The notes under the pieces: model-generated
Told to the model about the DNA's origin: nothing
Seen by the model: only the letters and a program-made list of their open reading frames with translations
Database searches by the model: none
Position numbers and translations under genes: made by a program
In this document: positions 1 to 30,392 of the stretch, piece after piece
How the letters are laid out: each line of letters begins with the position of its first letter
How positions within the stretch are numbered: position 1 is the stretch's first letter
Virus record (IMG/VR): IMGVR_UViG_3300048064_000059
Coordinates: 1 to 30,392 of that record
DNA: 30,392 nt
Source of the DNA: a virus
Strand: one strand, 5' to 3'

Positions 1-250
1 GCTTAATAAAAGCTTTCTCAGGCTGACCCTTAGCGTCAGCATTAGATTCAAGATAGGTCTGTATGGCTTGTGCCAGTGGTCGTATGGTATTAGCCACCAT
101 GACTTTACCATAGCTGGTCACTGACTCCTCTTCACGCTGGATATGAGAGACCCTACGCTTATTGACTCGCTGTTTACCCAGCTTAATCATCTCAGCTTCG
201 TGGTCTAACTCATCAGCGTACTCTTTTATGTTTTTAAATATCTCTACCAT
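1..250 (-). CDS. N-terminal part of a T7-like single-subunit RNA polymerase (runs off the left edge)
   Basis: The frame opens at an ATG at 250, seven bases after AAGGAG, and stays open for 83 codons to the window edge. The visible part is the helical N-terminal domain only. Residues 14-31 (ELDHEAEMIKLGKQRVNK) line up from memory with the T7 RNA polymerase segment containing LEHESYEMGEARFRK. Residues 49-83 resemble the following T7 stretch, where a KPLITTLLPKMI-type helix is followed by a RGKRPTAF-type turn; here these read RPLAQAIQTYL and AKGQPEKAFIK. Position at the end of the early gene block fits T7 gene 1. Catalytic motifs lie outside the window, so the call rests on the N-terminal match and context. 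If right, this enzyme reads the promoter family described here. Confidence 0.75.
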   Translation of the reverse strand, partial: MVEIFKNIKEYADELDHEAEMIKLGKQRVNKRRVSHIQREEESVTSYGKVMVANTIRPLAQAIQTYLESNADAKGQPEKAFIK

Positions 251-279
251 GTATACTCCTTAGGTTAATTGTGTATTGG

Positions 280-300
280 TATCTTATATGGGTACTTTAG
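280..300 (-). promoter_or_regulatory. Phage RNA polymerase-type promoter, copy P1
   Basis: The minus strand reads CTAAAGTACCCATAT then AAGATA. It shares the core TAAAGTNCCC, R, T, N, T, W, AG with four other copies in the window. Length and layout (conserved upstream block, then TATA-like bases, then AGA) resemble SP6 and T7 promoters. It lies 30 bases upstream of the putative RNA polymerase gene and just after a small hairpin. The function is inferred from recurrence and position. Confidence 0.6.
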
Positions 301-314
301 TCCTACAAGTAGGA
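301..314 (-). terminator. Small hairpin upstream of promoter P1
   Basis: TCCTACAAGTAGGA is self-complementary around its centre (5-bp stem with a 4-base loop). The same 14 bases recur at 4897-4910, also just before a phage-type promoter. This suggests a terminator or processing element paired with the promoter. There is no U-run, so the role is uncertain. Confidence 0.35.
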
Positions 315-317
315 AAC

Positions 318-569
318 CTAAAACTCAGACCCATAGTCCTTTTCATTTTTACCCACATGATATGGTTTCTTTAGGTCATTAGGATGTACACCCTTAGTTA
401 TCCAAGTCTCATACATGTGGCGTCTTACTGCGTCAATTTTACCAAAGTCATCCCAGTCTAGTGTCCTTAAGAATTGTTTGTAATGTCTCTCTCTTACTGG
501 ATTCCACCCGACAGGTGATTTATTAGCTGGTGTGTCACTGTTTAATTGTTCTATTGTTAGTTCACTCAT
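318..569 (-). CDS. Hypothetical early protein, 83 aa
   Basis: Not recognised. A small charged soluble protein with no membrane segment or clear motif. The middle has the aromatic and basic segment RERHYKQFLRTLDWDDF, followed by a predicted helix around IDAVRRHMYETW. The ATG at 569 follows GGAG in a leader (GGAGAATAACTATG) that is identical to the leader of the next gene upstream. The stop codon of that upstream gene lies between the Shine-Dalgarno and this ATG, so the two are probably translated together. As the last early gene before the putative RNA polymerase, it could be a host take-over protein, but nothing in the sequence shows this. Confidence 0.7.
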   Translation of the reverse strand: MSELTIEQLNSDTPANKSPVGWNPVRERHYKQFLRTLDWDDFGKIDAVRRHMYETWITKGVHPNDLKKPYHVGKNEKDYGSEF

Positions 570-571
570 AG

Positions 572-760
572 TTATTCTCCTAGTGTCGCACAGACACTTA
601 TAGTTTCTCTTGTTTCAGTGTGTTTGAAAAAATGTTCATTGCCTAAGCTATACATGTACATATAATCATCAAACAAGTTGTATATTTTTTGTGGATAGTT
701 TACGACTTGGTCGCAAACATCAAACACTAAGTCCGTATCAGTTTCTATTGTTGGTTTCAT
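572..760 (-). CDS. Hypothetical early protein, 62 aa
   Basis: Not recognised. A small acidic protein rich in aromatic residues (FDDYMYMYSLG), with two cysteines and no membrane segment. The ATG at 760 follows AAGGAG with good spacing, in a leader shared with the 83-aa gene downstream. Its stop codon overlaps the ribosome-binding region of that gene. The coding call rests on the strong ribosome-binding site and tight packing between neighbours. No function can be proposed. Confidence 0.65.
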   Translation of the reverse strand: MKPTIETDTDLVFDVCDQVVNYPQKIYNLFDDYMYMYSLGNEHFFKHTETRETISVCATLGE

Positions 761-771
761 AGTTATTCTCC

Positions 772-1254
772 TTAGTATGTGTATGTGTTGTCATTCCACC
801 ATATAGGTGTTGCTAGTTTCCACGTAGCAAAGTCACGCTTATCCTGTCTGTAGTACGTACGATACGCAACGACAGGGTCAGCATGTTTATACTCATCAGG
901 CATAGCTTGTGGAAAGTCAGTTAAGTCCTTAAGTGGTAACTCTTTAGGTAATGCTGGTAAGCTTTTTATAACGTCCCATGACTTGTGATTATCAGTTTTG
1001 TTATAGCGTAACTTGTACTCAGCATTGAGTCCCTTAGCTAGTTGTCTAGTCCATAAGTAATTATTCCTAGACTCCTTGAGCCACAGCGTACATGGATGTT
1101 TAGGATGAGTAGACTTGTAAGGCGTCTCATATCCTACCTCATTGAGTACGGTGCACATCATCTGAGCTGTCTCAAGTATCATCTTGACGACATGTTTGTC
1201 GCAATGATATTGAGCACAGGTACGTGGATGTCTGTCTAATATAAATATATTCAT
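772..1254 (-). CDS. Conserved phage protein of unknown function with Cys/His signature, 160 aa
   Basis: The N-terminus carries a block seen in many tailed-phage proteins: CAQYHCDKHVVKMILETAQ at about residues 13-31. It is followed by a HPCTLWLKES-type segment near residue 53, an aromatic NYLW segment, QAMPDEYK, and a closing ATWK...PIWW. I recognise the family as a recurrent phage protein but know no proven activity. The clustered Cys and His residues could bind metal, which is inference. The ATG at 1254 follows GCGAGG in the TTAACA-containing leader common to several early genes. The gap upstream (1255-1370) holds the plus-oriented promoter copy. Confidence 0.8.
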   Translation of the reverse strand: MNIFILDRHPRTCAQYHCDKHVVKMILETAQMMCTVLNEVGYETPYKSTHPKHPCTLWLKESRNNYLWTRQLAKGLNAEYKLRYNKTDNHKSWDVIKSLPALPKELPLKDLTDFPQAMPDEYKHADPVVAYRTYYRQDKRDFATWKLATPIWWNDNTYTY

Positions 1255-1293
1255 AATACCTCGCTATGTTATTGTTAAATAAGGAAACAGGTG

Positions 1294-1316
1294 TTTAAAG
1301 TACCCATATTAGTGTA
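1294..1316 (+). promoter_or_regulatory. Phage RNA polymerase-type promoter, copy P5, facing against the genes
   Basis: The plus strand reads TTTAAAGTACCCATATTAG, matching the core of P1-P4 but in the opposite orientation. All genes around it are on the minus strand, so transcription from it would be antisense to the early genes up to about 4850. It continues into a 49-base element also found downstream of P2. It may drive antisense RNA or prime replication. Confidence 0.5.
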
Positions 1317-1343
1317 AACCCCTGTCTCCCCTAGCTATATATA
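1295..1343 (+). repeat. Inverted-repeat element, left copy (promoter plus AAACCCCTGT and CCCCTAGCTATATATA)
   Basis: This stretch matches the minus strand of 4806-4855 at about 42 of 49 positions with a single one-base gap. Shared blocks are TTAAAGTACCCATAT, AAACCCCTGT and CCCCTAGCTATATATA. Both copies are followed by a possible small hairpin, UAGCU pairing with AGCUA around 9-11 bases. The pair faces inward and brackets the early genes and the mostly non-coding region. Confidence 0.75.
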
Positions 1344-1370
1344 CAGCTATATTACTTCCTACTTACTCCC

Positions 1371-1823
1371 TTATACATCTAAGTAAGGTGTAACCCCATT
1401 AGCAATACAGTCAGTGATGTACCTCATGCGTTTACTTGGGTCATCTCCCATGAGTATCTCAAAGAGCATATCAGTCTTACTACGTTGTACTCTGCTGGTC
1501 GCACGTCTCATCCTAGACTCATACTGCCTAGACTTGATGACATACGGCTTAGTTTTGTACTTGTCCCATATCTTGAGCACGTCATCCTTAAACAGATTAT
1601 TAAGCTGTCTATTGATAGCACTAGGCTTGATATTAGGAAAGGCTATACGAAGATAAGCCAGTAGTGGACGCTTCTTGAATACAGTCATCTTACCGTCTTC
1701 ATTACGCTCCATGATACCGTCTTGCTTCATAACCATTAGTATCTTGTTTTGTATATCCTCAGGCGAGTCAACCTCATCTGTGAAATACGATTCAAGATAC
1801 TTACGACTTGTAACGTCTACCAT
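1371..1823 (-). CDS. Hypothetical early protein, 150 aa, possible winged-helix fold
   Basis: Not recognised as a named family. It is basic overall. The central segment (about residues 45-90) has the sequence KKRPLLAYLRIAFPNIKPS followed by INRQLNNLFKDDVLKIW, which reads like helix-turn-helix then wing and suggests nucleic-acid binding. The C-terminal third is Arg-rich (SRMRRATSRVQRSK). The ATG at 1823 follows GCGAGG. Its leader is the 3' product expected after hammerhead cleavage at 1851/1850, giving a 5' UTR of about 27 bases. The fold idea is inference from pattern only. Confidence 0.7.
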   Translation of the reverse strand: MVDVTSRKYLESYFTDEVDSPEDIQNKILMVMKQDGIMERNEDGKMTVFKKRPLLAYLRIAFPNIKPSAINRQLNNLFKDDVLKIWDKYKTKPYVIKSRQYESRMRRATSRVQRSKTDMLFEILMGDDPSKRMRYITDCIANGVTPYLDV

Positions 1824-1844
1824 AATTTACCTCGCTGTTAATTT

Positions 1845-1907
1845 GTACTAGAACCCCGACACATTACTGGTCAGGGTTTTCGACTAATCAAGTCTCGTCA
1901 GTAGTAC
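1845..1907 (-). ncRNA. Hammerhead ribozyme HHR1 (type I), intergenic
   Basis: Minus-strand RNA, in order: stem I 5' strand GUACUA (1907-1902); core CUGACGA (1901-1895), which fits CUGANGA; stem II GACU, loop UGAUU, AGUC; core GAA; stem III AACCCUGAC paired with GUCGGGGUU (9 bp including A15.1-U16.1 and one G-U), loop CAGUAAUGU; cleavage base C at 1851; stem I 3' strand UAGUAC (1850-1845). Stem I pairs perfectly over 6 bp. It begins three bases after the stop codon of the upstream gene and ends 21 bases before the next ATG. The G-U pair works only in minus-strand RNA, matching the gene direction. All invariant core bases are present. Confidence 0.93.
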
Positions 1908-1909
1908 TA

Positions 1910-2419
1910 TTATTGATACCTCATAACTAACTCGTCATCAGGTACATCTTTTACCTTATGCTGACCCCTCGTCACTATAGACTTACATCTTTTAGACATA
2001 ATCTTAGAGTCGAATGAGCTGTAATAAAGCTCAGGATACTGCTCTTTTAAAGCGTCCAGTATTATGTCTTGCATAACCCAGCCTAGCCTAGTAGATAGTC
2101 TCTCCCAGTCTGCACGTCTAAACCTAGAATACTGCGGTACTTTACCTAGCATAGGAAGTTTAGATTTAAAGAATGACATAAACTGACCACGCCTATTACA
2201 TAGACCGTTATTAAATAGGTCATAGACAAGCTTGTTAGCCATTCTAAAACGCTCTAGCTTTTTATTAGAGCCCTTAGCGTCAGGCACTTCCCCGCAACGT
2301 GGTATTCTAGACCATAACAAGTCAACCATAGCATCATAGCCGCTAGTCTGTCTTAAGCCCCATGAGTACCCTATATGAGCAGTCATACCAATACGTCTTT
2401 TAGTTTTATCTCTTAACAT
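1910..2419 (-). CDS. Hypothetical basic early protein, 169 aa
   Basis: Not recognised. Strongly basic, with an Arg/Lys-rich N-terminus (MLRDKTKRR) and many Trp and Tyr residues; no membrane segment. A longer frame opens at 2461, but the ATG at 2419 has GCGAGG five bases upstream and avoids overlap with the preceding gene, so it is chosen. The stop codon is followed after three bases by the hammerhead HHR1, so the mRNA of this gene would end in the ribozyme 5' product with a 2',3'-cyclic phosphate. Basic charge suggests nucleic-acid binding, which is inference only. Confidence 0.7.
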   Translation of the reverse strand: MLRDKTKRRIGMTAHIGYSWGLRQTSGYDAMVDLLWSRIPRCGEVPDAKGSNKKLERFRMANKLVYDLFNNGLCNRRGQFMSFFKSKLPMLGKVPQYSRFRRADWERLSTRLGWVMQDIILDALKEQYPELYYSSFDSKIMSKRCKSIVTRGQHKVKDVPDDELVMRYQ

Positions 2420-2432
2420 TTTTACCTCGCTG

Positions 2433-2837
2433 TTAATTGTTAAATTTATTAGATAACTCACCCAGTGCTCTAGTCTTACCGTTTCTTACAATCTCTTTTA
2501 CTTCTTGATTGATAAAATATTGCTCTAAGTCAATATTACTAACAATCATTTCTCCTAAGATGTAAACATACATATTCACAACATGTTCTGGCTCTGAAAA
2601 ATCTGTGCTTACCTCTCCAAAATTATCATTTTCATAATCTTTTATTATTTGTACTATATTTAAAGTTTCATCTCCTAACCATTTTCTAGCTTGATATCTG
2701 CCTATAATGTAATAATCAGTATTAAAAGCATGATGGTGGATATCTTCTTTATTTTCTAATACCCAATCTTCTCCTTGTTCTGTTATGAAGTCATGAAAAT
2801 AATCTTTTACTTCTTCATATTTATAATACTTTTTCAT
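2433..2837 (-). CDS. Hypothetical acidic early protein, 134 aa
   Basis: Not recognised. It is acidic and rich in Tyr, Asp and Glu, starting MKKYYKYEEVKDYFHDFI. There is no signal peptide or clear catalytic motif. The ATG at 2837 overlaps the stop of the membrane protein gene upstream (ATGA), with GGGG ahead of it as a weak ribosome-binding site. This points to translational coupling. It lies in the middle mRNA segment bounded by hammerheads HHR2 and HHR1. Acidic early phage proteins sometimes mimic DNA or bind host enzymes; no evidence here decides that. Confidence 0.7.
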   Translation of the reverse strand: MKKYYKYEEVKDYFHDFITEQGEDWVLENKEDIHHHAFNTDYYIIGRYQARKWLGDETLNIVQIIKDYENDNFGEVSTDFSEPEHVVNMYVYILGEMIVSNIDLEQYFINQEVKEIVRNGKTRALGELSNKFNN

Positions 2838-3136
2838 TTTTTATCCCCGTTGTTGTTAATATACTCTAGCACTGGAATAACTAGCATACCTGATAGACAC
2901 CCCAGCATAACCCACAAAGCCCATTCCCAGCTACCAGTAACTAGGAAGCCTACGCCGTCACTTACCGTGTTAGCGAGACATCCTGAGACACACGCTAACA
3001 CCTGAGGCGACGCTTTGTAGTTTGTAAAATAGGCGTCCATGTAGTGCTCAATGCTAGCTAGTGAGTAATAGATACCCACAGCCAGCAACACGTTATCGAC
3101 GTGACCCATTATTGTTATAATTGTCTCTTCACTCAT
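2834..3136 (-). CDS. Small membrane protein, 100 aa
   Basis: An early protein with two or three hydrophobic segments: about residues 14-29 (NVLLAVGIYYSLAS), 45-66, and 69-91 (EWALWVMLGCLSGMLVIPVLEY). It starts MSEETIITIMGHVDNVLL. I have a sense of similar small membrane proteins in other marine T7-like phages but know no function. It overlaps the genes on both sides by a few bases, so it is translated in an operon. It could act on the host envelope or in superinfection exclusion, but this is a guess from topology. Confidence 0.7.
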   Translation of the reverse strand: MSEETIITIMGHVDNVLLAVGIYYSLASIEHYMDAYFTNYKASPQVLACVSGCLANTVSDGVGFLVTGSWEWALWVMLGCLSGMLVIPVLEYINNNGDKK

Positions 3137-3491
3137 TATCTACACTCCTCACTAACTCAGTTTCATTGTTAAGCTGTAAGTAGATACATTCCTGTTTCAT
3201 CCTACGGCATAAAGTAACGGCGTGACGCTGTAGAAGTGTGTATGCAATGCCAACATTTTTATTCGATACATGAAATTCATATATCTTGATATCATCCTTG
3301 TAAATTTCATGGCTGTCGAACCAAAAACCCTCAGCTTGATATCTAGTAAAGCCAGTTATCTCAGACTCTTTATTGTCATTAATTCGGCTTTTATTGTGAT
3401 AAGCTATTTTATCAATGAAATTATTATGGATGTGCATTAAGTCATCCCCGTCGTTGTCCTTCATTGGTAGATATAATTTAATTACTTGCAT
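3129..3491 (-). CDS. Hypothetical early protein, 120 aa
   Basis: Starts MQVIKLYLPMKDNDGDDL and ends with a helix containing LCRRMKQECIYLQLNN. I recognise this general pattern (N-terminal beta strand with LPLKD-like bases, C-terminal RRM.QECIYL) from other phage hypothetical proteins but cannot name a function. The ATG at 3491 follows AAGAGG. It is the first gene after hammerhead HHR2, so after cleavage at 3524/3523 its mRNA would start 32 bases upstream. It overlaps the next gene by eight bases. Confidence 0.7.
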   Translation of the reverse strand: MQVIKLYLPMKDNDGDDLMHIHNNFIDKIAYHNKSRINDNKESEITGFTRYQAEGFWFDSHEIYKDDIKIYEFHVSNKNVGIAYTLLQRHAVTLCRRMKQECIYLQLNNETELVRSVDNE

Positions 3492-3517
3492 TTTTTACCT
3501 CTTATTAATTGTTAAAT

Positions 3518-3567
3518 GTTACAGACGCCTCACGGCGTTTCGACTCATAAAGTCTCATCAGTGTAAC
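3518..3567 (-). ncRNA. Hammerhead ribozyme HHR2 (type I), intergenic
   Basis: Minus-strand RNA, in order: stem I 5' strand GUUACA (3567-3562); core CUGAUGA (3561-3555); stem II GACU, loop UUAUG, AGUC; core GAA; stem III ACGCC with GNRA tetraloop GUGA and GGCGU; cleavage base C at 3524, giving the classical GUC site; stem I 3' strand UGUAAC (3523-3518). Every helix pairs perfectly and every invariant core base is present. The first base of stem I is the last base of the stop codon of the 56-aa gene. The next ATG is 26 bases past the 3' end. Confidence 0.96.
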
Positions 3568-3737
3568 TAGTCGATATAAGGTAGTATTCCCCGCTGTATA
3601 TCTCGCATAATGATATGATATTGAAGCCTAGTTATACGCTTAGCTGATAGCTCAGCTTTTGCGTAATCTTCGTTAGCTTCTACTTTTTGAGCGTATGACT
3701 CATCATTATTCATAGCACGTTGTATTTGTCTATTCAT
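3567..3737 (-). CDS. Hypothetical early protein, 56 aa
   Basis: A short frame starting at the ATG at 3737, immediately after the TAA of the 63-aa gene, and ending TAG at 3567-3569. The protein begins MNRQIQRAMNNDESYAQK and ends RDIQRGILPYID; it is helical, charged and unrecognised. A GGGGG run 6-10 bases upstream can serve as ribosome-binding site. It fills the gap between the 63-aa gene and the ribozyme exactly, and its stop codon touches stem I of HHR2. That fit and the coupling support it as a real gene. Confidence 0.6.
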   Translation of the reverse strand: MNRQIQRAMNNDESYAQKVEANEDYAKAELSAKRITRLQYHIIMRDIQRGILPYID

Positions 3738-3929
3738 TTAGCACCCCCTAGCTTTATCTATTGAGTCATAGACATAATTTGTGAATACTTCAGCGTCAAA
3801 AAGTGGGTTGTCTCTCTCAAACATTAAACACCAGTCTTTAATAATAAACTCAGTGTTTCCCAGTGGATTGTCTGACAATTGACTACCGACCATTTCGGCT
3901 ACTGCTATGTAGTGTTTTTTTGTAAACAT
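3738..3929 (-). CDS. Hypothetical early protein, 63 aa
   Basis: First gene of the early block after the long leader. It starts MFTKKHYIAVAEMVGSQL and contains a DNPLFDAEVFTNYV segment; small proteins of this shape (FTKKHYxAIAE near the start, DNPxFD near the end) are common in tailed phages, function unknown to me. The ATG at 3929 follows GCGAGG. Its leader contains the 3' half of hammerhead HHR3. After cleavage at 3998/3997 the mRNA would carry a 68-base leader starting with stem I of the ribozyme. Confidence 0.75.
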   Translation of the reverse strand: MFTKKHYIAVAEMVGSQLSDNPLGNTEFIIKDWCLMFERDNPLFDAEVFTNYVYDSIDKARGC

Positions 3930-3952
3930 AATATTCCTCGCATTGTTATTGT

Positions 3953-4003
3953 GTTGTTTCGCTCTTTTGAGCTCATCAGTCAGGCTACACAGCCTGAGAC
4001 AAC
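3953..4003 (-). ncRNA. Hammerhead ribozyme HHR3 (type III), early leader
   Basis: Minus-strand RNA, in order: stem III 5' strand GUUGU (4003-3999); cleavage base C at 3998, giving a GUC site; stem I UCAGGC, loop UGUGUA, GCCUGA; core CUGAUGA (3979-3973); stem II GCUC, loop AAAA, GAGC; core GAA; stem III 3' strand ACAAC (3957-3953). All stems are perfect. The open helix is stem III, so this is a different topology from HHR1 and HHR2. It lies between the sigma70-like promoter and the first early gene and would release a leader RNA of roughly 330 bases. Confidence 0.95.
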
Positions 4004-4340
4004 CCCAGCCTTACCCGTTGCGTCCGTCCACCGCTGATTATTACGTTACCTGTTACCCAGTGCGTCAGCACCTGTGAAGTGTATTGTCACACGCTTACTG
4101 GATTTCATAAAAATGATAAGGTGTCTATATCCTCAGTAATTTTCTTACCGCTTGCTATCTCATAACTAGCACGGTCTTAGGCTGGTTTTGGTCAGTCTAG
4201 CCACCTTTCGGCTCTTAGCATTTGCTACGCTTCCTAACCCCGTACAACGCTTACACCTCTCAGCTCCGCCTTGCCTCATCTCAGAATGTTTATAGTGCTG
4301 AGTCACTAGCTAGGATTTCCCGTTCCCCTAGCATGTGTAT
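4004..4340 (-). ncRNA. Long untranslated early leader RNA, upstream product of HHR3
   Basis: No convincing gene is seen between the sigma70-like promoter and HHR3. The longest frames (37 aa at about 4286, 20 aa near 4106) lack ribosome-binding sites. This stretch looks more GC-rich than the rest of the window and contains several short self-complementary pieces, for example GGCU pairing with AGCC near 4180-4200. Cleavage by HHR3 would free it as a discrete RNA ending in a cyclic phosphate at 3998. Whether it has a function is unknown. The physical genome end could also fall in or near it. Confidence 0.4.
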
Positions 4341-4370
4341 ACTCTACACCCAATGAATACACCATGTCAA
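4335..4370 (-). promoter_or_regulatory. Sigma70-like early promoter
   Basis: The minus strand has a perfect TTGACA -35 (4370-4365), an 18-base spacer and TAGAGT as -10 (4346-4341), a 4 of 6 match. It points toward the early genes. An inverted repeat GTGTA...TACAC (4335-4349) overlaps the -10. T7-like phages start infection with host RNA polymerase at promoters in just this place. A dyad GCTGAT...ATCAGC lies about 40 bases upstream at 4409-4422. Confidence 0.5.
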
Positions 4371-4474
4371 TAAAAGAATTACATGAAAGTGAATTAATTT
4401 GATATATGGCTGATTCATCAGCTTATAGAAATAAAAATAGACCATAGCTCAAAGACAAACAAAATAAAAATGTC

Positions 4475-4564
4475 CAGCCGTGTATCCCTTTAGGCTTCCC
4501 TTTATGTATAGACCACAGGCGACCGCAAGCCCGTGTGCGTGTGATACTATACTATACACGGCTG
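4475..4564 (-). ncRNA. Structured RNA candidate with three nested stems
   Basis: The minus strand can form an 11-bp outer stem, CAGCCGUGUAU with AUACACGGCUG; a 6-bp inner stem, GUAUAG with CUAUAC; and a 7-bp apical hairpin, CACGGGC with GCCUGUG, over an 8-base loop. The apical hairpin contains a G-U pair that becomes an A-C mismatch in plus-strand RNA, so the structure belongs to the minus-strand transcript. No known RNA family was recognised. It lies between the 51-aa gene and the sigma70-like promoter. Confidence 0.5.
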
Positions 4565-4617
4565 ACGGCACGGGGGAAATTCCACCTCTTGCTATCGTGT
4601 TATCCCCTCATATTTTT

Positions 4618-4773
4618 TTACCAAATATTCGACAAAACAACAGCTGTTAACACAGCTATCAGAATAAACTCCCCTATGGATATCTCAGGCTTTAACCAGT
4701 AGGTTCTAATATAGTGACTATTAAGGAGTATTACTCCAGTAATAACTATGAGTAGTACTTCTATTAGTATCAT
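4618..4773 (-). CDS. Small two-helix membrane protein, 51 aa
   Basis: A short frame from ATG 4773 to TAA 4618. The protein begins MILIEVLLIVITGVILLNS, has a polar turn around HYIRTYWLKPE, and a second hydrophobic helix ending AVLTAVVLSNIW. Two clean membrane helices separated by a basic loop argue for a real gene, although no ribosome-binding site is visible upstream. It is the first frame after promoter P2 and the conserved element, and is the only coding candidate in the 1-kb region between TerL and the early genes. The function is unknown; a holin-like or membrane-modifying role would be a guess. Confidence 0.5.
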   Translation of the reverse strand: MILIEVLLIVITGVILLNSHYIRTYWLKPEISIGEFILIAVLTAVVLSNIW

Positions 4774-4805
4774 AATTAATAAGTAATAAGGAAGGATAGC
4801 TTGTC

Positions 4806-4855
4806 TATATATAGCTAGGGGTGCACAGGGGTTTTATCTTATATGGGTACTTTAA
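4806..4855 (-). repeat. Inverted-repeat element, right copy (contains promoter P2)
   Basis: Read on the minus strand, this matches 1295-1343 on the plus strand at about 42 of 49 positions. It starts with the promoter core and continues through AAACCCCTGT and CCCCTAGCTATATATA. In T7, promoters of the OL and OR type near the genome ends act as replication start sites. A comparable role here is possible because this copy lies just after TerL. Confidence 0.75.
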
Positions 4856-4856
4856 G
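4835..4856 (-). promoter_or_regulatory. Phage RNA polymerase-type promoter, copy P2
   Basis: The minus strand reads CTTAAAGTACCCATAT then AAGATA, nearly identical to P1. It follows three hairpins after TerL, a terminator-then-promoter layout. It would transcribe the 51-aa gene, the structured RNA and the early genes late in infection. Confidence 0.6.
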
Positions 4857-4867
4857 TTTTTGTCCAC

Positions 4868-4910
4868 CCTTTGTCTAGATATTTACAGACAAGGACTCCT
4901 ACAAGTAGGA
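4868..4910 (-). terminator. Two hairpins between TerL and promoter P2
   Basis: At 4868-4894, CCUUGUCU pairs with AGACAAAGG with one bulged base. At 4897-4910 the 14-base palindrome TCCTACAAGTAGGA repeats the one at 301-314. With the larger hairpin at 4918-4950 they form a chain of three. There is no U-run, so termination is inferred from position. Confidence 0.4.
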
Positions 4911-4917
4911 CAAGAGC

Positions 4918-4950
4918 CGCCAAAGGAAAAATGAAGAAAAACCTTTGACG
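4918..4950 (-). terminator. Hairpin directly after TerL
   Basis: The minus strand CGUCAAAGG pairs with CCUUUGGCG over 9 bp, with one G-U pair that exists only in minus-strand RNA. The loop is U-rich. It starts two bases after the TerL stop codon. It is likely a late terminator or a stabilising 3' end. Confidence 0.5.
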
Positions 4951-4952
4951 AC

Positions 4953-6590
4953 CTATATCCACGAATCTCCATCCATAGGTCTGCCAAGAGCAGTCTCCAT
5001 GAATTTATCTAAATCTTCCTGTAACATTTCTTCTTTATGTTGGTTATAAGACAATGTTTGGTCTCTATCCATTACTTCTACCCAGTAGTTAGCTGCAATA
5101 GCTAAGGCGTCTATTTGGTCATCATGCCTTAGTGCACCTTTATCCCTTGTTATCCTAGTCATTTGTCTAAATAACTGGTGGTCAGGGTCTAACTGAAAGT
5201 CATCTTTGATAAGCTTATCATCAATAACTAACCTATGGGTATTCATAATAGGCTCTAATGTGTCTATTATACGCTTCTCTTTCTGTATACTGTGACGTAC
5301 TTCCTCTACATTACAAGGATGTATGTCAGCCAATACAGGCTTTAGAAGCTGTGTTGCCATTCCATCACCAAAGTTACTCTCAATGACGATATCATTAACG
5401 TCATGTTTCTTGGCTATATTGGCTAGCTTCTTAAGTGTGTCATCAGAGTATCCACCGTCTAGACCACCAATGGCAGTCAGGTACAATACACCGTGTAACA
5501 TCTTAAGTACACAATAGGCTGTTTTATCTGCCCCTCGACCCGCTGGGTCAATAGACATAACTGAGCCTTCAAACTCTGTAAATTCATCAGACATATATAG
5601 GTAAGAAGTCCAATAGTCACCCTTAAGTCCTACATTAGGTAACTCAGAGTCAACAGCTTTGATTTGGTCTATACCTGAAGCCCATTGTATTTTGGCTGGA
5701 GCTTCTGTCCATGTGCTGCAACCTGAGGCTATAATAAGGTCATTAAGCTTCAATGGGTATTTATTGGCGTCAGATAGACTAGTATCCAACATAAACTGTA
5801 AATTAAAGCCTGACCTACCATATGAGCTTAAACGCTCCATTAAGTCGATTTCATTAAATCTATCAGGGTCAGTAGGGTCTCCCTCTTTTCCGTCCATATC
5901 AGCGATTATAGGGGCTAATTTATGCCCATATCCAGTCCTTTGTGCTTGGTTAGGAATCAATGCTGACCATATACGTGTCTTGAACCCACGTTCTTCTAAA
6001 TCATTGTATAAGGACATCTCTGTTTGTGGTGTCCCAAGAAAGATAATACGACCTATTTTAGGCTTTATAATAGCGTCAAACTCTTTTACGGTCTCACCTA
6101 AGCGGTCACGCATGAGTTGAGTCTGTGAGTTATTGGCAGATTCTACGTCATCAGCAATAATAATATCAGCTCGTGAGCCTGTTAGCTGTCCCGTAATCCC
6201 CATAGACTTCACTGAGGGGGCGTGTGAAGCCTGTGCTGGGGCAACATCAAAGGATACCTTAGAATGTCTTTGGCTATCCTTAGGTTGTAGATGTTGTAAT
6301 AACGGCATTTCTGCAATTAGTCTTTGTGTAAATGTACTAAAGTCATCAGCCCTCGTTTTACTAGCTGATACTACCAATATGTTACGCTGAGGGTTCAGCA
6401 GTAATTGGTGACATACAAACGCAGAAGTAATCCAAGACTTTCCTACGCCCCTAAAAGCCTCTATTACTATACGTTTCTCTTTAGATTGTAAATAGTCTGC
6501 TATATCGTATTGTATAGGTGTTGGCTCAGGTAAATTTAGGTGTTTCCAAGCTAGATACAAGAAGTTCTTAAAGTTATCTATCTTATTCAT
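4953..6590 (-). CDS. Terminase large subunit (T7 gp19-like)
   Basis: The packaging motor ATPase and nuclease, which threads DNA into the prohead through the portal and cuts concatemers. 545 aa against 586 in T7. The Walker A loop is FRGVGKSW at about residues 46-53. It is followed by the T7-type block SVKSMGITGQLTGSRADIII and the Walker B strand IIIADDVE. The nuclease half has SIDPAGRGADKTAY, ESNFGDGMA, MTRITRDKGALRHDD and DDQIDALA, all matching T7 gp19 from memory. The ATG at 6590 overlaps the TerS stop by eight bases with no clear Shine-Dalgarno, so it is likely translated by coupling. It is the last late gene before a hairpin cluster. Confidence 0.97.
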   Translation of the reverse strand: MNKIDNFKNFLYLAWKHLNLPEPTPIQYDIADYLQSKEKRIVIEAFRGVGKSWITSAFVCHQLLLNPQRNILVVSASKTRADDFSTFTQRLIAEMPLLQHLQPKDSQRHSKVSFDVAPAQASHAPSVKSMGITGQLTGSRADIIIADDVESANNSQTQLMRDRLGETVKEFDAIIKPKIGRIIFLGTPQTEMSLYNDLEERGFKTRIWSALIPNQAQRTGYGHKLAPIIADMDGKEGDPTDPDRFNEIDLMERLSSYGRSGFNLQFMLDTSLSDANKYPLKLNDLIIASGCSTWTEAPAKIQWASGIDQIKAVDSELPNVGLKGDYWTSYLYMSDEFTEFEGSVMSIDPAGRGADKTAYCVLKMLHGVLYLTAIGGLDGGYSDDTLKKLANIAKKHDVNDIVIESNFGDGMATQLLKPVLADIHPCNVEEVRHSIQKEKRIIDTLEPIMNTHRLVIDDKLIKDDFQLDPDHQLFRQMTRITRDKGALRHDDQIDALAIAANYWVEVMDRDQTLSYNQHKEEMLQEDLDKFMETALGRPMDGDSWI

Positions 6591-6795
6591 CTGTGTCGAA
6601 CGGTAAGTCCTCTAGTATGTTGTTAGCTTTTTCTACGATATCAGGACTTGAGTAAGTCTTACAGATATCTAAGCATACCTTCATCTCACTTGCAGATATT
6701 TCATCACCTGATTTGAGCTTCCTATAAGCATGAGCCACCAGTAATACAGGTAACTCTTCTACTATCTTTTCTATTTGTTCATTTTGGTCTGTCAT
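6583..6795 (-). CDS. Probable terminase small subunit (T7 gp18 position), 70 aa
   Basis: A short acidic helical protein directly before TerL, the T7 gp18 position (89 aa in T7). The central LLVAHAYRKLKSGDEISAS followed by EMKVCLDICKTY matches the pattern of podoviral small terminases, where a K.SGEASAAEL-type turn joins two helices. The ATG at 6795 overlaps the stop of the preceding gene (TAATG). Its role would be to recognise the concatemer and regulate TerL. The assignment rests on position plus this short pattern. Confidence 0.7.
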   Translation of the reverse strand: MTDQNEQIEKIVEELPVLLVAHAYRKLKSGDEISASEMKVCLDICKTYSSPDIVEKANNILEDLPFDTDE

Positions 6796-7067
6796 TATTT
6801 TTGTCCTTTAACTTCTAATTCTCTTACCTTGAGTTCTAAGTCACGAACCCTTTTTACAGTCTCTAAAACTTGTGATGGTGGTTGAAAGTCATCTATCCAA
6901 TTATCATTTTCTTCTACTTCTATTAGCAACATTTTGTAGTTGTACTCTAGGAAAGCTAATCTTTCTTCTATACCAAAGTATGCCCACACAGATACAGCTG
7001 TAATAGCTATTAATGCTAATAAGTTTTTAACAGGTATGGTTATTAATGATTGGTCGTTTATTTTCAT
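6795..7067 (-). CDS. Membrane-anchored coiled-coil protein of the lysis cassette, 90 aa
   Basis: One N-terminal membrane helix at about residues 13-33 (VKNLLALIAITAVSVWAYFG). It is followed by a charged helical region with heptad-like spacing to the C-terminus (VLETVKRVRDLELKVRELEV). This is the shape of an inner-membrane spanin or other lysis accessory protein. T7 has its spanin pair beside gene 18.5, next to the terminase genes. No outer-membrane lipoprotein partner is seen, so spanin remains only one option. It starts in an ATGA overlap with the holin-like gene and ends in a TAATG overlap with TerS. Confidence 0.65.
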   Translation of the reverse strand: MKINDQSLITIPVKNLLALIAITAVSVWAYFGIEERLAFLEYNYKMLLIEVEENDNWIDDFQPPSQVLETVKRVRDLELKVRELEVKGQK

Positions 7068-7498
7068 CTACGTACTGCTGCACTCCCGAAGTAAAATCCT
7101 GACACAGCAGCTAGAAAGTGTGTATCAGCGTTGGTTATAACTATACCTGAGAGTCCCTGAAAGGTAGTTACCTCTTGTGTATAGCCAAATATCCACCAAC
7201 CTTCTTGGACTTGCTCTAAGTACATTAGATGTACAGCAATAGATGGGTCTATAAAGACGGCTAGCTTTGGTAAACATATAATAAAGAATACTGCTAATAA
7301 TGCCATCCAACGACGGGTAACACTTTGGAAGTGTCCACCGTGATTACGTGCGTCCTGTATGGCTGCTCTATCAACCTCAGCACGTTGTATTAAGTGTTTT
7401 TGTTGTTCTGCCTTGTCTTTCTGACTAGCTGACCACAGGCTTAATACACCTGTAAGTAAACTACTACCTAACATGGTAATAACTTCAAAAGGTATCAT
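7064..7498 (-). CDS. Putative three-helix holin, 144 aa
   Basis: Three hydrophobic segments: about residues 6-22 (VITMLGSSLLTGVLSLW), 65-84 (MALLAVFFIICLPKLAVFI), and 118-140 near the C-terminus. A basic, charged linker with QRAEVDRAAIQDARNH lies between the first two. This layout, a short helix, a polar linker and a TRRWMA-type entry into the second helix, recalls the GTA/phage 3TM holin families. It would make the inner-membrane lesion that lets a lysin act. It sits between a small XhlA-like gene and the coiled-coil membrane protein. No endolysin is present in this window. Confidence 0.6.
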   Translation of the reverse strand: MIPFEVITMLGSSLLTGVLSLWSASQKDKAEQQKHLIQRAEVDRAAIQDARNHGGHFQSVTRRWMALLAVFFIICLPKLAVFIDPSIAVHLMYLEQVQEGWWIFGYTQEVTTFQGLSGIVITNADTHFLAAVSGFYFGSAAVRR

Positions 7499-7659
7499 TA
7501 CTTACTCCAAAAATATCCAAGAACAACAGTAGCTATACCACCTAACCACATAAGAAAACTTACAGCTCCCTTACCTTTGGCTACGTCTTCTTGTAACGAC
7601 TCTACTTTTGTCTCCAGTCGGTCTAGCTTTTCGGCTAGTTGTTCTAATGTAACTTTCAT
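7498..7659 (-). CDS. XhlA-like small membrane protein, 53 aa
   Basis: From ATG 7659 to TAA 7498-7500. The N-terminal half is a charged coiled coil (LEQLAEKLDRLETKVESLQ). The C-terminal half is one membrane helix (AVSFLMWLGGIATVVLGYF) ending WSK. This is the architecture of XhlA-type proteins that cooperate with holins. The start lies in an ATGA overlap with the last desaturase gene and the stop in a TAATG overlap with the holin-like gene. This close coupling on both sides supports both the gene and its start. Confidence 0.75.
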   Translation of the reverse strand: MKVTLEQLAEKLDRLETKVESLQEDVAKGKGAVSFLMWLGGIATVVLGYFWSK

Positions 7660-8378
7660 GGTCTCTCCAAAACGTTTTTAATTAAAAATGCGGGTATATC
7701 AAATTCGTACCATTTAATTTTTGTGTTATACCTATTAGGATATTTATGGTGATTGTTATGTAAACAGTCAAACATAGGTAATGGTAAATTAGTTGATTTA
7801 TCAGGTGTATTAAAATTTCTGTATCCATATTTATGTGTTAATACATTTACAATACTAGTAGCATGAAATGTATACATAACAGGTAATAAAACAAAATAAA
7901 CAGTAAATTGTGGGCTAATAAAAATTAACGTAGCCATCATAATAAAATACAATTTAAAATAGTTATTATGCGTATATTTATACAGCGGATTTTTTAACAT
8001 CTTTTTTACTTTAAAAGCATTTAATTTAGAATTATTATATGTATCCCACCAAAACCATGTCTTCCATCCTTCAGACGCTGGGTGTGGGTCTCCTTCTTTA
8101 TCTGAATGTTTATGGTGTGTAATGTGGTTACTTGCCCACAAGATAGCTGACCCTTGCATTAATAAAATGCTTAGATAATGAACCACTGTTTCTATTTCTA
8201 TAGAAGTTTTAAAAGAATTGTGAGAACAGTATCTATGATAATAACAACATAAACAAATTAAAGGAAAAACAATAAGACCTAATAACAAAGACCAGCTAAA
8301 TGGATAATAAATTAAACCAATTATAGCTGTTATTTGAATAACAAATTGAATTGCTAACATTTTATGATGTTGTCTCAT
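7656..8378 (-). CDS. Membrane fatty-acid desaturase C, 240 aa
   Basis: An integral-membrane di-iron desaturase of the SCD/delta-9 type. All histidine boxes are present: HRYCSH (H48, H53), HITHH (H85, H88, H89) followed by SDKEGDPH, and HNNHH (H207, H210, H211). An extra ligand-type His is present in NVLTHKYG. It would insert a double bond in an acyl chain using O2 and electrons, presumably from host ferredoxin or a similar donor. The substrate is unknown. A longer frame opens at 8429, but ATG 8378 sits in an ATGA overlap with desaturase B and aligns with the N-terminus of B, so it is preferred. It is compact for the family. The 3' part is very AT-rich (16 G/C in 60 bases at 7681-7740). Confidence 0.9.
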   Translation of the reverse strand: MRQHHKMLAIQFVIQITAIIGLIYYPFSWSLLLGLIVFPLICLCCYYHRYCSHNSFKTSIEIETVVHYLSILLMQGSAILWASNHITHHKHSDKEGDPHPASEGWKTWFWWDTYNNSKLNAFKVKKMLKNPLYKYTHNNYFKLYFIMMATLIFISPQFTVYFVLLPVMYTFHATSIVNVLTHKYGYRNFNTPDKSTNLPLPMFDCLHNNHHKYPNRYNTKIKWYEFDIPAFLIKNVLERP

Positions 8379-9121
8379 TTTAAAAATATCTTTTCTATAA
8401 ACCATGCGGGTGGGTCTATTTCCCACCATTTATGACCGTGTCTGTAATCTTTTGATATTGTATGATGATAGTTATGCCATCCTTCACCCCAGCTTATAAG
8501 AGAAGTTAGGGGACTGTTGACCGCTGTGCAGTCTTTGTTGGGTTTAACCACAATATAACCAAATTGTTTCATGTGTGGTATAACACCAAACGCACCAGCT
8601 GCCTGATATACACATGCTGCTGGGAATGAGAACGCAAATATACCTAATAATGGGTCTATTGCGTACAATATAGCTATATAACTAAGTAATAAAGTCCAAT
8701 AATGCTTAGTTATAAACATATAATCTTTGTCTTTAAGAATATCCTTTACCATTTCTTTAGGAACAGTAATAGGGTCGTACAATGTAAGCCATGCTCTGAT
8801 ATATCCTATTCTTTCAGGGGATTCATTGTCTTGTTTACTACCACTGTACATATGATGGTATCTGTGCATTGCAGTCCACGATAGTGGGCTACCAAATGCT
8901 GGTATGATTGTAAGATACTTTAGAATTTTAGCTTTGATAGGAGTTGTTTCAAAACTTCTATGAGCCATAAACCTGTGTATGGCAATGTTTGTGCCAAAGA
9001 TATTAACAAACGCCCAAGCGAATAAACCATAAACAATATACTCAGGGAAATAATAACACCCCGCTATTGCTACTATATGATTTATTAATGCTAATAATTG
9101 TACTAACCTTGCATGTTTCAT
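8375..9121 (-). CDS. Membrane fatty-acid desaturase B, 248 aa
   Basis: Same superfamily as its two neighbours. Boxes: HRFMAH (H49, H54), HRYHH (H86, H89, H90), HNYHH (H216, H219, H220) within GEGWHNYHH, then DYRHG and WWEIDPPAWF, which are typical of delta-9 enzymes. A further ligand-type His is in VIPHMKQFG. The usual DPH after the second box is replaced (KQDNESP). Base composition differs from desaturase C (25 G/C in 60 bases at 8461-8520). A GTG at 9127 is possible, but ATG 9121 has GGGGTGG upstream and an ATGA overlap with desaturase A. It likely acts in the host inner membrane; the substrate is unknown. Confidence 0.92.
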   Translation of the reverse strand: MKHARLVQLLALINHIVAIAGCYYFPEYIVYGLFAWAFVNIFGTNIAIHRFMAHRSFETTPIKAKILKYLTIIPAFGSPLSWTAMHRYHHMYSGSKQDNESPERIGYIRAWLTLYDPITVPKEMVKDILKDKDYMFITKHYWTLLLSYIAILYAIDPLLGIFAFSFPAACVYQAAGAFGVIPHMKQFGYIVVKPNKDCTAVNSPLTSLISWGEGWHNYHHTISKDYRHGHKWWEIDPPAWFIEKIFLK

Positions 9122-9801
9122 ATCCACCCCAGTTTTTTAATTACCCAAACAAGTGGGTCAAACTTACAATGTTTTAATTTTGGTTCTATATGATGTTGTT
9201 TATGAAATGATTCTGAAAATGCTAATGGGTACATATAAGGTACATCTTTTACTTTACCTAGATGACACATAATACCAGTAACTAACATTACCCAAAATGT
9301 AGTCATAGCTACTGCTGTTACCCAAATTAAAAACCATTCAATAGGTAGGACTAAGAAAAGTATAACATTGAACACGTAAACCAACGTTGTTTCATATTTA
9401 GTTAAATATAATTGCCATTTATTTCTTAGCCTATCTGTAACAAGTTTAATATTAGATTCTTGTTCATGTGTTCTAAATATAATATTAAACCAGTTTTTGT
9501 ACTTAGGACTATGAGGGTCTCTATCAGTATCAAAATGTTTATGATGATTTCTATGCCATGCACTATAAGATATTGGTGTTCCAATTAATGCAGTCATAGA
9601 TACTACACTCATTATGTTTTGAAACCATACTGGTGGATTCCATAGATTATGTGTAGCCCATCTGTGTATAAACAAACTCATTACAAACTCTAGTAGAAAA
9701 TAAAAAAGTATGTATGTGTATAAAAGTTGTAACCAAGATAATGCTACAAAAGAATATAATGCTAGTAAGAAATAAACTCCAAATAATAATGTAAGTGCCA
9801 C
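9118..9801 (-). CDS. Membrane fatty-acid desaturase A, 227 aa
   Basis: The first of three consecutive desaturases. Boxes: HRWATH (H46, H51), HRNHH (H83, H86, H87) followed by DTDRDPHSP, and HKQHH (H200, H203, H204). A ligand-type His is H180 in MCHLGK. Hydrophobic helices fill residues 3-45 and about 135-180. The start is a GTG at 9801, behind GGGA, directly after the stop of the 175-aa gene; the next in-frame ATG would remove the first membrane segment. At 227 aa it is short for the family but retains every expected metal ligand, so it should be active. The gene is a phage auxiliary metabolic gene in a late operon. Confidence 0.9.
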   Translation of the reverse strand: MALTLLFGVYFLLALYSFVALSWLQLLYTYILFYFLLEFVMSLFIHRWATHNLWNPPVWFQNIMSVVSMTALIGTPISYSAWHRNHHKHFDTDRDPHSPKYKNWFNIIFRTHEQESNIKLVTDRLRNKWQLYLTKYETTLVYVFNVILFLVLPIEWFLIWVTAVAMTTFWVMLVTGIMCHLGKVKDVPYMYPLAFSESFHKQHHIEPKLKHCKFDPLVWVIKKLGWI

Positions 9802-9802
9802 A

Positions 9803-10330
9803 TTAGTATTCCCATGTCATTCTTTTCATAGTTGGTAAGTTACTTGTATAATTTTCAGAGCCTATGTATGTTAAATCTTCTATAGTTAAAGAGCCTAAAC
9901 AAACTCCATCAGCAGTTCCTTGTGTAAAATAAGTATCTATTTCAGCTCCTTTTACACATTCAAGTGCAAACTTAGTACCACCTATTGATTGAATCCAATC
10001 TTTATGTGCTTGATGAAATTCATTTGTATATGTCCATGCTTTACTATTATTTATTTTACCAACCATTACATTTTCCCATGTAAAAATATTGTCTATAAAT
10101 TTGCCTTGAATCCACATACAAACTACACCATCTTTAGCTACTTCTATATTTTTCATATTATGATAATTTTGATTACACATTAAATTTATTAAAAATTCTT
10201 TTTTCTCATCAGCAGTATCTGAATTATTAAAAACTACTGTTCCATTTTCAAAAGAACCAAGACTATCTGTATACAAAGAATCGAATGTAGAACCTGTTGT
10301 AAATGTTTTTTCTGTAAATGTATATGCCAT
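9803..10330 (-). CDS. Hypothetical protein, 175 aa, between tail and desaturase genes
   Basis: Not recognised. A soluble, AT-rich gene product starting MAYTFTEKTFTTGSTFDSL and ending LPTMKRMTWEY. The middle contains IEVAKDGVVCMWIQGKFIDN, then EFHQAHKDWIQSIGGTKFAL and a C-terminal strand region. An alternating strand and helix pattern could be an acetyltransferase-like fold or a small virion protein; neither is shown. The ATG at 10330 follows AGGGAA. It lies between tail-related genes and the desaturase operon and could belong to either. Confidence 0.65.
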   Translation of the reverse strand: MAYTFTEKTFTTGSTFDSLYTDSLGSFENGTVVFNNSDTADEKKEFLINLMCNQNYHNMKNIEVAKDGVVCMWIQGKFIDNIFTWENVMVGKINNSKAWTYTNEFHQAHKDWIQSIGGTKFALECVKGAEIDTYFTQGTADGVCLGSLTIEDLTYIGSENYTSNLPTMKRMTWEY

Positions 10331-10338
10331 TATTTTCC

Positions 10339-10899
10339 CTATGCGTTTATTGAAAAGTTTATTGTGCCACTACTACCAAATACGTTGCCTGTTTGATTTT
10401 GACCACCTACACTTATTGTAAAAAGTTGATTAGCATCATTAGAAAAAGATACACGATAAAAAGTATTTCCATTTACAGTAATAGATGACCAATTACTTTG
10501 AGAGGTTGATATTTCAAAGTGCATATGTCCGCCTACAGTTGTACCCTCAGTAACATATAGTGCCTCTACAACACCAGAACCATAACTGTTATTGCCGATA
10601 CTTCCAATAGTAGTTGTTGTTCCATTAGCATTATCATTAGTTGTACCTACAGTACGACCACTACTGCTTATAAATCCTTTGTTTACTATTCCAGCTTTAA
10701 GTGTTTGTAAGCCGATATTTATTGTAGTTGAAAGGGAAATACTATTTGATGTTCCATAAAAATCTGCTGCTAGTTGTATCTCACCACTAGCTGGTGCATT
10801 ACCTTTACCATAGTATTCAGATAAACTATGAGGTGCAGAGCCACCAAATTCTGTAGCTATTTGACTTAAAGATATTTGACCACTACTTTGTAAAGGCAT
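10339..10899 (-). CDS. Tail-associated structural protein, 186 aa
   Basis: The N-terminus (MPLQSSGQISLSQIATEFG, then APHSLSEYYGK) is a pattern I recognise from many marine phages, where it begins tail-fibre or tail-tip proteins. The rest is Ser/Thr/Gly/Asn-rich beta-type sequence (GTTTTIGSIGNNSYGSG), as in adhesins and fibres. The ATG at 10899 follows AAGGAG inside the end of the S74 gene, overlapping it by 17 bases. It probably decorates or ends the fibre and helps decide host binding, which is inference from composition and neighbours. Confidence 0.7.
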   Translation of the reverse strand: MPLQSSGQISLSQIATEFGGSAPHSLSEYYGKGNAPASGEIQLAADFYGTSNSISLSTTINIGLQTLKAGIVNKGFISSSGRTVGTTNDNANGTTTTIGSIGNNSYGSGVVEALYVTEGTTVGGHMHFEISTSQSNWSSITVNGNTFYRVSFSNDANQLFTISVGGQNQTGNVFGSSGTINFSINA

Positions 10900-11578
10900 T
10901 TTTTAGCTCCTTAATTTCTTCTTTGAGTTCCTTAATACAGTTAATTAGTAAACCATGAATTGCGTCATACTCTACAGTTTTATATTTCTTACCATCTACA
11001 AGTGCTAGTTCTTTTTCTCTTACAGCTTCAGGTAAAACCTTTTCTAATTCTTGTGCAATAATACCAGCAGACTTCTGTCCATTGTGTCTTGTAAATGTAT
11101 ATCCATTTATTTCATCTATTTTATCTAGTGCATTAGGTATCATTTGTATATCTGATTTTAATGCAACATCTGATGTTGTAGTTGAATATGCAACGACATC
11201 ACCATCTACATGTAAGTCGCCATTATTTTTAAGTCTCATATCTTCATTGCCATCAAGAAAAAATCTAAATGTTGTTGTGCCAAATGAAATATAATCATTC
11301 GAATCTCGACCAATATAAGTCATACCATCTCTTAAATCAGGTTCAACACTTATAGTTGTTCCTGATACATCAATCCCACTACCAGCAGTTACACCAGTAA
11401 TAAAAGATGATACGTCTGGAATTTCAGAATGTTTTGCTAGTCTTGTACCACCAGCTGTTGAGCCATCATGTACTCTTAGAGTATTGTTTGTTGTATCTAC
11501 AGTAACTTCTCTGGCACTACCAGTGAAGGAACTATGTTCGGTAGCGGTGCCACCTCTGTGTTGTAGTAGTTTTGCCAT
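10883..11578 (-). CDS. Tail protein with C-terminal S74 intramolecular chaperone domain, 231 aa
   Basis: The N-terminal ~45 residues (LLQHRGGTATEHSSFTG, then VDTTNNTLRVHDGSTAGG) match a phage fibre capping or attachment module. The C-terminal part from about residue 135 is a Peptidase_S74-type domain: SDVALKSDI with candidate Ser136 and Lys141 (the usual +5 spacing), then INGYTF, AGIIAQELEKVLPEAV, and a final coiled coil IKELKEEIKELK. These domains help trimerise fibres and cut themselves off. Here the domain is in a separate short protein just downstream of the gp17-type fibre gene. The ATG at 11578 has CGAGG upstream. Confidence 0.85.
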   Translation of the reverse strand: MAKLLQHRGGTATEHSSFTGSAREVTVDTTNNTLRVHDGSTAGGTRLAKHSEIPDVSSFITGVTAGSGIDVSGTTISVEPDLRDGMTYIGRDSNDYISFGTTTFRFFLDGNEDMRLKNNGDLHVDGDVVAYSTTTSDVALKSDIQMIPNALDKIDEINGYTFTRHNGQKSAGIIAQELEKVLPEAVREKELALVDGKKYKTVEYDAIHGLLINCIKELKEEIKELKNAFTK

Positions 11579-11589
11579 AAGTTACCTCG

Positions 11590-13572
11590 TTATGTTAATC
11601 CGCCAAAGTCCAATTGAAGGTTAGTACCATCAATAGTTCCAATGTTGTTTAAGTTATTATTTTGACCATCTAATGCACCACCTAATTGTGGTGTTGTATC
11701 ATTAACCAAATCTGTGTTTATACCAGTTAAAGCAGCACCATTTATTGCTGGTAATGTACCAGTCAAATTCGCTGCTGGAATTGCTCCTGTCCCTGTAATG
11801 TCATTACCATTTAGGTCTAAATCACCACCTAATTGTGGTGTAACATCTCCAACAATATCTGTAAGACCAGCACTTATACTAGCCCAAGATGAACCATTGT
11901 AATATTTAAGAGCATTATCTGTACTGTTATATGCTAAATCACCTTCATCTAAACTAGATGTTGGGTCAGATGAAACTACTCTGTATCGGTCTGCAAAACT
12001 GTTAACACCAGTAATATTAGAAGCTACAGTATTTACATTAGCTATTGCTCCAGCTGTTGTATTAACATTAGCAATATCAGAAGCTACTGTTCCTATGTCA
12101 GTTGAATCATTAGCTACCGCTGTTACGTTTGAGCTAATTCCCGCCACAGAAGTAACGTCACTACTAATTCCAGCCACTGTGTTTACATCAGCTATTGCTC
12201 CAGCTGTTGTATTGACATTAGCTATTGCACCAGCTGTGGTATTTACGTTTGCAATATCAGTTGCGACAGTTCCTATATCTGTACCATCAGCTGCTACTGT
12301 GCTTACATCACTGGATATACCAGCTACTGTGTTTACATTAGCGATACTACCGCCAACAGTATTAACATTAGTAATAGCCCCAGCGACTACGCCAATATCT
12401 GTACCATCAGCTGCTACAGTAGATACATCAGATGATATACCAGCCACTGTTGTTACATTTGAAGCATTACTTGAAACTGTTGTTACATCTGAAGATATAC
12501 CAGCTACTGTGTTTACATTAGCTATATCCCCAGCTGTAGTGTTAACATTGTTTATACTAGAAGCTACTGTGGTTATGTCAGTAAGACCACCAGCTACAGT
12601 GTTTATGTCATTTCCTGTGCCTGTAGTTACAGACTCTGTTATTGAACCTAAATCATCTGTAAATAATAATTCACCAGCTACAGCATTAACGTTTGTAATG
12701 TTAGAACCAACAGTATTTACATTATTAATAGCATTTGAAACTGTTTCAATATCTGATGTAGTTTCATTTAAATCATTTGCAGCTGTTTCTATTTCAGATA
12801 TAGCTTCATTAAGGTCATTAGCTACAGTAACTACGTCACTGATATTAGTAGCAACAGTGTTTACATTAGCTATCGAACCAGCGACAGTGTTTACATTAGC
12901 TATTGAACCAGCTGTAGTTGTTATGTTGCTAGAATTAGAAGCCACAGATGTTACATCTGAGCTAATACCAGCTGTAGTTGTAATATTACCAGCAATCCCA
13001 GCAGTTGTGGTGACGTCGCTTGATATGCCCGCTACTGTATTAACATTAGTAGTGTTGCCTGATACTGTGCTTACAGCACTAGCTATTCCTGACACAGTGT
13101 TAATATTAGTTTTATCACTAGGTGATAGCCATGTGGTTTCTAAATAATTCTTAGTAGCTGCGTCCTGTGCGTTCACAGGGTCAGCAACGTTGGTCATACG
13201 TTTATTCTGTGCGTCCCATTGGAAGTTAACGTTAGATAATTTAATTACGTCACCAGCGTCATCAATAGCCTCTTGAGACATAAAGAACGCTTGGTCACTA
13301 TCCGTGTCTAAATCTGATTCTGTTAGTACTGAACCTGACGCATAATCTACGAGCTTTGTGCCCTGACTTGTGGTTCTACGGATTTCTATAGCTGTAGAGG
13401 AAGCTGGAGCGGTAGTAAATGTAACCTGTGTACCAGCACCATTCCATGTAAATGCTGTAGTTACAACACCATCTATAGTAATAGAGACATCTTCTTGTGC
13501 CCTATAGCTAAAAGGTACAGAATAGGTAGTTGTGCTACCGTCACCTGTGTACCTTACAAAACTGTTTGCCAT
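11590..13572 (-). CDS. Tail fibre protein, T7 gp17-like N-terminus with long repeat region
   Basis: 660 aa. Residues 1-150 are the T7 gp17 N-terminal domain that binds the tail: MANSFVRYTGDGSTTTYSVP, then LTESDLDTDSDQAFFMSQE and KRMTNVADPVNAQDAATKNY. Residues ~155-545 are many imperfect repeats of the type NVNTVAGISSDVTTVA. The C-terminal ~110 residues hold a YNSTDNALKYYNGSSW motif and two TPQLGG...LDLNGN-type blocks, then stop with no receptor-binding head or S74 domain. The following gene supplies an S74 domain separately. The ATG at 13572 follows GAGG. It is the first gene after promoter P3. The function is adsorption to the host. Confidence 0.92.
   Translation of the reverse strand: MANSFVRYTGDGSTTTYSVPFSYRAQEDVSITIDGVVTTAFTWNGAGTQVTFTTAPASSTAIEIRRTTSQGTKLVDYASGSVLTESDLDTDSDQAFFMSQEAIDDAGDVIKLSNVNFQWDAQNKRMTNVADPVNAQDAATKNYLETTWLSPSDKTNINTVSGIASAVSTVSGNTTNVNTVAGISSDVTTTAGIAGNITTTAGISSDVTSVASNSSNITTTAGSIANVNTVAGSIANVNTVATNISDVVTVANDLNEAISEIETAANDLNETTSDIETVSNAINNVNTVGSNITNVNAVAGELLFTDDLGSITESVTTGTGNDINTVAGGLTDITTVASSINNVNTTAGDIANVNTVAGISSDVTTVSSNASNVTTVAGISSDVSTVAADGTDIGVVAGAITNVNTVGGSIANVNTVAGISSDVSTVAADGTDIGTVATDIANVNTTAGAIANVNTTAGAIADVNTVAGISSDVTSVAGISSNVTAVANDSTDIGTVASDIANVNTTAGAIANVNTVASNITGVNSFADRYRVVSSDPTSSLDEGDLAYNSTDNALKYYNGSSWASISAGLTDIVGDVTPQLGGDLDLNGNDITGTGAIPAANLTGTLPAINGAALTGINTDLVNDTTPQLGGALDGQNNNLNNIGTIDGTNLQLDFGGLT
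12000..13110 (-). repeat. Degenerate tandem repeats in the tail fibre gene
   Basis: DNA encoding repeated units built on VNTVAGISSDV and NTTAGAIAN. On the plus strand words such as ccagctactgtgtttaca recur. The codons vary, so the protein repeat is older than recent slippage, though nearly identical adjacent units exist, for example near 12280-12440. This creates a long open plus-strand frame that is not a gene. Confidence 0.8.
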
Positions 13573-13591
13573 GTGTTTCCTCTAAATTGAT

Positions 13592-13613
13592 TCTTCTAAG
13601 ACGGGGACTTTAA
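13592..13613 (-). promoter_or_regulatory. Phage RNA polymerase-type promoter, copy P3
   Basis: The minus strand reads TTAAAGTCCCCGTCTTAG then AAGA. Compared with P1 and P2 it has C for A after TAAAGT and a GAAGA-like start, as in SP6. The TAA stop codon of the gp16-like gene is part of the TTAAAG block. It lies 20 bases upstream of the tail-fibre ATG. Confidence 0.6.
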
Positions 13614-16600
13614 TAATCCATGATATTCTGTAGTACCTTTTCCCTGTCTGCTTTATATTTAACAAAGCCCTCAACGTCGAATAGTTTACCTCTAAGTACT
13701 GTCTCGTCTATCTCAGGAAAAGCTTGTCTTGTTTTAGACCACGCTTGTTTCTCAGCACTATCAATTATCTTTAGTATTTCTCTTTGTTGATAATCTTTTA
13801 ACAATGTGTACTCAGGTGATGGAAGTGAATAAATGTAACTATTTTTATCCATTATTAACTCTTCAGTATATTGCCTTAAAGTTAAATCTTTTTTGTTTTT
13901 GTATCTCCACCTAGTTTCACCTACCTGTTCCATCCAGTAATCATAAGCTGATTGTCCGTTTTTGTTCTTAAGGTCTCTTAAATCTAATTGAGTTAAAGGG
14001 ACTTTAGTAGACGGTCTTTTATAATTAAATTCTCTGTCTCTAAAGAAATTAGCTACTGCTGGGTTCTCAAATTCAGTCCATGCAAATGGAGAAGAAACTA
14101 GCTTCATTCCTAATAACCATCCTTTAGGTCTTTTAACTTTTTCACCAAACATGTTTCTTTCAGGCATAACACCGTCAGCTCCTGTTGGGTCTAAACGTTT
14201 CATCCTGTCCATAAAGCTGGTTAATTCTTTTGCTTCATCATCCCATACTCTATTGTTATAACGTAAGAATCCTGATAAAGGTGTAGCTTTGTATATTGCT
14301 CTAGCCATAATAGAACCAGCGGTTCTTTCAGCTGATTGCATACGCATTGCTTCGTCTGATAAAAAGAAATGAGCAGTGTCTAGTATGTTTGTTGTGTAAA
14401 ACTTAGATGTTAAATTTCTAACAATAGAAGCGACTGCTGTTAACATTAATTCATTACTTTGGTCTTCATAGCCTTTAGGCAACACTTGAGAGTTGTGTTT
14501 TTGTTGCATTTCAAACCAATCTACCATATCTGCTGCGATACCAAACGGCATAAACAATGGGTCTAACCTGTTAAAACTAACGTAACCACCATCATCTCTT
14601 CTATAAGAATATGGTTGCCAACCAGTAGCTTTAGTACGTTCTTTGTTAACTCTGTAATCTCTGTCACCACCGCCTGTAACTTTACCTGTTAAAGCTGCAT
14701 AGATACCAGCTGTCCATATTACGTAACCCATTTGTATACGTCCAATAGCCTCAGCTGCTGCCTCAGGGTCGACTGCTTTAGATAAGTCAGTCATAGCTAA
14801 CCCACCTTTTCTTGGGTCAAAGTTAAGAGTACCACCGTCTTTAGTCCTTAGTAGTTGTCTCATCTCTATTTGAAAACGTCCTAGAAATGGTAAATGTTGC
14901 ATGTTCCATCTAATTAAGTTAGACGGTGTATTAATAAAGTGCATACCTAGTACACGCAGTAAAGGATATTCATTAGTAAAATTCATTATACCTTTGGTAA
15001 TGTTAAGTGGAGCTGAGCCACCTGTAATAGCGTCTTTTACGTCATAGTGTTGTGTGTATGAGCCTTCTTGTGCATAACGTAAAGGTGTGTTGTATGCTTT
15101 TAAATCTTCAGGTCTTAGTTGTGCTTTCTCTTCAGGTGTAAAGTCTTCTATCTTTTTAGCTTCACCTTTACTGTCTGTATATAGTTTTTCATACTCTTTA
15201 AATTTAGCTTTATATTCTTTGGTTTGTTTAAAAGCGTTCCACTTGTTACTTACTAGTTCAGGGTGTTTAGCTATAATAATTTCATGTATATTAGCAGCCA
15301 TCCTACCTTTAAATAACATTTGTTTTAAAAACTCATCTCCAGCTCCCAATGTTCTTAGCGGTGTGGTTACAGCATAGGTGGTTGGTTCTACTAAATACTT
15401 CTGCATTAGTGCCCCTGTTCTACCTAGTGGTGTTGTTATTAGTTCTGCACTAGCATTTAACCATCTTTGTAATTGACCTTGCCTAATGTTGCTGTCTACC
15501 TTTAGTTGTTGTCTATCTAGTAAAGGTCTTCCTTGTATAAATGCAGCTTTTGCTCTAGATAAAGCGTGTCCTGTATACGCAAACTGCATAGCTAATGTGT
15601 TGTAAGCTTCTCTAAATACTGCTTGTGCACGTTGTCTATCATGTTTTGCAAGGTTAGCAGCTTTGAACGCCATTACAAAAGGTTTGTGTATGTACTGAGT
15701 CATACCTGACATAATGTTTAGTATGTGAGTATCAGGAGAAGACAACAGGTTATTGTTAACATACTCAGCTGCTAAATCTAACTTTTTAAAATTCTTAACA
15801 TTATCTAATGCTATTATTATTTGTTTGTCGTCGTCTAATAATGCAATACGTTTTAAAAACTCTTCAGGGTCATCTTCTAAAAGTCTTTTCATTACAGGGT
15901 CTTGTGGGTCTGCTTTTAAATCAGCAGCTTCCATTGCTGTTTTTGTAACTCGTCCAGCTGTAGTTGCCCTTGCTGGGTTTTCTTGAATTTCTTTTTGCTT
16001 TTTAGCTAGTGAACGCACTAATGATAATCGTTTTACACTTTCTTCTACTAATTGTTTTCTATCCACATCTGATAAATCAGGTCTGTTAAGTCTGTTACTT
16101 AGCATTTGTACTTCATATAATTGACGTTGTATCAAATTACCATGTGCAATTACTACAGCAAACATATCTTTTTGTGACGCTAAATCCTCACCTCTTCTCA
16201 TTATTTCTTCAGGGTCTAATCCCATTTCTTCAGCTATTTCTCGCATTTGTTTTAGAGAGACTTTAGGTGATTTTAATTCTAAAGATGTTTCTTGAATAAT
16301 CCTATCTAACAGCTGTGCATTTTTAGGGTCATCCATTCTGTCATAGTTAAAATCTTTATAAGGTGGTTTTCCCCTTCCTAGCGGTATGTCTCTAAGGTTT
16401 TTTATAAAGGTGGGATTGTCGGTGTCCATCTCTATTTTACTAAAAGATGGGTCATCTTTGGCTTTTTTAGGTTTATTCTTATACAGCATAGGTGATTGTT
16501 TCACCTCTGTTAAGTCCTTAAATAAGGTTCTACCTGTTGTAGTGTCGACACCGTAGTCATGTAAATCTTTTAATTGTTTTACAGCTGTGTTTTGCATTTG

Positions 16601-17425
16601 CTTGCTTGTTAGTTTAAAACTAAATGCAGATGTACCAGCACCAAAAGCTGTCCCAAATGCACCACTGACACCAGCTGCTACCCCCATTTGTTTATAAGTA
16701 AATTCGTCTTGTACACCTGTGTTAATAGCATTAACTTGTAGTAAAGTGTCATGTGTTCCACCAGCAAAAGCTGATATAGAACCTTCTATAACTGCTCCTT
16801 TCTTAGCTGCTTTACCTAATGCTTCCTTTTGTGCTTGTTTAGCTGCTTCTTTAATTTGCTTATCAGTAATCTCTTTAGCCATCTTACCTTTAAGCTGTTG
16901 TTTTAAAGCTTGTTTAAATGCTTCTTTAGAAGCTATACCACCTACACCAGCACCTATTAAATTTATAGGGTCAGCTATCATTGCTCCCCCAGCGTCTACT
17001 AACCACTCACCAAATGTCCTATTAGGGTCATTCCAAAATGATGGCAGTGCTTCAAAGGTTTGTTGTAAGTATGCAAACTGTTTTAATCTATCATTATCTT
17101 CTTCGGTAGATGTAGAAGCAACGTCTGCCCCCATAGCAAAGGTGTTATAGTTTCCCCATGTTCTGTCTTCATAAAACTTTTCTAAGACATCAGCTGAAGA
17201 ATAATCATTGTACTCTTCTGTTCCTTCTCTATAGTTATAATAACTTCTAGCTGTTTCAATAAATCTTTCTGATTGTATTTCATCTAGAGCACGCATTTCT
17301 GTTTCAGCTTTTCTTAAGTTTTCTGTTTGTAACTTTTCTTGCCTAGCTTTTCTAGTTCTTGCTCGGCGGTCATTAGCGTCTTCTTTTTGTTGTGTTTCAA
17401 AAGGGTTGGTGGTGTAATCTACCAT
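13610..17425 (-). CDS. Internal virion protein D (T7 gp16-like), 1271 aa
   Basis: A giant core protein, near the T7 gp16 length (1318), in the gp16 position. In T7 this protein leaves the capsid and forms part of the channel that carries DNA across the envelope. The N-terminus is highly charged (DANDRRARTRKARQEKLQ). Small-residue-rich helices follow (MIADPINLIGAGVGGIASKE, and GVSGAFGTAFGAGTSAF), which could insert in membrane. Large helical and Arg-rich sections follow. No lytic-transglycosylase domain like the one at the start of T7 gp16 is visible by eye. It starts in a TAATG overlap with the gp15-like gene. Its stop codon lies within promoter P3. Confidence 0.88.
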   Translation of the reverse strand: MVDYTTNPFETQQKEDANDRRARTRKARQEKLQTENLRKAETEMRALDEIQSERFIETARSYYNYREGTEEYNDYSSADVLEKFYEDRTWGNYNTFAMGADVASTSTEEDNDRLKQFAYLQQTFEALPSFWNDPNRTFGEWLVDAGGAMIADPINLIGAGVGGIASKEAFKQALKQQLKGKMAKEITDKQIKEAAKQAQKEALGKAAKKGAVIEGSISAFAGGTHDTLLQVNAINTGVQDEFTYKQMGVAAGVSGAFGTAFGAGTSAFSFKLTSKQMQNTAVKQLKDLHDYGVDTTTGRTLFKDLTEVKQSPMLYKNKPKKAKDDPSFSKIEMDTDNPTFIKNLRDIPLGRGKPPYKDFNYDRMDDPKNAQLLDRIIQETSLELKSPKVSLKQMREIAEEMGLDPEEIMRRGEDLASQKDMFAVVIAHGNLIQRQLYEVQMLSNRLNRPDLSDVDRKQLVEESVKRLSLVRSLAKKQKEIQENPARATTAGRVTKTAMEAADLKADPQDPVMKRLLEDDPEEFLKRIALLDDDKQIIIALDNVKNFKKLDLAAEYVNNNLLSSPDTHILNIMSGMTQYIHKPFVMAFKAANLAKHDRQRAQAVFREAYNTLAMQFAYTGHALSRAKAAFIQGRPLLDRQQLKVDSNIRQGQLQRWLNASAELITTPLGRTGALMQKYLVEPTTYAVTTPLRTLGAGDEFLKQMLFKGRMAANIHEIIIAKHPELVSNKWNAFKQTKEYKAKFKEYEKLYTDSKGEAKKIEDFTPEEKAQLRPEDLKAYNTPLRYAQEGSYTQHYDVKDAITGGSAPLNITKGIMNFTNEYPLLRVLGMHFINTPSNLIRWNMQHLPFLGRFQIEMRQLLRTKDGGTLNFDPRKGGLAMTDLSKAVDPEAAAEAIGRIQMGYVIWTAGIYAALTGKVTGGGDRDYRVNKERTKATGWQPYSYRRDDGGYVSFNRLDPLFMPFGIAADMVDWFEMQQKHNSQVLPKGYEDQSNELMLTAVASIVRNLTSKFYTTNILDTAHFFLSDEAMRMQSAERTAGSIMARAIYKATPLSGFLRYNNRVWDDEAKELTSFMDRMKRLDPTGADGVMPERNMFGEKVKRPKGWLLGMKLVSSPFAWTEFENPAVANFFRDREFNYKRPSTKVPLTQLDLRDLKNKNGQSAYDYWMEQVGETRWRYKNKKDLTLRQYTEELIMDKNSYIYSLPSPEYTLLKDYQQREILKIIDSAEKQAWSKTRQAFPEIDETVLRGKLFDVEGFVKYKADREKVLQNIMDY

Positions 17426-19257
17426 TATTTATAATCTCCTAGTGCTTTTTGTACATCTTCAGGTGATACCTGTAGAGTGTCTGCTAAGACCTTGTAAAAG
17501 TTTTTTACTTCAGATTCTTCTAATGAGCTCCAATATTGAGATAAATCTTCTTTTGTAGCGTTATTAAAATAATCTCTTACAAAGTTGTTGATGTATGGAT
17601 ACAATTTATCTAGTTTAAATATACGTTGGTCTGTAGCGTCACTAGTTAAGAATTTATCATCATCATCCGTAAACATTGGTTTATTACTAATGACTTCTGT
17701 GTTGTCAAAGTCTTGAGTTAGACCAGTTGTTTTATCGGTAAGTTTTGTAATCAAAGCTTCTCTTTCAACTGCTTCTTTTTCTTCACGCTCTTTTCTTTCG
17801 CTACGTGTTTCAATATCTGTTTTTCTATCCGCTTTTTTTTGACCAGCAACACCAAATTCCTCAATTACACTTTCTTTAATATCTTTCATAAATCTTCGCT
17901 TTTCATCACGGGTGGCATTTCTACCTTCTTCAGAAGAATAAAAGTCTATTATTTCACTTTCTATAAAATCTCTAACATCACTAGCTTTTAGTGTATCTTT
18001 TTCACCCATCATGTTTTGAGATGTAGCTTTAACTATTTCATCTGTTTTAGCGTTGTAAATGGAATCTCTATCATAAATAGGCTTACGTGTTTCTGATTCT
18101 CTAAGTAGCACTCTAAAGCTATCATTATAAGGAACACCAGCTTTATCCACTTCTTCTAGCATTTCTTCAAGACTACCAAATTGACCTTCTGCTATCCTTC
18201 TTCTAAATTGGTTTATAGAAGCTACGTCAGAATTAGGTGATTGTGTTTGATTAACAATTTTCATTAAATTGTCTATATAGGTTGCATTTCCATATACTTC
18301 TAATTCTTCTTTGAGTTTTTCTATTTCTACAGGAGTTAAGTTTTCCATATCCATTGCTTTTTTAAATATGTTAGTAACTTCATCCTCTTCTTGATACTTT
18401 CTAAGTTGACGACTCTGTTGCATTAAGGTATATCTTCTGTTTTCTATTTTATTTTTTAGGGCTGTTGCGTCTTTATTATTGGCTGATAACAACGACCCTA
18501 GTTTTTGACCATTCTTACCAGTGCCTCTGTCAGCGTTTAGATACTCTATTGCTTTATCTAAATCGTCTACTGTCCTACCTGTAGAATACAAAGTAGTAGC
18601 AGCAAACAAAGCTGCGTCATTTAGTTGTTTATTGCTGTATGTTCCATCTTGTGGAAGTTTAGCAAAGATACTGACGCCGTCTTCATCCGTAGCGTCATTG
18701 GCTAACATAAAGTTACCTAAGCTTTGTGTTTTCTTTTGAGACGCTACTTTAAATCTTTCTTCAGCGTCAACAGATAATAGCTTAGCTTTCTGTTCATTGA
18801 ATATAGAAGAGTAACCCCCAGTATAATATTTATCTGCTTTTGTAAAATCTGTTTGTACAAACTCAGATAGAAACTCATCCATAGTTTGTTCGTCAGGATT
18901 GTAGTTAGCTAAATTTTGTTTAGCTAAATTAATATCCTCAGCTGCTTTTAATTTACCTAGCCACACGTTGTTAGTAGCAGACGCATACATATTACTTAGT
19001 GTTTCATTAGAACCTGAATCAATAACTTTTTGAATACTGTCAGCTGACATTCCCTGTGCTTTTAATTTATTAATCTCTACAGCCGCTTCGTCTTGTTTAG
19101 TTTTAATGTATTGTGTACCTAGCTGTTCTATTTGTGGGGACACATTTTTTAATGAATTAACAAGACCACCAAGTTCTGTTTGTTCTACACCTACTTTACC
19201 AGCACCAGCAAATGTAGTGCCGAAGTATTTATTAGTTACTTTAGATTCGTATGCCAT
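17425..19257 (-). CDS. Internal virion protein C (T7 gp15-like), 610 aa
   Basis: A long, highly charged helical protein between the gp14-like and gp16-like genes, as in T7 (gp15, 747 aa). It begins MAYESKVTNKYFGTTFAGAG. It has many coiled-coil-like stretches and a very charged segment around ETRSERKEREEKEAVERE in the last third. In T7 gp15 and gp16 are ejected and build the periplasmic tunnel for DNA. The assignment is by position, size and composition, since this family diverges quickly. Both ends are TAATG overlaps with the neighbouring genes. Confidence 0.8.
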   Translation of the reverse strand: MAYESKVTNKYFGTTFAGAGKVGVEQTELGGLVNSLKNVSPQIEQLGTQYIKTKQDEAAVEINKLKAQGMSADSIQKVIDSGSNETLSNMYASATNNVWLGKLKAAEDINLAKQNLANYNPDEQTMDEFLSEFVQTDFTKADKYYTGGYSSIFNEQKAKLLSVDAEERFKVASQKKTQSLGNFMLANDATDEDGVSIFAKLPQDGTYSNKQLNDAALFAATTLYSTGRTVDDLDKAIEYLNADRGTGKNGQKLGSLLSANNKDATALKNKIENRRYTLMQQSRQLRKYQEEDEVTNIFKKAMDMENLTPVEIEKLKEELEVYGNATYIDNLMKIVNQTQSPNSDVASINQFRRRIAEGQFGSLEEMLEEVDKAGVPYNDSFRVLLRESETRKPIYDRDSIYNAKTDEIVKATSQNMMGEKDTLKASDVRDFIESEIIDFYSSEEGRNATRDEKRRFMKDIKESVIEEFGVAGQKKADRKTDIETRSERKEREEKEAVEREALITKLTDKTTGLTQDFDNTEVISNKPMFTDDDDKFLTSDATDQRIFKLDKLYPYINNFVRDYFNNATKEDLSQYWSSLEESEVKNFYKVLADTLQVSPEDVQKALGDYK

Positions 19258-19886
19258 TATTTATTACCTAATGTTGTTGTTGGAATTGTGTATTGACCTG
19301 TAGGAGTGTACCCTTTAAAGCCACCTGAACCACCATAAGTAACAGCCCCTGATTGTGCTGCCGTGCTTACTGTCTTAGGTTGGTTTATAATAGCATTGGG
19401 GTTTTGTGAATAACCTAAAGCTGTCACACCTATTTCTAACATAGTTCCTAACCCATTTGGAGAAACTACTGGTTTTAAGTATTTAGCTCGTGTTTGTTTC
19501 ATGTTTGAATATGCTTGGGTATATTGATAATTAGCTTTATACATGTCTGATAAGAAAGCGTTTTGTAGTTCGACGTAGTCTGTGTCAGCTGTTCCAGCTA
19601 AATCTTGCACTACCTTAAATGGATTACCAAAGCCTAAGTTAAGTGCTTGTGCTTGTTTCTTACGTAAGACCATTTTGTTTTTAAAGTCTTCAAGAGCAAA
19701 TTCTCTAGCTGCTTCTACTTTCTCACCTTCTATCTTTTGGATGTCATTAAGGTAAGATATGTTAGCATTTTGTTCAGTAATCTTATTAGCTTCTGTTTGA
19801 GCTTTTGCTGCTGCTCGTTGGGTTTGATAACCCTGTATAGATTGCATTACTGACATTACTGCCATTGCTTCAGCTACGCCACACAT
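19257..19886 (-). CDS. Internal virion protein B (T7 gp14-like), 209 aa
   Basis: Begins MCGVAEAMAVMSVMQSIQGY, close to the Cys- and Ala-rich start of T7 gp14 (MCWAAAIPIAISGAQAI). It is followed by a long Ala/Gln/Lys-rich helix (QTQRAAAKAQTEANKITEQ) and a Gly-rich tail. 209 aa against 196 in T7. In T7, gp14 is ejected first and lodges in the outer membrane. It overlaps the end of the gp13-like gene by 13 bases and ends in a TAATG overlap with the gp15-like gene. Confidence 0.85.
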   Translation of the reverse strand: MCGVAEAMAVMSVMQSIQGYQTQRAAAKAQTEANKITEQNANISYLNDIQKIEGEKVEAAREFALEDFKNKMVLRKKQAQALNLGFGNPFKVVQDLAGTADTDYVELQNAFLSDMYKANYQYTQAYSNMKQTRAKYLKPVVSPNGLGTMLEIGVTALGYSQNPNAIINQPKTVSTAAQSGAVTYGGSGGFKGYTPTGQYTIPTTTLGNK

Positions 19887-20350
19887 ATTATCTCCTTCAT
19901 CATTAAATAGAATGGCATTTTACCTTTGCCATATTGTTCCTCTCGTCTTATTGTTTTAAATCCTAAATGTTTAAGCCACTTAATAGACTTATCATTTCTA
20001 ACATCTACATAGTTAAATAAATATTTATAACCTTTTCCCATTTGTGCCACCCATTCAGGTGATTGTTTTATAAATTCTTTCTTGTAATTAAATAACTCAT
20101 CACTAGATAATAACCAAGCTACACCATAGTCACGGTCTAACGTTGGTACACTACCAAACATGCCTACAACATATTCCTCTTCTGTTCCTATGACACTCCA
20201 TGTTCTATGTCCTTTTTCTTGGAAAGGTGTCATAAGAGCCTCAGCAGCCCCTATGTTATCTGATGCTTTGATTTCGTCTCTGTCTGCTTGCCTCATCTTA
20301 GGTGCAAGAAAAGCTATGTCTGCTGATATTGCCCGCCTCACATGTGCCAT
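19874..20350 (-). CDS. T7 gp13-like virion assembly protein with acetyltransferase-like fold, 158 aa
   Basis: The sequence follows the T7 gp13 pattern: N-terminal MAHVRRAISADIAFLAPKMR, then a central GVAWLLSSDELFNYKKEFI. The stretch LFNYVDVRNDKSIKWLKHLG corresponds to T7 LWNYVWVGNTSHIRFLKTIG. The last segment (D.RN..SI.WL..LGF) is the typical C-terminal part of GNAT proteins. T7 gp13 is needed for internal-core assembly; enzymatic activity is not established here. It starts right after the gp12-like stop codon, with AGGAG in the end of that gene. Confidence 0.82.
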   Translation of the reverse strand: MAHVRRAISADIAFLAPKMRQADRDEIKASDNIGAAEALMTPFQEKGHRTWSVIGTEEEYVVGMFGSVPTLDRDYGVAWLLSSDELFNYKKEFIKQSPEWVAQMGKGYKYLFNYVDVRNDKSIKWLKHLGFKTIRREEQYGKGKMPFYLMMKEIICVA

Positions 20351-22837
20351 TTATATTCTCCTAGAACGTCTGTGGTAGTAACCTTCCACTTCAGCACTAG
20401 GAATAAACATAGGTAAGTGTGAGCTACTCTTTATATCTAATGTAAATAATGTATTTCTACTTTGTACAGGAACAATAATAGTACCTGACGAAATCGCTGG
20501 GTTATCCACTGCTCCTGATAAACCAATAATATAACCATTCATAAATGTGGTATATGTATCTCTATTCTCAGGTGTTACTTCTACTTGGAAGAATCCACTG
20601 TCTTCATAGTCAAATGATATAGTACGTATCTGATATCTACCTGAAGTAACAGCTATAGCCCCTTGTCCTGAAGATTCTCTTACGTACTGTGGTGACAGTG
20701 TATATTTAGATTCATAAGGAACGCCTATAATTAAACTAGTGTGGTCTCCTTGTATTGTATATGTTGAACCTGTGGTATTCGTGGCGGTGTAGTTAGCTCC
20801 TGTAGAAGCGTTTACAGCTATTAATCCTGTCTTAGCTCCATATGGGCTAGTAAATGTAGTAAGGTCAGTAACTGAATCATAAGTACCAGTTGCTGTTGTT
20901 TTAAGGTCTACATATACATTATGACCTATGGTTGAATCTGCTAAGTCTTGTAAGTCAATACGTAGTAACTTTGTGTCTGTTCCTTCAGCTACAAATAGGT
21001 ATACAAAACTACGGTCTATCATTCCACCTATTATTTTAACATTGTCTAGTTGCCATTTAGACCACGCTGTTTGTACTTTCTCCCCTCTATCAAAGAAGTA
21101 TTTGTACATATACATTGTGTTGGCATTGGTAGGTGATACAGCTGTTCCTGTAGTGTATGGTGCTGTCTGAGTGTCAGCTGTATCTGAACACAGCACTATC
21201 AAAGAATCTTCTGTTGTGTTACTTAATATTGAATAAGCGTTGTCAGGTATCAAAGTTTGTACCGCAACAGTAACATCTAAACCGTCATTAGTTAATGTAT
21301 CATTGTCTGAATAATATTCTCTTACTGCTGTGTTTGCATTACGTACTTGTGAGAAGTAAGCATATCTACCTGAAGATACAGGTGTTACATTGGCATTGTG
21401 TGAGAATGTTGATACTTCATTCAACACAGCTGAGGTCGGGGTAATTGTCTCAGCTGCTGAAGCGAGTTTATACTGTGATGTGTCGGAGAATAACAGTAAG
21501 GTCTCGTTGAATGATATTGAATTTCTTAATACGTTTACAGTTGTACCTGAAGCTGCAACATCTATAACATCTGTATCTAATACTTGTGTTACTGTAGTTG
21601 CAAAGAAATTAAAGTAATCAGCATTACCTGATAATACTAAGTTCTCTCCAGCTAATATACCTAGTCTATTTTTATAGAATGTAAGGTTCTGTATTGTTTG
21701 TCCTACAAATGTAGGGTCAGGGTTTGTTGTATCATCACCAGCGTCTCTTTCTGTATAGCTTTGTTTAGCAAAAGTAAATGTCCCATCATTGTTGTTAATA
21801 AGAGCGTGTGGCATAGTAGCATCATTAAGACCTGTACTTGTGTCAGGTGCTATACATTCTTCCCAAACACCATTGCCTACATAGTTAACATAGTAATCTG
21901 ATGTTGTATCACCAGCGTCACCTGTTACTTTAATCTTATCATTTAACTTTGCATAATAAGGTAGCTTAGTAAAATCTTGTATTTCATCTTTAACAGCATA
22001 TAGTTCAGCATTACCCGCTCCATCATGTGTCTCTACTGTGTAGCTAGCGTTTTGGTCTACTACATAACCACGCAGTGCAGACTGGTGTTCTGTAAATGTA
22101 AACTCAGCTGTGACTGCTGAATATGTGCTTAAGCCTTGTGTTGTAGTTAGTGTTGCCCCTGTGTCATTTCTAGTTAACTTAAATTCTATACTAGAAGAAG
22201 AGTCCCAATAAGTGCTGCTTGTACCATATCTAAATATATCTATAAGCTTTGCTGTGTCTCTAAACTGTGTGTCATGGTTAGCATCACTGCCATCAGGCAT
22301 TTGTATGATTGCATTGATACCGTAAGGTAAATCAGGGTGAGTAAGATGTATTGCATACTCTCTACCAAAGTTAGTCACCTTAAACACTACATAAAAGTAT
22401 TCTTCTTTAGCTGCTGTAGTTGAACCACTTTGTGCTGGTGTTATAGATTTGTTAGATACAAAAGTATAGTCAGCAATGTTGACCATCTTAAGGTCATCCT
22501 TAGGATTGGTAGTTGTAAGATAAGACGTACCATCAGGGTAGCTTACAGTCTTCTCATTACCTTGTAAGTCAAAAACTTTTACCCCACCGTTGTAAAATGC
22601 AACAATGTACTTATTGTTCTCATCTCTTTGTATGCTCCATATCTTTGTAGTGTTAGGAAACACATTTGTAGCATCTAGTGTAGCTATATATTCTGATGGT
22701 GGGCGTTTGCCTAAGCCTTTGATTATATTGTTTTGACAATTAATCTGTTCTTCACCTTGATTAATACCACGTTGGGTAGGTGTTTGTTGGCTTATACCAT
22801 TCAGAAAGTTAGGTATCGACTGAGAAACTACTGCCAT
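20351..22837 (-). CDS. Tail tubular protein B (T7 gp12-like), 828 aa
   Basis: The nozzle of the short tail. 828 aa against 794 in T7. It starts MAVVSQSIPNFLNGISQQTP, which is the conserved opening of podoviral gp12 proteins, then QRGINQGEEQINCQNNIIKG with the GLGKRPPSEY motif. The body is beta-rich. Internal segments FYKNRLGILAGENLVLSGN and SFSHNANVTPVSSGRYAYF are characteristic of the family. It ends with a basic YYHRRSRRI tail. The ATG overlaps the stop of the gp11-like gene (TAATG), so gp11 and gp12 are made together. Confidence 0.95.
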   Translation of the reverse strand: MAVVSQSIPNFLNGISQQTPTQRGINQGEEQINCQNNIIKGLGKRPPSEYIATLDATNVFPNTTKIWSIQRDENNKYIVAFYNGGVKVFDLQGNEKTVSYPDGTSYLTTTNPKDDLKMVNIADYTFVSNKSITPAQSGSTTAAKEEYFYVVFKVTNFGREYAIHLTHPDLPYGINAIIQMPDGSDANHDTQFRDTAKLIDIFRYGTSSTYWDSSSSIEFKLTRNDTGATLTTTQGLSTYSAVTAEFTFTEHQSALRGYVVDQNASYTVETHDGAGNAELYAVKDEIQDFTKLPYYAKLNDKIKVTGDAGDTTSDYYVNYVGNGVWEECIAPDTSTGLNDATMPHALINNNDGTFTFAKQSYTERDAGDDTTNPDPTFVGQTIQNLTFYKNRLGILAGENLVLSGNADYFNFFATTVTQVLDTDVIDVAASGTTVNVLRNSISFNETLLLFSDTSQYKLASAAETITPTSAVLNEVSTFSHNANVTPVSSGRYAYFSQVRNANTAVREYYSDNDTLTNDGLDVTVAVQTLIPDNAYSILSNTTEDSLIVLCSDTADTQTAPYTTGTAVSPTNANTMYMYKYFFDRGEKVQTAWSKWQLDNVKIIGGMIDRSFVYLFVAEGTDTKLLRIDLQDLADSTIGHNVYVDLKTTATGTYDSVTDLTTFTSPYGAKTGLIAVNASTGANYTATNTTGSTYTIQGDHTSLIIGVPYESKYTLSPQYVRESSGQGAIAVTSGRYQIRTISFDYEDSGFFQVEVTPENRDTYTTFMNGYIIGLSGAVDNPAISSGTIIVPVQSRNTLFTLDIKSSSHLPMFIPSAEVEGYYHRRSRRI

Positions 22838-23439
22838 TAATAAGTCCTTCTAGGTGGTCTGTTAATTATAGAATATGTATTTGCATCACCTTCTAGTATG
22901 TTTACATCTTCACTTCTAGAATCAGATTGCTTAAAGTTATTATAAGCTTCCTGTTCATCTATGCTCATTAACTCAGATAAACCAGCATCACCAATAAATC
23001 TAGCTGCAAAACGTCTAGCTGCTTTTACTGTAATATAGCGTCTAGCGTATTCAGGTAGTTGTTCAAATTGTTGTACTAATACAACATCTAATGGTGGGAC
23101 GATTGTAAAAACGTCTGTGTGGTTATCTAGGTCATACAGTTTACCATCACGTATAACTACGTTTTGATATCTGTGCGTTGCGTGAGCGTCAGCTTGGACG
23201 CAGTTGGAAGGTAATGGAATCTTACTATCATCATCTATTGAGTAAGTTACATTGTATTCTGTGTTAAAGTTCCAGCCTTCACTTTGTACAGAAAGGCTAG
23301 TTTCATCTAAGATATTTATAGCGACAGATACATCTACGTTTGTTACGCCGCTAATTGAGTTAACAGGTGCTTCTCCAATAGCAGAGAGCATAGTGTTGAT
23401 AGCTTGTAACTCGGTAGTTGGTGTTATTTGTGTTGCCAT
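22837..23439 (-). CDS. Tail tubular protein A (T7 gp11-like), 200 aa
   Basis: An adaptor ring between portal and nozzle. 200 aa against 196 in T7. It starts MATQITPTTELQAINTMLSA, then IGEAPVNSI and the family motif TSLSVQSEGWNFNTEYN; later KAARRFAARFIGDAGLSEL. All are typical of gp11. The ATG at 23439 has TGAGGAAATT upstream. The gene begins 15 bases after the post-capsid terminator hairpin, so it is expressed by read-through, as in T7. Confidence 0.95.
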   Translation of the reverse strand: MATQITPTTELQAINTMLSAIGEAPVNSISGVTNVDVSVAINILDETSLSVQSEGWNFNTEYNVTYSIDDDSKIPLPSNCVQADAHATHRYQNVVIRDGKLYDLDNHTDVFTIVPPLDVVLVQQFEQLPEYARRYITVKAARRFAARFIGDAGLSELMSIDEQEAYNNFKQSDSRSEDVNILEGDANTYSIINRPPRRTY

Positions 23440-23454
23440 AATTTCCTCAGTAAA

Positions 23455-23480
23455 GAGGGGACAGCATAAGCCATCCCCTC
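23455..23480 (-). terminator. Terminator hairpin after the capsid gene
   Basis: The minus strand GAGGGGA pairs with TCCCCTC over 7 bp, 12-base loop, followed by UUUACUG. It is 21 bases after the capsid stop. T7 has its main terminator (T-phi) at exactly this place, giving high capsid and lower tail expression. The short U-run suggests partial termination. Confidence 0.7.
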
Positions 23481-23501
23481 AAGGTTAAGTATAAGAAACG
23501 A

Positions 23502-24485
23502 TTAAGCTTCTTTAATACCTACAGCTGCTTCAGGTCTGAGCACGCCGTGACCCATAGCATATTTAGCTACCATCAATGTACCTTGACGTCTTATGTCATA
23601 TTCCATTTCAGTTGCTAAGTCCATGAGCTTAACAGTACCAGCTGCTGAAGGGTGACAAACTAGAGCAACATAGTTAGCTAAGTTAACTTGTTGTGGGTTT
23701 GAACCACCAGCTGTAGCAGAACCGCCATCAACGTTTGTTGAAGCTGAGAAGTCTGAAGCCACAAAGTGTGGTGTTGGTACTAATTCAATACCAGCAATCT
23801 TCAATACTCTACCTTCAGCAATAGAACCTTGACCACTAAAGTCAACATTCACAGCGTTAGTAGCGTTTGCTAATTTGTAATACTCTTCAAGTCTGATGAA
23901 GCACTTACGTCCTTCTCTTGGCACATAGTTAGCGTCAAGTTGTTTTGCAGCGTTGAAAAGTTCGTCAATCACAGCGTTAGCAGCTGTAGAAGCTGTAGCA
24001 CTAGCGATTGAAGTGTTTGTTAACACAGTTCCTGAAGCATAGCCTGAATCAGCTACGTTTGCAGAAGCTTGTGCTGCTTGTCCGATTGTTTGTAGAATGT
24101 GCTTATCTTTTTGGAAAGCCAATGCTCTACCGATTTCGGATGAATAAGAACCTCTAACATCATAATGATTCTTTGCTTCTTCTATGTTAGAAAGAAAGAC
24201 AGAAGATATCAATAAGTCATTGATTGTTATGATTTTCTCGTTGTGGTTTACGTCACTACCAGTGATTTCTGTACCAGCTGTATGATAAGAAGCGTCAATT
24301 CTGCCCATTACAGGGAATTGTGCACTTTTACCATTACTGATTGTACGGACAGTTTCAGCTCCTTGAGTTACTGAAGCACGTTCAAATGAAGTTAAAACTT
24401 CGCCTGAAAATACTTTAAGAAATAGAGCGTCTTCTGAACCACCAGTGTTGATTTTACCGACAGATACTGGACTAGCATTTGCCAT
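23502..24485 (-). CDS. Major capsid protein (T7 gp10A-like), 327 aa
   Basis: An HK97-fold shell protein. 327 aa from the chosen start; T7 gp10A is 345. Matches to T7: ALFLKVFSGEVLTSFERASV, SNGKSAQFPVMGR, HNEKIITINDLLISSVFLS, AKNHYDVRGSYSSEIGRAL, and HPSAAGTVKLMDLATEMEY, with the ending AKYAMGHGVLRPEAAVGI. A longer frame opens at 24545, but ATG 24485 has AAAGGAGAT seven bases upstream, and MANASP is a typical start. A structured 131-base leader lies upstream and a terminator downstream. No frameshift product like T7 gp10B is evident. Confidence 0.97.
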   Translation of the reverse strand: MANASPVSVGKINTGGSEDALFLKVFSGEVLTSFERASVTQGAETVRTISNGKSAQFPVMGRIDASYHTAGTEITGSDVNHNEKIITINDLLISSVFLSNIEEAKNHYDVRGSYSSEIGRALAFQKDKHILQTIGQAAQASANVADSGYASGTVLTNTSIASATASTAANAVIDELFNAAKQLDANYVPREGRKCFIRLEEYYKLANATNAVNVDFSGQGSIAEGRVLKIAGIELVPTPHFVASDFSASTNVDGGSATAGGSNPQQVNLANYVALVCHPSAAGTVKLMDLATEMEYDIRRQGTLMVAKYAMGHGVLRPEAAVGIKEA

Positions 24486-24616
24486 AATAAATCTCCTTTG
24501 GTTATAGTTTAGTTGTTGTTGAACGCCTCTAAGTTTCGTCCCCAAGATTGTCTTCCGCAGAAGGTCAAGTTACTACTACTTGTTGGCAGCTGCCATCTAA
24601 CGAGATAGCACAGCTA
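24486..24616 (-). promoter_or_regulatory. Structured 5' leader of the capsid gene
   Basis: A gene-free stretch with four small hairpins on the minus strand: AUAGC/GCUAU, the 12-base palindrome TGGCAGCTGCCA (24584-24595), CAAGU/ACUUG and CUUC/GAAG with loop UGCG. None of the promoter family is found here. It may protect the abundant capsid mRNA or be a processing site. No hammerhead core is present. Confidence 0.35.
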
Positions 24617-24859
24617 TTAGCACTTCCATTTACGTAAAGCTAGAGCCTTACGTGTTGGCTTTCCATTTGGTTTTTTCATTGCACCTTTCACACCACTCAT
24701 TCTTGCACAGAAGCTTTTACGTCTCCCAGCTGCTTTAGAACCTCTTTTAACTTTTCCTGTTACAGGTGCTTTGAGGTTAGCCCCAGTCTTACGTTTGTAA
24801 TAACGTCTACCAGCGGCATTTAATCCGCCACTAGGGCTTTGGTGTTTCTTTGCTGGCAT
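24617..24859 (-). CDS. Small basic Cys-containing protein (DUF6321-like), 80 aa
   Basis: Highly basic. The sequence pattern SPSGGLNAAGRRYYKRKTGA, then KAPVTGKVKRGSKAAGRRKS, FCARMSGVKGAMKKPNG and KPTRKALALRKWKC is one I recognise from a very conserved small phage family, likely DUF6321. No function is established to my knowledge; the charge suggests DNA or RNA binding, possibly in the capsid. It follows two other short basic genes between scaffold and capsid, with a gap of one base or less. The ATG at 24859 abuts the stop of the 49-aa gene. Confidence 0.85.
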   Translation of the reverse strand: MPAKKHQSPSGGLNAAGRRYYKRKTGANLKAPVTGKVKRGSKAAGRRKSFCARMSGVKGAMKKPNGKPTRKALALRKWKC

Positions 24860-25009
24860 TTACTTTTTCTTCCTCACTGTTTTCTTTTTAGGAAAACCAG
24901 CTTTCATATTAGAATAAGCTTTCTTACTGATTGTAGATTTAGACTTAGGTCTGCTTGTACCAGCTTTCTTGCGTGCATTTATATTTGCGTATAGTCCACG
25001 TTTAGCCAT
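24860..25009 (-). CDS. Small basic protein, 49 aa (KRGLYANI family)
   Basis: From ATG 25009 to TAA 24860. It starts MAKRGLYANINARKKAGTS and ends FPKKKTVRKKK; almost a third of the residues are Lys or Arg. The KRGLYANI start is common to tiny basic proteins of many tailed phages; function unknown to me. It overlaps the stop of the 18-aa gene (TAATG) and abuts the 80-aa gene. A GAGG about 10 bases upstream can serve as ribosome-binding site. The tight packing supports its reality. Confidence 0.8.
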   Translation of the reverse strand: MAKRGLYANINARKKAGTSRPKSKSTISKKAYSNMKAGFPKKKTVRKKK

Positions 25010-25065
25010 TAACATTTACCTCTTTTTTTAGTCTTACCTTTTTTCATTGGTTTACCATATGCCAT
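25009..25065 (-). CDS. Basic minigene, 18 aa
   Basis: From ATG 25065 to TAA 25009-25011, coding MAYGKPMKKGKTKKRGKC. A strong AGGAGA lies seven bases upstream of the ATG and the stop is in a TAATG overlap with the 49-aa gene. It is very short but has the best ribosome-binding site of the local cluster, so ribosomes enter here. It may be a real peptide or a translation-initiation leader for the next two basic genes. The composition matches its two neighbours. Confidence 0.6.
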   Translation of the reverse strand: MAYGKPMKKGKTKKRGKC

Positions 25066-25075
25066 TGTATATCTC

Positions 25076-25816
25076 CTATAAGTTACTGTTTGCTAATTTC
25101 TCCTGTACTTCAGCTTGGAACGCTGGGTCTTTAGCATATCTTGGGTCGCCCATATCAGCTTGTACTTGAGCCCATGATTCATAGCCACCTTGTGAAGTAG
25201 GTACTGCTTTACCTGATAGTAATTTAGGGTCAGTACCATTAGCTGCTGTGTATCTAGCTTGTAAACCAGTAACAGCCAGCTTGATAGTTTCCATATCACC
25301 ACTGTTAACAGCGTTGTTATAAGCTGTCTGTTCAGCTTCAGTTAAATTTTGTCCAGCCCATTGAGTCATTTCTACGTAAGCTTCTTCTCCACCTACTAAG
25401 CCTTTGACTTCACTGCCTTGTTGTAATGCTCTAGCTTCTTGTCCAGCAATAAACTGGTCTACTATATCTCTACTGATACCAGCTTTCTCTAGTCTTTCAT
25501 AAGACTCATCAGCTAGTTGACCACTCTCAGCATACTCTGCACTGAGTGAATCCATGTCAAGTCCAGCAGACTCAACAGCTTCATCAGCTTGTATTTCTAA
25601 ATCACTCTTAGGTTGTTCTTCAGCCTTCGCTTCTTCCTTAGGTTCTTCTTTAGGTTGCCCTAATTTAGATTCTAATTCAGCGTATGATTTAGCCATTGCT
25701 TCAACAGATTCAAACTTCTCAGGTAAACCCTCAGGTCTAGAAGATTCTACTTGTTGTTCTTCTGCTGGGGCTTCTGATGTAGTTTCATCTGATTGTACTA
25801 CTACTTGTTCTACCAT
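25076..25816 (-). CDS. Scaffolding (capsid assembly) protein, T7 gp9-like, 246 aa
   Basis: It guides shell assembly and then leaves. 246 aa against 307 in T7. Typical composition: very acidic and Glu/Gln-rich N-terminal half (EQQVESSRPEGLPEKFESVE; a KEEPKEEAKAEEQPK run), helical middle with LEKAGISRDIVDQFIAGQ, and a C-terminal YESWAQVQADMGDPRYAKDP motif seen in gp9 relatives. The position between portal and capsid agrees. The ATG at 25816 has AAGGAG upstream (on the minus strand, AAAGGAGAAG). Confidence 0.92.
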   Translation of the reverse strand: MVEQVVVQSDETTSEAPAEEQQVESSRPEGLPEKFESVEAMAKSYAELESKLGQPKEEPKEEAKAEEQPKSDLEIQADEAVESAGLDMDSLSAEYAESGQLADESYERLEKAGISRDIVDQFIAGQEARALQQGSEVKGLVGGEEAYVEMTQWAGQNLTEAEQTAYNNAVNSGDMETIKLAVTGLQARYTAANGTDPKLLSGKAVPTSQGGYESWAQVQADMGDPRYAKDPAFQAEVQEKLANSNL

Positions 25817-25830
25817 TTATTTCTTCTCCT

Positions 25831-27378
25831 TTATTGTGGTTTAGTCATGTTATTAGCAACAGGTTGTACTACATCCTGTGCCATATCCATCATTTGTTGT
25901 TGAGCCATTTGCTGTTGTGCAGCTTCTTGCTCTTGAGCTAGTTGCTCTTCACTCTTAATTAATCCTTCAGTATCAATACCTAAACTGGTAGCAACACGAG
26001 TAATCAGGTCATTAGGATTTAACACCTGTACTACTTCAGGACTAATCTGAGCTAGCTGTCCTATCTCCATAACAAATTCTCTTAGTTTCTGTAGGTCATT
26101 ACCACGTCCTAAAGCTTCTATACCTGTGATAATAGTAGGTGCTACAGAATCTTTTGGAAGCTTTGGTATCTCATTGGATTGAGACATACGCTTCATTAAT
26201 ACTTGTACTAATGGTAACTGAAACTCTTGAGATAATAATGAGTATATACCACCCATACTAGTCTCTAACTGTTCAGCCATGTATCTAATCTCTTGTGCTG
26301 TAACACGTTCAGCGTCTCTTTGTATTGCTGTGTGTAATAAGAAAGCGTAAGACATACGTTCTTCTAAACGTCCTATGCTACGTTCTACAATACCTAAATC
26401 ATATTGCTTCTCAGTTTGTAGACATGTTACGTCGTCTCTTTGTCCTGTAATTATGTCCCCGTTTCTAGTGTTAGCCAAATCTCTTTTACGAGTGACAGCG
26501 TTAGGTCTAACCATAAATACTACTTTACTTGCAGCTGCTGATGATTCTACTAGTGATTGTGATAGTCCCTCTAGTGACCTTAGGTCTCCTAGAAATTCCT
26601 CTACATAACCACGACCGTAGTCTTCACCATCTACTCTAACCATACGTAAAGCTTGGTAAGGCATGTTGTCTGATGGGTACGTACCTATTGAGCTTGGTAT
26701 CTTGTGTCCCATAACTTCTTGACATACATAGTACTTGCCGTCAGGTAATCTGTATATATGAGTGTATATCTCACAGTCCTCATCTTCTTTGTAATCAGGA
26801 TATTTACCTATAACTTGTAGTGTCTCTTCATCCAGTGCGACTGGACTAATGCTTTCTTTAATAATTACTTCTAATAAATTACCATCTTCATCCCTTCTAC
26901 AAACAAATTGTGTTATACCATACACACGCATATTGCCTTTCTTAGGTAGATATGTTAGTACATTACCACTTACAATAAGATGTTTTAGTGCTTCAAATAC
27001 AGATACTCTAAGTGCTAGGTTCTCTATTTTTTTGTGTATCTCACGCTCAATTTTGGCTAGAGACTTCTCAATTTCAGATTGTAATTCAGGGTTCTGCTCT
27101 AGTTCCTCTTTAGTTTTACCTGATAAAGATAATCTAAAGAAAGGTGAGTTGGGTGGTAATAATAATAATAGAAGTTTGGAAGCTAGGTTGTTAACACCGC
27201 GTGCTCCCACTGATTGAAATGGGGTATATAGTTCTGAGCTTGACTCGAAGCCGTCGTCAGGAATAAGGGTTGGTATTGTAAGTTCTGAGCACTCACGGGC
27301 TCTGTCTAGATAATGTTGTCTATCTGCTTGTAGCTTTTCATAGCGTTGTTTCGCTGTCTCTTTCATCATCTCTTGCAT
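25831..27378 (-). CDS. Portal (head-tail connector), T7 gp8-like, 515 aa
   Basis: A dodecameric ring at the capsid vertex through which DNA passes. 515 aa against 536 in T7. Early motif: RARECSELTIPTLIPDDG, then FQSVGARGVNNLASKLLLLL and LPPNSPFFRLSLS; later SVSPVALDEE-like and GRGYVEEFLGDLRSLEGLSQ; also RIGRLEERMSYAFLLH-type and RYMAEQLETSMGGIYSLLSQ segments. All are gp8 signatures. The C-terminal tail is Gln/Met-rich. The start follows two bases after the stop of the preceding gene with no clear Shine-Dalgarno, so it is likely coupled. Confidence 0.96.
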   Translation of the reverse strand: MQEMMKETAKQRYEKLQADRQHYLDRARECSELTIPTLIPDDGFESSSELYTPFQSVGARGVNNLASKLLLLLLPPNSPFFRLSLSGKTKEELEQNPELQSEIEKSLAKIEREIHKKIENLALRVSVFEALKHLIVSGNVLTYLPKKGNMRVYGITQFVCRRDEDGNLLEVIIKESISPVALDEETLQVIGKYPDYKEDEDCEIYTHIYRLPDGKYYVCQEVMGHKIPSSIGTYPSDNMPYQALRMVRVDGEDYGRGYVEEFLGDLRSLEGLSQSLVESSAAASKVVFMVRPNAVTRKRDLANTRNGDIITGQRDDVTCLQTEKQYDLGIVERSIGRLEERMSYAFLLHTAIQRDAERVTAQEIRYMAEQLETSMGGIYSLLSQEFQLPLVQVLMKRMSQSNEIPKLPKDSVAPTIITGIEALGRGNDLQKLREFVMEIGQLAQISPEVVQVLNPNDLITRVATSLGIDTEGLIKSEEQLAQEQEAAQQQMAQQQMMDMAQDVVQPVANNMTKPQ

Positions 27379-27380
27379 AA

Positions 27381-27605
27381 TTAACTAATGTTTAATCCTG
27401 ACCCTGAAGTAGGAATAGATAAGCCTGATGTTTGTAAAGCTTTTGTGCCTTTACGTTTAGCTTTCTTTTTCTTTTCTGCGTCAGTTAACTTCTCTTCAGC
27501 TACCTTAAGTGTTGGTGCTATTTCTTCTCCTGATGGTGAAGCGATAGGCGGAGCTGGAGTAGGTGCTGGTGGGGGAGTAGATACTCTTGGGCTACCTGTG
27601 CACAT
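27381..27605 (-). CDS. Small Pro-rich protein, 74 aa, upstream of portal
   Basis: Starts MCTGSPRVSTPPPAPTPAPP, has a Lys-rich middle (TDAEKKKKAKRKG) and ends TSGLSIPTSGSGLNIS. Small proteins with an MC start, a Pro run, a basic patch and a GL.IP-type tail are frequent next to portal or connector genes in marine phages; function unknown to me. The next gene upstream has the same length and similar ends, so they may be distant duplicates. The ATG at 27605 follows AAGGAG. Confidence 0.75.
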   Translation of the reverse strand: MCTGSPRVSTPPPAPTPAPPIASPSGEEIAPTLKVAEEKLTDAEKKKKAKRKGTKALQTSGLSIPTSGSGLNIS

Positions 27606-27620
27606 GTTATCTCCTTATTG

Positions 27621-27845
27621 TTATTTAGTTGGAATCTGTAAGCCAGCGTTTGACTTGTTTAAAGTACTTGTACCAACAGCTGGGTTAGATAATTTACCTG
27701 TGCCTTTGGTTTTGACTTTAACTTTCTTACCATCTTTGGTCTTAGTCTGTTCCTTAGGGGCTGATATCATAGAGTCTCTGTCTCCCACTTTAGAAACAGC
27801 TCCCATTCGTTCTGCTAATCCTACGCCTCTACCAAATCCACACAT
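27621..27845 (-). CDS. Small Gly/Lys-rich protein, 74 aa, upstream of portal
   Basis: Starts MCGFGRGVGLAERMGAVSK, then a Lys-rich segment KTKDGKKVKVKTKGTGK and an end SNAGLQIPTK. It shares the MC start, central Lys patch and GL.IP tail with the following 74-aa gene. Function unknown; the location suggests a minor head or connector component. It starts in a TAATG overlap with the 66-aa gene. Confidence 0.75.
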   Translation of the reverse strand: MCGFGRGVGLAERMGAVSKVGDRDSMISAPKEQTKTKDGKKVKVKTKGTGKLSNPAVGTSTLNKSNAGLQIPTK

Positions 27846-28045
27846 TATTTATCTCTTTCCTTTAGTTGGTTAATAAAGCGAACAACATCACGTTGTCCAG
27901 CCTTGAAGTATATGTCCTTCATTTCATCTGAGATATCAGGTGATTGCTCAGGATATAAACTATTTAACAGCTTAATAAACTGTGGTACTGTTTTAGGTAA
28001 GGTGGTTTCTTCTTCATCCTTGCCTACTATATCTTTTATAAACAT
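27845..28045 (-). CDS. Hypothetical protein, 66 aa, first gene of the head module
   Basis: Acidic helical protein starting MFIKDIVGKDEEETTLPKT and ending RDVVRFINQLKERDK. It is not recognised with certainty; short proteins with an ISDEMKDIYFKAGQRDVV-like centre occur at this place in other T7-like marine phages. It lies right behind promoter P4, so it opens the late head operon. An AAGGAT seven bases before the ATG at 28045 serves as ribosome-binding site and is part of the start of the P4 transcript. Confidence 0.75.
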   Translation of the reverse strand: MFIKDIVGKDEEETTLPKTVPQFIKLLNSLYPEQSPDISDEMKDIYFKAGQRDVVRFINQLKERDK

Positions 28046-28051
28046 ATTTTA

Positions 28052-28075
28052 TCCTTCTAAAACGGGTACTTTAAG
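28052..28075 (-). promoter_or_regulatory. Phage RNA polymerase-type promoter, copy P4
   Basis: The minus strand reads CTTAAAGTACCCGTTTTAG then AAGGA. The TAA stop codon of nrdB is part of the block. Seven bases separate it from the ATG of the 66-aa gene, so the mRNA leader would be very short, about 15 bases. It would drive the head genes up to the terminator at 23455-23480 and beyond. Confidence 0.6.
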
Positions 28076-29021
28076 TCCATAGTGTACCAGTTATTGTTCC
28101 TTTATTGTATTCAGTTGCTCTATTCTCAAAGAAGTTAGCGTGCTCAACACCATTAAGTACCCAGTCTAACCACTCTAATGGGTTATCTTTTACTTTGTAG
28201 TTAGGTTTCAATGATAGTTGTAACAGCCTACGGTCAGCAATATACCTTATGTATTGCTTAACTTCCTTAGGTTCTAGCCCACGAATACCCCCTTGCTCAA
28301 ATGCTAGGTCAATAAACTTATCCTCTAGCTCAACCATGTCTCTACAGGTTTGATAGATAGTTGCTTTGAAATCATCATTCCATACGTTTGGATTCTCTTT
28401 AATCATTTCTTTAAATAGTTTAATCATACTCTCTACATGGTGTGACTCATCACGGATAGACCATGTAACTATTTGACACATCCCTTTCATGCGACCAAAG
28501 CGTTGGAAGTTAAGTAGCATAACAAAAGAAGCGAACAGTTGTAGTCCTTCACCGAAGGCAGAGAAACAAGCTATGTCTCTAGCCAGCCCTTCTACTCCTT
28601 TACCTTTATCTTTAAATAAGTATTTATGTTTGTCAGCCATCTCCCTGTATTCTTGAAATGCTTTGTACTCTGTCTCAGGTAATCCGATAGTATCATTTAG
28701 TAATGAATAACTATGAGCATGGTTAGCTTCACTGGCTGCAAAAGAAGTTAACATCATGCGTACTTCAGGTACTTTAAACTTAGGTAAGTATTTATCTAAG
28801 TAAGCCTTAGCTATATCTACGTCACCTTGTGTAAAGAATTTAAGTATCTGATTAATAAGATTCTTCTCAGGTTCTGTTAGCCTTTCATTCCAGTCTCTTA
28901 CATCTTCATGTAGAGAAACCTCTGAAGGTAGCCAGTGCATCTTCTGTTGCATGTCATAGGACTCAAACGCCCAGTCATATGTAAATGGTTTATAGTGTGT
29001 ACGTTCTTTAAATAAATTCAT
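28071..29021 (-). CDS. nrdB: Ribonucleotide reductase class Ia small subunit, 316 aa
   Basis: It carries the di-iron site and tyrosyl radical needed to make deoxynucleotides. Visible ligands and radical: E98, H101 and Y105 in SEANHAHSY, E158 in AFGEGLQ, E192 and H195 in RDESHHVES; the first Asp is probably in FFTQGD near 67. A longer frame starts at 29042, but ATG 29021 overlaps the nrdA stop (TAATG) with GAGGG upstream, and MNLFKERTHYKPF is a typical start. The C-terminal tail (TITGTLWT) would dock on NrdA. It supplies nucleotides for phage DNA synthesis. Promoter P4 begins at its stop codon. Confidence 0.95.
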   Translation of the reverse strand: MNLFKERTHYKPFTYDWAFESYDMQQKMHWLPSEVSLHEDVRDWNERLTEPEKNLINQILKFFTQGDVDIAKAYLDKYLPKFKVPEVRMMLTSFAASEANHAHSYSLLNDTIGLPETEYKAFQEYREMADKHKYLFKDKGKGVEGLARDIACFSAFGEGLQLFASFVMLLNFQRFGRMKGMCQIVTWSIRDESHHVESMIKLFKEMIKENPNVWNDDFKATIYQTCRDMVELEDKFIDLAFEQGGIRGLEPKEVKQYIRYIADRRLLQLSLKPNYKVKDNPLEWLDWVLNGVEHANFFENRATEYNKGTITGTLWT

Positions 29022-30392
29022 TATCCCTCGCAAGCTATACATTCCCCATCAGGAATGATTGTTCGTTCTATCTTTTGTGACACTAGTTCTGCTCTCTTCA
29101 TTGCTTCTGAGCGACAGTAGTAAAGTGTCTTGAGTTTTCTTTTCCAAGCCAACATGTGTATGTCATGTAGTTCACGGATGTGAACATCAGCTGGAACGAA
29201 TACATTAACAGATTGTCCCTGACAAATAAACTCTTGTCTGTCTGCTGCGTGTTCTATTACCCACTGTTGGTTAATCTCTATGGCTGTCTTGAATGTATCC
29301 TTCTCATAATCAGTAAGACCTTTGAGTTCTAATACTGAACCTCTGTTGGCTAGTATCTTCTTCCATGTCTTCTCATCATTCATACCCTTGCTTTCTAATA
29401 GTTTCTCTAGATGTTTATTCTTAACCAAGAATGAACCTGACATTGTCTTCTGCACATAGGCATTAGCCCTGTATGGTTCGATAGCTGGTGATGTAGTACC
29501 ACATATGATTGAGCTAGAAGCGTTAGGTGCGATAGCAAGTAGGTGAGCGTTACGCATACCAGTGCCTTCCATGTCAGGTGCTTCACCTTTCTTAATAGCT
29601 AATCGTTTAGATTCTTTGACAGCTTGTTCCTTAATATGTTTAAACATCTGTAGGTTCTTAGACTTAGCCAATGCTGATTCAAATGGTATGCCTTTAGATT
29701 GTAAGTAAGAATGGAATCCCATTGCACCTAACCCTAAGCTACGTTCATTCACAGCAGAAAACTTAGCCTTGTATAAAGTGTCAGGTGCATTGTCAATAAA
29801 GTGCTGTAGCACATTATCGAGAAAGTGGATTAAATCAGGTATGAACATTGGGTCAGCTTTCCACTCATCATACTTTTCTAAGTTGACTGAAGACAAACAA
29901 CATACAGCTGTTCGTTCTTCATTGGTGGGTAAGGTTATCTCTGTACATAAATTAGAATGGTTTACTTTTAAACCTAAATCTTTTTGTGCTTGTGGTAGAC
30001 CATCATTAACTGTGTCACCAAACATAATGTATGGCTCACCTGTGGCTACTCTGTTTTCTAATATACGCTGCCATAACTCACGGGCTGATATAGTTCTTAC
30101 TATCTGATTTGTATGTGGGTCAATTAGATTCCAGCTATCATCAAACGTTGGTTCTTTGATACAGTTGTCAATCAATTCCATGAAGTCATTAGATATGTTA
30201 ATACCATGATGTAGGTTCAGACACTTCCTGTGTACATCACCGCCACTAGGCTTACGCATATCTAAAAACTCTATAATCTCAGGATGGCTTACGTCCATGT
30301 AAGCGGCATAGCTGCCCCTTCTAGTCTTTCCTTGTGAGAAGGCTAACATCTCTGAGTCTACTACATGTAGAAAAGGTATTGACCCTGACGAC
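29021..30392 (-). CDS. nrdA: Ribonucleotide reductase class Ia large subunit, C-terminal part (5' end beyond the window)
   Basis: The frame is open to the right edge, where residues SIPFLHVVDSEMLAFSQGK continue the catalytic barrel; the ATG at 30349 is internal. Active-site features: NLCTEITLPT holds the Asn, Cys and Glu of the radical site; AVCCLSSVNL the partner Cys; LKTLYYCRS the paired radical-transfer tyrosines; the end CIACEG the mobile redox CxxC. PNASSSIICGTTSPAIEPY is the substrate phosphate loop. The N-terminal regulatory part is not visible. With nrdB it forms one operon. Confidence 0.96.
   Translation of the reverse strand, partial: SSGSIPFLHVVDSEMLAFSQGKTRRGSYAAYMDVSHPEIIEFLDMRKPSGGDVHRKCLNLHHGINISNDFMELIDNCIKEPTFDDSWNLIDPHTNQIVRTISARELWQRILENRVATGEPYIMFGDTVNDGLPQAQKDLGLKVNHSNLCTEITLPTNEERTAVCCLSSVNLEKYDEWKADPMFIPDLIHFLDNVLQHFIDNAPDTLYKAKFSAVNERSLGLGAMGFHSYLQSKGIPFESALAKSKNLQMFKHIKEQAVKESKRLAIKKGEAPDMEGTGMRNAHLLAIAPNASSSIICGTTSPAIEPYRANAYVQKTMSGSFLVKNKHLEKLLESKGMNDEKTWKKILANRGSVLELKGLTDYEKDTFKTAIEINQQWVIEHAADRQEFICQGQSVNVFVPADVHIRELHDIHMLAWKRKLKTLYYCRSEAMKRAELVSQKIERTIIPDGECIACEG

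Follow-up and report, generated by a model that had tools for sequence, protein, structure and literature searches.

The DNA analysed here (the window) is a 30,392-nucleotide stretch of the viral record IMGVR_UViG_3300048064_000059. Judged by its sequence, it is from a T7-like marine phage, a close relative of the genus Pelagivirus and kin to SAR11 viruses. Its terminase is 79.7-84.0% identical to those of records labelled Pelagivirus, and its gene order is like that of related records. The interval between the terminase and RNA polymerase genes holds a block of small early genes together with three hammerhead ribozyme motifs, all upstream of the polymerase gene (Table 1). Ten early genes were scanned for an integrase and none matched; an integrase is present in the related isolates HTVC109P and HTVC019P.

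Table 1. Features of the early region, in order along the coding (minus) strand
Feature	Position	Strand	Evidence or remark
Terminase large subunit (DNA maturase B), upstream limit of the early interval	4953..6590	-	84% identical to HTVC109P
Phage-promoter-like element, upstream of the early block	4825..4855	-	motif
Type III hammerhead, opens the series	3953..4003	-	predicted cut 3' of C3998; downstream RNA from 3997
63-aa gene, first after the leader cut	3738..3929	-	start codon 68 nt past the cut at 3998
56-aa gene, family F10	3567..3737	-	gene comparison over 18 loci
Type I hammerhead	3518..3567	-	predicted cut 3' of C3524; downstream RNA from 3523
120-aa gene	3129..3491	-	start codon 32 nt past the cut at 3524
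100-aa gene	2834..3136	-	ORF
134-aa gene, phrog_10208 (unknown function)	2433..2837	-	ORF and family match
169-aa gene from ATG (183 aa from upstream GTG)	1910..2419	-	ORF
Type I hammerhead	1845..1907	-	predicted cut 3' of C1851; downstream RNA from 1850
150-aa gene, family F1	1371..1823	-	start codon 27 nt past the cut at 1851
Promoter-like element, antisense copy pointing back over the early block	1295..1325	+	motif; kept in relatives
160-aa pyrimidine-dimer glycosylase	772..1254	-	PF03013, over cut-off
Phage-promoter-like element, just before the RNA polymerase gene in the table order	280..299	-	motif
T7-type RNA polymerase gene start, clipped by the window end	2..250	-	tblastn; first residues of the HTVC168P polymerase match 250-2

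The initial annotation placed three complete hammerheads here, and its coordinates, coding strand and predicted 5' ends all agree with ours. The cores are CUGAUGA (3953-4003 and 3518-3567) and CUGACGA (1845-1907), each with GAAA, and the NUH cut sites are GUC, GUC and UUC in the order of Table 1, so that the CUGANGA, GAA and NUH elements named in the annotation are found in all three. Three stems surround each core, paired adjacent to it in I, II and III (A15.1-U16.1 in stem III). The annotation had also put all three in untranslated gaps, which stands for two intergenic copies; 3518-3567 overlaps the stop codon of the 56-aa gene by one base. The copies differ in topology. The type III hammerhead is cut at its own 5' side and its core stays on the downstream mRNA after the predicted cut, while the two type I hammerheads are cut at their own 3' side and their cores stay on the upstream mRNA. 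Neither pattern search nor covariance models gave a fourth hammerhead in the window.

An Rfam search, proposed as a check in the initial annotation, detected the three copies only below the gathering scores. The best matches were to RF00008 (Hammerhead_3; 40.3 bits, E 2.2e-6, gathering 48.5) and RF03152 (RAGATH-1 hammerhead; 38.9 bits, E 5.1e-4, and 22.5 bits, E 2.1, gathering 56.3), and in nine related loci no hammerhead reached the gathering score either. Covariance models trained on relatives together with the copies in the window give 63.2, 62.8 and 59.3 bits. On sequence grounds, the window copies are of the hammerhead class, with the core and stems of RF00008 and RF03152, and lie outside those curated families by score. 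Other ribozyme classes were looked for in five loci of hammerhead-less relatives, and none of these loci matched an Rfam ribozyme with an E of 1 or less. That setting also missed hammerheads in L170, L171, L179, L180 and L181 that other searches detect, so that Rfam is a weak test here.

Predicted folding is not clear-cut. In the three window copies the active fold is at most 2.8 kcal/mol above the predicted minimum. Of the 16 hammerhead pairs, the minimum fold computed with 15-nt flanks retains 5 in 3518-3567 (energy gap 0.1 kcal/mol) and 11 in 3953-4003 (gap 2.7). The median gap over 34 distinct type III hammerheads is 5.55 kcal/mol, and only seven are within 3. A pseudoknot between the type I stem II loop and its flanks was considered and was not significant, since swapped loops did as well in 33/500 trials downstream and 90/500 upstream.

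Comparison with relatives, suggested in the annotation, found that most of those examined carry hammerheads, on the coding strand and in the early region. A strict search of 184 records, after removal of two weak matches, gave 132 matches, every one on the coding strand, and in 37 records (polymerase located downstream in those checked for it, all but six) every covariance-model match falls inside the early region. Fourteen of 15 Pelagivirus isolates have at least one hammerhead; six have two or more and eight a single detectable one, and the covariance models found none in HTVC105P. Serial arrays are not universal in Pelagivirus isolates. Several hammerheads each are carried by the related cultured isolates HTVC031P, HTVC168P and Eistla, which grow on Candidatus Pelagibacter. 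Searches of T7, P-SSP7, LUZ100 and two Votkovvirus also returned no hammerhead. Two related contigs are without any, G293 with three models and L049 by the strict search and model R1, the only two applied to it, so that the ribozymes are dispensable. Some upstream copies appear decayed (L004, 9825-9875; L023, about 13237). Hammerheads of one genome were often seen to share a stem I sequence, an uncounted observation.

Covariation that keeps the stems, whose absence the initial annotation would have held against the ribozymes, is present in types I, II and III. The type III alignment has 99.1% of cells paired and changes on both sides in 12/15 pairs, type I 98.6% and 12/15, and type II 100% and 10/16; rows in these alignments were selected by pairing, which biases the counts towards it. 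A core-only selection, in which pairing was not required, is in agreement: it yielded 99 distinct candidates, 93 of them with all three stems, and 132 of 135 occurrences are on the coding strand, the remaining three being one sequence in L031-L033. Ten shuffles gave 0-5 core-only candidates each, none with stems, and a reversed motif, used as a control, gave four matches. Likewise, no hammerhead turned up when the window was shuffled 200 times at first order (one strand per shuffle) or when 163 records were shuffled once at second order (both strands). The empty shuffles and the core-only result speak against a chance origin of the motifs.

The hammerheads are also ordered. Among 47 pieces, the first one past the terminase is type III in 32 and type I in 15, and in none is it type II (31 type III and 13 type I when counted over 44 different contigs). 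From cut to start codon, type I hammerheads have a median distance of 34 nt (quartiles 30-49), type III of 67 nt (62-69) and type II of 65 nt (61-91). Of 54 type I hammerheads, 42 have the stop codon of a frame at least 30 codons long at 5-13 nt ahead of the core, compared with 138 of 3150 random positions nearby. By a simple ORF caller, 9/54 type I and 7/34 type III hammerheads overlap an ORF.

The sequence, the predicted stems with their covariation, and the strand, place and spacing of the hammerheads point to one best explanation. The three hammerheads very likely cleave in cis and cut the early polycistronic transcript of this Pelagivirus-like phage during its synthesis. Two or more hammerheads on one strand flank genes, and the gene order suggests a single transcription unit; the first long transcript would probably be split into separate mRNAs by the RNA itself. 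The type III hammerhead would remove a long leader and its core would give the first mRNA a structured 5' end; this mRNA would start 68 nt ahead of the first start codon irrespective of the promoter used. Each type I hammerhead, at the stop codon of the upstream gene, would cut about 30 nt ahead of the next start codon, and its core would persist on the upstream mRNA as a structured 3' end. Cleavage at all three sites would yield the leader, an mRNA for the 63- and 56-aa genes, one for the 120-, 100-, 134- and 169-aa genes, and one that starts with the 150-aa gene and runs as far as the RNA polymerase; the positions of the hammerheads fit this list, which the annotation had drawn up. Hammerhead cleavage leaves 5'-OH and 2',3'-cyclic phosphate ends. 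Cleavage would take place in infected cells, and such ends would protect the mRNAs or free their translation.

It is possible, and we put it forward tentatively, that topology is fitted to the RNA end, with type III hammerheads as makers of 5' ends and type I as makers of 3' ends. Each exchangeable early cassette would then yield an mRNA with structured, chemically unusual ends (5'-OH and 2',3'-cyclic phosphate) without a host nuclease, and the hammerheads would be natural insulators freeing T7-like SAR11 phages from RNase III. A less likely reading is that the hammerheads chiefly border exchangeable cassettes, either keeping an inserted gene independent or serving as short homologies for recombination, and that mRNA processing is a by-product. 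Gene content does vary between hammerheads while some boundaries persist. A type I hammerhead follows F10 in all six loci that have this family (window included, 18 compared), with three different next genes, and directly precedes F1 in 5/13, after five different previous genes; a hammerhead follows F21 in 2/2 loci and F23 in 1/2. The stem I sequence often common to hammerheads within a genome, although uncounted, is in keeping with this. However, these families rest on a simple ORF caller and 18 chosen loci, and F1 has no type I hammerhead directly ahead of it in 8/13. Recombination alone would not maintain stem pairs that co-change across relatives, and RNA function is indicated by the strand bias and by the distances of the hammerheads from start and stop codons. 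Bordering cassettes is compatible with processing, not exclusive of it.

We consider it improbable that the hammerheads are regulated switches, in which cleavage is restrained, for example by a ribosome terminating over stem I or by antisense RNA from the plus-strand element at 1298, so that early and late processing differ. The type I stop-codon spacing would suit such a switch, as would the antisense promoter-like element, which points towards the early block and is retained in relatives. However, the window copies show no evident added ligand-like domain, the crowding of stop codon and ribozyme may be mere compactness, and the promoter activity of the element is putative. Least probable is that blocks from a type III to a type I hammerhead are released and circularised in the manner of retrozymes. 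The ends of the 474-nt block 3997-3524 would be 5'-OH and 2',3'-cyclic phosphate, on which RtcB-type ligation acts, but the block is protein-coding, with a ribosome-binding-site-like stretch ahead of the start codon. Moreover, Perreault et al. (2011; PMC3088659) reported that spliced or circular products were not detectable.

Promoter-like motifs with up to three mismatches are not above chance (11 versus a mean of 15.8), and only the exact copies and two near copies stand out. Within 1-5200, host-type promoters are not above chance (14 versus a mean of 15.9 in shuffles) and there are four terminator-like sites (mean 2.5, sd 1.5). T7-type processing by RNase III goes with long double-stranded hairpins between early genes; in the few stretches folded here, one hairpin appeared, at 1255-1370 (-25.8 kcal/mol, z -1.87). 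The processing of T7 RNA by RNase III is a textbook case, and the hammerheads would do that enzyme's job here; they may replace or supplement its sites, as the annotation proposed. A host lacking RNase III, considered as the reason, is unsupported. The enzyme family is present in 282 of 289 genomes of one class, taken as Alphaproteobacteria from the record title of the centre genome, with the host not singled out among them; therefore an enzyme-less host is not the obvious reason.

The annotation knew of no phage with such serial early processing by ribozymes, a novelty that Perreault et al. (2011; PMC3088659) forestall. That work describes clustered hammerheads flanking genes in prophages, proposes that they cut long phage transcripts into operon- or gene-length mRNAs, and reports in vitro cleavage for three arrays and cleavage inside E. 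coli for one; of 18 consensus hammerheads assayed in vitro, 14 cleaved. As in the window, several hammerheads there flank single genes or short blocks. Arrays of that kind lie in prophages, often near an integrase, and the assayed ones are from Clostridium scindens, Azorhizobium caulinodans and Agrobacterium tumefaciens, whereas those described here are in T7-like phages and are distinguished by the terminase-to-polymerase interval and the ordered make-up. The same source describes HHphage, a hammerhead that haloviruses HF1/HF2, lytic viruses, carry in their early section, just 5' of the first gene of a polycistronic transcript, as here, with the transcript 5' end at most three nucleotides from the cut; it is a single core variant in an archaeal virus, in contrast to three consensus cores in the window (PMC3088659). 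The early RNA of T7, made by the host polymerase, is described as cut at five sites into mono- and dicistronic mRNAs (PMC4858673). The outcome resembles that proposed here, but in T7 a host protein enzyme cuts. The RiboJ-type insulators of synthetic biology, whose 5'-leader ribozyme fixes the mRNA start irrespective of the promoter, are engineered, while the arrangement in the window is natural and combined with type I elements at gene ends. We found no earlier report of an ordered hammerhead set ahead of the polymerase in T7-like phages; Perreault et al. (2011) is not part of the literature pairing Pelagibacter or Autographiviridae with ribozymes. Serial phage hammerheads were already known, and the arrangement described here adds a variation to them.

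Marine phages of the T7 genome plan appear to process their early RNA by RNA alone. The role of phage hammerheads, left open in the earlier work (Perreault et al., 2011; PMC3088659), becomes directly testable with cultured Pelagivirus isolates that carry the ribozymes. If the proposed processing is true, these phages would offer natural, ordered ribozyme insulators for gene design.

The early genes of this phage occupy the interval between the terminase and the T7-type RNA polymerase, and all recognised phage genes lie on the minus strand. The 30,392-base window, an IMG/VR virus record, has no end repeats. Its terminase shares 84.0% identity with the one in Pelagibacter phage HTVC109P and, among the matches listed, 79.7-82.4% with those of other Pelagivirus-labelled records; the structural and ribonucleotide reductase genes correspond to those of Pelagivirus-labelled isolates. 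The best isolate match of the early glycosylase gene, among those listed, is Roseobacter phage CRP-143 (48% identity). The three complete hammerheads of the initial annotation were all recovered on the coding strand, within the early interval, by a complete-hammerhead search that found no other in the window. Two hundred shuffles of the window yielded none.

Features of the window and of two Rhizobium phages
Feature	Record	Position	Strand	Remark
Terminase	window	4953-6590	-	upstream border of early interval
Hammerhead, type III	window	3953-4003	-
Hammerhead, type I	window	3518-3567	-
Hammerhead, type I	window	1845-1907	-
Pyrimidine-dimer DNA glycosylase	window	772-1254	-	early gene, PF03013
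T7-type RNA polymerase	window	start at 250	-	continues past window end
Phage-promoter-like element	window	1295-1325	+
Phage-promoter-like element	window	4825-4855	-
Phage-promoter-like element	window	280-299	-
Phage-promoter-like element	window	~28071	-
Phage-promoter-like element	window	13610	-
Hammerheads, type III + imperfect type I	RHEph01 (L168)	662-712 and 2572-2638		2572-2638 with imperfect stems
Hammerhead, type III	RHEph21 (L181)	541-594

A strict search for complete, paired hammerheads covered the first 184 related records, a set in which many contigs are short or distant and some loci duplicate one contig. It returned 132 matches, 95 of them distinct, with two weak matches discarded. 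Type I accounts for 53 of the distinct matches, type III for 32 and type II for 10. The cut is immediately preceded by C in 89 of them, by A in five and by U in one. Covariation was counted for all three types (31/32 type III, 44/53 type I with those above 70 nt excluded, and 10/10 type II). Because pairing was the basis on which these rows were selected, the counts are biased towards structure; a core-only search of 186 records, in which no pairing was demanded, is the check without that bias. All three stems were present in 93 of its 99 distinct candidates. The core-only search gave 135 matches, 132 on the coding strand and three on the opposite strand, the latter a single sequence present in loci L031, L032 and L033. 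Six candidates are stem-deficient: those in L004 and L023 are likely decayed type III copies, that in L047 is truncated by the contig end, that in L168 has imperfect stems, and the opposite-strand L031 candidate and that in L106 look like chance. Stem II is broken in the type III copies at 9825-9875 of L004 and ~13237 of L023, which may be decayed ribozymes or may fold differently. Each of ten second-order shuffles produced 0-5 core-only matches, none with stems, and reversing both halves of the motif as a control produced four.

The hammerheads are also ordered. Downstream of the terminase in 47 terminase-bearing pieces (44 different contigs), the first hammerhead is type III in 32, type I in 15 and type II in none; by different contigs, the figures are 31 type III and 13 type I. 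Among those type-I-first pieces to which the type III model was applied, it found a weak upstream match in L004, L015 and L031 (as contig G292) and no separate one in L011, L037, L086 or Eistla. In L102, a locus lacking a terminase, type I lies ahead of type III. Type I hammerheads begin at the preceding gene's stop codon (gap: median 0, quartiles -4 to 2), and their cut falls 34 nt (30-49) ahead of the next start. Type III hammerheads cut 67 nt (62-69) before the start codon and are themselves far from the upstream gene, at a median of 303 nt. A stop codon lies 5-13 nt ahead of the core in 42/54 type I hammerheads; applied to the outer edge, this test gave 7/13 for type II and 0/34 for type III, and random nearby positions gave 138/3150. 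In the window, the leaders downstream of the cuts are 68, 32 and 27 nt long, each with a ribosome-binding-site-like stretch. A type III core remains attached to the downstream RNA, a type I core to the upstream one; structured 5′ ends would therefore come from type III and structured 3′ ends from type I.

With flanks, the active fold exceeds the predicted minimum by 2.7 kcal/mol at 3953, 0.1 at 3518 and 2.8 at 1845; the minimum keeps 11/16, 5/16 and 19/19 of the hammerhead pairs, in that order. Distinct type III hammerheads with flanks show a wider gap overall (median 5.55 kcal/mol; 7/34 within 3), compared with a type I median of 1.65 kcal/mol. Because the comparison takes unbroken stems only and secondary structure without tertiary contacts, folding neither proves nor refutes activity.

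Searching 37 whole records with the three covariance models (G000 and G297 being fragments) placed every match within the early region. All records checked have the polymerase downstream of the matches, a set apart from W20, W21, W23-W25 and G295; in the W contigs the matches fall within the first 2.8 kb and the terminase near the record end, and in G295 they directly follow the terminase. At least one hammerhead occurs in 14 of 15 Pelagivirus-labelled isolates examined, which are part of those listed (Ran EXVC014P, for one, lies outside the set). Eight carry one, six carry two or more (Eistla, HTVC109P, HTVC168P, HTVC019P, HTVC031P and HTVC142P), and HTVC105P has none. Weak matches suggest that a type III hammerhead at 41256-41323 of HTVC109P (L161) is divided between the two ends of the record as deposited. 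The two Paadamvirus records, which are Rhizobium phages, each carry at least one hammerhead in the early region. The models had no match in T7, P-SSP7, HTVC011P, LUZ100, CRP-361, HTVC119P, HTVC200P, HTVC120P, HTVC134P, Bylgja, HTVC309P, or contigs G293 and G297. A core scan of viral contigs gave at least 119 stretches with a core. Of 80 examined, 30 lack a complete hammerhead, 35 have one and 15 have two or more, so arrays occur in phages outside this group; none of the 80 has complete hammerheads on both strands. In other phages (L200, L203 and L230), type I and III hammerheads surround a conserved ATPase (phrog_1297) and HNH endonuclease (phrog_1314), and L187 and L260 have four successive type I hammerheads.

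Some hammerhead boundaries are kept while adjoining genes change in 18 chosen loci. A type I hammerhead follows early gene family F10 in 6/6 loci, with three different next genes, and directly precedes family F1 in 5/13, with five different previous genes. This fits insulated cassettes, on simple ORF calls and a small sample. The window also holds a phage-promoter-like element, with three exact copies of AAAGTACCCATAT, from which the profile was built, and two weaker copies (15.5 and 15.3 bits vs 9.7 for the next best). The copy at 1298 (+) is antisense across the early block, an orientation that recurs among close relatives, in 16 loci from 14 contigs.

The case for the window hammerheads is built on the motif and its stems, on covariation, and on strand, place and spacing; they are real as sequence, conserved and very probably functional, and we infer that they are active in cells. 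The early RNA would self-cleave co-transcriptionally at the three sites into one leader and three mRNAs, which may provide a defined leader, separated translation and protected ends. RNase III cuts T7 RNA at five sites into mono- and dicistronic mRNAs (PMC4858673), and the likeness is functional. The hammerheads may stand in for that enzyme. The RNase III family is present in 282/289 genomes of one class, taken as Alphaproteobacteria, a count for the class rather than for the phage's host.

The initial annotation named no described phage with such serial early processing by ribozymes. The novelty this implies is not supported: Perreault et al. (2011; PMC3088659) describe clustered prophage hammerheads and already propose the same transcript processing. 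Their in vitro tests covered three arrays and their tests in E. coli one, 14 of the 18 consensus hammerheads tested cleaved in vitro, and haloviruses HF1/HF2 have an early-gene hammerhead with a matching transcript end. The open PubMed Central literature, seen mostly as result listings, showed no hammerheads reported for Pelagibacter phages or for Autographiviridae. At gathering scores, Rfam missed the hammerheads that the pattern search places in nine related loci, and such misses may be why they went unannotated. Hammerhead arrays in phages were already known; the value of this set lies in its order and its restriction to the early region, in T7-like phages of a cultured group, where the function of phage hammerheads can be put to the test.
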